Shown here one piece after another: positions 1 to 64,000 of a DNA stretch of 64,000 nt. The notes under the pieces were generated by a model. That model was not told the origin of the DNA. It did no database searches and saw nothing but the letters and a program-made list of their open reading frames with translations. The translations under genes and the position numbers were made by a program. This DNA is from Candidatus Altimarinota bacterium (GTDB lineage: Bacteria > Patescibacteriota > Gracilibacteria > UM-FILTER-43-11): NCBI GenBank assembly GCA_028281045.1, contig JANQKP010000001.1, forward strand, positions 124,001 through 188,000. Direction: 5' to 3'. Within the stretch, counting starts at the first letter, position 1. Every line of letters starts with the position of its first letter.

Positions 1-1
1 A

Positions 2-988
2 GAGCCTTTTTTCTATCCAGAAAAAATGCCTTTAAAAGATTTCATCAAAAAATCAGATTATGTTTTTATTGGACTGCATGGAGGTATTGGGGAAAATGGA
101 GAACTTCAGGCCATGCTTGAAAAAGCAGGCCTAAAACACAATGGTTCAGATACCAAAGGATCACTCTTGGGTATGAACAAATACGAAACGGCCAAAGCCA
201 TAGAGCATTTAGAAAAAGATGGCATGTATACCGCGAAGAAAAAGATTATGAAGGTAGAGGATTTTAAATCGTTTAAAGCTTTAGATTACAAAAGATTATT
301 CACGCAACTTAAAAAAGAACTGGGTAGCCGAACCTTAATTGTAAAACCGATTGGAGATGGATGTAGTGCAGGGATTGCGAGGCTCTTTGGTCCAAAATCG
401 CTTCAGATTTACATAGAGCATGCAGAAAGAGGTGAGGCCTGCATTCCAGCAGGAATGATGCAAGAACAAGAGAGCATCATTGAAATGCCACCACGAAAAA
501 TGAAAGAGCTCATGTTTGAGCAGTATATCAGTACAGATCAAACACGAGTAGTAAACGACAAATTAAAATGGACACGTAAATGTGATTTCATTGAAATCAC
601 TATGGGGCTCATTGGACCTAAAGGAAAAATGAAAGCCATGAATCCAAGTTTAACCGTGGCCTCTGGACACATTCTTTCTTTAGAAGAAAAATTCCAAGGG
701 GGAACGGGGGTGAATATTACTCCACCACCACAGCCTTATGTAAAAGCGAGTGCGACTAAAAAAGCGAAGGAGCGCATGGAAAAAGTAGCAAAAGCCTTGG
801 GGCTAGGGGGTTATGCTCGTATTGATGCCTTTATGCATGTGAAAACCGGAGAGCTCATTATTATTGAGGCCAACACATTACCTGGTCTCACCGCCTCAAC
901 GGTGATCTATCATCAGGCTTTAGAAGAAAAGCCTTCGATGTATCCAACCGATTTCTTAGAAAAAATAATTGAAGTGAGTGGCTACTAA
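2..988 (+). CDS. D-alanine--D-alanine ligase-like ATP-grasp protein (5' truncated by window edge)
   Basis: Motifs FIGLHGGIGENGELQ, LIVKPIGDGCSAG and YARIDAFM..ELIIIEANTLPGLTASTVIYHQA are typical of Ddl/ATP-grasp. The frame is open upstream of ATG 26 to the window edge, so the N-terminus is probably outside. Confidence 0.8.
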   Translation, partial: EPFFYPEKMPLKDFIKKSDYVFIGLHGGIGENGELQAMLEKAGLKHNGSDTKGSLLGMNKYETAKAIEHLEKDGMYTAKKKIMKVEDFKSFKALDYKRLFTQLKKELGSRTLIVKPIGDGCSAGIARLFGPKSLQIYIEHAERGEACIPAGMMQEQESIIEMPPRKMKELMFEQYISTDQTRVVNDKLKWTRKCDFIEITMGLIGPKGKMKAMNPSLTVASGHILSLEEKFQGGTGVNITPPPQPYVKASATKKAKERMEKVAKALGLGGYARIDAFMHVKTGELIIIEANTLPGLTASTVIYHQALEEKPSMYPTDFLEKIIEVSGY

Positions 989-1004
989 TTGTTAATATGC
1001 AGTC

Positions 1005-1625
1005 ATGAGTTTATTAAATAGAGATCCAAAAAGTTTTATTGTGACAGGGTTTACCGCTCTTATTGAGTTTGGAAACCACTACTTTACTCTAGCGAGTTGG
1101 CTGTTTAGATATGACAAAAACATCTTCAAGAAAGTAGAGATCATGATGATAACGCTCACTTTACTTTGTATATGGCTGCTTCTGAACGTACACAATTTTA
1201 CAGGAACGCCACTACTTCTTATTGAGCTATTTATGGCCCAGCGGGTTCTAGAGTATCTCATTGTTTATTCTCGTTCATTTATTCTTAATCGCGGAAGAAT
1301 CTTCACAGATTTCCACCATGATGTGAATAGGGGAGAGTGGCTTATTGTTATGTTCTTCATGAGTCTCACCCAGGTTACCGTAGCTTTTGCCACGTGGTAT
1401 CGCATTATTTCTTTAAGAACAGAAGGGGCCTTTACCGTGGCTCTAGATACTATGGATAGCTTCTACTTTAGCGTTATGACTTTCTTAACCGTAGGTTACG
1501 GAGATATTACTCCGGTAACCACACTCGCTAAAAGCGTAAGCATGTTCCAAGGGGCGCTGTATTTTTACACCCTTCTTATTGTGCTTAACGGTCTTATTTC
1601 TATGCACTTTTTACACAATAAATAA
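1005..1625 (+). CDS. Two-pore-helix potassium channel family protein
   Basis: Selectivity filter TVGYGD between hydrophobic helices (FYFSVMTFLTVGYGDITPVT). Confidence 0.85.
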   Translation: MSLLNRDPKSFIVTGFTALIEFGNHYFTLASWLFRYDKNIFKKVEIMMITLTLLCIWLLLNVHNFTGTPLLLIELFMAQRVLEYLIVYSRSFILNRGRIFTDFHHDVNRGEWLIVMFFMSLTQVTVAFATWYRIISLRTEGAFTVALDTMDSFYFSVMTFLTVGYGDITPVTTLAKSVSMFQGALYFYTLLIVLNGLISMHFLHNK

Positions 1626-2318
1626 GTGTATGAAAGCTAAGATAATCGGCTGGTGAATCAAATAAATCACCAGCGCTTTTTGACCTACTTTTCCAAGTAA
1701 ATTCGTTTCACCTGTTTTAAAGAGCTTGGCCTTATCTAAAACATGAGCCAGGGTAATTCCAACAAGGGGAACACCGAGCCATGGGATAATGGGAAAGTAA
1801 TCTACCGTGGCAAAAGAAGTAGGATAAAAACCAAAAGGAATAAGCAGGCTCGTTTCTACATAAGGGGCTGTGAACACACTAAAAACATAAAGGCCTACGG
1901 CAGTCACTAAAGATATCAGTGGCATTCTTACTAGAAGTGCTCCAATTAAAATACTTACGCTAATAAAATGTAGGGCTCCAAAGCGAATGTAGTCGGCAGG
2001 AATGAAAATATGGCTAATCAAAGTAAGAAGCATAGCAATGCCAAAGAGTTTCAAGGCTCTTAGCCATTGCCTTCTAATGTAACCCTTGGGATTTTTATGA
2101 GATAGATACAAAGAAAAACCAACGGTGAGAAAAAACATCCACTGCGTGATGCGAACAAAGACATGCCAACCTCCTTTGAAGACCTCAATACTTAAAATAT
2201 TAAGATAATTTAGGTCAAAGGCAATGTGATAAACGATCATAAATAGAATGGCTAAGCCTCTTAAGCTATCGACCCATATCACCCTTGATTTAGTGCTATT
2301 TTCCAACATTATTCCCAT
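1611..2318 (-). CDS. DUF1624 / HGSNAT-like acyltransferase membrane protein
   Basis: N-terminal WVDSLRGLAILFMIVYHIAFDLNYL and multiple TM segments. Confidence 0.75.
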   Translation of the reverse strand: MGIMLENSTKSRVIWVDSLRGLAILFMIVYHIAFDLNYLNILSIEVFKGGWHVFVRITQWMFFLTVGFSLYLSHKNPKGYIRRQWLRALKLFGIAMLLTLISHIFIPADYIRFGALHFISVSILIGALLVRMPLISLVTAVGLYVFSVFTAPYVETSLLIPFGFYPTSFATVDYFPIIPWLGVPLVGITLAHVLDKAKLFKTGETNLLGKVGQKALVIYLIHQPIILAFIHLFIV

Positions 2319-2403
2319 TGTAGCACTTAATTTCAGAAAAAAAGCTTGAACTTAAACTAAAGCTTAGATACAATTCTGGAGCTCCAAAAGAGCTTATACC
2401 TAT

Positions 2404-2479
2404 GCGGGTATAGTATAACGGCTTATTATGTCGGCCTTCCAAGCCGAAGATGCGGGTTCGATTCCCGCTACCCGCTCCA
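2404..2479 (+). tRNA. tRNA-Gly (anticodon TCC), CCA encoded
   Basis: Acceptor GCGGGTA/TACCCGC, anticodon arm TCGGC-CTTCCAA-GCCGA, T arm GCGGG-TTCGATT-CCCGC, 3' TCCA. Confidence 0.93.
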
Positions 2480-2518
2480 TCAAATTGCCTATAAAGGCAT
2501 TTTTTAATATCCAAAAAC

Positions 2519-2926
2519 ATGAGTGATCTAAAACCTGGTGACATTGAAAAGCTACTTGTAGATATTATGGAGCTGAAACAAAAGCTTGCAGATACTAAGG
2601 TGACTTTAAAGAATTACAAAGTGATGTCAGACCGCCTGAGCCAACTTAAGGCGGCTAAAAAGCAAATGCAGGAGCAGATCAACGATGAAATTGATCGTAT
2701 TGAAGGTGAGCTTTCAGAAGACGATAATTTCAGCGAAGCAAAACACGATGAAGTAGACGTTAAGAATAAGATTAAAGAAAAGAGTGGAGTACTACGTGAA
2801 CTCATGTCTAAGGTAGACCCAGAACAAGACTTATCGACCTATAGTTACAACGTAAAAGGGGAGGATCTTAAGGTCCAAGTGGAGCGTGTGGTAAAAGTAT
2901 TCATCAACGGAAAAGAACAAAAGTAG
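2519..2926 (+). CDS. Hypothetical coiled-coil protein
   Basis: 135-aa ORF rich in charged heptads; no recognised domain. Confidence 0.6.
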   Translation: MSDLKPGDIEKLLVDIMELKQKLADTKVTLKNYKVMSDRLSQLKAAKKQMQEQINDEIDRIEGELSEDDNFSEAKHDEVDVKNKIKEKSGVLRELMSKVDPEQDLSTYSYNVKGEDLKVQVERVVKVFINGKEQK

Positions 2927-2981
2927 CTTTTTTAGCTTTTTTTTGCTAAAATACGGGCAATAAAAAACTAAAATTAAAAAC

Positions 2982-3404
2982 ATGGAATCAAATAGAGACT
3001 TAAAGGCCTTTGTCGTTGGATCTTCATTCGCGATTTTTATTTTGCCTGTGCTTTCTTATTACCTCTTTGCGATTTCTAAAAATCCAGACACCGCATTTAC
3101 CTTTCTTGAAGTACCGACAGCCCTTGCGCTTATTCTAGGACTACTGAATATCTTGTTCTTTTATATTCAAGAGGTTGTTCCTGTAAAAAGCACCACGGGT
3201 AAATATGCTTTTACCGGATTTGTTTACGGAATCATCCTGGCTACAGTAGGTATTTTTATTGTCGATGTACCAGGAGAGCTCTTTATGATTAGCTCCGCAG
3301 GTCATACGAAGCTCGCCATTTATATTCAGGCGCCGCTTACGTATGCCTTTACCTTTGCCTATGTGCTTAAACCCCTCAATCATTTATTCGGACTCTATAA
3401 ATAA
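2982..3404 (+). CDS. Hypothetical 4-TM membrane protein (paralog 1)
   Basis: Hydrophobic segments. FVVGSSFAIFILP...VPVKSTTGKYAFTGFVYG aligns with the next gene. Stop overlaps the next ATG (TAATG). Confidence 0.65.
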   Translation: MESNRDLKAFVVGSSFAIFILPVLSYYLFAISKNPDTAFTFLEVPTALALILGLLNILFFYIQEVVPVKSTTGKYAFTGFVYGIILATVGIFIVDVPGELFMISSAGHTKLAIYIQAPLTYAFTFAYVLKPLNHLFGLYK

Positions 3405-3802
3405 TGAAAAAATTTAAAAGCTTTGTCATTGGCTCTTCTTGGTTTGTACTTCTGGTGCCGTTTGCGTACATTTCTCTGGGCAATGACTTTAATCCGGGGC
3501 AAATCGATATGTTCAAAGTGGTCATTGGGCTTCCTATCATCTTTGGGCTTATTAATGTCTTTGCCGTACACCATAAAAATCTTTACCCGGTAAAATCGGC
3601 TGAAGCGAGATACTTTTTAACAGGATTCATTTGGGGTCTTGTTTTTTCTTCTTACGGCGTTTCTACCGGACTTCCTACAGAAATCTATCGCATACCTGCA
3701 AATATGTACTACGCGCCTATTTTTGTTATGCCGTTTGTATACGGAGCCGTATGGCGCTACTTTGCATTGAATTTAAATAAACTATTTAACCTAGAAAAAT
3801 AA
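3404..3802 (+). CDS. Hypothetical 4-TM membrane protein (paralog 2)
   Basis: FVIGSSWFVLLVP...YPVKSAEARYFLTGFIWG parallels the upstream gene; overlapping start. Confidence 0.65.
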   Translation: MKKFKSFVIGSSWFVLLVPFAYISLGNDFNPGQIDMFKVVIGLPIIFGLINVFAVHHKNLYPVKSAEARYFLTGFIWGLVFSSYGVSTGLPTEIYRIPANMYYAPIFVMPFVYGAVWRYFALNLNKLFNLEK

Positions 3803-3804
3803 TC

Positions 3805-5463
3805 ATGCCTACCAAAAGAAAAAAGAAATCAACTAAGAAAATAAATAAATTGAACGTTAGAGCGATTGTCATTTCAATTGTGATCATCGCGATCGCCATT
3901 GTGGCTAAAGACTATGTCTTTGTCTTAAAAGACCCAGGAAACAAGCCAAGTCTAAGCTTAGAAGAGCTTGAGGCGAAAATGGCTATGAAAGGGGATGCAG
4001 ATCACTCTGTTCCCGTATTCACTGAGATCCCAGTAGACTTTGCACACGAGCATAAAAAAGACGCCGTGCCTTTCACAGGATCTGCCTTAATTGATATTGA
4101 TGGAGATGGGGTAGACGAAGTTTATGTAGGTGGAGGCGATGGCCAAGGCGATGCACTACTTAAATATCAGAACAATGAATTTGTAAATATCATTGAGGAA
4201 ACTGGGCTATCTGGACCAGAACAAGATTTCCAATCGATTTCTTTGGACATGGACTCAGATGGAGACGCAGATCTACTTGTGGCAAGAGCTTCTGGAGTTT
4301 ATTTGCACACCAATAACGACGGAGTTTTTGAGAAAGAACGCCTAGACATTGAATTTGAAGAATGTGCAGAGCCTTTTGGGCTTGGAGCAGGGGACATCAA
4401 CCAAGATGGAGCCGTAGACCTTTATATTGCTACTTTCAAATGCCCTGAAGAATTCTTACTTGCGACTTACAACAATCCAGCGAATCGCTCTAAAAATGTA
4501 ATGGCGCTTAACAATGGAGATAATACGTTTACCGATATTACCGAAAGCAGTGGACTAGCTTATGACCAGAACACCTTTGTGCCTACCTTTGTAGACCTAG
4601 ATGGAGACGGAAACCAAGATCTTGTGCTAGCGACCAACACAGACACGGTGCGTATGTATAAAAATAATGGAGATGAAACCTTTACAGAGCTTTCTTCTCC
4701 AACCGATCACGGATTCTGGATGGGGATGAGTACAGGAGACATCGATAACGATGGAGACCAAGACTTTTTCATGAGTAATACCGGAACCACCATGCCAAAA
4801 TCAGCGCTTCAAGGAGATCTTACAGAAGATCAAGAGCTAGATACGAATTGGGCACTCCTTCGTAACGATGGAAACTTTAATTTCACACAAGTGAATGAAA
4901 TGGCCGGACTCGTTGGATACGGATTTGCCTGGGGCTCTGTTTTCACAGATCTAAATAACGATGGATTGAGTGACCTTATTGTGGCGCAGAACTATATTAA
5001 GTGGGCCGCTCATAAGCTAAACAAGCTTCCAGGGCGCACTTTAATTCAAGGAACCTCTGGAGAGTTCTTTGCCGCAGAAGAAGTGTCTAATACAAAGAAT
5101 GAACAGTTTGAAATGACCCCGCTTATTTCAGATTTTAATAACGATGGACAAGCCGATATCGTCTTCACAAATATCGCTGGTCCAATCCGCGCGCTTATAA
5201 GTGGAGGAACCAAAAATAGCTACCTTACCGTAGCGCTTCCTGACGATGTAAGCAGCATTGGAGCAACGGTAACGGTAAACACAGATGCCGGATCTCTAAG
5301 TCGCACTCACATTGTGAATCAAGGACTGCTTTCAGATCAAAGTAATACCATCATCTTCGGGCTTGGAGCCGCTACAGAGGTAAATTCTGTAGACGTGTCA
5401 TGGCCTAATGGAGACTCAGATACGCTAGAAGATGTTTCAATCAATTCAAAAGTAAACCTCTAA
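3805..5463 (+). CDS. FG-GAP/VCBS repeat protein with C-terminal ASPIC/UnbV-like domain, membrane-anchored
   Basis: Repeated DxDGDGxxD motifs (IDIDGDGVDEVYVGGGDG, DLDGDGNQDLVLATN, DINQDGAVDLYIA); C-terminal LGAATEVNSVDVSWPNG; N-terminal TM. Confidence 0.88.
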   Translation: MPTKRKKKSTKKINKLNVRAIVISIVIIAIAIVAKDYVFVLKDPGNKPSLSLEELEAKMAMKGDADHSVPVFTEIPVDFAHEHKKDAVPFTGSALIDIDGDGVDEVYVGGGDGQGDALLKYQNNEFVNIIEETGLSGPEQDFQSISLDMDSDGDADLLVARASGVYLHTNNDGVFEKERLDIEFEECAEPFGLGAGDINQDGAVDLYIATFKCPEEFLLATYNNPANRSKNVMALNNGDNTFTDITESSGLAYDQNTFVPTFVDLDGDGNQDLVLATNTDTVRMYKNNGDETFTELSSPTDHGFWMGMSTGDIDNDGDQDFFMSNTGTTMPKSALQGDLTEDQELDTNWALLRNDGNFNFTQVNEMAGLVGYGFAWGSVFTDLNNDGLSDLIVAQNYIKWAAHKLNKLPGRTLIQGTSGEFFAAEEVSNTKNEQFEMTPLISDFNNDGQADIVFTNIAGPIRALISGGTKNSYLTVALPDDVSSIGATVTVNTDAGSLSRTHIVNQGLLSDQSNTIIFGLGAATEVNSVDVSWPNGDSDTLEDVSINSKVNL

Positions 5464-5490
5464 TATTTATTTAACTAACTTTTTAATTTT

Positions 5491-5904
5491 ATGTTAGAAA
5501 ATCTTAATTACACCGCCATCCTTGTTGCTTCTGTAGTGATGTACGTAGCAGCTATGCTTTACTACGGACCTATTGCAGGTAAAAAATGGATGAAGCTTGT
5601 TGGTTTCACCAAAGCTGACATGGAAAAGGCTCAAAAAGAAGGTATGGCAGGAACTTACCTAGCTGGGTTTGTAACCATGTTCATCACAGCCACTGTGCTG
5701 GCGCTACTCATTGAGTACACCAATGCCACTACCGCTGTAGAAGGAGCTAAAACAGGGCTTCTGGCTTGGTTTGGTTTCATTGCTACTGGTTCTCTTGGAA
5801 TGGTGCTTTGGGAAAACAAGCCTTTCGAGCTTTATGTGGTGAATAACATTTACAGTGCTATTCAATACGCTGGGCTTGGAGCGATTATCGCGGTTTGGAT
5901 TTAA
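5491..5904 (+). CDS. DUF1761 family membrane protein
   Basis: YYGPIAGKKWMKLVGFT...FGFIATGSLGMVLWENKPFELYVVNNIYSAIQYAGLGAII. Confidence 0.7.
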   Translation: MLENLNYTAILVASVVMYVAAMLYYGPIAGKKWMKLVGFTKADMEKAQKEGMAGTYLAGFVTMFITATVLALLIEYTNATTAVEGAKTGLLAWFGFIATGSLGMVLWENKPFELYVVNNIYSAIQYAGLGAIIAVWI

Positions 5905-5921
5905 TCCACTACTAAAAAATC

Positions 5922-5954
5922 AAAAGACAGATCTTATAAGGGTCTGTCTTTTTT
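5922..5954. terminator. Bidirectional intrinsic terminator between convergent genes
   Basis: AAAAGACAGATC-ttataag-GGTCTGTCTTTTTT hairpin with A-tract and T-tract. Confidence 0.85.
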
Positions 5955-8259
5955 ATTGGGGCTGAATATTGTAGTAATCAATCAGGAACTCTGAGATTTC
6001 TTTAAACACCGGTGCCGCTGTGGTAGAACCCCATGTGTTTTCTCCAATACGTGGTCTATCGAATTTAACCAGCATCACAAACTTAGGATTCAGTGCTGGT
6101 AGATATCCAGCGAACGAAGTGATCGTAGATCCTTCACCGGTTAAGTATTTACCGTCATTACCGGCCACCTGAGACGTTCCTGTTTTTCCGGCAATAAGTT
6201 GCCCAGGAATCTCTGCTGGACGCGCTACACCGCGTCTTACAGCGCTCACAGACATAGAGGTGATAATACTCGCGGTTTCTTCTGAGATCACGCGTTGTAC
6301 CACTTGAGGTTCGGTTTCAATCATTTGGCCTTCTTTGATCACACTATCTACAATATAAGGCTCCATGAGCTTTCCGCCATTAGCTAGCGCGGCCCAGGCG
6401 GTAATCATTTGCAGTGGGGTCACTACAATCCCTTGTCCGAATGAAGTGGTAAGTAGCTGAGCTTTAGACCACTTTTTGTAGTAGTCTACGCGCCCTTTAG
6501 ATTCACCTTCTAGGTTGATATTGGTATATTCTCCAAATCCAAAGTCGGTGATGTATTTATGCATCAGGCGTTTTCCAAGGAGTTTCGCCACAAAACTCAT
6601 CCCGGTATTTAGGGATTGTTCTAGGACTTCGGTCATCGTGGCTTCACCATGGTAAACGCCATCTGAATTCTTGATTTCGAATTCATCGATCTTAAGCGGT
6701 CCATCGTCTTCAAAGGTGGTTTCTGGCGTCACTTCATTGGCATCTAGCGCAATAGCCATCACAATGGTTTTAAATACAGACCCAGGTTCATAGAACTCTG
6801 AAACCGCTTTGTTTTTAAACACGGCAGGTCCAAATTTATTCTCATAAATAAATTTAGTGACCTCTTCGTTTTCTAAATCTTCTTCGGTCGCTGGAATGTA
6901 TTTCCCTTTTTCGTTTCGTACAAACACGGGGTTGGTATCGAAGACTTCATCTTCTTCAGGATCAAACTCTTTTAGAGCAAAAGATTCTCCGAAGCTATTG
7001 GGATCAAAGGTGGGGAAGTTAGCCATGGCGGTGATGGCTCCTGTGAAAGGATCCATAATGATCACTTGGCCGCTATCGGCGCGGTAATCTTCTACAGCTC
7101 TTGAGAGCACTTCTTCTACTTTTTGCTGCACAATACGGTCTATGGTCAGCACAATGGTGTCTCCATCAACTGCGTTTACAATTTCACTTTCACCTACGGT
7201 AATTTGGCGCCCAAAAGGATCGCTCTCTGCATAAATGGTTCCTTTTTTACCTTCTAGTTCTACGTTGAAGTAGCCTTCAATTCCATATTGTCCAATTCCA
7301 TCTCTATTCAAGAATCCAACCAGATGCGAAGCGAGTTGGTCTTCTGGATAATAACGCCAGTGCTCTGGAAGTAGTACTACTCCTTTCATATCGAGCTCTG
7401 TGATTTTACGAGACACTTCAGGTTCTATCTTGTTCTTTAAGAACACGTAGCGCACCTTACGCCGAGAAAGATTCTTTTCTAGATCTGAAGAAGCGGTTTC
7501 AAGGAGAGGGGCCAGTTCTCTGGCCACATCTTTAATGCGCGTTTCTGGAATAAGGGTCGGGTCTCCGTAAATCATAAAGCGTTCACGGTCTACAAAAATC
7601 CCTGGAAGTCTTAAATTGATGACTTCTGCCATAAGGTCTGGGTCTGCATCTCGTGAAAGCACCACAAAGTCTATTTCTGCTTTAGAAATCTTTCTTAAAA
7701 TACTAGCGGCGACTTCATCGATCATTTCCCCATAGCCTTTAAATTCATTCACTTTGGTTTCTGCCGCCGCGTGAATGGTAGGGGATGGAGCCCCATCGAT
7801 CACCCATAGGGGATCAGAAGACTCTACAATCTCCTCAATTTCTTCTTCACGCTCTATTTCATAGCGACATTCCTCAGGGGTTTCTAAACAGGTGTCGTAT
7901 TCATCACGGGTGAATAAAAGGGGAGAAAGGTTTTTGGCAATCTCTACTTTATCTTCAGCGACCAGCGGATCTACATACACGAGGTTTAGTGTAGTGTTGG
8001 TCGCTAGCTTAGAAAGTTCACCCGAATGGGTGTCACGTACGAGTACTTCTCCACGGCGTGCTGGGAGGGTAATGGATCCAAAATGCTGATCGGTCGCTAC
8101 AGTACTGTAATGATCGTAGTCTAAAACCTGAAGTTGGAATAGGCGCCCAATAATAATAATCACAAAAAGCGTTGCTACGGTCATGAGTGACGCAATGCGA
8201 AGCCCGCTTGAAGGTTCCTTAGAAGCCCGGTGATAAGTTCGCGTAGCATTTAGGCGCAT
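5953..8259 (-). CDS. ftsI: Penicillin-binding protein 2 / FtsI-type peptidoglycan transpeptidase
   Basis: YEPGSVFKTIVMAIAL (SxxK), QSLNTG (SxN), AGKTGTSQVAG (KTG), N-terminal TM and dimerisation domain. Confidence 0.9.
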   Translation of the reverse strand: MRLNATRTYHRASKEPSSGLRIASLMTVATLFVIIIIGRLFQLQVLDYDHYSTVATDQHFGSITLPARRGEVLVRDTHSGELSKLATNTTLNLVYVDPLVAEDKVEIAKNLSPLLFTRDEYDTCLETPEECRYEIEREEEIEEIVESSDPLWVIDGAPSPTIHAAAETKVNEFKGYGEMIDEVAASILRKISKAEIDFVVLSRDADPDLMAEVINLRLPGIFVDRERFMIYGDPTLIPETRIKDVARELAPLLETASSDLEKNLSRRKVRYVFLKNKIEPEVSRKITELDMKGVVLLPEHWRYYPEDQLASHLVGFLNRDGIGQYGIEGYFNVELEGKKGTIYAESDPFGRQITVGESEIVNAVDGDTIVLTIDRIVQQKVEEVLSRAVEDYRADSGQVIIMDPFTGAITAMANFPTFDPNSFGESFALKEFDPEEDEVFDTNPVFVRNEKGKYIPATEEDLENEEVTKFIYENKFGPAVFKNKAVSEFYEPGSVFKTIVMAIALDANEVTPETTFEDDGPLKIDEFEIKNSDGVYHGEATMTEVLEQSLNTGMSFVAKLLGKRLMHKYITDFGFGEYTNINLEGESKGRVDYYKKWSKAQLLTTSFGQGIVVTPLQMITAWAALANGGKLMEPYIVDSVIKEGQMIETEPQVVQRVISEETASIITSMSVSAVRRGVARPAEIPGQLIAGKTGTSQVAGNDGKYLTGEGSTITSFAGYLPALNPKFVMLVKFDRPRIGENTWGSTTAAPVFKEISEFLIDYYNIQPQ

Positions 8260-8321
8260 ATTTGGGTTGTTTTCTTTTTTGAATGACTTACACTATAACT
8301 AGTGAAAATAAATATCGAAAT

Positions 8322-8915
8322 ATGAGATATAAAATCGGAGTAATGGGTTCTGCTCAGGGTCCCACTATAGAAAACCAGGAGAACATCCGCAAGGCTATTG
8401 AGCTTGGTCATCATATTGCTGAATCTAATTGTATTTTAGTGAATGGAGCCTGTCCAGGGTTACCCGATGAAGCGGCCTTTGGAGCCAGCCAAGCCGGAGG
8501 CATGGTGATGGGAGTTTCACCTGCGTTTAGTGAAAAAGAACATACAGAAACGTATAATTCTCCAAAAGACTACTACGACATTATTCTGTACACCGGAATG
8601 GGACTTATGGAACGCGATATTATCAATATTCGTAGTTCAGACGCCATTGTTCTAGTGGGTGGAGGTGTTGGAACTTTAAACGAGTTCACTGTGGCCTACG
8701 ACGAAGGTAAAGTGGTGGGAATTTTAGAAAAAACCGGTGGAGTATCCGATCATATCGATGAAATCCTTAAGCTGTGTGACCGTGAAAGAAATGAGTACAT
8801 TGTCAGTGACAGTGACCCTAAAAAACTACTAGAAAAAGTGCTAGATGTACTTAAAAATAAGCCACAACCGGTGACGGAAGATCAGAGGGTGACTAAAAAC
8901 GGAGAAGCGAACTAA
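8322..8915 (+). CDS. LOG-family (SLOG/TIGR00725-like) protein
   Basis: YKIGVMGSAQG, VNGACPGLPDEAAFGA, VLVGGGVGTLNEFTVAYDEGKVVGIL. Start moved from 8283 to MRYKIG by motif position. Confidence 0.75.
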   Translation: MRYKIGVMGSAQGPTIENQENIRKAIELGHHIAESNCILVNGACPGLPDEAAFGASQAGGMVMGVSPAFSEKEHTETYNSPKDYYDIILYTGMGLMERDIINIRSSDAIVLVGGGVGTLNEFTVAYDEGKVVGILEKTGGVSDHIDEILKLCDRERNEYIVSDSDPKKLLEKVLDVLKNKPQPVTEDQRVTKNGEAN

Positions 8916-8946
8916 AGTTTCTCCTGTAATTTAAGCGAAAAATCAC

Positions 8947-8975
8947 TTGCCATTATAGGGGGGCTTTGGTATAGT
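8947..8975 (+). promoter_or_regulatory. Sigma70-like promoter for secE-nusG operon
   Basis: TTGCCA - 17 nt - TATAGT. Confidence 0.65.
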
Positions 8976-9017
8976 CCTTGTGCCTTCGGGCTTTTTAAGA
9001 TTGTTTAAGAAAATATT

Positions 9018-9194
9018 ATGTCCCTAAAAACGTACTTTAAAGAGAGCATGACAGACTTCAATAATGTGACTTGGCCTACTAGAAACCAGGCGATTCGCAT
9101 CACTATTGTAGTATTTGTGTTTATGATCATTGCGGCCTTCGCCCTAGGGTTTGTAGACGCTATTTTCTCTGAACTTTATCAATCATTTCTTTAA
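9018..9194 (+). CDS. secE: Preprotein translocase subunit SecE
   Basis: MSLKTYFKESMTDFNNVTWPTRNQAIRITIVVFVFMIIAAFALGFVDAIFSELYQSFL: VTWPTRxQ motif plus single TM, immediately upstream of nusG. Absent from the ORF track (58 aa). Confidence 0.92.
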   Translation: MSLKTYFKESMTDFNNVTWPTRNQAIRITIVVFVFMIIAAFALGFVDAIFSELYQSFL

Positions 9195-9208
9195 TCTTTA
9201 GTTAGACT

Positions 9209-9757
9209 ATGGGTAAACAAGCAAAAGGAACCGGTCGGAATTGGTATGTGATTCATACTTACTCTGGATACGAGCACGCTGTAGAAAAAGCGATGCGCCA
9301 ACGTATTGAAGCACTGAACATGCAAGATTACATCTTTGATGTTCGTGTTCCAGAAGAATCTCAAATCGTGATCAAACGCGGTGAACCGGTACAAGAAAAG
9401 AAACGTATTTTCCCAGGTTATGTACTGGTAGAAATGATTGTAACGGATGATTCTTGGTACGTAGTACGTAATACGCCAAATGTAACTGGATTCGTAGGAT
9501 CTGGAAATATTCCAGTACCTGTAACCCCAGAAGAATTTGGAGTGATTGAAAAACGTACAGGGGGTGAAAAACAACCACAGTTCAAAATCGACTTCAAAAT
9601 GGGAGAACATGTGGCCATCACCGATGGGCCATTCGCTAATTACGATGGAATTATTGATACGATTGACCCTGAAAAAGGTAAAGTTCGCGTACTGGTATCT
9701 ATTTTCGATCGCGAAACTCCTATTGAACTAGACTTCACGCAAATTAAAAAGAAGTAA
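9209..9757 (+). CDS. nusG: Transcription termination/antitermination protein NusG
   Basis: WYVIHTYSGYEHAVEKAM, FPGYVLVEM, FVG, C-terminal KOW (GPFANYDGIIDTIDPEKGKVRVLVSIFDRETPIELDFTQI). Confidence 0.95.
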   Translation: MGKQAKGTGRNWYVIHTYSGYEHAVEKAMRQRIEALNMQDYIFDVRVPEESQIVIKRGEPVQEKKRIFPGYVLVEMIVTDDSWYVVRNTPNVTGFVGSGNIPVPVTPEEFGVIEKRTGGEKQPQFKIDFKMGEHVAITDGPFANYDGIIDTIDPEKGKVRVLVSIFDRETPIELDFTQIKKK

Positions 9758-9760
9758 GGC

Positions 9761-10369
9761 ATGAAAAAGCCATTTTTCTTCATCTTAATTCTTGCCGGCA
9801 TTATCCTGTTCGCCGGAACCGACTATGTCTTAAATACAGACGGAGCTCCACGTATACCTGCAAAGACGGCTCCAGCAAATACTTCATCTCCAGTAGAAGT
9901 TAAAGAAAATAACTTCACTAGAAATCTACTGACCACAGATTCAAATCAATATGGATTCGTTGTCAGTACAAGAGCTCGCGTTAATTCTATCTTCGAAAAG
10001 ATTGACCTGAGCGAAGTAAAATCTATAATGGTCTTCCAAAATCAGCTCAAGAGTCTGGATACAGCTCAAGATCCTATTACGATCTACGAGATTCAAGGTC
10101 CAGCCGGTCAGGGGGCAATCACTTACCTCAATGTGAAACTTAAATTCATTGGGCAGGTGAGTGCCACGCAGACTATTAACGAGGTGAATAACTACGGTCA
10201 AAACAGTTTCTTCTTCAATGACGAAAACAATGCAACTGTTGGTCACCTAGTGGTTCAAATCGAAGATAATCTATTTGGCTTCCAATACAATAAAGAAAAT
10301 GCTTCTGCGTTTGAACTCGTTCAAACCATGATAAATAAATTTGTTACGCACTCGCTTCTTAACTCATAA
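9761..10369 (+). CDS. Hypothetical secreted/membrane-anchored protein inserted between nusG and rplK
   Basis: N-terminal signal/TM MKKPFFFILILAGIILFAGTDYVL; no recognised domain. Confidence 0.7.
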   Translation: MKKPFFFILILAGIILFAGTDYVLNTDGAPRIPAKTAPANTSSPVEVKENNFTRNLLTTDSNQYGFVVSTRARVNSIFEKIDLSEVKSIMVFQNQLKSLDTAQDPITIYEIQGPAGQGAITYLNVKLKFIGQVSATQTINEVNNYGQNSFFFNDENNATVGHLVVQIEDNLFGFQYNKENASAFELVQTMINKFVTHSLLNS

Positions 10370-10381
10370 ACTTTCAGACAA

Positions 10382-10807
10382 ATGTCTAAGAAAATTCTAA
10401 CTGTCATTAAACTACAAATCCCAGCAGGGAAAGCTAATCCAGCACCTCCAGTAGGTCCTGCCCTTGGTCAACATGGTCTTAATATTCAAGATTTCTGTAA
10501 TCAGTTCAATAATAAGACTAAAGACAAAGGGGATACGATTATTCCTGTAGAAATCAACGTATACGAAGACCGTAGCTTTGATTTCAAAATGAAAACCCCA
10601 CCTGCTGCAGTGCTTATTAAGAAAGCGATTAATCTTCCTAAAGGAAGTGGTGTGCCTCACAAAGAAAAAGTAGGTTCTATCACTCGTGCTCAGCTTCAAA
10701 AGATTGCTGAAGAGAAAATGGAAGATCTAAATGCAAATGATGTAGATCAAGCGATCAAGATCATTGCAGGAACAGCGCGCTCTATGGGAGTAACGGTAGC
10801 TGACTAA
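10382..10807 (+). CDS. rplK: 50S ribosomal protein L11
   Basis: [34 protein letters not shown]. Confidence 0.97.
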
Positions 10808-10820
10808 ACTAATCAATCAT

Positions 10821-10854
10821 TGTGGGAGGCCTCGAAAGCCGCTAAGACCACGCA
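10821..10854 (+). promoter_or_regulatory. Putative ribosomal protein L1 autoregulatory mRNA site
   Basis: TGTGGGAGGC-ctcgaaa-GCCGCTAAGACCACGCA: GTGG/CCAC and GGC/GCC stems with asymmetric GA / GCTAAGA internal loop, in the rplK-rplA spacer, resembling the known L1-binding element. Confidence 0.7.
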
Positions 10855-10866
10855 ACTTACATTATT

Positions 10867-11562
10867 ATGCCTAAATCAGGTAAAAACTATAAAAAAGCAG
10901 TAGAAGCTTTAAAAGGACAAGAAACTTTTACTATTGCTGAGGGGGTGAAAGCCGTTAAAGAAACAGCCACCACCAAATTTGATAGTACTGCAGAAGTACA
11001 TTTCAATCTAAATATAGATCCTAAACAAGCAGATCAAACCCTTCGTGGAACGATCACTCTTCCTCATGGAAGTGGTAAGACCGTTAAAATTGCTGCGCTT
11101 GTTGGAGACGACAAAGTTAAAGAAGCGAAAGACGCTGGAGCAGACGCTGCAGGTCTTGAAGATCTTATCGACGAATTCTCTAAGGGTAAAATCAACTACG
11201 ATCTTGTAGTGGCAGATTCTTCTGTTATGAAAGAGCTTGGTAAAGTGGCTAAAATCCTTGGTCAAAAGGGGATGATGCCTAATCCAAAGTCTGGAACCGT
11301 TAGTTCAGACATTGCTAAAACCGTTAAAGAGTTCAAAGCCGGTAAAGTAGAATACCGTAACGATAAAGATGGTAACGTTCACACTGTTTTCGGTAAAGCT
11401 TCATTCAAGGAAGATGAACTAGAAAACAACCTAAAAGCTATCATTCAAGCGGTTCGCGATGCGAAACCATCTGGAGTGAAAGGAACTTATATCAACTCAG
11501 TAACACTCACTACCACTATGGGTCCTGGAATTCGTCTGAACCCAAGTGACGTGCTTGCTTAA
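10867..11562 (+). CDS. rplA: 50S ribosomal protein L1
   Basis: [40 protein letters not shown]. Confidence 0.96.
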
Positions 11563-11571
11563 TTTTAACTT

Positions 11572-12000
11572 ATGAAAGTTAAAGTAAAACGTATAGATCA
11601 ATCTCTCCCACTGCCCATTTATGAAACAGATGGCGCAGTGGGTTTTGATTTGCTTACGCGTGAAGAAACCACTATTGAGCCCAACAGTATCAAATTAATC
11701 CCTGGAAACGTTATTGTAGAAGTTCCTAAGGGTTATGCCCTTATTATTGCTTCACGTAGCTCTACCCCAAGAAAACATGGGCTTACAAAGCCCCATGGTA
11801 TTGGGGTTATAGATCAAGATTACTGTGGAAACGATGATGAAGTACTAATTCAAGTACTGAACTTTACCGATGAACCTGTAAAAATAGAAAAAGGTACCAA
11901 AATAGCCCAAGGTCTATTTGTACGTGTGGACCAATTCGAGTTTGAAGAAGTGGATGAGGTTAAATCAGATAGTCGTGGAGGCTTTGGGAGCACTGGTTAA
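11572..12000 (+). CDS. dut: dUTP diphosphatase (trimeric dUTPase family)
   Basis: GAVGFDLLTRE, IASRSSTPRKHGL, GVIDQDYCGNDDEVLIQVLNF, KGTKIAQGLF, SRGGFGSTG. Confidence 0.9.
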   Translation: MKVKVKRIDQSLPLPIYETDGAVGFDLLTREETTIEPNSIKLIPGNVIVEVPKGYALIIASRSSTPRKHGLTKPHGIGVIDQDYCGNDDEVLIQVLNFTDEPVKIEKGTKIAQGLFVRVDQFEFEEVDEVKSDSRGGFGSTG

Positions 12001-12188
12001 AAACCTTCGCTATCATCTTCCGGTGTAAACCATTCAAAGTTATCTTCGAAACCCATGTCTGAGCCAATTATGCTCTCAGCCTCTAATCTAACATATTTGG
12101 CCTGCTCTTCAGGCGAAAGCATTAGCTGATCAGGAGTTTGAACAGCTAGGCTTTGTACAACCTCAGGGTCTTTGAAGATATCTAGCAT
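11997..12188 (-). CDS. Hypothetical small acidic protein
   Basis: 63-aa ORF operonic with 12191..12736; stop shares a TTAA palindrome with the dut stop. Confidence 0.45.
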   Translation of the reverse strand: MLDIFKDPEVVQSLAVQTPDQLMLSPEEQAKYVRLEAESIIGSDMGFEDNFEWFTPEDDSEGF

Positions 12189-12190
12189 AT

Positions 12191-12736
12191 TTAACGTTTA
12201 AATTCGTGTCTTATAAAGACTAGTCCAAAGGCTAGTACTAGAGAAAGAATTAAGGTGATTAAAGCTCCGTCTACATAAGACCGAGTGGTATTTGCGATTT
12301 CATAATCTAGATTTGTTAATTTAAACCTAGTTCCTGCTTCGTCGTTATAAACATCCATTTGTTCTTGAATGTAGTCTGAAGTTTCTTCAAGGTCAGAGAC
12401 TTCTAGAGGAGTAGTAGTATATACGGTGAAAATAAGATTCTGACGCTCTTGCATATGTGCGTTAATGGTTGCTCCTTCTGGAAGCTCCACATCTTCTTGT
12501 AAATTCGCCATGAAATTCGGGAACTTGGTCCAACCAATCATGGTTTGTCCAAAGTAATGGGCGGCTTCATTGAGCTTGTGCAGGTTATCGTCTGCAAATT
12601 CAATGCCTACGGTCGTAAAAATACGATTCTCATATTGTTCTTTGGTGTAATCTTTAGCGACTGCTGCAAAAAGCAGTTGTCCAATTAAGACAAGGACTAA
12701 AGTAAAATGAATTTCTTTTTTAAATTTCTTAAGCAT
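12191..12736 (-). CDS. Hypothetical bitopic membrane protein (TM-extracytoplasmic-TM)
   Basis: N- and C-terminal hydrophobic helices flank a soluble region. Confidence 0.6.
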   Translation of the reverse strand: MLKKFKKEIHFTLVLVLIGQLLFAAVAKDYTKEQYENRIFTTVGIEFADDNLHKLNEAAHYFGQTMIGWTKFPNFMANLQEDVELPEGATINAHMQERQNLIFTVYTTTPLEVSDLEETSDYIQEQMDVYNDEAGTRFKLTNLDYEIANTTRSYVDGALITLILSLVLAFGLVFIRHEFKR

Positions 12737-12738
12737 TT

Positions 12739-14187
12739 TTATTGATTAAAGAGGGTATTATAGCGTTCTGCTGCTAGGTTTCCAATAGAGCCTGTCTGAT
12801 CTAAGTCATAAGCGGCTTGGTAAGCTGCAAGCGCTTCTGCGTTTTTACCTTGGGCTTCATAAAGTTTTCCTAGGTTAAACTGAGCGGCTGCTAGATTTGG
12901 ATCTATTTCTAAGGCTTTAAGCAGACTCTTTTCTGCTTCGGTGTAATTTTCGGTTCCCGTTTGAGCCCAACCAAGTAAGTTGTAGGCCATGGCATTATCT
13001 GGGAACTTTTGCACGGCATCTTCCGCCAGCTTTTGGGCTTCAATAGGCCTACTTAAGAAATCCAAGTTAATCCAAATGGGTTTCACAAAGGCGTTCACGT
13101 CTCCGCTATTCACTTCTAGGATTCCTTCATAAGCATCTACTGCTAATTCGTAGCTCTGCGTATCTAAATAAAGATCTGCCAGTTGTTGTTGCAATATAAT
13201 CTCTGGGCTAAAGCCATTATTAAGCGCGTAGTTTAAGTAAATAATAGCGTCTTCTTTTTGCTCTAGTTCGTTATACGTAAGCCCCAGGAAATACTGAGTC
13301 GTGGCATGCTCTGGATCTATTTCGTAGGCTTTTTCAAAAGCGGTTAGAGCAAAGTAGTTCTTTTGTAGATTTAGGTAGGCAAACCCAAGCATCACCCAAG
13401 AGTCTCTAAGGTCTACACGAGTTTTTAAAATATCTTTGAGTTTATAAATGGCAATTTCATATTCACCAATCTGATTAAACGCTCTAGCGAGTAAATTCCC
13501 TAGGTAGAGCGGCTCACCACCTTGAGCAAAGGTGAATTCATTAAACGCAGACAGCAATGTATCGATATAACCCGCGTAAGGCTGCGAAACACCAGCGGCT
13601 TTCGCTTCTTCTAAGAACGCTTGGCCTTCTTCAGTGCTATCTTTAAGAATACTGATTAAACCTTTGTAATATAAAAGGTTAGCTTCTTCTGGATAGGTGG
13701 CTACCAAAGTATCTGTGAGCACATTGGCATCGTCAAAACGACTTTGACGAATAGCGACTTGTATCAGTTTAAGGTTGGCCTCTAAATTATTAGGCTGCAG
13801 TTTAAGCACGGCCTCTGCGTTCAGGCGTGCTTTTTCATATTCAAGCAGGTCGAAGTTGATCTGCATCAATTGAAGATGCGGATCAAGACGCTTTGGCTCA
13901 AGTTGTGCCGCTTTAGCAAACTCACTAGCCGAAAGCGTTAAAAAGCCACGCTCTAAATAGTACGTTCCTTTTTCTACGCGCTCATCGTAGGTAAGATTTT
14001 CTTCAATAACCACAGGCTCTTCCTCTTCTACTACTGGAGCAGGGGATTCATCTGAAGTTCTATTTTTAATCTTGCTCATCAGCGCATTGATTTTGGTCAT
14101 ATCAAAATCAAAGCTCACATTTTGGAAGCCAAAGTATACGAGGAGTGCAAGGACGGTGGCTGTAATGAGAGCGAACAGTTTACGCAT
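12739..14187 (-). CDS. TPR-repeat protein with N-terminal membrane anchor
   Basis: Multiple TPRs (YNLLGWAQTGTENYTEAEKSLLKALEIDPNLAAAQFNLGKLYEAQGKNAEALAAYQAAYDLDQ). Start MRKLFALI chosen to avoid overlapping ruvC. Confidence 0.85.
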   Translation of the reverse strand: MRKLFALITATVLALLVYFGFQNVSFDFDMTKINALMSKIKNRTSDESPAPVVEEEEPVVIEENLTYDERVEKGTYYLERGFLTLSASEFAKAAQLEPKRLDPHLQLMQINFDLLEYEKARLNAEAVLKLQPNNLEANLKLIQVAIRQSRFDDANVLTDTLVATYPEEANLLYYKGLISILKDSTEEGQAFLEEAKAAGVSQPYAGYIDTLLSAFNEFTFAQGGEPLYLGNLLARAFNQIGEYEIAIYKLKDILKTRVDLRDSWVMLGFAYLNLQKNYFALTAFEKAYEIDPEHATTQYFLGLTYNELEQKEDAIIYLNYALNNGFSPEIILQQQLADLYLDTQSYELAVDAYEGILEVNSGDVNAFVKPIWINLDFLSRPIEAQKLAEDAVQKFPDNAMAYNLLGWAQTGTENYTEAEKSLLKALEIDPNLAAAQFNLGKLYEAQGKNAEALAAYQAAYDLDQTGSIGNLAAERYNTLFNQ

Positions 14188-14242
14188 AGTTTGTTTTAGA
14201 TCAAAGAAATGGTACCAAAAAAACGGCTTAATATCTAGGGAT

Positions 14243-14716
14243 TTACGCCATGCGTCCCGCACAAATAGCGACTCCTAGAGCGTCAGCGGCATCATCTGGT
14301 TTTGGCACCTTGTTTAGGTTTAAAAGTCTTTGAATCATCGTTTGCATTTGTTTTTTATCGGCTGCACCACTACCTGCAATATTGTTTTTAATCTGGGGTG
14401 GAGTGAAATCGTAGATAGGAATCCCACGTCTGTGTACAGCCTCTACAATAATTCCACGGGCATGGGCTACCAGTAGGCCATTAGTGACATTCTTGGTGAA
14501 AAAGAGCTCTTCTATGCCTACGGCATCGGGTTTAAATTCATCGAGTAGGGCTTCAATATCATCTTTAATCATTAAAAGACGTTCTCCCAGTGAAATTTTA
14601 GGAGGTGTTTTAATGACTCCACAATCTTTAAATTCTGGATCAGCATTGGGTGCCTTTTGGGTGATGACCCCAAAGCCCACCGTAGCAAGCCCAGGATCTA
14701 TACCAAGTATAGTCAT
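14243..14716 (-). CDS. ruvC: Crossover junction endodeoxyribonuclease RuvC
   Basis: ILGIDPGLATVGFGVI, GIEELFFTKNVT, ARGIIVEAVHRRGIPIYDFTPPQIKNNIAGSGAADKKQMQ, DDAADALGVAICA. Confidence 0.95.
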   Translation of the reverse strand: MTILGIDPGLATVGFGVITQKAPNADPEFKDCGVIKTPPKISLGERLLMIKDDIEALLDEFKPDAVGIEELFFTKNVTNGLLVAHARGIIVEAVHRRGIPIYDFTPPQIKNNIAGSGAADKKQMQTMIQRLLNLNKVPKPDDAADALGVAICAGRMA

Positions 14717-14725
14717 TTTATTTTG

Positions 14726-15433
14726 TTATTCATTCAGCAATTGAATCGCTGTTTTAAGCGACGCTAGATTGTATGGGTAATCCATACGGGTAGAACCAAG
14801 CAGTCCCATCACTCCCGTGAAGCCTTTATATTCATAAGGCTGAGCCATTAGGCTACAACTAGAGAATTCTGGAAGAATATTTTCTTCACCAATGTAAAGA
14901 ATACCTTCTTCGTCGATATCAAACTCTTTCAGTACGTTATAAAGATCGTTTTCAATCACTTCAAGCACGGATGTCGTCTGATTTGTATCTGTGGCAAACT
15001 CTGGATTTTTGAGTAGCTTAGAAATACCTACGTAAAACACACGGTCTTGCCCTGGAATGGTGGCAAAGCTCACACTTCCGGTCACGGTAGCCAGAACAGA
15101 AACGGTGTCATAAAGCATTTCTTTAGTTCTTTTTAAAAGGACTTGCTGACGTACTTTTAAAAGATCGTTTTTAACCTTAGACATGTACTTCTGATTCAGA
15201 TCCATGTTATTCACAATCATTCTATAAGCAGAATGCGTTGGAATACGTCCTGCAGAAGTATGAGGTTGGCTAATTAAGCCTGCTTCTTCAAGAGCGGCCA
15301 TATCATTTCTAATCGTAGCAGGGGATACATTTAAATCGTAAGACTCGTAAATGTATTTAGAGCCAATAGGAGAAGCCGTTTGTACAAACGTTTCTACAAT
15401 AGCCTGCAAGATTTTATGCTGCCTTTGGTCCAT
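14726..15433 (-). CDS. hrcA: Heat-inducible transcription repressor HrcA (short form)
   Basis: RQHKILQAIVETFVQTASPIGSKYI..VSPATIRNDMAALEEAGLISQPHTSAGRIPTHSAYRMIV; C-terminal GVMGLLGSTRMDYPYNLASL. Confidence 0.9.
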   Translation of the reverse strand: MDQRQHKILQAIVETFVQTASPIGSKYIYESYDLNVSPATIRNDMAALEEAGLISQPHTSAGRIPTHSAYRMIVNNMDLNQKYMSKVKNDLLKVRQQVLLKRTKEMLYDTVSVLATVTGSVSFATIPGQDRVFYVGISKLLKNPEFATDTNQTTSVLEVIENDLYNVLKEFDIDEEGILYIGEENILPEFSSCSLMAQPYEYKGFTGVMGLLGSTRMDYPYNLASLKTAIQLLNE

Positions 15434-15459
15434 TAGCAGTTTAAAGGTTAAAGTGCTAA
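15433..15459 (-). promoter_or_regulatory. CIRCE-like operator upstream of hrcA
   Basis: TTAGCAGTT - N9 - AAGTGCTAA (compare CIRCE TTAGCACTC-N9-GAGTGCTAA), abutting the hrcA start codon. Confidence 0.7.
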
Positions 15460-15531
15460 TTTATTGTGCCAAAGATTACCCATTAAATCAACGTGTTGAC
15501 ACGATAAAATTATTAAAGCACAATGTTATTC

Positions 15532-16143
15532 ATGCGTATTAAAAGAAAATCACCAGCAGCCAAAGAAAAAGGTGCCATGGATATGGTTATTTGGGATGTG
15601 GGAGTAAGAGCTGAGGTTGTAGGTCCAGAGGGGGATAGTTTTGCAGCTCGTTTTTCATGGCTGGAGTACGAAGGTAAGAAGCATAGCCTGGAGCAGGATG
15701 TCATTATACCTGACACGATTAACAGTATGAGAATTCGAATTCAAGGGCTAGTGTTTCGACATGATACTAAGATTCTGGACGAAATGAGCAAGCGCATTCT
15801 TGAATTTATGAAGGCTTACTCTGGTGAAGGCAGGTCTGTTGATGCTAGCTGTGTGCAATTTGTTCAGGATGCCCATGGTATTCCAAGATCAACTCCTTTT
15901 AATGATTTACATTATGATATTGATGCAGTGACTGAAAATAACCAGCCTCAGCCGGGTGATATTGTTTATATGCATCCAACAAAGAATCTTGAAAGTGGCA
16001 ATACTTCCCATTTTGGCATAAACCTTTTTGGCAATGTGGTGCTATCAAAAATAGGGCAAGGTCCACTAATAGCAAGTGATTTGGAACAACTCCAATCCTT
16101 TTACAAAAGTCCATTTGCCTTTACCTTTAGACATAGAGGTTAA
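15532..16143 (+). CDS. Hypothetical protein, possibly NlpC/P60-like papain-fold
   Basis: DASCVQFVQDAHGIP...QPGDIVYMHP...TSHFGINLFGNVVLSKIGQGPLIASDL. Confidence 0.5.
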   Translation: MRIKRKSPAAKEKGAMDMVIWDVGVRAEVVGPEGDSFAARFSWLEYEGKKHSLEQDVIIPDTINSMRIRIQGLVFRHDTKILDEMSKRILEFMKAYSGEGRSVDASCVQFVQDAHGIPRSTPFNDLHYDIDAVTENNQPQPGDIVYMHPTKNLESGNTSHFGINLFGNVVLSKIGQGPLIASDLEQLQSFYKSPFAFTFRHRG

Positions 16144-18881
16144 GCCTCTTTTCCGTGACATTTCTTATACTTCTTTTCTGAGCCGCAAGGACATGGGTCA
16201 TTACGACCTACTTTTTCATATTCTGCTGGAGCAGGGGAATCATCTCCCACACGGATCACTTCAATTTCTCCGGGTTTTTCTTTCTTAGCCGGTGGTGTTG
16301 GCTTTTTAGCTACCGCAGGCGCTTTCGCTGGGTTTGCAATAGCTACATTTTGTACTTCTTTTACTTTAGCCGGTGGCTTGGTGTCTGCCAGACTAGAGTG
16401 GGTCACATTGTTTTCAATTTGCTGCTCATTGGTCACCTGTCTTTCTGCAATTCTAGAGGCGGCCATCGTATCTTGTGGGCGCTCTACATTAATCTGCATT
16501 TTAAAGAAGGTGCTCACCACGTTATGCTGAATAGAGCCAAGAAGTTGCTTGAACATCATATAGGCTTCTTGTTTGTATTCCATCAGTGGATTACGTTGTC
16601 CGTATCCACGTAGGCTTACACTTTCACGTAAGTGACTCATTTGATCGATATGCTCCATCCAAAGCGTGTCGATCACGCGAAGCATGATGCTGCGCTCCAC
16701 ATCTCTTAGAATTTGTTCTTCTGGTAGAGATTTTTCTTTATTACGATGCTCTGTGAACATGACATTGGCCACGTAGTCGGCCATGTCATCACGATCATGG
16801 AATTTATCTAGATCTGCTTCATCAATGCGATCTGCCTCTTTAGGAAGCAGGGCATTCACGTCTTTTACAATGGCCTGAAGGTTCCAATCTATACGATCTA
16901 GATTATCGGTATGAAGCGCTACCATGTGATGCGCTTCTTTTTTCATAAGATCTAGAAGATCTTCTTTTACATTGTCGCTTTCAAGTACTTTAAGGCGACG
17001 AGCGTAAATGATCTCACGATGCTTATTCATTACATCATCGTATTCGAGGATGTGCTTACGAATATCGAAGTGATGTCCCTCTACGCGTTTTTGCGCATGT
17101 TCAATAGAGCGGGTGATTAAACGGTTTTCAATTGGCATATCATCTTCGATACCCAGTTTATCCATCATGCCTTTAATGCGATCTGATCCAAAGAGACGCA
17201 TCAGATCATCATCCATAGAAACAAAGAAGGTACTTTGACCATTGTCTCCCTGACGACCAGAACGACCACGGAGCTGATTATCGATACGGCGTGATTCGTG
17301 GCGTTCTGTACCGATAATGGCAAGACCCCCAAGCTCTTCTACGCCTTCTCCAAGCTTAATATCCGTTCCACGACCGGCCATATTAGTCGCAATGGTTACA
17401 GCGCCCTTTTGACCTGCGTCTGCTACAATTTCAGCCTCACGTTCGTGATGCTTCGCATTTAGAACTTCATGTTTAATCTTAGCGTCTTTAAGCGCTTTAG
17501 AAAGTTGCTCTGATTTTTCTACTGAAATAGTCCCCACAAGCACCGGTTGCCCTTTTTCATTCAGTTCTTTAATGGCTTTAGTAATAGCCATCACTTTTCC
17601 ACGGTGGTTTTTAAATACCATATCTGCTCTGTCATCACGAGCAATAGGTTTATTGGTTGGAATCACTACGGTTTCTAGGCCATAAATACGGAAGAATTCC
17701 TCCTCCTCGGTTTTAGCCGTACCGGTCATACCCGCAAGCTTGTCGTATAAACGGAAGTAATTCTGGAATGTGATGGTTGCTAGCGTTTTACTTTCACGTT
17801 TTACATCTACATTTTCTTTGGCTTCAATAGCTTGATGCAGTCCATCGCTGTAGCGACGCCCTGGCATAAGACGACCGGTGAATTCATCTACGATGATCAC
17901 TTCACCTTCTTTAATCACGTAGTCGGTATCACGCTTGAAAATCGCATGTGCTTTAAGCGCTTGCTCAATGTGATGCACTTCCATGAACCCAGCTTCGGTG
18001 TAGATGTTGTCTACGCCAAGAAGGTTTTCCATTTCAGAAATACCTTCTTCTGTGAGAGTAGCCGTTTTAGCCTTTTCATCGATCACAAAGTGCTCTTCGG
18101 CCTTAAGGCGATTAATGAGTTGGCTATATTCAAAGTATTTCTTTGTCGATTCTTCTGCAGGAGCAGAGATAATCAGGGGCGTTCTAGCTTCATCAATCAA
18201 AATAGAATCCACCTCATCGACAATCGAGTAGTGAAGCTCGCGTTGTACGCGGTTTTCTAGCTTCGTGGCCATGTTATCTCTTAGATAATCAAAGCCAAAT
18301 TCATTATTGGTTCCATAGGTAATGTCGGCAGAATACGCTTCACGTCTTTCATCGGGGTTAAGTCCATGAATAATATAAGCCGTGGTCAGCCCTAGGTATT
18401 CAAAAAGCACAGTGTTCCATTCAGCGTCACGCTTAGCCAGATAATCATTCACCGTAATACAGTGAGCTCCTTTTCCATTTAGGGCATTTAGGTAAAGGGG
18501 CAGCGTGGCCACAAGGGTTTTACCTTCACCCGTTTTCATTTCAGCGATTTTACCCTCATGAAGTACTAGTCCACCAATCAGCTGAACATCGTAAGGAATC
18601 ATATTCCATTCTTTTTGCTCTTTTCCTACTTGGAACTTGGTTCCAACCAGTCTTCTACAAGCGTTTTTAACTACGGCAAAAGCTTCTACCTTAATATCAT
18701 CCACTGTTTCACCTTTTTCTAGGCGCTCTTTGAATTCTTCTGTCTTAGCTTTTAGGTCTTTTTCAGATAGCTTTTGATATTCTTCCTCAAGAGCATTAAT
18801 TTCCTCTACAATCTTACGCTTTTTCTTAAGCTCTTTATCATTTGGATCTCCAATGATTTTGGTGATCATTTTCTTGATCAT
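16140..18881 (-). CDS. secA: Preprotein translocase subunit SecA
   Basis: MKTGEGKTLVATLPLYLNAL, VDEVDSILIDEARTPLIISAPAEES, NMAGRGTDIKLG, SEC-C tail NDPCPCGSEKKYKKCHG. Confidence 0.98.
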   Translation of the reverse strand: MIKKMITKIIGDPNDKELKKKRKIVEEINALEEEYQKLSEKDLKAKTEEFKERLEKGETVDDIKVEAFAVVKNACRRLVGTKFQVGKEQKEWNMIPYDVQLIGGLVLHEGKIAEMKTGEGKTLVATLPLYLNALNGKGAHCITVNDYLAKRDAEWNTVLFEYLGLTTAYIIHGLNPDERREAYSADITYGTNNEFGFDYLRDNMATKLENRVQRELHYSIVDEVDSILIDEARTPLIISAPAEESTKKYFEYSQLINRLKAEEHFVIDEKAKTATLTEEGISEMENLLGVDNIYTEAGFMEVHHIEQALKAHAIFKRDTDYVIKEGEVIIVDEFTGRLMPGRRYSDGLHQAIEAKENVDVKRESKTLATITFQNYFRLYDKLAGMTGTAKTEEEEFFRIYGLETVVIPTNKPIARDDRADMVFKNHRGKVMAITKAIKELNEKGQPVLVGTISVEKSEQLSKALKDAKIKHEVLNAKHHEREAEIVADAGQKGAVTIATNMAGRGTDIKLGEGVEELGGLAIIGTERHESRRIDNQLRGRSGRQGDNGQSTFFVSMDDDLMRLFGSDRIKGMMDKLGIEDDMPIENRLITRSIEHAQKRVEGHHFDIRKHILEYDDVMNKHREIIYARRLKVLESDNVKEDLLDLMKKEAHHMVALHTDNLDRIDWNLQAIVKDVNALLPKEADRIDEADLDKFHDRDDMADYVANVMFTEHRNKEKSLPEEQILRDVERSIMLRVIDTLWMEHIDQMSHLRESVSLRGYGQRNPLMEYKQEAYMMFKQLLGSIQHNVVSTFFKMQINVERPQDTMAASRIAERQVTNEQQIENNVTHSSLADTKPPAKVKEVQNVAIANPAKAPAVAKKPTPPAKKEKPGEIEVIRVGDDSPAPAEYEKVGRNDPCPCGSEKKYKKCHGKEA

Positions 18882-19027
18882 GTCGTTCTTTATATTTATT
18901 ACCCAGTAAATTTTACCCGCGTATTATAGTGAAGGAAAGGCAAATTGACAAACAAAAGCCATTTGGGTTATGTTTTTGGCATCATATAGGGTAGAATAAC
19001 CCCCTTAGTAACCTAAAAATTACTTCA

Positions 19028-21049
19028 ATGTATTACCGCAAACCACCTCGTAAGAAGGCAAGACATTACCTAATGCCTTTTATTATTATCGCGCTTTTAA
19101 TCGCGATCATCATTGCCGGATGGCAAGCTCTAAACAACGCTTTTATTGGAAATAGCCAAAGTATTTCACAAGAAAGAGTGTTTTTAAACATTGAAAATGG
19201 GAGCGCTAAAGCCATGACCGTTGGAAAAGGGGAATGGGTGAATGCACCAGATAAGATTTACCTTTACCGTGGTGAGCGTATTAAAACCGGAGCCGATGGA
19301 CGTGTGAGCCTGACTTTCTTTGATCAGAGCATTGTACGCCTGGATAAACGTTCTGAAGTAGAGTTTACGCAGCTAAAACGCAAGAAAGACGATAGTGAAA
19401 TTAAACTATTAATGAAAGATGGGGATGTATGGACCAATGTAGAACGTATTAATAATCCAGATTCTAGCTTCTCAATCACTACAGACACCCTTTCTATAGA
19501 TACTCGTGGCGGAGTGTTTGCGGTTCAGTATCCTGGAACGGTGTACATGATCGATGGTTTTGCTCAAGTGGATGTTAAATCGGATGACGAAGTGATCAAG
19601 TCTTACACTCTAGGAATTGGACAACAGCTTGTGATCGACGAAGAAGCTATTTCTGCTATTGAAAAAGATGAGGACCCACAAGTGATCTTCGCCCTAGACG
19701 AAGAATTCAAATCTTCTGCATGGTACCTATTTAACATGAAGAAAGATGGGGCTATTGAAGCCTTTGAAGAAAGCGACGAAGAAGAGGAGGAAGAAACAGG
19801 TGAAGCTGAAGAGGGTGAAAACACAGAAGAAAGTGCAGACGAAGATGATGAAGAAACCGTAGACGCTTCTAGAATTGGAGAGCCAGCCTACGTAACGGAT
19901 CCAAGTGGGGACATTGAAACCAACGCTGCCTCTATTTCTGTAGAGGGATTTTACGACAAAGAAGAAGTGGCTGCCGTTTACGTTGGAGGACGTAAAGCCA
20001 GTCTTGTTTCTAGTAGTAAATGGAAAGTGAGCACCGTACCTCTAGATAAAGAAGGGGTAAACACGCTTGCGATTGAAATGGAAGATAATGCTGGAAACCG
20101 TACTGAGATAGATTCTATTAAAGTAACCCTAGATACAGAAGCGCCTGAGGTACCAGTGATCGGAGATCCAGTGGTGGCCGAAGGTGAAACCAGTGTAACG
20201 CTTGAAGACATTGTTCAGGAAATTACAGGAACGGTAAGTTCAGACACAGACGCGGTAATTGTAAATGACTACCGCCTTGGTAAATACGTGCCAGGAAGCA
20301 AAGAATTTAAATACTTTGCTAAAACCGTTTATGGAAACCTAGAGGTAGGTGAAAATGAATTCGAAGTGATCGCAGAAGACAAGGCAGGAAATCAATCAGA
20401 GCCTGCAACGATTACCCTTGTGCTAGAACAAGAAGTCTTCGATGAAAAATCAGAAGAAGTGGAAGAAAGCACTTCAACAGAAGCACCAGCTTCAAGTTCA
20501 AGTGGGGGAGTTAAGATCACTTCACCAAACAACGGTGAAAACTTTGAAACCAGTGAAACTTCATTTGTAATTACTGGTGAAGTACCAACTCAAACCAAGA
20601 AAGTGATTGTAGATGGTTACACCCTGCAAGGTTACACCGCAGGAGATAGTACTTTTACATACCGCGCTTCAAGCGGTCTTGGAAACCTAGAAATTGGTGA
20701 AAAGAACACGTACACGGCCAAGGCTTACGATGAAAACGATGAGCTTATTGGTGAGGCGGTAATCACTATTGATGTAGAAAGCGATCAGGCTGGAGCGCCA
20801 ACGATTACTATTCCAACTAGTTCTGGAGCGTACACCACTACACTTGCTGAAATTGTAGTCGGTGGAACCGTAGGAAAATGGATTCAGAAAGTATACGTAA
20901 ATGGAGAACTCGTTAAGAGCTATGTACCAGGAAGCCAAAAGTGGACTCATGGGGTGACTTTAAACCCAGGAGAAAACACCATTTCTGTACAAGGTGAAAA
21001 AGACGGAAACAAAACATCGTCTGTTTCTACTAAAATTACTCTAGAGTAA
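19028..21049 (+). CDS. FecR-domain protein with three Ig-like repeats, membrane-anchored
   Basis: N-terminal TM; FecR-like region (LYRGERIKTGADGRVSLTFFDQSIVRLDKRSEVEF...LSIDTRGGVFAVQYPG); acidic linker; repeated Ig-like modules. Confidence 0.8.
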   Translation: MYYRKPPRKKARHYLMPFIIIALLIAIIIAGWQALNNAFIGNSQSISQERVFLNIENGSAKAMTVGKGEWVNAPDKIYLYRGERIKTGADGRVSLTFFDQSIVRLDKRSEVEFTQLKRKKDDSEIKLLMKDGDVWTNVERINNPDSSFSITTDTLSIDTRGGVFAVQYPGTVYMIDGFAQVDVKSDDEVIKSYTLGIGQQLVIDEEAISAIEKDEDPQVIFALDEEFKSSAWYLFNMKKDGAIEAFEESDEEEEEETGEAEEGENTEESADEDDEETVDASRIGEPAYVTDPSGDIETNAASISVEGFYDKEEVAAVYVGGRKASLVSSSKWKVSTVPLDKEGVNTLAIEMEDNAGNRTEIDSIKVTLDTEAPEVPVIGDPVVAEGETSVTLEDIVQEITGTVSSDTDAVIVNDYRLGKYVPGSKEFKYFAKTVYGNLEVGENEFEVIAEDKAGNQSEPATITLVLEQEVFDEKSEEVEESTSTEAPASSSSGGVKITSPNNGENFETSETSFVITGEVPTQTKKVIVDGYTLQGYTAGDSTFTYRASSGLGNLEIGEKNTYTAKAYDENDELIGEAVITIDVESDQAGAPTITIPTSSGAYTTTLAEIVVGGTVGKWIQKVYVNGELVKSYVPGSQKWTHGVTLNPGENTISVQGEKDGNKTSSVSTKITLE

Positions 21050-22036
21050 TTAGCGCAGATATTTAGCTTTATTTAAATTATGCTCATCATTCGTGGTGGC
21101 ATAATGAATAACTCCGTCATTATCGTGAAGATAATACCAATAAGGGGAGCTTTCAGGGTAAATCGCTGCGCGAATACTAGAAATACCAGGGTTTGCAATA
21201 GGCGTTGGCGGAAGTCCACGGTATTTGCGCGTATTGTATGGGCTATCTAGTTGCAGATCTTCATACGTTAAACCACCCTTGGTGCGTCCTAGGCCATAAA
21301 GCACTGTAGCATCTGCTCCAAGTCCAATACCTGCGTCATAGCGCTTCCAAAGGATTCCAGCAACTTTGGCTTTTTGCGAATCCACGCGTTCTTCGCGTTC
21401 TACAATAGAAGCCATGATCATAATGTTTTCTAGGGTGTAGTCACTTTCTTGAATCGCTAGTAGGTCTTCATCCGTCAGTTTAATTTCTAGATTATTAATC
21501 AGGCGCCCAATAAATCTTTGATCACTATAAGTGGCTAGATTTACAAAGTAGCTATCAGGGTGCAGATAACCTTCTAGATAATTTTCTGGAATAAGGTCTG
21601 AATTAAATTCGCAAGTTTCCGCGCAGGCTTTAAATTCATGTGCCGTGGTAAGACCTACAGATTCTAAGTGGTCTGCCATTTCTGAAATAGTCCACCCTTC
21701 AAGTAGTGTCACGGTGAATTCTTCACTTCTTCCTTCCACAAGGGCTTCTATAATCTCTTTTAGATTCTGATTCTCTTTCAAAATAATACGTCCCGCTTTA
21801 AGTTCATCGGCTAGACCGTTTTGTCTTAGGTAAGACTTAAAAACACTAGCGCTTTTAATGAGGTCTTTTTGTTCTAGGGCTTTTCCAATGGCTTCTGCAT
21901 TCATGCCTTGTTTTACATCAAAGACCACAGAAGCCTCGCTTTCTGGATCTAGCGCATAATTAAGAGCTCCCAAGTAACCTTGGTAAACAAAAAGCGACAC
22001 AAGCGCTAAGGCAATGAATAAAAGAAGCTTTTTCAT
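21050..22036 (-). CDS. mltG: Endolytic murein transglycosylase MltG (YceG-like)
   Basis: LLEGWTISEMADHLE, LEGYLHPDSYF, IMASIVEREERVDSQKAKVAGILWKRYDAGIGLGADATVLYGLGRT, SPYNTRKYRGLPPTPIANPGISSIRAAIYP. Confidence 0.95.
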   Translation of the reverse strand: MKKLLLFIALALVSLFVYQGYLGALNYALDPESEASVVFDVKQGMNAEAIGKALEQKDLIKSASVFKSYLRQNGLADELKAGRIILKENQNLKEIIEALVEGRSEEFTVTLLEGWTISEMADHLESVGLTTAHEFKACAETCEFNSDLIPENYLEGYLHPDSYFVNLATYSDQRFIGRLINNLEIKLTDEDLLAIQESDYTLENIMIMASIVEREERVDSQKAKVAGILWKRYDAGIGLGADATVLYGLGRTKGGLTYEDLQLDSPYNTRKYRGLPPTPIANPGISSIRAAIYPESSPYWYYLHDNDGVIHYATTNDEHNLNKAKYLR

Positions 22037-22037
22037 A

Positions 22038-22337
22038 CTATTGTCCTCCGAACATTCCTCCAAGGCCACCCATCATTTCTTGCATTTTTTGGGCTCCTAC
22101 TTCTTGAGATTTTTTAATCGCTTTATTAGAGGCTTCTACAACAGCTTTTCCAATCTTTTCATTGTCTCCTTCAAAAGCTTCAGGAATAGAAACGCTAATA
22201 AAGTTCTGTTCACCGTTAACGGTAACCACCACTCCATCGTGTTCGGCTTCTACATGAATATTTTTAAGTTGTTTCTTAAGCTCTTTGGCTTGTTTTTGTA
22301 ATTTATATAGGTCTTTTGCTTTATCAAAGGCTCCCAT
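22038..22337 (-). CDS. YbaB/EbfC family nucleoid-associated protein
   Basis: AKDLYKLQKQAKELKKQLKNIHVEAEHDGVVVTVNGEQNFISVSIPEA...QEMMGGLGGMFGGQ. Confidence 0.88.
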   Translation of the reverse strand: MGAFDKAKDLYKLQKQAKELKKQLKNIHVEAEHDGVVVTVNGEQNFISVSIPEAFEGDNEKIGKAVVEASNKAIKKSQEVGAQKMQEMMGGLGGMFGGQ

Positions 22338-22405
22338 AGTTTTGGTTTTAATAAATAAGCAAAGAAACTCTAGCACAGGGCTTTTCAAAAGAAAATGAAA
22401 AGCTC

Positions 22406-22434
22406 TTGCATAATAGGGAACTTTTCCCTAAAAT
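22406..22434 (+). promoter_or_regulatory. Promoter of rpsU-der with palindrome in spacer
   Basis: TTGCAT - 17 nt - TAAAAT; spacer carries AGGGAA-CTT-TTCCCT. Confidence 0.55.
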
Positions 22435-22469
22435 AAGCAAGCTTTAAATATTTACCTAAAGGAGACGTA

Positions 22470-22679
22470 ATGATTTACGCGTTCAAAAAATCTAGTGAGT
22501 CCAACGAAAGACTTTTAAGCCGCTTTAAAAAGCTAGTGCAAAGAAGTCGTATTGTTATGGACAAGAAACGCAATCGTTATCACAAGCGCAAACCGACCAA
22601 GACGAAAGTACGTGCTGCTGCTGTGATGCGCGAAAGCAACCGTGCAAGACGTGCGAAACAGCAATTCTATAGCCGATAA
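22470..22679 (+). CDS. rpsU: 30S ribosomal protein S21
   Basis: Small basic protein SNERLLSRFKKLVQRSRIVMDKKRNRYHKRKPTKTKVRAAAVMRESNRARR; strong SD AAAGGAG. Confidence 0.8.
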   Translation: MIYAFKKSSESNERLLSRFKKLVQRSRIVMDKKRNRYHKRKPTKTKVRAAAVMRESNRARRAKQQFYSR

Positions 22680-22706
22680 TTCCCGAAGCCATAGCTTTGG
22701 AATGAT

Positions 22707-24095
22707 ATGAAAACACCTATAGTAACCATAGTCGGACGCCCGAATGTCGGAAAATCGACGTTTTTTAATAAACTAGCGGGAGCCCGCATAGCGATTGAGT
22801 CTTCTGAGGCTGGAACCACAAGAGACCGGGTTTTTCACAAGGTAGAGCACTCTGAAATAGACTACTTTCTAGTAGATACCGGTGGTCTTGATTTTGGAAA
22901 AGGAGAAACCACCATTGAAACCGATATGAAATTACAGACCGAGATTGCGATCGAAGAGTCTGATATCATCATTTTTATGGTTTCTGCTAAAGAAGAGCTT
23001 TCAAGAGATGATCACAAGGTCGCAGAACTCCTTAGAAAAGCTTCTGGGAATAAACCTGTGTTCTTAGTGGTGAATAAATGTGATAACCCTTTAAAAGAAG
23101 ACGAACTAGCCCCACTGTATAGTCTAGGAATGGGTGAGCCTCATCAGATTTCTGCCGTACATCGTACCAATTTAGATAGTCTTTCAGACCAAGTGGTAAG
23201 AAAACTCAAGGAAATGCACTTTATTACTAAAGATAGTCCTGAGTTTAAGGCGGAAGAAGAATTCAACAAATCTCATCTTAAGATTGCCTTGGTTGGACGC
23301 CCTAATGTAGGGAAATCGAGCTTAATCAATGCTTTGCTCAATAAAGACAAGCTCATCGTGAGCGATATTCCAGGAACCACAAGAGATAGCACCGATGCTC
23401 AGGTGAAATTTGAAGGAAAATCTTACAATTTCATAGACACTGCAGGGCTTCGCAAGCGTGGAAAAATTGGAAAAGGCATAGAGCACTTTAGCGCGCTAAG
23501 ATCTATGGCGGCCATTGAACGCTGTGATATTGCTATTTTAGTCATAGATTCTTCTCAGCCTATAGGACACCAAGATCAGCAAATTGTTTCTTATGTGCTC
23601 GAAGCCCACAAAGGTTTAATCATCCTAGCCAATAAGTGGGACATTAAAGATCCTGAAACAAATGATGAAGAAGAACGTCGTAATGTATATCTCAAAAAAT
23701 TACGTTACAAGTTCGGCTTCTTATCCTGGGCACCACTCCTATTTACTTCTGCAAAAACGAAGAAAAATCTTACCAAGATCTTTGAGCTGATTGAGGGAAT
23801 CGGTGAAGAGCGCAAAAAGCGCATTCAAACGCGTACACTTAATAACTTTGTAGATAAAGTAAACGAAGAGCATAAGCCAACGGGAACGAAGAATGTAAGA
23901 CCAAAACTCTTCTATATCACCCAGGTGGGTATAGAACCCCCACACCTTGTGGCTTTTGTGAATAAAAAGAAATATTTCCACTTCACCTACTGGAGATTCT
24001 TACAAAATCGTATCCGTGAAGCCTTTGGCTTTAACGGAACCCCTATTAAGCTAGAATTCAAAGAGAAAGAAGCGCGTTACTCGAAAAAGAAGTAA
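22707..24095 (+). CDS. der: GTPase Der (EngA)
   Basis: Two G domains: VGRPNVGKSTFFNKLAG and VGRPNVGKSSLINALL; C-terminal KH-like domain. Confidence 0.97.
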   Translation: MKTPIVTIVGRPNVGKSTFFNKLAGARIAIESSEAGTTRDRVFHKVEHSEIDYFLVDTGGLDFGKGETTIETDMKLQTEIAIEESDIIIFMVSAKEELSRDDHKVAELLRKASGNKPVFLVVNKCDNPLKEDELAPLYSLGMGEPHQISAVHRTNLDSLSDQVVRKLKEMHFITKDSPEFKAEEEFNKSHLKIALVGRPNVGKSSLINALLNKDKLIVSDIPGTTRDSTDAQVKFEGKSYNFIDTAGLRKRGKIGKGIEHFSALRSMAAIERCDIAILVIDSSQPIGHQDQQIVSYVLEAHKGLIILANKWDIKDPETNDEEERRNVYLKKLRYKFGFLSWAPLLFTSAKTKKNLTKIFELIEGIGEERKKRIQTRTLNNFVDKVNEEHKPTGTKNVRPKLFYITQVGIEPPHLVAFVNKKKYFHFTYWRFLQNRIREAFGFNGTPIKLEFKEKEARYSKKK

Positions 24096-24099
24096 GGAA

Positions 24100-24127
24100 T
24101 TGACAAATTAGCATAATTTACTATAAT
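24100..24127 (+). promoter_or_regulatory. Promoter of giant orphan gene A
   Basis: TTGACA - 16 nt - TATAAT. Confidence 0.65.
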
Positions 24128-24149
24128 AACCTCCATTTATTTGTTTTAG

Positions 24150-27100
24150 ATGTCAGAGGTTGTTTCCCCCGAAGAATCATCAGTTGAAATTGAAAAGTCT
24201 CCAGAGGCCCAAGAAGGACTCGATACAAGAGCTGATATTCAAAGTGCTTTAAATCCTACAATGGAAGAGGTTTCAGGAAGACTAGACCGTCTTTTTAGGC
24301 GCTGGAGACAAAGAAGATGTGGCGAGCTTTTTGATTACGAAAAAGATCCAAGAAAAAGAGCAAACTACATTCGTCATGCGGGCAAAATGGGTTATGAGCC
24401 TAATGGAGCGAATGAAATGTTTTTCTTGCCCCGCCAAGATTACTATGAGATTCGAATCGCTCCTACATTGCTTGCTATGGCGGAGTCCCCACAGCACCTT
24501 GCTGAGCTGGGAGTGCTTTCGATTGAGTGTCTGGATAACCTAATGATGTCTACTTTTAATACCAGAGGCCGCTCTAGTACAAAAGGGTCATTAGTTGGTA
24601 ATTTTTTTAGATATATTAATCTTGATGAAGGTGGGCTTTATAAAGAGGGGCAGTTTCAATACTTTTATCAAAAATATGGTCCTGATGGTGTAAGAGCTAT
24701 TGCACGTATGCAGGGCTGCGTTTCTGATCGCTATTTTGATTCTATGGATGGTTCTAATAGTGTTCGAAAGGTGGAAGAATACTTAGACCCTATACTCGCT
24801 TTAATTCCAGGGTCTGCCCATTCTGATTTCTTCGCTGCTCTGGCTCAATTTTCAGATGGGGCAGGGGTGGAAAATATACTAGAGGAGATGCCACCTGTTT
24901 TTGAGAGGCTGAAAGATCATCCTTATGTTTTTGATTACTACTTTAAATTGCTCCTAGCTGAAGGGGAGTGGGCTAGTTACGACCATGCCTTTTTAAGAAA
25001 TCCTGAGGAGCTTAAGCAGCAACTTGGAGCGCTTCATGCGCATCCACAAAAGAAAGCGATGTTTGAAATGGCTGTTGGACTAATGGAGCTTGAGACGCAC
25101 AGTAAGCCCATTTTCGATACCAGCGATGATACTAGAACCGGTCGCACAATGAGTCACATAACGGTGCATCGCTATGTTAAAGAACTTTCTGAGGCAGGTT
25201 ATACCCCAAAGCAAATTGAAAAAATTGCCACCATACCTGCAAAAAATCCTTGGCTTGTAGATGCCGCAGATAATTTTCTTTCACTCTACGTAGAATTAGA
25301 TGCAAAATTCCCTGGGGGCGCAGAAGCTTGTTTAGCCTACCTTAAAAGACTAAAAGACGCAGGGGCTACAAGGCTTTGTATGCTAGGAACTATTACAAAC
25401 TTAGGAGAGCTTAAGTCTTATCCCAAAGATAAGATCGGACCTTACTTAGAACTTGGTGTTGAACTAGTGGAGATACTAGGAGATGACGGAGCTTATCCTT
25501 ATTTCAAGGCACCGTGGTCCGAAGGAGCTCACTTTATGAGAAAGATGATCAAGGATCCTGAGGGGTGGAGAGAAAAACTGCTGGAAGCAGCAAATTATGC
25601 TCTTCAATTCCCGACAGAAAAAGAACTCATGGCAGGAGATTCTCGAGGATATGTGTTCTTAAATTACGGATTCTTTATTGATGATCCTAATTTTGCCAAT
25701 CTAAAAGAAGGGATGGACCTTATTTTAGAAAAATGGCTTGGAGCCTTCAGTGGTATACTCGGGCAAGGAAATCTGAAGCCTTATGAAATTCGTAGAAAAG
25801 AGAAGGACATTAATATCATTATGGTAAAAATGTTGCATCACTTCTTTTTCCCACACCCGCACCCTGAGCATAGAGATCTGCCCATGCCTGGTGAGGCCAG
25901 CTTTTTAACAAGGGCTAAAATCATCACGCATTGGACAATAGATGAGGGGGACTTTCAAATGAGTAAGTTTGAAGAATACAGTAGCACCGTTTATGAAGGA
26001 ATTGATTGGCAAATTGCTGCACATATAAAACCTATTTTAGAAGGGGAAGCTGCTGGCGGCTATGAAGTTACTAGAATACCAGGAATTGCTATTCCTGTAT
26101 CTGAAGAGAAGCTACAAATGCTGGCAGGCCTAGTGATTAAGGCAAAAAATGCCATGGCAGCTGTAACTAAAACAGATCCTGTGGATGCTGATGATGCTGT
26201 GAAAGATGTAAAAAGGCTAAGCAAGAATGAAGCTCTAGCACAGGTAGACTTAAGTAAAACAGAGGCTCTTAGAGCAGTGAGCAAAGAAATAGAAGCTATT
26301 CAAAACGATCCTGAGCTTGGCCGCTATGTTAACTTTGAAAAGCTGCAAGAAAAAATAAGGACACTTGCTCATTTAGCCCTATTTAGAGATATGGGTGATA
26401 TTGGAATTAAAATTGGAAGATCAGATATCGATAGAACACCTTTGATGGCTACGACTAATGCTACAACCCAAAGTATTATTGGAGCCATGAGCTTCGTGGC
26501 AAGCCTTGGAGGGCAACGTGTGGAGGGAGTCAATGATGATATTGAGCCCCTGGTTCCTGATATGAGAATGATCCCAGACAGCACCAAGGCAGGTGAACTC
26601 AGTGATTTCTATAAAGGAAACATGAGGCAGATCATAAGCAATATCAACCAAGTGATGCCTCGTGTTCATAATCTTATTATGGAAGCCAGAACTAGAATCC
26701 CAGGGCTTGTACCTGTTGGACTTAAGATTCATACGCCACAATCTATGAATCAAACAGTGGTCTCTCTTGTAAGAGATGCTATGGGCATTGGAAATACTCC
26801 CTTTAAACTCATTCATGCAGGAGAAACCCTTGTGCTTGATCCAACCGTTAGTGCCTTTGAAATGCAACTGATGGTATTTGTACTGCAAACCTTTGGAGTT
26901 ATCCCAGAAGATGATCCAGATATGCAAACTACAGGGGTGGGGCGATGGTCTGACGAAAAAGCAGGTATCGCAGGAGCTTCAATGCTACTTTCAACCACAA
27001 GAGGTTCTCAATTTGCACCAGGTGCCTTTGCCACAAGCCATAACAGCCAGACTGGTGGACGTATTATGGTAAAAGATGCAGGCGCTAAAAATGTGATAAT

Positions 27101-27533
27101 GCCTTTTGGAATGAATGATGTTGCTGAAGGAAGAGTGGATAAACTAGGGAATCGTATTCATACTGACATCTCTCGGTATCAAGTGCTTTCAACCCTAATG
27201 GCCCATGCTGAATATGGAGGTATTTTTGAAAAAGAAGCCCAAGAGTTCATCAGCATGTTCAAAAGAATTCTTGAAAAGTACGACTTAGTAAAACCTTTCT
27301 GCCAATCGGCTTGGCTTTATGGAAACGCCGAAGATGGAGATAGTTTAGATAATCATGAATCAATGATTAGAGCTTTTACAGAGGCTTGGAAAAGAGCAGC
27401 AAATTCACCAGATAAAGGCATCATCAATGAAATGCACAAGCTGATCAATTACACCACGCGTAAAATGGCCGCTCGTAAAGAGGAGGTTAAAAATACTCAT
27501 CACGATGAGTATCAAGCGATGCTTGCCTATTAA
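24150..27533 (+). CDS. Giant orphan protein A (1127 aa), paralog of 28197..31319
   Basis: Long ORF sharing GLxPVGxKxH, FxLIHAG, AFExQ, GRWSxExA, SMLL and GRxDxLGxRIxxDIxxYQVL motifs with protein B. Confidence 0.9.
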   Translation: MSEVVSPEESSVEIEKSPEAQEGLDTRADIQSALNPTMEEVSGRLDRLFRRWRQRRCGELFDYEKDPRKRANYIRHAGKMGYEPNGANEMFFLPRQDYYEIRIAPTLLAMAESPQHLAELGVLSIECLDNLMMSTFNTRGRSSTKGSLVGNFFRYINLDEGGLYKEGQFQYFYQKYGPDGVRAIARMQGCVSDRYFDSMDGSNSVRKVEEYLDPILALIPGSAHSDFFAALAQFSDGAGVENILEEMPPVFERLKDHPYVFDYYFKLLLAEGEWASYDHAFLRNPEELKQQLGALHAHPQKKAMFEMAVGLMELETHSKPIFDTSDDTRTGRTMSHITVHRYVKELSEAGYTPKQIEKIATIPAKNPWLVDAADNFLSLYVELDAKFPGGAEACLAYLKRLKDAGATRLCMLGTITNLGELKSYPKDKIGPYLELGVELVEILGDDGAYPYFKAPWSEGAHFMRKMIKDPEGWREKLLEAANYALQFPTEKELMAGDSRGYVFLNYGFFIDDPNFANLKEGMDLILEKWLGAFSGILGQGNLKPYEIRRKEKDINIIMVKMLHHFFFPHPHPEHRDLPMPGEASFLTRAKIITHWTIDEGDFQMSKFEEYSSTVYEGIDWQIAAHIKPILEGEAAGGYEVTRIPGIAIPVSEEKLQMLAGLVIKAKNAMAAVTKTDPVDADDAVKDVKRLSKNEALAQVDLSKTEALRAVSKEIEAIQNDPELGRYVNFEKLQEKIRTLAHLALFRDMGDIGIKIGRSDIDRTPLMATTNATTQSIIGAMSFVASLGGQRVEGVNDDIEPLVPDMRMIPDSTKAGELSDFYKGNMRQIISNINQVMPRVHNLIMEARTRIPGLVPVGLKIHTPQSMNQTVVSLVRDAMGIGNTPFKLIHAGETLVLDPTVSAFEMQLMVFVLQTFGVIPEDDPDMQTTGVGRWSDEKAGIAGASMLLSTTRGSQFAPGAFATSHNSQTGGRIMVKDAGAKNVIMPFGMNDVAEGRVDKLGNRIHTDISRYQVLSTLMAHAEYGGIFEKEAQEFISMFKRILEKYDLVKPFCQSAWLYGNAEDGDSLDNHESMIRAFTEAWKRAANSPDKGIINEMHKLINYTTRKMAARKEEVKNTHHDEYQAMLAY

Positions 27534-27534
27534 T

Positions 27535-27562
27535 TTGACAAGTTCTTATCTCATGATAAGAT
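27535..27562 (+). promoter_or_regulatory. Promoter of small MC-HH gene 1, with palindrome
   Basis: TTGACA - 16 nt - TAAGAT; CTTATC-tcat-GATAAG inverted repeat overlaps the spacer/-10. Confidence 0.55.
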
Positions 27563-27591
27563 TAAACCTTAATTAGCTAACATTAAGTCCC

Positions 27592-28122
27592 ATGTGCGAA
27601 TCCCACCACCACACAGCAGTAACTGAAGTTGAAGATATAAATCCAGACGGTCTTGGTCAGATTGATGATGCAACCGTCGATGAAATTGAAGGTAATTCAG
27701 CGGAGCCCCAAGGATTGATGAATAAAGCTGCAGAAATAGGTAGAAAGATAATGCCCACTAGAAACAAGGTAAAAAAGACCACTGAACAACCTAAAGCACC
27801 AGAGACTCCAGAAAAGCTGCCTGAAGCTAAAGCGCTAAAGCAAATCAGAGAAGTGCGTGCTAAGCTTAAGACAGTGGTTGATGAAGAGCGTAAAATGCCC
27901 TCAGGTAAAAAAGGAAGACATATTAGAAGAAACTTCAAAGGTAGAACTCTAATTGAACTAGCCCAATTACTTGAAATTGAAGGGTTCCCGATAGATGGGA
28001 AAACAGCTATTCGCCAACAAGATCGCGTTCTAAATGCCTTACAGGAAAAGCTTGCTAGAGGCATGATGAGCGATGCAGAAGTTGAAGCTATTCTTCCTAA
28101 ATTCTTGAAAGAACAGCAATAA
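27592..28122 (+). CDS. Small orphan protein starting MCESHHH, partner of protein A
   Basis: 176-aa ORF. N-terminus MCESHH parallels MCDDHH of 31358..31714; both end in a basic/helical C-terminal region. Confidence 0.8.
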   Translation: MCESHHHTAVTEVEDINPDGLGQIDDATVDEIEGNSAEPQGLMNKAAEIGRKIMPTRNKVKKTTEQPKAPETPEKLPEAKALKQIREVRAKLKTVVDEERKMPSGKKGRHIRRNFKGRTLIELAQLLEIEGFPIDGKTAIRQQDRVLNALQEKLARGMMSDAEVEAILPKFLKEQQ

Positions 28123-28138
28123 AACACAAGTGAATAGG

Positions 28139-28167
28139 TTGACGTAAAAGTATTTTAGTTTTAAAAT
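28139..28167 (+). promoter_or_regulatory. Promoter of giant orphan gene B
   Basis: TTGACG - 17 nt - TAAAAT. Confidence 0.6.
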
Positions 28168-28196
28168 ACTACCTAATATCACTTGTTGCCTTTTTC

Positions 28197-31100
28197 ATGG
28201 CGGAAAAGCTAAAACCACAGGAGCCAAACTCTGAAGCTCTAGCAGTGCAAGAAAGGGTAGATGAAGCTTTATTGGCTGTTGACGCAAAAGAGTTAATTGG
28301 AAAGCCTTATTACCATGTCGCCATGCGTGCCAGGGACCATTTAGAAATGCTTAACCCTATTTTTAGAGAGCGGGCCAGGCTAGCCATACCGGAGCGGTAT
28401 AGAGCGGATGCTGATGAAGCCTATGAAAACCACATTCGTGTTAGCGCTCAACAAAAAACCATTGATGAAAGGCATATAGGTAGGGTTAAGGGTGATCTTT
28501 TAGAAGATATGGCCATGATGAGTCTTGATCACATGCATGAAAAAGGACAGGAAAACAATACCGATTCAACCATGCTTTATGTGCAAATTCCTGTGGTGAT
28601 TGACTACTTTATTGAGCAGGGTAGGGAGGAGCTTATTCCTACCTATCTTGAATTTACAAAGCTAGCTCCAAGAGTGGCCCCGATGCACCTAATAATCAAT
28701 CCAAATAGGGGGCCAGAGGGGCGTTTTTCACTGATGGATCCAGAGTGGATTTATGAAGAGCTGCTTGCAATAGAAGCTTACCCCGACTTTAAAGATGAAA
28801 TCATTGCATTCATGAAGCTGTTTGTACCCATGGATGTTTACCATCATGTGGGCATGCGCATTAAGCAACCTGAGCTGGGTGGGGCAGTTCCTTTGAATGT
28901 GATCATAGATAAATTCATAGAACTTAACTTGTCGACAGAAAGAATTAAAGAGCTCTTAATGCTTCCTGTAAAGCATTCTGAGCTCTTTAACGTCATTGCA
29001 GACATATTATGTAATTACCAAAGAGTAGACAGACGTTTTCCGGGAGGTTTTGATGCCTATGTTGAGTTTTTACTTTCTGTCCGTAGCGCAAAGAAAGGGA
29101 TGGAGGAGCATGCGATGCGCATAGCGCAAGATGAAGAGCGGGAATATATGACGCTTTGTGCCCCCATGATGGAAACTATTCAGTATGGAGTGAATAAATT
29201 GGAAGACGCTGCGCGGCCACTATTTTACCTTGATAGCGCCGATAGTTTTTATTTTGTTTATGCCTTCGACAAATTATCTATGGAGTCATACATGCCTTTA
29301 GATGAAGAGGCTGATGACAATAACATTATTCATCATATATGTCTGATGCTAGAAAAGTACTATCATAATTTGCTTGATAGTGAACCAGAAAAAGTCAAAG
29401 AATTAATTCTCCCTCTAGTAGATAGGGTGGCTCAGTTTCCCGTGATCATGAGTGCCAATGGTGATGTGCGAACCCTTATTTTAAAGATCGCTCTTTTTGC
29501 AGATGCAAAAGGGATCTTAGATGAAGCTATGGAAGCGGCCCAAAAAATAATAGACCATGCAAGGCCCAATCTTTTAGAGCTTAATGGAGTTTCTTATGAA
29601 GAAGATGCAAGAGTAGAAAATGCCCTAGGAGCACTGCAATACTATGTGATGTTCACACCAGAATATAGAACGCTAGATGAGGAAGTGCATGCTATTATTC
29701 ATCTCTTAATGAGTGATGGAAAAAGATTCATTGAGTTTCAAAGAGGGACCTATGATCATTACCCAGAAAGGGGGAATATTTATTACCCTTACGTTTTAAA
29801 TTACTCAAAAAACAGCTTTGGAGATGCCTATGTTTCAGGAATCGATTGGGATACAGACGCCATTGATATCAATGAGAAATTTTCAGAAGAAGAAATAGCA
29901 GGCCTTAAGCTACTAGAAGGAGATGTTGAAATATTTGTAACCGCTAAAAAACTCCTACATGGAAATGTGGTAGCTGAGGACTACGAAGAAATTAAAGATT
30001 TTTTAGAAAGATTTTCTGCACATGAATTTAGCCCACTTGGTAAGGAGCTTTATCAAATTGAATTTACCAAGGGGCATTTAGATGAAAAATGGAGAAGGCT
30101 CTATTCAGAGCTCATGCTAAAAAGGCATGAGGCCTTATGTAAAAAAATAATGTCTACGGGTATTAATACGGGCAAAAGTCAGATCATTCAAAGTTCTATG
30201 TCAGAGCAAGAATCCGATGTCACTAGAACAGCTATAGCAGGAATGAGTTTCCTTATGGCCATTGGAGCTCATAGGCCAGAAGGAATGCCTAACATCTCTT
30301 TCCCAGAGGTTCCCAGGTTTGTTATTGGTGAAATGGAAACAGAGGAAAAGGGGGAGCCATTTGAAAACTTTGTAAATGAATACGGAGACATGAAGGACCA
30401 GATCATAGAAAACATGCGCAGGGTCACTCCTTTTATTGAAAAACAAATCATGGCCGCCAGGCAGCGTTCGCGCGGCCTAATGCCTGTAGGAGGAAAGGTG
30501 CATGTAAAGGAGGCTATGAGCGGAAATCTAGTTAATTTCCTATCTGAGCTCTTTGGCTTTGGGCAAACTTCATTCCGCCTCATTCATGCAGGCTCTTCTA
30601 TGCTGCTTCCTGTTTCAACAACGGCCTTTGAATTGCAAATGTTCCTTTCTGTACTGGAATCCTTTGGGGTAACCGATAATAAAAATCCAGACCTTCAGAT
30701 TTCTGTGGCTGGAAGATGGTCTCCAGAAACTGCTCCTATTGTAGGAAGTTCTATGCTTCTGGCTACCCAAGCAGGAGGAACCTATGAACCTAATGATTTT
30801 GTTACTACGCATCAGCAGACAGGGGCCAGAATCATGGCTTACGATGATGGAATAAGAAGAGAATATGAATGGGAGGCAGATCTGGCAAACGCAAAAGGTC
30901 GTACTGATATTCTTGGGCGTCGTATTGTTTCTGACATTCCTCTTTATCAAGTACTTGGAACTCTGGCGTCACATCACGATTACGATGGTCCTCTAAAAGG
31001 CACCTTTGCAGATTACCGAGGAAAATTACACAGCGTACTAGGTAAACATGGCTTAAGAGACGCTATTTATAGTGCGGCTTGGATCAAGCAACATGAAGAT

Positions 31101-31319
31101 GGAGATGACCCTATGCCCCATGTAAATATGGTAAATAGGCTAGGGGAAGCTTATTTAGATAGCGCTGCTGCATTTAGAAAAACAGGCCGTATATCTGGAA
31201 CCCCTATGGGAGATGTGGGCAGAGTAATAGCCGAAACCATGGTATCCTGCCGTGATCAGGCAGGCGATGTAGTTAAAGCCCTTTCTAGCCAAAATCAAAA
31301 AATCATTGCAGAAAAGTAA
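28197..31319 (+). CDS. Giant orphan protein B (1040 aa), paralog of protein A
   Basis: Collinear motif conservation with protein A over the C-terminal part, plus a shared FPGG region further N-terminal. Confidence 0.9.
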   Translation: MAEKLKPQEPNSEALAVQERVDEALLAVDAKELIGKPYYHVAMRARDHLEMLNPIFRERARLAIPERYRADADEAYENHIRVSAQQKTIDERHIGRVKGDLLEDMAMMSLDHMHEKGQENNTDSTMLYVQIPVVIDYFIEQGREELIPTYLEFTKLAPRVAPMHLIINPNRGPEGRFSLMDPEWIYEELLAIEAYPDFKDEIIAFMKLFVPMDVYHHVGMRIKQPELGGAVPLNVIIDKFIELNLSTERIKELLMLPVKHSELFNVIADILCNYQRVDRRFPGGFDAYVEFLLSVRSAKKGMEEHAMRIAQDEEREYMTLCAPMMETIQYGVNKLEDAARPLFYLDSADSFYFVYAFDKLSMESYMPLDEEADDNNIIHHICLMLEKYYHNLLDSEPEKVKELILPLVDRVAQFPVIMSANGDVRTLILKIALFADAKGILDEAMEAAQKIIDHARPNLLELNGVSYEEDARVENALGALQYYVMFTPEYRTLDEEVHAIIHLLMSDGKRFIEFQRGTYDHYPERGNIYYPYVLNYSKNSFGDAYVSGIDWDTDAIDINEKFSEEEIAGLKLLEGDVEIFVTAKKLLHGNVVAEDYEEIKDFLERFSAHEFSPLGKELYQIEFTKGHLDEKWRRLYSELMLKRHEALCKKIMSTGINTGKSQIIQSSMSEQESDVTRTAIAGMSFLMAIGAHRPEGMPNISFPEVPRFVIGEMETEEKGEPFENFVNEYGDMKDQIIENMRRVTPFIEKQIMAARQRSRGLMPVGGKVHVKEAMSGNLVNFLSELFGFGQTSFRLIHAGSSMLLPVSTTAFELQMFLSVLESFGVTDNKNPDLQISVAGRWSPETAPIVGSSMLLATQAGGTYEPNDFVTTHQQTGARIMAYDDGIRREYEWEADLANAKGRTDILGRRIVSDIPLYQVLGTLASHHDYDGPLKGTFADYRGKLHSVLGKHGLRDAIYSAAWIKQHEDGDDPMPHVNMVNRLGEAYLDSAAAFRKTGRISGTPMGDVGRVIAETMVSCRDQAGDVVKALSSQNQKIIAEK

Positions 31320-31357
31320 AAGTACTGCTACATTTAACTCTAATAACACCTTATATT

Positions 31358-31714
31358 ATGTGTGACGATCACCACGGAATATCAACAGCTAAAGCAGAAA
31401 CCATGCCAGCTTCACCAGTGGTAGCTGCTGGAGTAGAAAGTAACGAAGGGCCAAAAAACTTGGCTGAAATGGTGACTTCTCTTAGAGGTTTAATTGATGG
31501 CCTCATTGCAAGTGAAGAACACATTGGACCTAAAAAGGTAAACAAGTGGCAAGCAGATTCTAATGCTAAGATTGCCGAAGCCATTGGCATTGTTGATGTA
31601 CCTAAAACGAATAAGGCCCGTTTAAATATGAAGGATAAGCTTAGAGCTCAGCTGCAACTTATTCTAGGAGAAGATGTGAAGCTTCCTAAATATCTTGAAC
31701 CAACAAAGAACTAA
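31358..31714 (+). CDS. Small orphan protein starting MCDDHH, partner of protein B
   Basis: 118-aa ORF, same relative position and N-terminal motif as 27592..28122. Confidence 0.8.
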   Translation: MCDDHHGISTAKAETMPASPVVAAGVESNEGPKNLAEMVTSLRGLIDGLIASEEHIGPKKVNKWQADSNAKIAEAIGIVDVPKTNKARLNMKDKLRAQLQLILGEDVKLPKYLEPTKN

Positions 31715-32304
31715 AGAGGTTGATTCTGTAATTGTTCAGCGATGTCTTTAATGTAGGCTTCGAAGTTTTCTGCGCCTGACCAACGGATCACAAGACCGTT
31801 TACAAAGATCGTTGGCGTAGCGCCTACGTTACGTTTTTGTCCTTCACGTAGATCTGCGGTCACCTGGTTTCTTTTTTGGCGTTCGTTCATACATACAGAG
31901 AATTGTTCTTTGTTAAGACCTAGGTCTTCAGCAAAGCTGAATAGGTTTTCTTCAGCGATATTCGGTTGGTTTTCAAAAACAACCGCAATGTATTCAAAGA
32001 ATTTATCTTGATCTGCAGCACATTCTGAAGCTTCAGCCGCTCTAAAGGCATGCTCGTGGAAGCTAAGGGGGAAGTGACGGTATTCAAAACGAGCAATATC
32101 TGAATTGTTACGCACAACTTCTTCTAGCTTAGGGCTAATACTTGCACAAGCAGGACATTGTAAATCTGAGAATTCTTCTACAAGTACAGGAGCGGTCTTA
32201 CTTCCAATTCCATGAGGCTCAGTTACAGGAGTAACATCACCACAAGCAGCAAGAATAGAAATAGAGATTAGTAATAGTAGAGTTTTGAACGTATTTTTAA
32301 ACAT
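31711..32304 (-). CDS. DsbA/thioredoxin-like disulfide oxidoreductase lipoprotein
   Basis: Lipobox ILAAC; FSDLQCPACASISP (CPAC active site); NVGATPTIFVNG. Confidence 0.9.
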   Translation of the reverse strand: MFKNTFKTLLLLISISILAACGDVTPVTEPHGIGSKTAPVLVEEFSDLQCPACASISPKLEEVVRNNSDIARFEYRHFPLSFHEHAFRAAEASECAADQDKFFEYIAVVFENQPNIAEENLFSFAEDLGLNKEQFSVCMNERQKRNQVTADLREGQKRNVGATPTIFVNGLVIRWSGAENFEAYIKDIAEQLQNQPL

Positions 32305-32400
32305 TTTCTTTTAGGTTAGATGGCTACCATATTAATAGGGCACGGTGAAGATTGTCAACAGCGTATAAGTCTGATACATTTAAACCCTCTAATCATTCTC

Positions 32401-33846
32401 ATGTCACTTTATCTTAAATACAGACCTCAAAGTTTTGAAACCATTGTTGGGCAACAACATGTGATCACCACCCTAAAGAATGCGGAGGAAAAAGGTAGCA
32501 TTTCACATGCCTACCTGTTTTCTGGTCCAAGAGGAACCGGTAAAACCTCTACCGCTAGAATTCTAGCGAAACGCATTATGGTGAGCGGTCTTGAAACCGA
32601 TAAGGCAGATATTATTGCTCAAACGATTGATGAAGGAAGAATGGTAGACCTGATTGAAATAGATGCTGCAAGCAATCGCGGTATTGATGAGATTCGTGAC
32701 CTACGTGAAAAGATTCAATTTGCACCGAATCAAGCTAAAGCCAAGGTGTACATCATTGATGAAGTACATATGCTGACCAAAGAGGCCTTCAATGCGCTTC
32801 TAAAAACGCTTGAAGAGCCACCAGAGCATGCTTACTTTGTACTAGCGACCACAGAAGTACATAAAATTCCTGAAACGATTATTTCTCGTTGTCAGCAATT
32901 TAACTTTAAACGGATTTCAAATGAATCTATTTCAGCTCGCCTCATGGAAATTGCCTCTGAAGAAGGGGTTTCTGCAGAAGCTGATGCGATTCAACTGATT
33001 GCTAAGCAATCTAACGGTGGACTCCGTGACGCCATTGGTCTTTTTGAACAAATGGCTGCCGGAGGAAAACTAGAGCTAGACTATGTGATTGAAAACCTAG
33101 GACTTTCTGGGCAAATGCTTGTAGAAGCTTTTTACAAAGCCCTGATTGAAAAGAAGCCGAATGCAGCGCTTGAAGTGATTGAAACCGTAAATAGTAAAGG
33201 GCAAAGCCTTTCTCAGTTCACCAGTGAATTTATTTCTTTCCTTAGAGAGCAAATGCTCCTTGGGGTAAGCAATAACGCTGATGTAGGCGCTACCATAGAT
33301 ATGATTGATATCTTTGGCGTGGCTAAGCAGCAAATTAAAGAAGCAATTATTCCACAATTACCACTAGAAGTGGCTGTAGTTAAAGCCTGTGGTAAAGCCA
33401 CTAAAACGATTGCGCCTGTTGAAGCGAAGAAAGAAAAGGTGATAGAAGTAAAACAAGAGAAGAAAGTAGAAGAAGTAGCCGAAGTAAAAGAAGAAACCCC
33501 GGTTTCTATTAGTGAAGAGATCAATTTAGAATCCATTAAGAAAAATTGGAAACAATTGGCAGATCAAATCGAAACGCCTTTCATTCGGGTGTCTTTTATG
33601 GATGGTGAACCAGTGAAGTATCAAGATAATGAACTCACCCTTTCATTCAAATCAAGCACCCTGATGGAAAAGGTAGCGAATCCAAGCAATCAATCCGTGG
33701 TACAAAAAGCGTTTGAAACGGTATTCAGTCAAAAGGTGACGCTTAAGCTAGAAGTGAAGCAAATCGATTTAAAGCCAGTGACTGAAGTAAAAGTAGATAA
33801 ACCTAGTTCCGTGGTCGATATGGCCAAAGAAGTATTTGGTAACTAA
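32401..33846 (+). CDS. dnaX: DNA polymerase III subunit gamma/tau
   Basis: LKYRPQSFETIVGQQHVITTLKNA, SGPRGTGKTSTARILAK, IDAASNRGIDEIRDLRE, VYIIDEVHMLTKEAFNALLKTLEEPPEHAYFVLATTE. Start set at MSLYLKYRP. Confidence 0.95.
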   Translation: MSLYLKYRPQSFETIVGQQHVITTLKNAEEKGSISHAYLFSGPRGTGKTSTARILAKRIMVSGLETDKADIIAQTIDEGRMVDLIEIDAASNRGIDEIRDLREKIQFAPNQAKAKVYIIDEVHMLTKEAFNALLKTLEEPPEHAYFVLATTEVHKIPETIISRCQQFNFKRISNESISARLMEIASEEGVSAEADAIQLIAKQSNGGLRDAIGLFEQMAAGGKLELDYVIENLGLSGQMLVEAFYKALIEKKPNAALEVIETVNSKGQSLSQFTSEFISFLREQMLLGVSNNADVGATIDMIDIFGVAKQQIKEAIIPQLPLEVAVVKACGKATKTIAPVEAKKEKVIEVKQEKKVEEVAEVKEETPVSISEEINLESIKKNWKQLADQIETPFIRVSFMDGEPVKYQDNELTLSFKSSTLMEKVANPSNQSVVQKAFETVFSQKVTLKLEVKQIDLKPVTEVKVDKPSSVVDMAKEVFGN

Positions 33847-33849
33847 TCC

Positions 33850-34401
33850 ATGAACCAAAAAAGCGAACTTCGTAGCCAAATGAAACAAGTGAGAGAAGAT
33901 CTCACAGAAGACTCAAGAAAAGAAAAAAGTACGAAAATCATTGAGAACTTAAAAACGCTACCTGAATTCCAAAAGAGTCAGCATGTGCTTTTTTATTACA
34001 CGCATGGCAAAGAAGTAGATCTACTTCCCATGCTAGGGGATTTAGAAGGAAAAGGGATTTATTTCCCAAGACTCACTGAAAACAGCATGTTTAAAGCCAT
34101 GCCTTTTAAGAGCATGGATAGTCTGGACCCTAATGGTTATGGCATAGAAGAACCCGAAGACGATGGGGGAGAATATGACTCTAAAATAGACCTTGTGATT
34201 GTGCCTGGAGTGGCTTTTGATGAAGCGGGAAATCGAATTGGAATGGGCAAAGGATATTACGATCGATATTTAGCCAAAAGTAGCTGCACAACAGTAGCGG
34301 TAGCGTATCAAGAGCAAGTCGTTGATAACGTGCCTGTAGAACCGTATGATAAAGCTGTAGATATAATCATCACCGATCAAAACATTTATCGGTGTCATTA
34401 G
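33850..34401 (+). CDS. 5-formyltetrahydrofolate cyclo-ligase
   Basis: LVIVPGVAFDEAGNRIGMGKGYYDRYLA and family architecture. Confidence 0.92.
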   Translation: MNQKSELRSQMKQVREDLTEDSRKEKSTKIIENLKTLPEFQKSQHVLFYYTHGKEVDLLPMLGDLEGKGIYFPRLTENSMFKAMPFKSMDSLDPNGYGIEEPEDDGGEYDSKIDLVIVPGVAFDEAGNRIGMGKGYYDRYLAKSSCTTVAVAYQEQVVDNVPVEPYDKAVDIIITDQNIYRCH

Positions 34402-34421
34402 TTTTCTAACCCTTCAAAATT

Positions 34422-35675
34422 ATGAGTCCTTATGACATTATTCAAAATCAAGATCCTGAAATCTTTCACGCTCTTGAAAAAGAGGAAAAAAGACAGTTCA
34501 CTGGCCTAGAGCTCATTCCTTCTGAAAACTATGTTTCAGAAGCCGTGCTTCAAGCCAATGGTTCTATTTTGACCAATAAATACTCAGAAGGATATCCAGG
34601 AAAACGCTACTACGGAGGACAAGAAAATATCGATACCGTAGAAACGCTTGCCATCAACCGTGCTAAAGAACTCTTTGGAGCCGAACATGTAAATGTGCAA
34701 GCTTACTCAGGGAGTCCAGCTAATACGGCGGTTTACTTTGCCCTTCTTGAATACGGAGACACCGTACTTGGACTTAAGTTAGACCATGGGGGACACATTA
34801 CCCATGGGCTACCTATTAGCTACTCTGGAAAATCATATAATTTCATTCCATATACCGTAAATAAAGATACGGGAGTGATTGATATGGATGAAGTGCATGA
34901 ACTGGCTAAAAAGCATAAGCCTAAAATGATTGTAGCTGGATTTAGTGCTTACTCTAGAAATCTAGATTGGAAACGCTTCAAAGAAATTGCCGATGAAGTA
35001 GGAGCTATTACTATGGCCGACATTGCTCATATTGCTGGCCTTGTAGCCGCAGGAGTGATTGAATCCCCAGTACCTTTCTTTGATGTGGTGACTACCACTA
35101 CCCATAAAACATTACGTGGACCACGTAGTGCGATGATCATGTGTAAGGAGCAGTTCGCTAAAGCAATTGATAAAGCGGTATTCCCAGGGCTTCAAGGAGG
35201 TCCACACGATCAAACCACAGCGGCTAAAGCCGTGGCTTTCAAAGAAGCAATGAGCCCAGAGTTTAAAGAATATGCAGCTCAAGTGATTAAAAACTGCCAA
35301 GCCTTAGCCGAAGAGCTGATGAAACGTGGTTTTGATGTACTAACAGGTGGAACCGATAACCATCTGATCCTGGTAGACCTAACCAATAAAGGAATTCCAG
35401 GAAAGGTAGCTCAAGAAACACTAGATGTAGCCGGAATTACACTGAATAAGAACACCGTACCGTATGATCCTAGAAGTCCATTTGACCCAAGTGGAATTCG
35501 CCTCGGAACTCCAGCGGTAACGACCCGTGGAATGAAAGAGAAAGAAATGGTGAAAATCGCAGGTTGGATCGACGAATGTCTTCAAAACGTAGGTGATGAA
35601 GCCAAACTCAATGAAATTGGAAAAGAAATCACTGAAATGACCAAAGATTTCCCAATCCCGGGGATAAAAGCGTAG
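34422..35675 (+). CDS. glyA: Serine hydroxymethyltransferase
   Basis: [54 protein letters not shown]-lysine motif. Confidence 0.98.
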
Positions 35676-35716
35676 CTTTCTCCCGGGTATCAACATTTAA
35701 TTAAGAATCAAAAACA

Positions 35717-37462
35717 ATGAAAACTATGAAAAGAATAATTGCCTCTCTGCTGATTGCTGTAATCAGCTTCAGCCCCCTAGGCTATGCCTATGATGATGTG
35801 CCTACTTCTAATAAATACAGAAACGCTGTAGACTATCTGCAACGTGAAGGTGTATTTAATGGAGGGCGCTTCTTTAAACCAGACATCCTTATTAATAAGG
35901 CTGAATTTATTAAGTACCTTGTAAAGCTAAACTCAGAAGAGTTTCAGCCAAGTAGTACTGCAGACCTGCCCTTTTCTGACACTAGAAACAATGCCTGGTA
36001 TGCGAGCTATCTAAAAGAAGCGATTGAACTGGGTATTTTAGATGCCTCTGACGATAAAGCTTACCCTTATAAAAAGCTGACTATTGCAGAAGCACTGGAA
36101 CTACTCTTTAAATCAAGAGGGGTAGCCATTCCAGATAGCTACGAAGGAAATGTGCCATATAAAGATGTGGCCAATAGCGATCGCTGGGCACCACTTATTA
36201 TGAAAGCGGTTGAAATTGATGTGGTAACCCCAGACAAAGCCAAGACTTTTGGGCTTTATAAAAGACTAAGTCGTGGACGTGCGGCGCATATCATTTGGCG
36301 CATGGACCTGGCTAAGATTCCTGAGAATCAGAAGAAGAGTCCAAATGTAAAAGACTCTGGAGATGCTCAAGAAGTCGTTATTAATCTGGGGAGTACAATC
36401 AATAACTACGACAACGGTATTCAAAAGGTGATTGATGTGTGGTCTATTATCAATAATAACTATCTAGATCGCGCAAGCTTTGACAAAGAAGCGGCTAGTG
36501 AAGCGGCTATTCGCGCTATTTTGGAAGAACTAGATGACCAATACAGTACCTACTTAAACCGTGAAGAAAACGCAGCATTCTCAGATGACCTAGATGGGAC
36601 GGTGGAAGGAATTGGAGCCTTTGTAGGCCTAGAAGAGAATGAGCAAATTACGATCATCTCTCCAATCCAAGATTCACCGGCTCAAAAAGCAGGCCTTAAA
36701 GCCGGAGACATCATTAATAAAGTAAATGGACGCTCTACTATTGGAATGAGCCTAGAAGAAGCTGTTTCTTACATTAAAGGTCCACGTGGAACGAAGGTGA
36801 AACTAGAGATCAAACGTGGAGGTAAAACGTTCACCGTAGATGTAACGCGTGATGTGGTAAACATTGAATCAGTGGCTTACGAAACCATTGAAGGTGGAAG
36901 CATTATGCATCTTAAACTCCTTCAATTTGGAACTAAGTCAGCCAGTGAATTTGAAAAAGCCATCGATCAAGTAAATGAAGATCCAAAGATTAAAGGGGTA
37001 ATCCTAGATATGAGAGATAATCCAGGTGGATTACTCAACGCCGCGGTTCGTATTCTTGGATTCATGCTCCCTAAAGGATCAGATGCCGTAAACATTCAAT
37101 ATAACTTCTTCAATCAGAAGCAAAACACTCGTGGAAACAACCAACTTGCAAATACGCCAATGGTCGTACTTGTGAATAAAGGAAGTGCTTCTGCAGCCGA
37201 AATTGTAGCGGGAGCCATTCAAGACAACGACAGAGCCGTTCTTATTGGAGACGTAACCTTTGGAAAAGGAACCGTGCAAGAAGTGAACTACTTCAGAGAT
37301 AACTCTAGCCTTAAACTTACGGTAGCTAAGTGGCTTACTCCAGGAGGACAAGACATTCAAGGCAATGGAGTTACTCCAGATATCCTTGTGAGCAACCCAG
37401 AAGATGGATCTACAGACCTTCAACTGAAAAAAGCCATCTCAGAGATTAAAAAACGTTTCTAA
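35717..37462 (+). CDS. SLH-domain S41 (CtpA-type) carboxy-terminal processing protease
   Basis: Signal peptide, SLH-like repeats, PDZ (VEGIGAFVGLEENEQITIISPIQDSPAQKAGLKAGDIINKVNG), S41 core (GSASAAEIVAGAIQDNDRAVLIGDVTFGKGTVQ). Confidence 0.92.
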   Translation: MKTMKRIIASLLIAVISFSPLGYAYDDVPTSNKYRNAVDYLQREGVFNGGRFFKPDILINKAEFIKYLVKLNSEEFQPSSTADLPFSDTRNNAWYASYLKEAIELGILDASDDKAYPYKKLTIAEALELLFKSRGVAIPDSYEGNVPYKDVANSDRWAPLIMKAVEIDVVTPDKAKTFGLYKRLSRGRAAHIIWRMDLAKIPENQKKSPNVKDSGDAQEVVINLGSTINNYDNGIQKVIDVWSIINNNYLDRASFDKEAASEAAIRAILEELDDQYSTYLNREENAAFSDDLDGTVEGIGAFVGLEENEQITIISPIQDSPAQKAGLKAGDIINKVNGRSTIGMSLEEAVSYIKGPRGTKVKLEIKRGGKTFTVDVTRDVVNIESVAYETIEGGSIMHLKLLQFGTKSASEFEKAIDQVNEDPKIKGVILDMRDNPGGLLNAAVRILGFMLPKGSDAVNIQYNFFNQKQNTRGNNQLANTPMVVLVNKGSASAAEIVAGAIQDNDRAVLIGDVTFGKGTVQEVNYFRDNSSLKLTVAKWLTPGGQDIQGNGVTPDILVSNPEDGSTDLQLKKAISEIKKRF

Positions 37463-38055
37463 TGAAGCTAATATTAGCCTCAAGCTCACCTCAACGTAAA
37501 AGAATTATGGAAGATCTCAAGCTTAAGTTTGAGATCATTCCAAGTGGCGTAGAAGAAGACTACGGAGATCTTAAAGATCCTCAAGAAATTGCCATGTTTT
37601 TGGCGCATCTTAAAGCCAAAGATGTGGCTCAAAAACATAAAGAAGACTGGGTCATTGGCTGCGATACCATCGTCGTTTTAGATAATGGTCACATTTCTAT
37701 GAAACCGAAAAATAGAGACAAGGCGAAGTGGACGTTGCAGCAATACAAAAACAGCTACGCCGATGTTTACTCAGGCCTTGCGCTTATGAATATCGCTGAA
37801 GATAAAGAATATGTAGAAATAGAACGTACTAGACTCTTTTTCCACGACTTCACCGATGAAGACATAGAAAATTATCTAGATCTTAATCACTGGCAAGGCA
37901 GCAGTGGCTCTATGACTATAGAAGGAGAGGGTGGAAAACTCATTAAAGATAGGGAGGGGGAATACGAAAATGTAGTAGGCCTTCCGGTGCAGCTTCTTCG
38001 AGATCTTTTGCACAGAGAAAATTTAATGCCTAAGTTCATTGACGCCTCTACCTAA
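37462..38055 (+). CDS. Maf-like nucleotide pyrophosphatase
   Basis: LILASSSPQRKRIMEDL, VIGCDTIVVLDN, GLPVQLLRDLL. Confidence 0.9.
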   Translation: MKLILASSSPQRKRIMEDLKLKFEIIPSGVEEDYGDLKDPQEIAMFLAHLKAKDVAQKHKEDWVIGCDTIVVLDNGHISMKPKNRDKAKWTLQQYKNSYADVYSGLALMNIAEDKEYVEIERTRLFFHDFTDEDIENYLDLNHWQGSSGSMTIEGEGGKLIKDREGEYENVVGLPVQLLRDLLHRENLMPKFIDAST

Positions 38056-38095
38056 AGCAGGTAGTATGTTCTAGGTCTCTAAACACTATAAATTT

Positions 38096-39418
38096 ATGTC
38101 CCTTTCCATTAAAAACGCCGAGGAAATCACAAAGAAACTTGGACAGGTTATTTATGTTGCAGGAACGCAATGGGGAGACGAAGGAAAAGGTAAGCTAGTT
38201 GATATTCTCTCTGGAGAATATGACCTTATTGCCCGTAGTGCAGGAGGCGCTAATGCAGGACACACCATTTGTGTGAAAGATCCAGAAACAGGGGAGAGTA
38301 AGAAGTTCGTCTTCCATCTACTACCTTCTGGAGTTTTACGTGAAGATAAGGTGTCTGTGATTGGAAACGGAACAGTAGTTCACGTGCCAACGCTTCTAGA
38401 TGAAATCAATGGACTAAAAGAGCAGGGGATAGATATCTCAGGTCGCTTGGTGATTTCAGATAGAGCTCATATGATCTTTGAATACCACAAAATCATTGAT
38501 GGAATTCAAGAAGAGCGCAAAGGAGACAATAAAGTAGGAACCACTAAGCGTGGAATTGGACCTTGTTATGCAGATAAATCTTCTCGTATTGGAATTCGCA
38601 TGGGAGACCTTAAAGATTTCAACGCTTTTGCGGAAAGATTGCGCAAAAACGCAGAGCGTCACATGAAAGTATACGGATTCGATTTCGACATCGAACAAGA
38701 AATCAACATTTACCGTGATGCGGCTGAAATCATGGAGCCTTTTGTGAAGAATACAACCGAATATCTTTGTAATGCCCACAGTGAAGGAAAAACCATTCTT
38801 GCCGAAGGAGCACAAGGAACGCATTTAGACATAGACATTGGAACGTATCCATTTGTAACCTCTAGTAATACCACGAGTGGTGGAGCCGCTACTGGCCTTG
38901 GATTCCCACCAAATAAAATAGAATCTGTCATTGGTATTGCTAAAGCCTACACCACACGTGTAGGAGCCGGACCTTTCCCAACGGAGTTAAATAATCAGGA
39001 GGGAGAAATGCTCCGTGATGCAGGAGGGGAGTATGGGGCCACCACAGGGCGTCCACGCCGCTGCGGATGGTTCGATGCTGTTGTAGTTAAAAATGCTGTG
39101 ATGATCAATGGAATCAATTCTATTAACCTCACTAAGCTAGATGTGCTTTCAGGAATGAAATCTATCAAGATTGGAACCAAGTACACGCTAGACGGTGAAG
39201 AAGTTAAATTCATTCCAGCTTCTCTAGAAGAATTTGAACGTGTAGAAGTAGAATATGAAGAATTCGAAGGTTGGGACGAAGACCTTAGCGACGCTAGATC
39301 TTTCGACGACCTTCCAGAAAACGCTAAAAAGTATGTCCTTCGCCTCGAAGAAGTTATAGGAGCTCCAATTAATTTCATTGGAGTAGGAGTAAATCGAGAC
39401 GAAATTATTTACCGCTAG
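38096..39418 (+). CDS. purA: Adenylosuccinate synthetase
   Basis: GTQWGDEGKGKLVDIL, GGANAGHTI, GTTKRGIGPCYADK, LAEGAQGTHLDIDIGTYPFVTSSN. Confidence 0.97.
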   Translation: MSLSIKNAEEITKKLGQVIYVAGTQWGDEGKGKLVDILSGEYDLIARSAGGANAGHTICVKDPETGESKKFVFHLLPSGVLREDKVSVIGNGTVVHVPTLLDEINGLKEQGIDISGRLVISDRAHMIFEYHKIIDGIQEERKGDNKVGTTKRGIGPCYADKSSRIGIRMGDLKDFNAFAERLRKNAERHMKVYGFDFDIEQEINIYRDAAEIMEPFVKNTTEYLCNAHSEGKTILAEGAQGTHLDIDIGTYPFVTSSNTTSGGAATGLGFPPNKIESVIGIAKAYTTRVGAGPFPTELNNQEGEMLRDAGGEYGATTGRPRRCGWFDAVVVKNAVMINGINSINLTKLDVLSGMKSIKIGTKYTLDGEEVKFIPASLEEFERVEVEYEEFEGWDEDLSDARSFDDLPENAKKYVLRLEEVIGAPINFIGVGVNRDEIIYR

Positions 39419-39422
39419 CTCT

Positions 39423-39950
39423 ATGTATGAGGTAGAAGCCAAAGTCGCACTAGATAAAACACATTATTTATCTTTGAAAAAGGAGTTAAAAAAAATAGCT
39501 CAATTTCAGGGTAAACAGGTAAAACAAGATGAGTACTTTGGAGAGGTGGTGCAAGACTACTTAAGGACCAGGGAGGATAAAACAGGCTCTGTAATCACTG
39601 TTAAAAAACAGGCTTTAAATAATGGAGTAGAAAACAATATAGAAATTAACATTCCTATAAAAAGCCCTAGAAAAGTACGCTTGCTATTTAATAAATTTGG
39701 AATTCAGAGCTTAATTAGAAAGAAGAAGTATAGCCTTTTGTTTAAAAATAAAAAACTCACTATAGAACTTAATAAAATAGAGAGTCTTGGGTTCTTTCTG
39801 GAGATTGAAGGGGTTGTAAGAAATAAGTCTGACATCAAAAAGGTACAAAAAGAGGTGGATAATCTCTTCATAAAACTTGGATTTACCCCCTCAGACTACA
39901 TTACCGAAAGCTATCCATCCATGATTGTAAAAAAAGAAAAGAAAAAGTAA
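39423..39950 (+). CDS. CYTH-domain protein (class IV adenylate cyclase/thiamine triphosphatase-like)
   Basis: MYEVEAKVALD...QDEYFGE...LRTRED...ITVKKQ...SLGFFLEIEG. Confidence 0.8.
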   Translation: MYEVEAKVALDKTHYLSLKKELKKIAQFQGKQVKQDEYFGEVVQDYLRTREDKTGSVITVKKQALNNGVENNIEINIPIKSPRKVRLLFNKFGIQSLIRKKKYSLLFKNKKLTIELNKIESLGFFLEIEGVVRNKSDIKKVQKEVDNLFIKLGFTPSDYITESYPSMIVKKEKKK

Positions 39951-39993
39951 CTTCTTTCTGTTATAATACGCAGGCTAAAAAGCCTTTTAATTT

Positions 39994-41268
39994 ATGTTTA
40001 AATTCTTCAAAGCAAAGGAGCAAGAAAATGTGATCGTCGCACTAGATATTGGGACAGAAATTGTGAAAGCCCTTGTTTTTGAAGTAGAAGAGAAGGTGAC
40101 CGGGAGTGGGGAAGTGGTTGGAAAACGTGGAATCATTAAAGGAATTGGAAAAGTACGCCAAAGACTAGGGGATATGCAGAACTCTGTTGTGACGGATATC
40201 TCTAGTGTAGTACACAACTGTAAAGAGGCGATTCGCGCTGCAAGTCAGCAGGCTGGAGTAAGACCAACACAGCTTGTGATGGGAATAGCAGGAGAATTCG
40301 TTAAAGGAGCTACCTCTACCATCTCTTATAAACGTGAGGAACCAGACGCAAAGATCAATCTTTCTGAACTTCGTAACATTGTACACAAACTTCAATGGCG
40401 CGCTTTCGCTGAAGTGCGTAAGCAACTCAGCGAAGAAACCGGTTATCCTGAAATAGATGTAAAACTAGTAAACACCGCTATTGTAGACGTAAAAATAGAT
40501 AGTTATAAGGTGACTAATCCACTCGGATTCCAAGGAAAAGAAGTAACCATGTCTATTTTTAACTCATTTGCACCACTGGCTCACTATGGAGCCATTCAAA
40601 GTATTGCTGATGATTTAGAACTAGACCTACTAAGTATTGTTTCAGAGCCATATGCGCTCTCTAGATGTATGGACTTTGAAGACGGCGGACTCTCTGCGAT
40701 CTTCATCGATATCGGTGGGGGAACCACAGACATTGCCGTAGTTAGTAATGGAGCCGTTATTGGCACCAAAATGTATGGCCTAGGAGGTAGAACCTTCACA
40801 AAACGTATCTCGGTAGAGCTTAATATCTCTTTCCCAGAGGCAGAAAAGCTTAAAGTGGCTTACACTTCAGATAAATTAGAAGCTAAATCTAAGAAAATCA
40901 TAAGTACCATCATTCAAAATGATGTAGAAGTATGGCTAGAGGGGATAGTGCTAGGACTTTCAGAGTTCAAACAGGCTGATGTCTTGCCTAGCAAGATCTT
41001 ACTTTCTGGTGGTGGAACTCATTTACCAGAAATTAAGGCCGCTTTAAACGATAGAAAGTGGTACAAAAAGCTACCTTTTGCTAGAACGCCAGAGGCAAGG
41101 TTCATTCACCCGTCTGATTTAACCCAAATCATCGACGAAACCAAGAAAATCAAAGATCAGCAGGACATTACGCCGATGGCTCTTGTGAATATTGGTATGG
41201 AATTGGCCGGTGAAGAATCTGTTATTCAAAAAGCCCTTAGAAAAGTTATTGGTATAATGAAAGTGTAA
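39994..41268 (+). CDS. ftsA: Cell division protein FtsA / actin-like ATPase
   Basis: VIVALDIGTEIVKALV, FIDIGGGTTDIAVVSNGAV, ILLSGGGTHLPEIKAAL. Confidence 0.85.
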   Translation: MFKFFKAKEQENVIVALDIGTEIVKALVFEVEEKVTGSGEVVGKRGIIKGIGKVRQRLGDMQNSVVTDISSVVHNCKEAIRAASQQAGVRPTQLVMGIAGEFVKGATSTISYKREEPDAKINLSELRNIVHKLQWRAFAEVRKQLSEETGYPEIDVKLVNTAIVDVKIDSYKVTNPLGFQGKEVTMSIFNSFAPLAHYGAIQSIADDLELDLLSIVSEPYALSRCMDFEDGGLSAIFIDIGGGTTDIAVVSNGAVIGTKMYGLGGRTFTKRISVELNISFPEAEKLKVAYTSDKLEAKSKKIISTIIQNDVEVWLEGIVLGLSEFKQADVLPSKILLSGGGTHLPEIKAALNDRKWYKKLPFARTPEARFIHPSDLTQIIDETKKIKDQQDITPMALVNIGMELAGEESVIQKALRKVIGIMKV

Positions 41269-41281
41269 CTAACAACTAAAA

Positions 41282-41923
41282 ATGTCTGAAATACTAGAAG
41301 TATACAATTTAGATTCAGAGCCTATTGGAAATCAAGATAGGGCAGAGTATTACAATGAAATTAAGGAGGAGTTTAAAAGAACTGGCAAAATAACGAAAAA
41401 GATAAAATCTATTCGTTTGATTCTATTGAATTCATCAGGAGGTATATATCTTCAAAAAAGGAGTAAAAATAAGAAAGAAAACCCTGGGCTATATGACAAA
41501 ACCATTGGTGGGCATGTAAAAGCAGGCGATAGTTATGATCTTACGCTTACAAAAGAATGTGCTGAGGAACTTGGGTTTCCTATTACAATTCTTGGCTCTG
41601 AAGAATTTGAAGATGCCATTAAAAATACGGATATCACAGTTGTTGGTCTCGCAAAAGAACTTGAATACAATCCAAGTTTTGATTCAATAAGGACTCAAGA
41701 GGGGGCAGAGGATTTTACCATGCCATTTATGACCATGTTCTACATTGGCTATTATGACGGGACTATTAAATTTTCTGATGGAGAAAGCTCAGGGATTGAA
41801 ATAGTTTCTTTAGCGGAGCTTAAAGAAGAAATATCTCAATATCCGAATAAATTTACCGAAGACATAAAATATATTACTAAAAGATTTGGCGAACAATTAA
41901 ACCCGATTAAAAATACCCATTAA
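41282..41923 (+). CDS. NUDIX hydrolase
   Basis: TIGGHVKAGDSYDLTLTKECAEELGF Nudix-like box. Confidence 0.8.
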   Translation: MSEILEVYNLDSEPIGNQDRAEYYNEIKEEFKRTGKITKKIKSIRLILLNSSGGIYLQKRSKNKKENPGLYDKTIGGHVKAGDSYDLTLTKECAEELGFPITILGSEEFEDAIKNTDITVVGLAKELEYNPSFDSIRTQEGAEDFTMPFMTMFYIGYYDGTIKFSDGESSGIEIVSLAELKEEISQYPNKFTEDIKYITKRFGEQLNPIKNTH

Positions 41924-41962
41924 TTCTCAAAAGAGTAGGGTTTTTAAGTTATTGAAATAATC

Positions 41963-41984
41963 CCGTATAATGTATCTTATACGG
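41963..41984. repeat. Perfect inverted repeat between convergent genes
   Basis: CCGTATAA-tgtatc-TTATACGG (8-bp arms). Confidence 0.75.
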
Positions 41985-42018
41985 ATATAATACTTGCGAT
42001 TTCAGCTTATTTAAGCGA

Positions 42019-42273
42019 TTAGTGGATATACTGTATACCCTCGTTTTTAGCGGAAACTTGCACTTTAAACACATTTTCTAAATGTTGCACGGTTTGCACA
42101 CGTAAAACACGAAAGGTTTCATAGATGCTTCCCACAAGTTGTTCTGGAACCTTACTCCAAACTTTTGGATGTAAATATCCTTCAATAACACCATCCGTAA
42201 TAACGTTATTACTTTCGTCGGTTACAATAACTCGACAAGCATCGAGGGTTGGAGGCAACATATTTTGATTCAT
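42019..42273 (-). CDS. Hypothetical protein downstream of sortase
   Basis: 84-aa ORF translationally coupled to the sortase (TAATG overlap). Confidence 0.6.
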   Translation of the reverse strand: MNQNMLPPTLDACRVIVTDESNNVITDGVIEGYLHPKVWSKVPEQLVGSIYETFRVLRVQTVQHLENVFKVQVSAKNEGIQYIH

Positions 42274-43049
42274 TAGCTAATTTGCTCAGCTTTAAGAATA
42301 AGGCGTCTTAGAGTCGTTCCTACAGGAGTACAGGTCATAAGCGTAGAAATCTTCTCGTTTTTAGGCTGTTCTAGTACAGATACTACATCTGGGGTCACTT
42401 CAAACTTTTCTTTGATCTCGTAAGCGTATTTCACTTGATCATAGTAAATGTAGTATTTATCACCAACTTCTAATTGTCCAAGTAGTGCAAATACATCCTT
42501 AAATTCACCTGGATCCCATGGGTAATATGAGCTATGTCCAGTAATGAATACATTACCGAACTGTCCAGGCTTAGCCGTACCAGGGTAGTGGACTACCCCA
42601 TCTTGAAGGCCTTTTTGGATCTGCTTTTCTAGCTCTGCCCAATCCTCTCCTTCAATGTTTTCGGTAGACATATCTACTAGTGGTACAGACTTCCCAATCT
42701 TAGGAATAATAATACGATCGTCTGTAGGCGCTACAGCAAAATCTCCATACCAAGCAAATTCTTTACGCACTTCCCTTTTTTCAGGAAGTGTAGGCAGTAA
42801 ATCTGCTTCATTAGTATGTTTTACCTCCCCTGCTGATTGAGTCAGCACTTCAGAGGCTTCTGCTTGAGCTTCAGGATTAACAAAGCTACTTACAATAGTA
42901 CTGTAAGCGGTGTAGTTAATCGCTAGGAACGACAAGGTGAAAATCATACCGGTTACTACGGTAAAACGCACAAATTGCCAGAATTTCTCACTAAGTGAGA
43001 CTTTCTCTGGGTAAACTTCCCTATCATTTGGTTCGTACGCAATGTGCAT
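42273..43049 (-). CDS. Sortase family transpeptidase
   Basis: N-terminal TM; GQFGNVFITGHSSYYP (His), STLMTCTPVGTTLRRLIL (Cys...Arg). Confidence 0.9.
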   Translation of the reverse strand: MHIAYEPNDREVYPEKVSLSEKFWQFVRFTVVTGMIFTLSFLAINYTAYSTIVSSFVNPEAQAEASEVLTQSAGEVKHTNEADLLPTLPEKREVRKEFAWYGDFAVAPTDDRIIIPKIGKSVPLVDMSTENIEGEDWAELEKQIQKGLQDGVVHYPGTAKPGQFGNVFITGHSSYYPWDPGEFKDVFALLGQLEVGDKYYIYYDQVKYAYEIKEKFEVTPDVVSVLEQPKNEKISTLMTCTPVGTTLRRLILKAEQIS

Positions 43050-43059
43050 ATTTCCTTAT

Positions 43060-43088
43060 ATTATAGCAAAAAATGGGCTTTTTTTCAA
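43060..43088 (-). promoter_or_regulatory. Promoter of sortase gene
   Basis: Reverse strand TTGAAA - 17 nt - TATAAT, only about 10 nt upstream of the ATG. Confidence 0.6.
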
Positions 43089-43165
43089 TTGTCGAACTAA
43101 TCGAATATTAACATTTTTAGCTATTTTTGTCAAGTCTTGTAGTGAGTTATTTTATATTTATTTTG

Positions 43166-43181
43166 TGGCTTATTTAAGCCA
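43166..43181 (-). terminator. Hairpin downstream of metG
   Basis: TGGCTTA-TT-TAAGCCA, in AT-rich context just after the metG stop. Confidence 0.5.
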
Positions 43182-43193
43182 AATAATAAGGAT

Positions 43194-44714
43194 TTACTCC
43201 TCGGTTTCAATGCGAGGGAATATAATACCCCCCTCCCCTAGGCTACTCCAACCAATTTGACTCCCCCACTCCCCTTCTTTTTCTAGGTCAAAGCCTGGCT
43301 CTAGACCAATTTGCAGGCGAATTTGCCCTGCAGAAGTAGGGATAAATGGTTCGATCATCATAGTCACATGACGAATCACCTCTAGAATGCTTACCAAGGT
43401 CACTTCCCCAGCTTCAGGGTCTGTTTTTATAGTGGCCCAAGGTTTTTCTTCTTCCATCATCTTATTGGCAAAGTCTACCAGTCTCCATACGTGGAAAACC
43501 GCTTCATGGAGATTAAGCTCATCCATATCGGCTTTGTACTTTTTCCAGGTTTCTTCTACTTTTTCTTTATAGTGAGAACCTCCTTTATCAAAGGCGAAGT
43601 CTGTAATATCATTACGGGTCACTAGGGTATGTACACGGTTCACTAAATTTCCAAGATTATTCGCTAGATCTGAGTTATATCTTTCAATGAAGAGTTTATC
43701 GTTAAAGTCTCCATCTCTTCCTACTGGAATCTCACGAAGGAGGTAATATCTAAGGGCATCAGAACCATAGGTTTCTGCGGTTTCAATAGGATCTACTACA
43801 TTCCCCACGGTTTTACTCATCTTTTCTCCATTATGAGTGAGGAATCCATGGACAAATATTCCCTCTGGAAGAGGATCTTTAGCCGAAAGGAGCATTCCAA
43901 GCCAGATTCCTGCATGGAAACGTACAATGTCCTTTCCAATGGCATGAATCCCCGGCCAATACTTCTTCCATTTGTCTCCATCTTCCGCATAATCTATACC
44001 AGAAATATAGGTGGTAAGGGCATCACACCATACGTACATCACCTGGTCGTCATCTCCTGGTACATCTACCCCCCAAGGCAAAAGCTCTCTGGTTCTAGAA
44101 AAGCTCACATCGTGAAGCCCTTCTTTAGCCATGTTTAGAAACTCATGTTTTCTAAACTCTGGATAAATTTTAACTGTGTCAGATTCAATCAGCTCAATGA
44201 TTTGCTCCGTGTACTTGCTGAGCTTAAAGAAGTAATTATTCTCCTTCATTGGTTTTGGTGGCCTTTTATGATCAGGGCAGTTTCCATCCACCAGTTCTCT
44301 TTCTACAATAAAGCGTTCACAACCTTCGCAGTATAGTCCTTCATATTCTTTTCTATAAAGGTCTCCTGCTTCATCGAGTTTTTTCCACATCTTCTGAGCC
44401 GCAGGCCAATGCACTTCACGGTCAGAGGTCTGCACAAAAGCCTGGAAATCTAAATTCAAGATTTCCCAAAGGCTTCTAAAGACTTTTGCATTCTTATCTA
44501 CAAAAGGCTTAGGTTCCATGCCTGCTTCTTTAGCCGCATTATAGTTTTTAATTCCATGCTCATCAGTACCAGTTAGCACAAAGGCATCGAAGCCCATATT
44601 TCTTTTATATCTAGCAATGGCATCCACTTCAATAAACTCCATCGCATGTCCTAAATGCGGAACAGAGTTAGCGTAAGCAATCGCTGTGGTGATATAAAAA
44701 GTTTTATCGGGCAT
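43194..44714 (-). CDS. metG: Methionyl-tRNA synthetase
   Basis: FYITTAIAYANSVPHLGHAMEFI, FVLTGTDEHGIK, EKMSKTVGNVVDP. Confidence 0.96.
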   Translation of the reverse strand: MPDKTFYITTAIAYANSVPHLGHAMEFIEVDAIARYKRNMGFDAFVLTGTDEHGIKNYNAAKEAGMEPKPFVDKNAKVFRSLWEILNLDFQAFVQTSDREVHWPAAQKMWKKLDEAGDLYRKEYEGLYCEGCERFIVERELVDGNCPDHKRPPKPMKENNYFFKLSKYTEQIIELIESDTVKIYPEFRKHEFLNMAKEGLHDVSFSRTRELLPWGVDVPGDDDQVMYVWCDALTTYISGIDYAEDGDKWKKYWPGIHAIGKDIVRFHAGIWLGMLLSAKDPLPEGIFVHGFLTHNGEKMSKTVGNVVDPIETAETYGSDALRYYLLREIPVGRDGDFNDKLFIERYNSDLANNLGNLVNRVHTLVTRNDITDFAFDKGGSHYKEKVEETWKKYKADMDELNLHEAVFHVWRLVDFANKMMEEEKPWATIKTDPEAGEVTLVSILEVIRHVTMMIEPFIPTSAGQIRLQIGLEPGFDLEKEGEWGSQIGWSSLGEGGIIFPRIETEE

Positions 44715-44772
44715 CCTTAAAAACGTTAGTTCCCATCTATTATAGAGGTTTATCTATAGAGAAAACAACGTT

Positions 44773-45153
44773 TTATACCGTAGAACGGTAAATGATATCA
44801 ATCACGTTCGTTACAATGGCAAATGCAAGAATAATCACTAGTAGACCAATCACGGCAAACTTAATGGTTTTCTTCGCAGCATCCATTTGCTCTTGGTTCC
44901 CAAGAGAAGCAATGTAACGCACCCCTCCAATCACTAGAATCAGAACAGCAATACTCCCTGAGGCAAAGAGAATGATTTCTACAATATTAAAGGTCAGAAC
45001 ATTGATCTTTTCTTCTACAGAAGTGTTTCCAGACTGAAGCGTAGGCAGATTATCTGGGCGGAATACCTCATCATCAAAATCCTCTAAGCTAAGCGCTAGC
45101 GTATTTTTCGCAGTAAGCAAGAATCCTATGATGCTATAGAAAAGTGTTTTCAT
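44773..45153 (-). CDS. TrbC/VirB2-like pilin-family membrane protein (array member 5)
   Basis: Two TM helices around VIGGVRYIASLGNQEQMDAAKKTIKFAVIGLLVI. Confidence 0.75.
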   Translation of the reverse strand: MKTLFYSIIGFLLTAKNTLALSLEDFDDEVFRPDNLPTLQSGNTSVEEKINVLTFNIVEIILFASGSIAVLILVIGGVRYIASLGNQEQMDAAKKTIKFAVIGLLVIILAFAIVTNVIDIIYRSTV

Positions 45154-45156
45154 GTT

Positions 45157-45801
45157 CTAAAAGAAAGTTATACCAGTAATACCACGAACGAGTGCAAAGG
45201 CCAAGGTAATGAAGGCAAAACCAACAATGGCCCATAGAAGCATAGTCTTCGCTTTGGTCACTCTTTCTTCGTTGTCGAATGAGATCACCATCATCACTCC
45301 AGATACTACAATCGTGATTAAAATAGCCACCCAAGCAAATTGGAATAGTAGTCTAATCACACGTGGAATAAAGTCTTCAATAATATCTCCCTCTGGAACG
45401 TTTCCAGGGCGAGCTGGGCTAATCAGGTAACGATTCACCGCATTAATAGCATCTACTGCTGCTTCTTCGGCTTCATTGTATTCTGCGCTAGGCACAGGAG
45501 GATCTCCAACAACGTTGGCTCCCACATCAATATCTTTAAAGTCATCCACTAAGTCTTTTGCCTCATCTAAAAGTGCTTTAGCTTCACTTTTACGCTCATC
45601 TCTTGGATTCATCGTGGTTACACGAATACTTACAGAGTTGTACGTCGCAGAGATTTCTTGCTGACGTGCTTTCATAGAATCTTTAAGATCATCTATTAAG
45701 TCTGCAAAAGCACCTGTAATGGTTGGAATGAATAAAATCAGTACGGCAACCGTAGCCACAAGTTGTTTAAGTCTGCGAAGTAGAAAAGAAGTCGTTTCCA
45801 T
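45157..45801 (-). CDS. TrbC/VirB2-like pilin-family membrane protein (array member 4)
   Basis: VVSGVMMVISFDNEERVTKAKTMLLWAIVGFAFI. Confidence 0.7.
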   Translation of the reverse strand: METTSFLLRRLKQLVATVAVLILFIPTITGAFADLIDDLKDSMKARQQEISATYNSVSIRVTTMNPRDERKSEAKALLDEAKDLVDDFKDIDVGANVVGDPPVPSAEYNEAEEAAVDAINAVNRYLISPARPGNVPEGDIIEDFIPRVIRLLFQFAWVAILITIVVSGVMMVISFDNEERVTKAKTMLLWAIVGFAFITLAFALVRGITGITFF

Positions 45802-46205
45802 TAGGCTCCAAAGTTAATATTAGTAATAATGGTCACAATACCAAAGGCGGTTAAGGCAACGGCTAAACCAATCAGGGCGTAAGTAATTGTTTTTTGTGCC
45901 CCTTGGCGTTTATCAGTATCTCCATAACTCGTTACAAACTGATAACCTCCAATGATCAGAGCAATAACAGCGAGTCCAACCGCTAAACGAATCGTATAAG
46001 TGATTAAAAACGGAATGAATTTACTAAATAAGAAACTAGTTCTTACATCTTCACCCGGAGAGAAAAGTCCTGCTCCAGGAAGAATATCTCCTCCTTGAGG
46101 AAGCGTAATATCTACCCCTTTATCTCCAAGCTCTGCCGCGAATACCTCTGCTTTAACAATTAGAAGTGCGAAGATTAAACCAATGGTTTTTACAAGTTTG
46201 TTCAT
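45801..46205 (-). CDS. TrbC/VirB2-like pilin-family membrane protein (array member 3)
   Basis: IIGGYQFVTSYGDTDKRQGAQKTITYALIGLAVA; N-terminal signal. Confidence 0.75.
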   Translation of the reverse strand: MNKLVKTIGLIFALLIVKAEVFAAELGDKGVDITLPQGGDILPGAGLFSPGEDVRTSFLFSKFIPFLITYTIRLAVGLAVIALIIGGYQFVTSYGDTDKRQGAQKTITYALIGLAVALTAFGIVTIITNINFGA

Positions 46206-46207
46206 AT

Positions 46208-46888
46208 TTAGAATGAGAAGAAAGTAGGATTAATCGTAAATAGAATCACTGAAGCCAGGAACCAGATGATGACTCCCACAATGGCTTTCACGATTCTATT
46301 CTTACCAGCGTCAAAACGACCTTGATCTCCTGCAGAGGTGGTCATTTGAATACCCCCTACAATAGTAAATAGAACGGCTACCCCAATGATCACTCCAGAG
46401 AAATAGTTATAGACCAGTCCTACATAGTTATAAAGCAGAGTCAATGGCCCTTCGTATTCACGCCCTGGTTCAAAGGTCAGTACCGCTTGTACCACGCGCT
46501 CATTTGGGCGAAGAAATTCTCCATTATAAACCGTACGCGTACATCCAATGGTGGTTGCCCCTGGAAGTGCATTACAGTTTACTTTAATAAGATCAAATCC
46601 ATTTCTACCTCCAATAGGCTCTTCTAAGAAGAGACAGTTCGGTGGAACGGTTAAGACATTACCTCCACCTCCTGGAACCGTATTACTAGGATTAGTCACA
46701 CACTGCGAAGGTGTCGTAGCACATGGAGCGTAACCTTCTGGCACCGTATCACAAATATTCGCTTCTATAGGAGCCACTTTTGGCTCTGCAGCAGGAGCGT
46801 CTTGAGCTAGTGCGAATCCAAAGAAATTAGCACTAAGCACTAGTGTTGCCAAAGTTCCGCTGATGATTCTATATATTTTCTTTAGCAT
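46208..46888 (-). CDS. TrbC/VirB2-like pilin-family membrane protein with Cys-rich N-terminal region (array member 2)
   Basis: IVGGIQMTTSAGDQGRFDAGKNRIVKAIVGVIIW; ectodomain with CDTVPEGYAPCATTPSQCVTNP. Confidence 0.75.
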   Translation of the reverse strand: MLKKIYRIISGTLATLVLSANFFGFALAQDAPAAEPKVAPIEANICDTVPEGYAPCATTPSQCVTNPSNTVPGGGGNVLTVPPNCLFLEEPIGGRNGFDLIKVNCNALPGATTIGCTRTVYNGEFLRPNERVVQAVLTFEPGREYEGPLTLLYNYVGLVYNYFSGVIIGVAVLFTIVGGIQMTTSAGDQGRFDAGKNRIVKAIVGVIIWFLASVILFTINPTFFSF

Positions 46889-47280
46889 TAAACAACGGTG
46901 GTTACGAGTAGTTGTATCGTAGAAACGATAATGTAAGCTCCAAGGACAAATACAAGTCCAATAAGGGCTTTTTTAATCAGGTTCTTACCACGATCAATTT
47001 GTTCCTGGATTCCATTAGAAGTCATGATTAGAAATCCTCCAATCACCATAGTCAGTACAGCAGCGCTTCCTACGGTAGCAGCAAGAATCGTGATGATACG
47101 GGTAAAGATAAAATTAATACCCGTACGAGCGTAATCCGCTTGCTCAATATCATCATGAGTCACCACCCCAAGATCAAACTGAAAGTTAGTATCTAGTGGC
47201 GCTTGTTGAGCCAGTGCTGGCAACCCCTCAAATCCAAAGAATAAGATCAGGAGCGTTACAATAAGTGTTTTTCTAAACAT
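46888..47280 (-). CDS. TrbC/VirB2-like pilin-family membrane protein (array member 1)
   Basis: VIGGFLIMTSNGIQEQIDRGKNLIKKALIGLVFV; N-terminal signal. Confidence 0.75.
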   Translation of the reverse strand: MFRKTLIVTLLILFFGFEGLPALAQQAPLDTNFQFDLGVVTHDDIEQADYARTGINFIFTRIITILAATVGSAAVLTMVIGGFLIMTSNGIQEQIDRGKNLIKKALIGLVFVLGAYIIVSTIQLLVTTVV

Positions 47281-47359
47281 GTTTATTTTTATTTATCTAA
47301 ATATTATACCAAAAAAAGCCCCAAAATTCAAGGGGTAAATGGCTTAAAATAAACAAATA

Positions 47360-48493
47360 CTAGTCCTCCAGAAGTTTTTCTTGAGTAAGGTCTGCTTGCT
47401 GAATAGAAACCTTCACATTTGAAGGTTCGTATTCCTTAGGTTTGTCTAGTTCTTCAGCTTCTAGTTTTCCACCGGCTTTACCACCGGTGATCTTAAACAC
47501 ATCTTTATCGATTTTCTTCAGCTCCTTACTGGCATTATTGTACGTATTTACCGTGGTTCCCAGATGTCCACCAATCTTACGGAAGTAATCTTCGTAAGAA
47601 TTAATGTGTTTTCCAAGGACTTCCACATTCTTTTGAATCTCTTTGGCAGAGCTTTCAATAGCCAGAGCACGTAAGGCCTGCATAACCGTTTGTAGATACG
47701 CATAGAAAGTCATAGGTGATACTAGAATCACCTTCTTTTTAAAAGCGTAATCTATAAGATCTGAAGTATTCACTTCAATGGTTCCTACTTTATGAAGTAG
47801 TAAGTTGTAGAACACTCCATCCGCTGGAATGAACATGAAGGCAAAATCCGTGGTGTTTTCCTCTGGGCGTACGTATTTGCTGGTCTCATCAATACGCTTT
47901 TTAAGATCCGCTTTAAACTCACGCTCTAAAAGATCTCTCTTGGTATCATCTTCCTCTTCCATAATACGGTTGTAGTTCTCTAGTGAGAACTTAGCATCAA
48001 TTGGGATGATCTGCTCACGTACAAAGATGGCTGCATCCACCATTTCTCCATTTTTAAAGCTGTACTGCATTTGGAAATTACTTGGTGGAAGCACATTAGA
48101 AAGTAGGTTTTCTAAGAAGAATTCCCCTAGAATTCCACGTTGTTTTGGATTTTTAAGAATATTCTCAAGAGATTTCATTTGCTCTGCAAAACCAACCACC
48201 TGCTTATTCGTTTCATCTAGCTTGGTGAGTTTTTCCGTCACTTCTTTTACGATTTTAGACGTAGAAGTGAACTGTTTTTGAAGCGATTCTTGGCTTCTAG
48301 CCATAGAATCTTGAATAGATTTATCTTGAGCTTTTACATTCTTCTCAATTTCCATCAGATGCTTTTGAAGCATCAGAAAACTCTGGTCTTCTTTTTTGCC
48401 TTCTTGCATAGCTTTAAGCTGCTGAGTCACTTGATAAAGCGCAAAGCCTACTGCGGCGAATCCGATGAATACAAGAAAAGAAGTAAAGTCCAT
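47360..48493 (-). CDS. rmuC: DNA recombination protein RmuC
   Basis: QRGILGEFFLENLLSNVLPPSNFQMQYSFKNGEMVDAAIFV, IPIDAKFSLENY, FAFMFIPADGVFYNLL. Confidence 0.93.
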   Translation of the reverse strand: MDFTSFLVFIGFAAVGFALYQVTQQLKAMQEGKKEDQSFLMLQKHLMEIEKNVKAQDKSIQDSMARSQESLQKQFTSTSKIVKEVTEKLTKLDETNKQVVGFAEQMKSLENILKNPKQRGILGEFFLENLLSNVLPPSNFQMQYSFKNGEMVDAAIFVREQIIPIDAKFSLENYNRIMEEEDDTKRDLLEREFKADLKKRIDETSKYVRPEENTTDFAFMFIPADGVFYNLLLHKVGTIEVNTSDLIDYAFKKKVILVSPMTFYAYLQTVMQALRALAIESSAKEIQKNVEVLGKHINSYEDYFRKIGGHLGTTVNTYNNASKELKKIDKDVFKITGGKAGGKLEAEELDKPKEYEPSNVKVSIQQADLTQEKLLED

Positions 48494-48545
48494 AAAAATG
48501 ATTAGTGCAGATCAAATTCTACTCCGAAATTCAGGTGGCAGCAAG

Positions 48546-51413
48546 CTAAAGAATCGCTGCGTCACAAATCTTATTAAATGGACAATATTTACATTTAAAT
48601 TTATCTGGCTTTGGAGCAAAGTTTGATTCATTGATCTTATCCCCTAGCTCAACAATTTTCGCTTTTGCTTCTTCTAATTTTTCTTCATCCGGATCTGTAG
48701 ATAATTTCGTATCATCATCTAGGAAATAGAGGGTAAGCAGGGACGCCGCTTGCCCAAAGCACTCTTTGGCGGCCATCGCGTAAATCATCAGCTGCAAATT
48801 GCTATCCACTTCCTTTTGAGATCTCGATTTACCGGTCTTATAATCAATGATTTCCAAGGTGCCATCTTCTTTCTGATCAGCCCTGTCTATACGGCCTCCA
48901 ATCGTATAAGGACCTACTTTTAATTTAAAGCCTTTCTCAAGGAATTTAACATCAGCCATTTCTTTTTCAAAGTGCCCATAGAACTGACTTAAAATCTCAC
49001 GTCCACGTTCTTTTCGAAGCTCCATGTGCTCTTTAGAGTCATAGCCATCACTCAACCATTTCTCTTCGTAAATCTTTAGTAGATTTTCGAGAGAAACATC
49101 AGGGCTAAATTCTTCAAAAAGCGAAGCCTGTTTATTTTGCATCACTAATTTGTAAAACGCTTGGAGCGTATTATGCATAGTAGACCCAAAGCTTAAATTC
49201 GCCCCTGGAGGGGTTGGAATATTAAACACATAAGCATATTCATATTGTCTTGGGCAGTTTTCAAAAGAAGATAGCTGTGAATAACTAAAGTGATTAATCT
49301 TTTCTCGCTTCATTTCTTCCGTTGGTTTTTCTATGGCCTTAGGCTTCAAGAATTTCTCTGCACCCTCCACCGTTTTTTCCACTTGAGTGAGCTCTACCTT
49401 TTCTAAAACCTCAGCGACAAACGGAGAAAGCTTTTTCTTTCTCGGGTTTTTCGCTGAAGAGTAGTTATAAAAATCACTATATAAAAGGTGTAACTTGTTT
49501 TTAGCCCGCGTAATGGCTACATAAAAAAGCCTGCGCTCTTCTTCAACATGAGAATCTTTATCATTAAGAATCTCATGCACGAGCTTATCTGGGATTTCTA
49601 TAGGATCCTTTTGCCTTCTTGGCGGGAAACGATCACTGGTTACCCCAGCGACAAAGACAGTATCGAATTCTAGACCTTTAGAGCCGTGAACGGACGAAAT
49701 AAAGATGCCTTCGCGCCCTTGGTCGAATTGCACATTGGGATTATCCCCTGCTTCTTCAGCTAGGTCTAAATAATTCACAAAATCAATCACAGACTTTTGT
49801 TCATTGCCGCGTTCAAATTCACGTATTTTCGTAAAGAACGAAGCAATATTAATCACCTGATCTTCCGCTTCTAAATTATCTTCTTTTAGAAGCTCCTCGT
49901 AGAGCTCTAATTTAGAAACAAATTCATAAAGTGTTTCACCTACGCTGTGCTCTTTGGAATATTCTAAAACATGATAAAGCGTTTCATAAAGATGTTTAAA
50001 CTCATCTTTATTTTGAATCGCTTTCCACACGCTCATATACTTGGTTTTCGCTTCGCGAATCACCATGGCAATCGATTCCATGGAAAGTTTCCAAATCGGC
50101 ATGCGAAGCACGGCATAAAAACTGATGTCATCCTTTGGATTAGAAAGCACGCGAAGGACTGCGATTAAATCTGAAATTTCTTTCTTTTGATAAAGACCAC
50201 GCTCAGAAACAAATGTATAAGGTATATTACGACGCTTAAAAGCTTCGATATAAGGCTGTGCATGCGCATTGGCTCGAACAAGTATGGCAATATCCGAAAG
50301 CGCCTTCTCAGAGGCTTTAATCTCGTCTAAAACGTAATCTATTTCTTGTTCTATGGTAGAACTATGCACCAAATGAATGCTTTCGGCATCTCCTTCGCTT
50401 TGCCCTTTGATCTTTTTATCAATGCCGGCTTTCACCTCCAGGCGATCTGGATTGTTATTTTGAATCACTTCGTAAGCGAAATCTAAAATCTTCTGTGTAC
50501 TTCTGTAGTTTTCAGTCAGCACCACTACGCTTGCTTCTGGGTAGTTTTCCTGGAACTGCAGAATATTAGAAATGGCCGCTCCACGGAACTTGTAAATCGA
50601 TTGGTCATCATCCCCCACCACCATAATGTTCTTATGGCCTCCGGCGAGCATGTCTACGATTTTATTCTGGGCTATATTCGTATCTTGATATTCATCGACC
50701 AAGACATACTTAAATTTATTTTGTAAGAATTTAAGTATATTAGGCCTCTTATTAAAGAGCTCTATGGTTTTAAACTGTAAATCGGCAAAATCTAAGAAGT
50801 TATTCTTCAGCATGAGTTCCTGATATTTACCATAAGCTTTAGCGAGCTCCATTTGGCGCTGGGCCTCTAGTTTATCTTCTTCCTCTTTGGCTGCTTTTTC
50901 TAATTCTTTTGCAAAATTCAGAGCGTCCTCAGGGCTATTGAGCTCTTCTTTGAGTTTAGAAAAGTAGCCCACAAGAGCATCTATGAATTTAGTAGGGTTA
51001 TTTAAAGGCCTGTAGTAATCTAGTTCAAATTCATACAGGTTGTCTCGCATGAATTGCCACTGGTCTACGCCAGATAAAATATGAAATGCCGGGCTTATAC
51101 CAATATCTATGGCATAGTCTCTTAAAATAGAATCACAGAAGCCGTGAAAGGTGCGAATAGCAATGGCTTCGTAGCCTAGCGGCATCAAAGTATCTACCCG
51201 CTCTTCAATTTCCGCCGTGGCTTTTTCGGTAAACGTTAAAGCCAGAATTTCATCGTTATTACACCATCCTTCTTTTAATATATGAGCAATACGCTCCGTG
51301 ATCACACGGGTCTTTCCGGTTCCGGCACCAGCTACCACTAGAAGGGGTCCTTCTTTGTGGGAAACGGCTTGTCTTTGTTTTTCATTTAGGTGATCCATAC
51401 GTAGAGCTATCAT
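48546..51413 (-). CDS. UvrD/PcrA-type helicase fused to PD-(D/E)XK nuclease with Fe-S Cys motif
   Basis: VVAGAGTGKTRVITERIA, VDEYQDTN, VVGDDDQSIYKFRGA, C-terminal GGRIDRADQKEDGTLEIIDYKTGK and CKYCPFNKIC. Confidence 0.93.
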   Translation of the reverse strand: MIALRMDHLNEKQRQAVSHKEGPLLVVAGAGTGKTRVITERIAHILKEGWCNNDEILALTFTEKATAEIEERVDTLMPLGYEAIAIRTFHGFCDSILRDYAIDIGISPAFHILSGVDQWQFMRDNLYEFELDYYRPLNNPTKFIDALVGYFSKLKEELNSPEDALNFAKELEKAAKEEEDKLEAQRQMELAKAYGKYQELMLKNNFLDFADLQFKTIELFNKRPNILKFLQNKFKYVLVDEYQDTNIAQNKIVDMLAGGHKNIMVVGDDDQSIYKFRGAAISNILQFQENYPEASVVVLTENYRSTQKILDFAYEVIQNNNPDRLEVKAGIDKKIKGQSEGDAESIHLVHSSTIEQEIDYVLDEIKASEKALSDIAILVRANAHAQPYIEAFKRRNIPYTFVSERGLYQKKEISDLIAVLRVLSNPKDDISFYAVLRMPIWKLSMESIAMVIREAKTKYMSVWKAIQNKDEFKHLYETLYHVLEYSKEHSVGETLYEFVSKLELYEELLKEDNLEAEDQVINIASFFTKIREFERGNEQKSVIDFVNYLDLAEEAGDNPNVQFDQGREGIFISSVHGSKGLEFDTVFVAGVTSDRFPPRRQKDPIEIPDKLVHEILNDKDSHVEEERRLFYVAITRAKNKLHLLYSDFYNYSSAKNPRKKKLSPFVAEVLEKVELTQVEKTVEGAEKFLKPKAIEKPTEEMKREKINHFSYSQLSSFENCPRQYEYAYVFNIPTPPGANLSFGSTMHNTLQAFYKLVMQNKQASLFEEFSPDVSLENLLKIYEEKWLSDGYDSKEHMELRKERGREILSQFYGHFEKEMADVKFLEKGFKLKVGPYTIGGRIDRADQKEDGTLEIIDYKTGKSRSQKEVDSNLQLMIYAMAAKECFGQAASLLTLYFLDDDTKLSTDPDEEKLEEAKAKIVELGDKINESNFAPKPDKFKCKYCPFNKICDAAIL

Positions 51414-51431
51414 ACCTAAATTTTAGGCAAC

Positions 51432-51456
51432 AAAAAAGCCCCACCGAAGTGGGGCC
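51432..51456 (-). terminator. Intrinsic terminator of rpsA
   Basis: Reverse strand GGCCCCAC-ttcg-GTGGGGC-TTTTTT. Confidence 0.92.
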
Positions 51457-51469
51457 TTCTAATGTCTGA

Positions 51470-52720
51470 TTACTCTTCAGAAGATTCTTCTTTTTCTTCA
51501 GCTTCTTCCTCTTTAGCCTCTTCTTTGTCAGCTTTTTTAGCTGCCTTTTTCTTAGGCTTTTCTTCTTTTTCTTCTTCCGCTGGAGCTTCTGCTTCAGCTT
51601 CCTCAGCTACTTCTTCTTTCTTCTTTTTAGCGCCTCCACCACTCTTAAGCGTAAGACCGATGCGACGTTCGTCTGAATCGATATTGATCACTTCAGCTTC
51701 AACTTCGTCTCCAATAGAAAGGAAGTCTTTTGGATCTTCTACTTTGCTGTCTGAGATTTCAGAAAGGTGAATTAGACCAGTGATATCGTCTTCAAGTTGT
51801 ACGAAAGCACCGTATTGAGAGAAGCGGTTAACCGTTCCTTTAACTTTGGTACCAATTTCGTATTTCTTAGCGATAGCTTCCCATGGATCTGGAATAAGTC
51901 TTTTAATAGAAAGGCTAAGTTTATCTCCTTCAATTCCGATGATCTGCACCTTAACAGAATCTCCCACTTTAGCGTATTGGTGAGGATTTGAAACATGCCC
52001 CCAAGCGATTTCAGAGATATGCACAAGACCTTCAAGTCCTTCGAAGGTAACGAAGATCCCGAATTTAACCACTCCAGATACTTTACCTTCTACTTCGTCT
52101 CCAATATTAAGATCTTGAAGTTTAGAAGAAGAGTCTGCGTTAGCGGCCGCTTTTTCTGAAAGGATCATCTTACCAGTAGCGCGGTCTAGATTAATTACTT
52201 TAGTGGTAAGTTTTTGACCTACTAGTTTTTGAAGGCGACGTAGGATTTCAGCAGCATCTGCACCATCCACACGTGGGTAATGCATTGGCGCCAGTTGAGA
52301 TACTGGAATAAATCCTTTGATTCCGTCTACATCAAGAAGAAGTCCACCTTTATTCGCTTCAGTAACAGTAACTTCAACGTTTTCTTGATCTTTAAAGGCG
52401 GTTTCGAATTTATCCCAAGTGTTGGCTTGAGACGCTTTCTTAAGGGAAAGAACCACCATACCTGATTCATTTTCAGGTTCAATCACTACGGCTTTAACTT
52501 CATCACCGATTTTTAAATCTTTAATCGTTTCAGCGCTGTCTTTGGTTTCACGTCCAGCGATAATCCCAACAGCAACACCGTTAAGATCTACTACGATTTC
52601 ATTCTTTTTAAGACCAACGACAGTACCTTCGATTACGCTACCAAGTTCTGGAGCCGGGTACGACTGAGAATCATTCATCAGATCCTCCATGGTCATTTTG
52701 TCATCTTTTACTTTAAACAT
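51470..52720 (-). CDS. rpsA: 30S ribosomal protein S1
   Basis: Four S1 domains (GDEVEGKVSGVVKFGIFVTFEGLEGLVHISEIAWG etc.) and acidic/Lys-rich C-terminal tail. Confidence 0.92.
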   Translation of the reverse strand: MFKVKDDKMTMEDLMNDSQSYPAPELGSVIEGTVVGLKKNEIVVDLNGVAVGIIAGRETKDSAETIKDLKIGDEVKAVVIEPENESGMVVLSLKKASQANTWDKFETAFKDQENVEVTVTEANKGGLLLDVDGIKGFIPVSQLAPMHYPRVDGADAAEILRRLQKLVGQKLTTKVINLDRATGKMILSEKAAANADSSSKLQDLNIGDEVEGKVSGVVKFGIFVTFEGLEGLVHISEIAWGHVSNPHQYAKVGDSVKVQIIGIEGDKLSLSIKRLIPDPWEAIAKKYEIGTKVKGTVNRFSQYGAFVQLEDDITGLIHLSEISDSKVEDPKDFLSIGDEVEAEVINIDSDERRIGLTLKSGGGAKKKKEEVAEEAEAEAPAEEEKEEKPKKKAAKKADKEEAKEEEAEEKEESSEE

Positions 52721-52819
52721 AGGAAAAATTTTGCAGAAAGGTTAGTTATATAGGCGCCAAAGCGATTTACTCTGCAAAAAGGTAAATCTTTTTGAGCGCG
52801 CGGGAATTTTAGTGGTTTT

Positions 52820-53860
52820 TTATGATTGAGTCAAGTTTTTAGACCTCTTTTTTCTGCGCTCATCAAGCAGCACTATCAAAAATAGTATTACCCCTGCACA
52901 AGCTAAGTATCTATCGTCAATTCTTGATTGATCGATTCTTGCTTCTTGATCTGCATTTTCTCCAACACAAGCATCTGCTTTCATAACACGTTCTACCTGC
53001 TCTTTTGTTACACCAATATCGCTTTCAGTACCAGTAAGCTCGTTTAAAAAGTCTGCTGTGCTTTTCCATAGGCTTTCTACGCTACCACTGGAAAGGGCGT
53101 GCACGATCTTTTCTTTTTCTTCTTGCGGTAAGTCAAATTCACTTAAGGTATCCATGAAAAATTCTGCATTGATTAACACATCCTCTCTATCTGTGTACGT
53201 CTGACGAATTAAAAAATCTTCACCAGACTCATCAATGCCCCTTTCCTCAATTTTTCTAGCAAGGAAATCAAACCATTTCATAGGAAGATAATAGTTATCC
53301 TTTTCTGCTTTTTTTCGCTCAGCGAGTTTATCTGCCACAGCCTCCTTGAGCCAAGGTGGACCATAGTAGCTGTGACCAATATGAGCCCCCTCGTGTCTGA
53401 GTACTGCATTAGACACCTCTCGCCAATTGTCAAAAGAGGTTCCTTTGCCATAGCTAATCATTATGAAAGCTTGGTCATATAAATTGATTACCTTTAGACC
53501 AGGCCAGCCGTTGTCACAGGCATCATAAATGACACGCTCACAATGAAATGTATTGGCTGGGTTGAATTGCTCCACAGTAGATATTCCCCTTGCAGCTATA
53601 TCCTCTCTTACAATGGAAACTTGTTCTTCGAGCCTAGTTAAAAATGTAGCTTCTTCTGGATAACTTAAATAATAGGGCTCATTTTCACAGTAAGTGTTTG
53701 CCAATTTTTCCATTGGAGTATCGCCACTTGCTGTTAAACTTAGGATGATTTCAAAAGCTTTTTTGCGATTTAAATCAATTAGCTCTCCAGCAAAATACGG
53801 AAGAGTTAGGGCGATAGGTGCCACATACTTTAAAGTTGTCAGTGGACTAAGGGCTTTCAT
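52820..53860 (-). CDS. Membrane-anchored putative zinc metallopeptidase (gluzincin-like)
   Basis: LRHEGAHIGHSYYGPPWLKEAVADKLAE (HExxH plus downstream E); C-terminal TM with basic tail. Confidence 0.7.
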   Translation of the reverse strand: MKALSPLTTLKYVAPIALTLPYFAGELIDLNRKKAFEIILSLTASGDTPMEKLANTYCENEPYYLSYPEEATFLTRLEEQVSIVREDIAARGISTVEQFNPANTFHCERVIYDACDNGWPGLKVINLYDQAFIMISYGKGTSFDNWREVSNAVLRHEGAHIGHSYYGPPWLKEAVADKLAERKKAEKDNYYLPMKWFDFLARKIEERGIDESGEDFLIRQTYTDREDVLINAEFFMDTLSEFDLPQEEKEKIVHALSSGSVESLWKSTADFLNELTGTESDIGVTKEQVERVMKADACVGENADQEARIDQSRIDDRYLACAGVILFLIVLLDERRKKRSKNLTQS

Positions 53861-53928
53861 AAAACACTTTAATGGCTATCGACTATACAATATTTAATCC
53901 GTAGTGACAATATCATCATCAACCTTAT

Positions 53929-54405
53929 ATGGAAATTGAAATAAAAAGACTAAACAACAGTGGCGCTGAGCAGAACTTTGTTCTTCAGTATTTGAAAGAA
54001 CATTGGAAGGATACAAGTAGGGCAAAAAAGGCAATGGAAGAATCTCTAAAAAATGAAGTATTGCCTAGTTTTTTTATTGCCCATTACGATGGTGACCCAA
54101 TTGGCATGATCTTTTTAACGGATGAAGACGACATTGGGTTCGCCGAAAGAGATGGGGCAATGCTAGAAGAAAAGGTAAAACCATGGATGATGTGCCTCTA
54201 CGTTAAGCCAGAATTTCGACAAAAAGGAGTGGGCACTGACCTTGTTAAATACTGTGAAAACTTCTCAAAGATAAACAACTTTGAATATCTATATCTAGAC
54301 TCAGCTAAAAAGGGAGATTTTTACCGAAAGATGTCTTACGAATATATCGGCAACCAACCGTGGGAAGACGGAATAACTGAAATATTCAGAAAGAAACTTA
54401 ATTAG
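53929..54405 (+). CDS. GNAT family acetyltransferase
   Basis: LYVKPEFRQKGVGTDLVKYCENF. Confidence 0.85.
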   Translation: MEIEIKRLNNSGAEQNFVLQYLKEHWKDTSRAKKAMEESLKNEVLPSFFIAHYDGDPIGMIFLTDEDDIGFAERDGAMLEEKVKPWMMCLYVKPEFRQKGVGTDLVKYCENFSKINNFEYLYLDSAKKGDFYRKMSYEYIGNQPWEDGITEIFRKKLN

Positions 54406-55492
54406 TCAGAACCTCCCCATTCTCCACAGAATAAAGTTGTACTTTAGCCTCAATCACATCTAGGAACTCTTTGTGCGTTGTAGAGATAAAGGTTTGCACT
54501 CCAGAAATAGCATTAAATAGATACCTTTGCCTGTCTTCATCAAGCTCTGAAAAGACATCATCTAGTAGTAAAACTGGCTTTTCTCCAGAAACTTCTTCGA
54601 TCAGCTGAAGTTCAGCAAATTTAAGAGCTAAAATAAGGCTTCTCCACTCCCCTCGTGAGCCAAAATGAGCTAAATCATGGGTGTTGCACATGAATTTTAA
54701 ATCGTCTCTGTGTGGGCCAATTCTGGAGTTTCCAAGAATTAAATCTGATTTTTGATGGTCTTCAATCGATTTTAGTAAATCTGCTTCGGTTTCTCCGGCA
54801 CCTGATTTCACATATTCAATTACCAGCTCATCCCCTTCTTTAGAAATTTCTTTGTAGAGTTTTTTTACAATTTTACCCAGTTTTTTCAGGGTACTTTCTC
54901 GCTTTTCTACCACTATAAATCCATGTCTGGCGGCTTCTTGGTTCCAAAACTGTAATTCTTCTTCTTTGGCGCTGCCTTCTTTTATAGATTTAAGCAGACT
55001 ATTGCGTTGTTTAATCACATGCTGATAAGCCATAAGATGATCTAAATAATCTCGATCTATTTGTGAAATCAAAAGGTCCAGATATCGCCTTCTTAAACTA
55101 GGCGATAAATGGATCATGCCCATATCATCCGGTGAAAAGAAAACAACTTTTAAAAGGCCAATATAATCTTTGGCCGTTTTAATCACATCATTGATTTTTA
55201 GCGTCTTTTTGGCGGGTTTTTCGGTCACCACAAAGGCCAGCTCACTATCCCCTTCTTCAGTGGTGATTTTGGCATCTAAGCGGCAAAAATCTAAATCAAA
55301 GCTAATTAAATCTTGGTTTTCACGAGTTCTAAACGATTTACTCGCTGAAAGAAGGAAAATCGCTTCAAGTAGGTTGGTTTTTCCTTGCCCATTCGCTCCC
55401 ACAAAGCCAAAAACATTGGTGTCTTCAGCAAAATCCAGCTCGAGCTTCTTTAAATTCCGAAATCCGTAGTTTTTAAGGCTGTTAATTCTCAC
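54398..55492 (-). CDS. recF: DNA replication and repair protein RecF
   Basis: NVFGFVGANGQGKTNLLEAIFLLS, RRYLDLLISQID, GPHRDDLKF, PVLLLDDVFSELDEDRQ. Confidence 0.95.
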   Translation of the reverse strand: MRINSLKNYGFRNLKKLELDFAEDTNVFGFVGANGQGKTNLLEAIFLLSASKSFRTRENQDLISFDLDFCRLDAKITTEEGDSELAFVVTEKPAKKTLKINDVIKTAKDYIGLLKVVFFSPDDMGMIHLSPSLRRRYLDLLISQIDRDYLDHLMAYQHVIKQRNSLLKSIKEGSAKEEELQFWNQEAARHGFIVVEKRESTLKKLGKIVKKLYKEISKEGDELVIEYVKSGAGETEADLLKSIEDHQKSDLILGNSRIGPHRDDLKFMCNTHDLAHFGSRGEWRSLILALKFAELQLIEEVSGEKPVLLLDDVFSELDEDRQRYLFNAISGVQTFISTTHKEFLDVIEAKVQLYSVENGEVLTN

Positions 55493-55563
55493 GCTCTAAG
55501 CATTGATTTTTATAGGGAAATTTGCTATAATATTAAGATTTATTTTTCGAAAAAACAAACAAA

Positions 55564-55701
55564 ATGAACTTTACAGTAAGACCCATTGAAATGGATGACC
55601 AAGAAGTTTCATACGAAGAGCGTATTGATTTCGCTCGCAGTGTGCGTGCTTTTGGGGTAGCTATTGCTGCCGTTATTGCTAGTGATCTTTTCATTGACTA
55701 A
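55564..55701 (+). CDS. Small hypothetical protein with C-terminal hydrophobic helix
   Basis: MNFTVRPIEMDDQEVSYEERIDFARSVRAFGVAIAAVIASDLFID; directly upstream of the M23-SLH gene. Confidence 0.5.
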   Translation: MNFTVRPIEMDDQEVSYEERIDFARSVRAFGVAIAAVIASDLFID

Positions 55702-55705
55702 TTCC

Positions 55706-57943
55706 ATGAAATTCAAGGTAAAGAAAATCAGAAAAAACAAAAAGCATGTAGAACATGTTGAATCTGTGAAAGCGATTGGAGCTAAAAAGCGCCAACTTTT
55801 TCAAATAGGTAAAAATATTGCGATTTTCATTGGAACCCTTGCACTAACGACTGTAGTTTATTTTAACGATCAAGCTGGAGAATGGTTTAGAGCCTCTGTT
55901 TTAAATCCTCCACAACCGTTCAATGGAACGGTAGTACCTGTGGCTAAAGTGCCAAACTGGACCCACTGGGGTGGCAATAACTACACAACGCATTATTCTG
56001 AAATCGCTGATGAGGATTTTATTGATCTACCTGAATACAATCCAGGATTGCTTCAGTTCCCAGACGAAAACTTAGAATGGGGTAATGACAGACATGACGA
56101 AATTCGTAATGCAAAAATAACTTACCCTGTAATGTACATGGGTAACTATGAACTTGATCACAAAGAAAATGCTGGCTCACATATTGCCATTGATATCAAA
56201 ATACCGGTCGGAACCCCACTGCATACCATTGCCAACGGACAAGTGGTGAAAACCAAAGTTCAAAACACTGGATTTGGAAACCATGTGGTGGTTAAACATA
56301 TCAATGTACCAGATCCAGATAATCCTGGATCTCTAACGACGCTTTATTCAAGCTATTCACATATGGATGAAATCCATGTCACTGAAGGGCAGAATATTCT
56401 GAAGGGGCAAATTATTGGAACCAGTGGGAACACAGGAACATCAACAACACCACATCTGCATTTCCAGGTAGATACAGATGATGCTCCTTGGTACCCATAT
56501 TGGCCATTTAGCTGGTCTGAAGCCCAAGCCGCTGGACTAAGCTTCTTTGAGGCTGTGAATTCAGGGCTTGGAGCTGAAAAAGGAATGGAACTGACGATTA
56601 ATCCAATGACCTTTGTTTACAACCAATTTGATTCCACAGCGGTGACCTCAGGCGGATCTAGTGTGCCTGCAGCTCCAGTTGAAACAGAAACCATTAATGA
56701 GCCTGCGCCAGAACCTGAAGTGGCCAATGATCCTGGGGTTGAAATTGTAGAAAATCCAATCGCAGAGGAGGCTCCTGAAAGCATTTCAGGAATCGATCCA
56801 AATCTATTCGATTTCAATATCACAGGAGAATCGGTGGGACTGATTGGATCTAGTGTAACCCTTATTGCCCAAGGGAATGTGAGCGAGATCAATCAGATGT
56901 CAGATTCAGATGAAATTCGCGTAACCGTAGATGGGTCTGGTTCTGCTGTGAAGACCAAATACGACAAAGGAGATCTTCCAAGTGGAACTGCGCGCATCAA
57001 CATCAAGAGCGACACTGCAGGGAAAAACTTTGTGAGTTTTGGTCGTGGACAATTCACTGTTGAGTTCGTAGAAAAGCTATCTACAGTAGCTAAATTCGAA
57101 TTTGAACACGATGGAAAATACATTCAAAACGTAGAAGAAACGGTAAAACTTAAAGGAGTAGATCAGAATGGAAACTTCACTCCGGCGATCAGCTTCTCGG
57201 GAACCGTAGACTTAAGCACTCAAGAAGGGCAAGCGGTAATCACTCCAGCCATGCTTCGCGTGAGTGACTTCAAAAACGGAGTGGCTGAAATTAAGGTGAA
57301 ACCAATTGGTACAGACCGTGTTGTACTTAAGGCTCAGCAAGGAGCCCTAGTAGGATATAGCGACTCAATGACGATTGAAGACCGTAATGTATTTGCCGAT
57401 GTAAACCTAGGACATAACAACTATGAAGCGATTAAATACCTAAAAGAACAAGGGATCATCAACGGATACTCAGACGGAACCTATAAGCCAGGCAACGTAG
57501 TAAACCGTGTAGAAGCCCTTAAGATGCTAATGCTTGCGTTTAATGTAGAAGCTGTAGCAGGAACTCCACTACCTTTCTACGATACCGCGAATGACGCTTG
57601 GTACGCTTCAACCCTTGCTGCCGCTCTAAATAAGAGCATTGTAGCGGGTTACCCAGATGGAAGCTTTAAACCAGCCAACACAGTAAACCGTGCAGAGCTA
57701 CTTAAGATTCTATTTAACACTGCGGATGTAGACTTTAGCGACGCCCTTGTAGTGGATCCGTATGACGATGTTCCTGTAGGAGCTTGGTTTGCTAAATACG
57801 CCTACCTTGCGAAGAAACAAAATATTGTAGACGGAAACAGCCACTTAAGACCAAGTGATGGAATGACCCGTGCTGATGTTGCTGAAGCGATCTACAGAAT
57901 GAAAATGATTCAAGAAAACAATCTGGTTTCTTACACTAAATAG
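55706..57943 (+). CDS. M23 peptidase with C-terminal SLH domains
   Basis: GSHIAIDIKIPVGTPLHTIANGQVV..., TTPHLHFQVD, three SLH modules from FADVNLGHNNYEAIKYLKEQGIINGYSDGTYKPGN. Confidence 0.92.
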   Translation: MKFKVKKIRKNKKHVEHVESVKAIGAKKRQLFQIGKNIAIFIGTLALTTVVYFNDQAGEWFRASVLNPPQPFNGTVVPVAKVPNWTHWGGNNYTTHYSEIADEDFIDLPEYNPGLLQFPDENLEWGNDRHDEIRNAKITYPVMYMGNYELDHKENAGSHIAIDIKIPVGTPLHTIANGQVVKTKVQNTGFGNHVVVKHINVPDPDNPGSLTTLYSSYSHMDEIHVTEGQNILKGQIIGTSGNTGTSTTPHLHFQVDTDDAPWYPYWPFSWSEAQAAGLSFFEAVNSGLGAEKGMELTINPMTFVYNQFDSTAVTSGGSSVPAAPVETETINEPAPEPEVANDPGVEIVENPIAEEAPESISGIDPNLFDFNITGESVGLIGSSVTLIAQGNVSEINQMSDSDEIRVTVDGSGSAVKTKYDKGDLPSGTARINIKSDTAGKNFVSFGRGQFTVEFVEKLSTVAKFEFEHDGKYIQNVEETVKLKGVDQNGNFTPAISFSGTVDLSTQEGQAVITPAMLRVSDFKNGVAEIKVKPIGTDRVVLKAQQGALVGYSDSMTIEDRNVFADVNLGHNNYEAIKYLKEQGIINGYSDGTYKPGNVVNRVEALKMLMLAFNVEAVAGTPLPFYDTANDAWYASTLAAALNKSIVAGYPDGSFKPANTVNRAELLKILFNTADVDFSDALVVDPYDDVPVGAWFAKYAYLAKKQNIVDGNSHLRPSDGMTRADVAEAIYRMKMIQENNLVSYTK

Positions 57944-58041
57944 CGATCAGACCATAAGTACATAGGTGCGCTACCGGCATTTTTTGTCTCCCCTTTTTCG
58001 CTATGTTATTCTGTTTTTGAAATAGAAATAACATCTTTCAA

Positions 58042-60438
58042 ATGGCAACTCCTAGAGATAAAAAACTCATTCTTTGGTTCAAGGAATTGGGTATTTCTGA
58101 CGTACCTCTTGTAGGGGGTAAAAACGCTTCCCTTGGGGAAATGTATAAAAACCTCACCAAGAAAAAGGTAAACATTCCAAATGGTTTTGCCGTAACCGCG
58201 CACGCTTATCATTACCTGATTGAAGAAGCAGGCATTAAGGATGAAATACAGGAGATTTTAAGCGATTTAAATATTAAAGACATAGATAACCTGCAGGAAC
58301 GTGGGCATAAGGTGCGTAGCACCATTATGCGTGCCAAATTCCCCGAGGATTTAGAAGATGCGATCATCAAGGCGTATAAGCAGATGGAAAAGATGTATGG
58401 AAAGAACTGTGATGTGGCTGTACGTAGTTCAGCGACTGCAGAAGATCTACCAGATGCCTCTTTTGCAGGACAACAAGAAACGTTCCTAAATGTACGTGGA
58501 AATTACCGCCTAATTGAAGACTGTAAACGTTGTTTTGCTTCGCTATTTACCGATCGCGCCATTGTGTACCGCGAGGAGCAAGGCTATGACCATTTCTCTA
58601 TTGGGCTTTCTATTGCCGTCCAAAAAATGGTGCGTTCTGACATTGCTTCAAGTGGGGTGATGTTCTCTATCGACACCGAAACCGGGTTTAAAAACGCCGT
58701 ACTTATTAACGGGGCCTACGGGCTTGGAGAGAACGTGGTACAAGGCGCGGTAAACCCCGATGAATTCTACGTATTTAAACCAACGCTAGATAAATATAGA
58801 CCTATTATTTCCAAAAGACTTGGGGATAAAGCCATTAAAATGGAATATGCTGCAGCCGGTGGAAAATCGCCTGTAGTGAATGTAAAAACCTCTAAAAAAG
58901 ATCGTCAAAAGTTCTGTATTACAGATGACGAAGTTTTAAAACTAGCACACTGGGCTAAAATCATTGAAGACCACTACTCAAAAGAAGCCGGATACTTCAA
59001 GCCAATGGACATGGAATGGGCTAAGGATGGTCACACCGGAGAGCTCTTTATTGTACAAGCCAGACCAGAAACGGTGCAGTCTCAAAAAGACGTGAATGTA
59101 CTGGAAAATTACCACCTGAAAGAGCACGGTGACATCATCACCAAGGGGTCCCCTGTTGGATCTAAAATTGGTACCGGTAAGGCTCGCGTGATCATGAGCC
59201 CAGACCAAATCAAAAGCTTTAAAGCGGGTGAAGTCCTCGTGACCGATATGACCGATCCAGACTGGGTGCCTATTATGAAAATTGCTTCTGCCATTGTCAC
59301 CAATCGCGGTGGAAGAACCTGTCACGCGGCTATTATTTCGCGTGAACTTGGTATTCCTTGTGTGGTGGGAACCAATGATGCAACAAGCAAGATTAAAACG
59401 GGTCAAATGGTAACAGTAGCCCCCGAAGGTGAAGCCGGAAATGTGTACAAAGGAGAACTGAAATACACGGTTAAAAGAACGAATTTAGAAAACCTAAAAC
59501 AGCATCCGAAAACGAAGATCATGATGAATATCGGAAACCCCGATATCGCCTTTAGAAACAGCTTTATTCCAAATGCTGGAGTGGGCCTAGCTCGTCTAGA
59601 ATTCATCATCAATGATTACATTAAGATTCACCCCCTAGCCCTGCTTAATTTCAAGAAATTAGACTCGAAATTGAAGCATGAAATTGAAGACATGACTCCT
59701 GGCTACAAAGATAAATCCGAATTCTTTGTAGACAAGCTCGCTCAAGGAGTGGCGACACTTGCTGCGGCCTTTTATCCGAACGATGTCATTGTTCGCCTGA
59801 GCGACTTTAAATCGAATGAATACGCGAATTTAGTTGGTGGACAAGGCTTTGAACCGGATGAAGAAAATCCTATGATCGGATGGCGTGGAGCGAGTCGTTA
59901 CTACGACCCCGTTTACAGAGACGCTTTTGCCTTAGAATGTAAAGCCATGAAGCGCGTACGCGATGAAATGGGACTTCATAATCTAAAGCTCATGGTGCCA
60001 TTCTGTAGAACCGTAGAAGAAGGTAAAAAAGTGATCGCAGAAATGAAGAAAAACGGTCTAAAACAAGGTGAAAATGGCCTAGAGCTGTATGTGATGTGTG
60101 AAATCCCAAGTAACGTGATTCTAGGCGAAGAATTCGCCAAAATCTTCGATGGATTCTCTATTGGATCTAACGATCTCACTCAGCTTACTCTAGGAGTAGA
60201 TCGAGACAGCGCCCTAGTTTCTCATGTTTACGATGAAAACAACGCTGCCGTGAAGACCTTAATCAAGCAAATCATTGGAATTGCTAAGAAACATAAGCGA
60301 AAAGTGGGTATTTGTGGGCAAGCCCCAAGTGATTACCCAGAATTTGCCAAATTCTTAGTCAAAGAAGGTATAGATACCATGTCATTAAACCCGGATACGG
60401 TGGTGAAAACCATGCTCGATATCACCAAGAAGAAATAA
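58042..60438 (+). CDS. ppsA: Phosphoenolpyruvate synthase
   Basis: GGKNASLGEMYKNL, VRSSATAEDLPDASFAGQQETFLNV, TNRGGRTCHAAIISRELGIPCVVGT, FSIGSNDLTQLTLGVDRDS, VGICGQAPS. Confidence 0.97.
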   Translation: MATPRDKKLILWFKELGISDVPLVGGKNASLGEMYKNLTKKKVNIPNGFAVTAHAYHYLIEEAGIKDEIQEILSDLNIKDIDNLQERGHKVRSTIMRAKFPEDLEDAIIKAYKQMEKMYGKNCDVAVRSSATAEDLPDASFAGQQETFLNVRGNYRLIEDCKRCFASLFTDRAIVYREEQGYDHFSIGLSIAVQKMVRSDIASSGVMFSIDTETGFKNAVLINGAYGLGENVVQGAVNPDEFYVFKPTLDKYRPIISKRLGDKAIKMEYAAAGGKSPVVNVKTSKKDRQKFCITDDEVLKLAHWAKIIEDHYSKEAGYFKPMDMEWAKDGHTGELFIVQARPETVQSQKDVNVLENYHLKEHGDIITKGSPVGSKIGTGKARVIMSPDQIKSFKAGEVLVTDMTDPDWVPIMKIASAIVTNRGGRTCHAAIISRELGIPCVVGTNDATSKIKTGQMVTVAPEGEAGNVYKGELKYTVKRTNLENLKQHPKTKIMMNIGNPDIAFRNSFIPNAGVGLARLEFIINDYIKIHPLALLNFKKLDSKLKHEIEDMTPGYKDKSEFFVDKLAQGVATLAAAFYPNDVIVRLSDFKSNEYANLVGGQGFEPDEENPMIGWRGASRYYDPVYRDAFALECKAMKRVRDEMGLHNLKLMVPFCRTVEEGKKVIAEMKKNGLKQGENGLELYVMCEIPSNVILGEEFAKIFDGFSIGSNDLTQLTLGVDRDSALVSHVYDENNAAVKTLIKQIIGIAKKHKRKVGICGQAPSDYPEFAKFLVKEGIDTMSLNPDTVVKTMLDITKKK

Positions 60439-60462
60439 GAGCAAAAAATTACGCTTCCCCCT

Positions 60463-60490
60463 AAAAAGCCGCTTACCCTAGCGGCTTTTT
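60463..60490 (+). terminator. Intrinsic terminator of ppsA
   Basis: AAAAAGCCGCT-taccct-AGCGGCTTTTT. Confidence 0.92.
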
Positions 60491-60495
60491 AATGC

Positions 60496-60524
60496 TTGAC
60501 AAATTTTAATTAATAGCCTAAAAT
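60496..60524 (+). promoter_or_regulatory. Promoter of putative ncRNA
   Basis: TTGACA - 17 nt - TAAAAT just downstream of the ppsA terminator. Confidence 0.65.
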
Positions 60525-60530
60525 GCCCTA

Positions 60531-60656
60531 AAAGCTAAGGGCTAGTAACGAATTCATTTTGCGCCCCAAAGCACCTGGCAACTCCCCTCTTTAATTTAAT
60601 TAAAAGCTAGAGGAGGTGCGCCAGAAAACTAAGAATCACACGCGATGGCGTTTTTT
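60531..60656 (+). ncRNA. Putative structured non-coding RNA, unassigned family
   Basis: Own promoter; GCACCT(60571)/AGGTGC(60614), CTGGC(60575)/GCCAG(60620), CCTC/GAGG and TTTAAT/ATTAAA pairings; ends ACGC-gatg-GCGT-TTTTTT. No convincing ORF. Confidence 0.5.
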
Positions 60657-60679
60657 GTGTATTTTAAGGCGAAAAACCA

Positions 60680-60708
60680 TTGCAAAATGACGTGTTTTTT
60701 GGTATAAT
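60680..60708 (+). promoter_or_regulatory. Promoter of giant HExxH ORF
   Basis: TTGCAA - 17 nt - TATAAT. Confidence 0.65.
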
Positions 60709-60733
60709 ATATAGATTTATTTAATAAGGTTTT

Positions 60734-63700
60734 ATGCACCTAAATCACCTGTCTAGACACTCATGGGATTTTAGCTTCAAAAACAGCGAGAAAATGCTGT
60801 TTGTTGACATGCCTAAAAGCGTTGATGAAAGGCTTTCTGCTATTGATGCAGAAATCGCTGAACTTAATGCCAGCTTAGAGGGTGAAAATGACATCGCTAA
60901 GCGTATATCAGTAAAGGATAGAATTGCTGAGCTTACAGAGGAGGAAGCAAAACTAAACCTGATCAGATTAGAAAAAGGTGACAACTCTTCTGCCCTACTT
61001 CTCTATGGACTAGAAAATACCCTTAAGACTGCTCAAGACCGAGAAAAACAAGCTAAGGCCATTTTAGAAAGTGGTGGAATACCAGATGAAGACCTAAGCA
61101 CCCTAGAGGCAAAGACTGAACTTGTTGAAAATGCCCTAAAAAACTTCAAAGGAGATATTAGCAACAAAGAACAGATGAGGGATGCAGTCTTAGATCTAGG
61201 GATCTATAGAGATGCTATTTCTAAAATTGATGAAGGTAATTTTCAATTCGATGACATTAGAAAAATTGCCGTTGGAACAGACCTTGGTCCTTTCCTAAGC
61301 ACAACCATTGGAGGTGAAATCCAAGCGGCTATGCAACAGATCATCACATCTGAAAACGTAGCCATGGCCCTATATGATGAGAGAGCAGAAAGAGCTAGGC
61401 AAGTAGACCGTGACTGGAAACAGCATGTAGATGAAACCAATCTTACGCTTGCAGCCCTAGAAGGCTTACAGGCAGAACTTAGTCTACAAGTACTACCTGA
61501 AAATAAAGGAAAAAGAAAAAGAGTTCTGAAAAAGTGGGCCAAAGGAAAAAGAAAGCTAAGCGCTCTAAGGGACCTTTGGATTACAGATAAACTGGAAGCC
61601 ATTGTAACCTCAGAAAATCCACAGGCGGAATTCCAGCATTACATTGATATTATTAAGAAATCTCTTGAAGATCGCTTGACTTGGCAAAGAGAGCACGCCA
61701 TTAAAATTGAAAAAGAACAGGCACAAAATAAGAAACTACTTCAAGCGGTGCCACCTAGAACTTTAGAGGCAGTGAAAAATTATCTGCTTCAAGCCATTGA
61801 GCTAAAGAGTGGCCAGCTTGAAAGAAACTTCACCGCAAGACATAAAAAGCTCCAAGCTCGCTTTAAAGAACTTCAAGCTAAAGGTGGAATGCAGGTTGAA
61901 GACGCTGAGCAGCTAGAAAATTTTGAACTCTACTTAAGTGCTGAAGGACTTGAAATCTTACTAGCTCAACTTAAACCTGAAGAAATTGACGATAGATTGA
62001 AATTAGCTGAACAAGCTTTAGACATAAGCTCAGAAGAAGATTCAGCATCTGTAGCTAGAAAAACCATTGAAGCTCTTGAAAAAGCAAATAATGTAACGGA
62101 GGTTAAAGAAATTCTAAGCCAGAATTTAACTGAAGGTGAAAATCTAGAATATGTAAGCAATGGTGAGTTTGAAGCAGAATATCGCAAATACACTGCTACA
62201 GGATTCATGGTTTTTGCAGAAAGTAGTGAGGGTCACTGGAAAATCATCATAGACAAGGATGCAATAGAAAATGATGAAAACTTCGAAAGAGTTAAAAATC
62301 AACTCACCCATGAACTACTTCATCTTGAATTTGAAACAGATGAAACTCTGAAGCGTAAAACTTTAGATATGCTCAAGAAGGACACTCAGAAATGGGATGA
62401 AATTCAAAGAGCCTTCTTTGCTGCAGTAAAGGGTAAATTCCCACCAGATTACAGAGGTCAAGGAAGACCAAGTCTTGAAGACTGGAAAGAGGAAGACATT
62501 GCCAGTGAGCTTTATGCAATGCAAGACATATGGAGAGAGCCATATGATGAAAACAATAAGCATCCAATGAATATTCTTCGTGGACTTATTTTAACCACCC
62601 CACTTGGAGTTATGGCTCATGGAGCAGAGGCCATGGCTTCCATGTTCCCTGAGGAACTTATGGGAATGGAGGATGAGTATGCAGAAGATAATCTTAGATG
62701 GGAATATCATGGTGCCGAGGAAAATGAAGAAAATGCAGATGATGAAATGCCATCAGATGCTATTGGTGCAGACAGTGGAGGTGACGAAGACAATGTAGAA
62801 GAAGGTAAGAAAACCCCTGAAGAGGTTATACGAGACAATCAAAAGATTGCGGAACATATTCAGAGACTTGAAACGAGTGAGCACAAAAAGCACCTGCCAG
62901 GAGTAGCAGGTACGCTCGCTGGAATGAAGAAGTACAACGAAAACACACTTAAGCTTCTAAAGGGAAATATGACCCCAGGAGTACTGGCAGCGGCCGCAGC
63001 TCGTAATGAAAAAATTGAAGAAGATGTTAAGGGCATTGAACAGATGCTATCTGAAGCCAGTGAAAATGTGGGAAATGAACGCATCGATGGATTTAGAAAG
63101 CTAATGCTACGTACTTCATTCATGTCTATTGCAGACGTAATGGAGCTGTTTAAAGAATCTTACGAGTATATTGGTCGTCGTCATCAACGTCGTAAACAAG
63201 ATCATGCTGCCAGACTTGGAATGGCCCTGTTCAAGGGAACCACCTGGGAACATGAAGCTAGAGCTCGCCAACTGAAAGCGGAAGCCGAAGAGGTTTCTGA
63301 ATGGGAAGGGCGTCTAGAGAATCTGGATGCATGGCAACTTCAAGAAGTGGTCAAAAAAATGGCAACAGGGCCGTATCAATCTCCAGATCAACTTAAAGCC
63401 GTACTTAGAATCCTGGCGAAAAAAGGTCGTATTGATTGGAGAGATAAATACCTGTGGATCACCATCAATAAGCTTCAAAATGCTGTTCACCTTTCTCCTG
63501 AAGATGAAGTACTTCTTCATAATCCTACAATGCTTCGTACGAAGCTACATACCGCTATGGGTGAAATCTGGGATTATGATGAATTCCTTTCTCTTGAGCG
63601 TAACAACGAAAGTAGTTATCAAAGTGAAAAAGAAAAATATAATCCAATGCTAGATAAGATTCAGAGAAATCTTACCTATCATATGGATACCCTGCTTAAG

Positions 63701-64000
63701 AAATTTAGAAATGGAGAAAATGTAGACCCACAAGAATATGAAGCGGCTATTGAGTATGCAATCGTAAATGGTAAGTCAAATTCAGAAACAGCTATGTTCC
63801 ATATTATTGCAGGTATGGCCGAAGGTCTAATTGGTCCAGATCGTGGTCAGGCCCTAGATAAACATCTGAATAAATGGCCGGCAACACAATGGATCTTTGC
63901 CCAAAGTCCACCGTGGAGTCAGAAAGACTTCATGAAACTTTGTAATGATGAATTCAAAAAGGATTTTGACAAAGGCTCAGTAGGACCTCATTTCCAAAAC
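60734..64000 (+). CDS. Giant orphan protein with HExxH motif (3' truncated by window edge, >=1089 aa)
   Basis: Hand translation from ATG 60734 is open to base 64000 (MHLNHLSRHSWDFSFKNSEKMLFVDMPKSVDERLSAIDAEIAEL...); contains LTHELLHLEFE. Missing from the ORF track, presumably because it has no stop in the window. Confidence 0.88.
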   Translation, partial: MHLNHLSRHSWDFSFKNSEKMLFVDMPKSVDERLSAIDAEIAELNASLEGENDIAKRISVKDRIAELTEEEAKLNLIRLEKGDNSSALLLYGLENTLKTAQDREKQAKAILESGGIPDEDLSTLEAKTELVENALKNFKGDISNKEQMRDAVLDLGIYRDAISKIDEGNFQFDDIRKIAVGTDLGPFLSTTIGGEIQAAMQQIITSENVAMALYDERAERARQVDRDWKQHVDETNLTLAALEGLQAELSLQVLPENKGKRKRVLKKWAKGKRKLSALRDLWITDKLEAIVTSENPQAEFQHYIDIIKKSLEDRLTWQREHAIKIEKEQAQNKKLLQAVPPRTLEAVKNYLLQAIELKSGQLERNFTARHKKLQARFKELQAKGGMQVEDAEQLENFELYLSAEGLEILLAQLKPEEIDDRLKLAEQALDISSEEDSASVARKTIEALEKANNVTEVKEILSQNLTEGENLEYVSNGEFEAEYRKYTATGFMVFAESSEGHWKIIIDKDAIENDENFERVKNQLTHELLHLEFETDETLKRKTLDMLKKDTQKWDEIQRAFFAAVKGKFPPDYRGQGRPSLEDWKEEDIASELYAMQDIWREPYDENNKHPMNILRGLILTTPLGVMAHGAEAMASMFPEELMGMEDEYAEDNLRWEYHGAEENEENADDEMPSDAIGADSGGDEDNVEEGKKTPEEVIRDNQKIAEHIQRLETSEHKKHLPGVAGTLAGMKKYNENTLKLLKGNMTPGVLAAAAARNEKIEEDVKGIEQMLSEASENVGNERIDGFRKLMLRTSFMSIADVMELFKESYEYIGRRHQRRKQDHAARLGMALFKGTTWEHEARARQLKAEAEEVSEWEGRLENLDAWQLQEVVKKMATGPYQSPDQLKAVLRILAKKGRIDWRDKYLWITINKLQNAVHLSPEDEVLLHNPTMLRTKLHTAMGEIWDYDEFLSLERNNESSYQSEKEKYNPMLDKIQRNLTYHMDTLLKKFRNGENVDPQEYEAAIEYAIVNGKSNSETAMFHIIAGMAEGLIGPDRGQALDKHLNKWPATQWIFAQSPPWSQKDFMKLCNDEFKKDFDKGSVGPHFQN

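Follow-up and report, generated by a model that had tools for sequence, protein, structure and literature searches.

We analysed a 64,000-nucleotide stretch of DNA from Candidatus Altimarinota bacterium (the window) and focus here on four consecutive open reading frames, all on the forward strand. Giant A (24150..27533; 1127 aa) is followed by small partner 1 (27592..28122; 176 aa, starting MCESHHH), giant B (28197..31319; 1040 aa), and small partner 2 (31358..31714; 118 aa, starting MCDDHHG), with intergenic gaps of 58, 74, and 38 nt. This order and orientation are those read by an earlier note on this DNA. A and B are the giant copies of this genome, and we find no others in its 1.2 Mb (9 contigs). 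Elsewhere in the window, positions 19028-21049 encode a large acidic-linker protein (673 aa); its N-terminus includes a hydrophobic stretch, domain-like units are repeated within it, and it looks surface-exposed.

Giants A and B are paralogs. They align over 361 C-terminal residues with 35% identity (E = 9e-60), and the collinear motifs that the earlier note had listed are present in the A/B alignment. N-terminal similarity is weak and amounts to one stretch that includes the FPGG region (E = 1e-5). Using an alignment of 26 sequences, we place the conserved C-terminal cores at 26493..27530 (+) for A and 30279..31316 (+) for B. The earlier note had described a duplicated two-gene module; the paralogy stands, while an evident recent tandem copy does not. 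A and B are not paired in the core tree, where the branches concerned are weakly supported, and the distance between their cores is about the same as their distance to copies from other families. A recent tandem duplication is thus unsupported.

Neither giant has a relative in Pfam, NCBIfam, PHROGs, PADLOC, or PDB sequences, whether searched with single sequences or profiles, consistent with the earlier impression that they belong to no known family. We rejected a PHROG match to B that spans only 35 residues (E = 0.0026) and an NCBIfam match to small partner 2 that falls far under its cutoff. A contig scan with B alone was empty because its peptides are poorly conserved, and relatives were recovered with a core profile. 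Of 360 genomes from the organism's own class (Peregrinibacteria/Gracilibacteria-type bacteria), 22 contain giants by this profile, spread across many families; those relatives that carry a name are for the most part Candidatus Peregrinibacteria/Peribacteria. Among 389 genomes sampled from the phylum, none outside the class has a giant, bar one doubtful 43-residue match. That match (G662; E = 1.8e-4 over 43 positions) sits in a different 370-aa ORF and was taken as chance. Phage, plasmid, and viral-contig records likewise contain no match to the giant family. Our comparison set consists of 26 giants, whose cores are 22-37% identical to that of B. In-frame TGA codons occur in several members and were translated as Gly; the giants at loci L058, L059, L061, and L064 come from genomes read in this way.

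Complete giants range from 528 to 1826 aa, and throughout the family conservation is limited to the C-terminal ~270-300 aa. The better conservation of the C-terminal part, first noticed between A and B, holds across the family alignment. The N-terminal parts form at least three groups between which similarity is undetectable, and the largest of these groups has no credible match in Pfam or PDB. Within the core, G765, H769, F793, Q834, F868, R902, D904, and W962 (B numbering) are invariant in the 26 rows, and K767 (K or R), H797, T875, G901, and H975 are nearly so. Two of the resulting motifs are G765-x-K767-x-H769 (30489..30503, +) and G901-R902-T903-D904 (30897..30908, +). Of these invariant and nearly invariant residues, K767, H769, Q834, R902, D904, and H975 look catalytic.

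The small gene accompanies the giant well beyond this genome. A tagged small gene is present at the locus of 25 of the 26 giants, and together with the lack of any profile match of A or B to a known family this bears out the proposal of a lineage-specific system in which each large protein works with its small partner. The partner lies directly 3' of the giant, or slightly overlaps its end, at 22 loci. At two further loci (L058 and L064) it is upstream of the giant and divergently transcribed, so shared transcription alone cannot explain the linkage. At L047 the partner comes after a second, broken giant copy; this locus (G338:C37, 5396-9800 of the reverse complement) carries tandem giants broken into frames of 312, 789, and 159 aa, with a single tagged small gene after the last broken piece. 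The exception, L046, has no partner at its giant locus, and in the same genome two tagged genes adjoin the other giant (L049). These are consecutive genes of 88 and 542 aa after one giant (L049:9519-11444, +), an arrangement also seen at L057 (4325-6691, -; 71 and 708 aa). Based on these data, the pair is a real lineage-specific two-gene system, and giant and small neighbor very probably form a dedicated two-protein unit.

What defines a partner is its extreme N-terminus. The tags of partner 1 (MCESHHHTAV; 27592..27621, +) and partner 2 (MCDDHHGIST; 31358..31387, +) contain the only similarity between the two proteins, MC[DE]xHH. Beyond close relatives the part common to partners is the N-terminal tag M-[C/G/T]-x-x-H alone, within the first 5-8 residues, and the family signature is M-C-x-x-H-[R/H/K/T]. 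The "MC-HH" start noted for both small proteins is correct as an N-terminal tag, while the conserved His is the first of the two. Most partners have Cys at position 2; Gly replaces it at L060 and L062, and single partners have Thr and Val. The true start of the Val2 partner may be one codon further on, at a GTG after which Cys comes next. Position 2 is always small (C, G, T, or V) and hence permissive for Met removal. Position 5 is His except at L054, L055, and L056, whose partners all start MCQ; at L048 a one-residue gap is needed to align the tag His. At the two loci with Gly for Cys2 (MG[ST][DQ]HRGV), the giants have Arg for K767 and Phe for H975.

Outside the tag, partner sequence is of low complexity, with 58-81% disorder-promoting residues by composition. 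Partners are 55-708 aa long and mostly unalignable past the tag, with a weakly similar, helical-looking stretch at the C-terminus that often ends like LPxFL. The tag is an uncommon way for an ORF to begin. Among 4241 ATG-initiated ORFs in these loci, 19 start MC..H, and 17 of the 19 are partners; in the organism's own genome the MC[DE]xH DNA pattern has exactly two matches, the genes for small partners 1 and 2. Off-locus pattern matches in other genomes are mostly short or truncated frames, and two longer ones of 221 aa (L101 and L111) are open upstream and antisense-looking. The tag codons differ synonymously among partners, which makes an RNA element at the tag unlikely.

Variation in the tag and in the core is linked. 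Scanning all core columns against the presence of His5, we find that H797 of B, the histidine of the LIHA motif (30585..30587, +; H889 of A), is the sole column perfectly associated (3/3 versus 20/20; p = 5.6e-4, uncorrected for the number of columns). In the core tree, His5 and H797 show three independent losses each, at separate positions and always jointly, with no discordant case; L057, the sister of L056, has kept both. The joint loss represents three events, a number at which a sign test cannot be significant. This covariation suggests that His5 and H797 are in direct contact or share a ligand. The lengths of giant and partner are also correlated (Spearman rho = 0.87, n = 23, p = 5e-8, uncorrected for shared ancestry).

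A glutamine synthetase (GS) fold is common to carboxylate-amine ligases such as PafA, Dop, GCS2, and the amidoligases. We compared AlphaFold2 models of the B core (pLDDT 82, pTM 0.81) and of the L045 core (29% identical to the B core; pLDDT 81.7, pTM 0.82), which contain their elements in the same order. In Foldseek searches against PDB, glutamine synthetases, PafA, Dop, and YbdK/GCS2 ranked first for both models, and the named BFVD matches of the B-core model are mostly phage amidoligases. The top matches are weak (E >0.001, TM-scores ~0.3, rmsd >11 Å). As these families belong to one superfamily, chance would hardly explain the agreement, and on balance we consider a GS-like fold of the core moderately likely from the models. 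The canonical E-x-E metal motif is absent from the conserved core, where the first conserved strand has G-x-K-x-H, and the unconserved upstream part could still hide such a motif. We tentatively map G-x-K-x-H to the strand that bears E-x-E in the ligases, P-x-L-Q to the H-x-H strand, and GRTD to the E-F-R / R-x-E-x-R strand. If this mapping is right, the metal ligands are replaced, and the core may have changed or lost its chemistry. When the L045 model was extended by read-through into the first 18 residues of its own partner, the tail was disordered (pLDDT <50) and gave no sign that the tethered tag docks.

The system fails the sequence and motif tests for each known family tested, and may perhaps resemble these families in how it works. 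Profile comparisons of the core with amidoligase, GS, and Pup ligase alignments gave no match and were mostly no better than reversed controls (hhalign probabilities of 0.2%, 1.8%, and 0.1%, respectively). Glutamine synthetases (8fbp, 4hpp, 8tge) and YbdK (1r8g, 1tt4) are among the best PDB fold matches; however, the giants' core lacks the GS signature motif, is fused to large unrelated N-terminal parts, and has an obligate small partner. Amidoligases (Pfam Amidoligase_2, PF12224) account for the majority of named BFVD matches of the B-core model, but the invariant E-x-E and H-x-H of the amidoligase alignment are replaced in the giants, and PF12224 was not found in the organism's genome. Pup is conjugated through its C-terminus, which ends in Gly-Gly-Glu/Gln. 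In pupylation, the ligase PafA and the depupylase Dop act with Pup (PMC3511204). Both are among the best PDB matches of the two core models (4bjr, 9cku, 7oyh, 4b0r), and they are GS-fold enzymes acting on a small, largely disordered protein, as the giants may be, the partners here being disordered by composition only. The differences are that the giants have no sequence match to Pup ligase and are much larger than PafA, that A and B match nothing in Pfam, and that the partners are conserved at their N-terminal end, with C-termini that vary and lack Gly-Gly-Glu/Gln. Searches of the organism's genome (96% complete) gave no match to Pup_ligase (PF03136) or to the proteasome family PF00227, the latter search being positive in 10 of 14 controls. 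Conjugation, if any, would thus lie outside the classical Pup-proteasome route; some pupylation systems lack a proteasome, which is hence only a supporting feature. Among 294 genomes sampled from the phylum, two carry true Pup-ligase family genes (L074 in G610 and L075 in G389), and both are outside the organism's class.

Based on these observations, the pair looks like an undescribed enzyme-and-tag system. Met removal would free the partner's N-terminus, a Cys or occasionally Gly or Thr, and the core would bind this end with the tag His5 next to core H797. Recognition of the partner through its tag is quite likely. The core might then modify or conjugate this end in an ATP-driven reaction, a step that we propose only weakly; ligase-type chemistry is less likely than not. 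The remainder of the partner would serve as a linker that spans the giant's large N-terminal part, hence the scaling of partner length with giant length, and the interchangeable N-terminal parts would pick the target or scaffold the complex. As a whole, our best explanation, to which we give somewhat less than even confidence, is that the partner's N-terminus is captured, and probably also modified or conjugated, by a core with a GS-like fold. In its most specific form, a GS-fold enzyme within the giant would link the disordered partner via its Cys-x-x-His tag, giving candidate-phyla bacteria a protein-conjugation or tagging system; this form is unlikely, and would be a mirror image of Pup, with an N-terminal tag in place of C-terminal joining.

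A non-catalytic complex is a possible alternative, in which a degenerate GS-fold or other domain merely binds the partner's N-terminal motif. In such a structural or regulatory assembly, the linker would act as a tether, and a metal might be shared by Cys2, His5, and H797. The missing metal-binding Glu of the GS fold favors this alternative, and both the joint loss of two histidines and the co-scaling of lengths are consistent with it, the former with a shared ligand and the latter with a tether. However, H769, Q834, R902, D904, and H975 lie far from the tag signature and are more active-site-like than groove-like.

It is improbable that the pair is a conflict system (toxin-antitoxin, defense, or inter-bacterial), with the giant as effector and the small protein as controller. 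The patchy presence in 22 of 360 class genomes from many families, the carriage of one core by at least three unrelated N-terminal types, and the broken tandem copies in G338 would fit such a system. Against it, there is no PADLOC model match to known anti-phage defense and no defense neighborhood, the neighbors are neither defense nor mobile genes, the window flanks are housekeeping-like, and searches of phage, plasmid, and viral collections yielded none. We consider RiPP-like maturation, in which the giant modifies the Cys-x-x-His region of a precursor and a bioactive peptide or cofactor is released, to be quite improbable. A short conserved tag beside a putative peptide-acting enzyme, an N-terminal Cys as a reactive handle, and partners of 55-65 aa are all in its favor, but many partners are 200-700 aa, and conservation sits at the N-terminus instead of following the pattern of a leader ahead of a variable core peptide. 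In addition, no transporter, protease, or tailoring gene recurs as a third gene beside the giant and its small conserved neighbor; apart from synteny within a genus and the scattered occurrence of a few common families, no neighbor gene recurs. Finally, chance or overlapping small ORFs, or annotation artefacts, would explain the lack of mutual similarity outside the tag, but are ruled out to near certainty by the tag's enrichment at giant loci, its two-only pattern matches in the organism's genome, its synonymous codon variation, and the occupancy of 25 of 26 loci.

Returning to capture of the partner's N-terminus by the core, the covariation of a residue pair across two genes makes the cognate-pair idea testable by two point mutants. 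For the two-gene family that these bacteria carry, the libraries searched contain no sequence relative, and its recognition signature is unusually clear, at the extreme N-terminus of an otherwise unconserved protein. If the core is not GS-like, the system has no known kind to join. Should the core turn out to be a GS-fold enzyme, ligases of the PafA/amidoligase type would gain, in candidate-phyla bacteria, a form that lacks the canonical metal motif, and a protein modification directed at the N-terminus might come to light.
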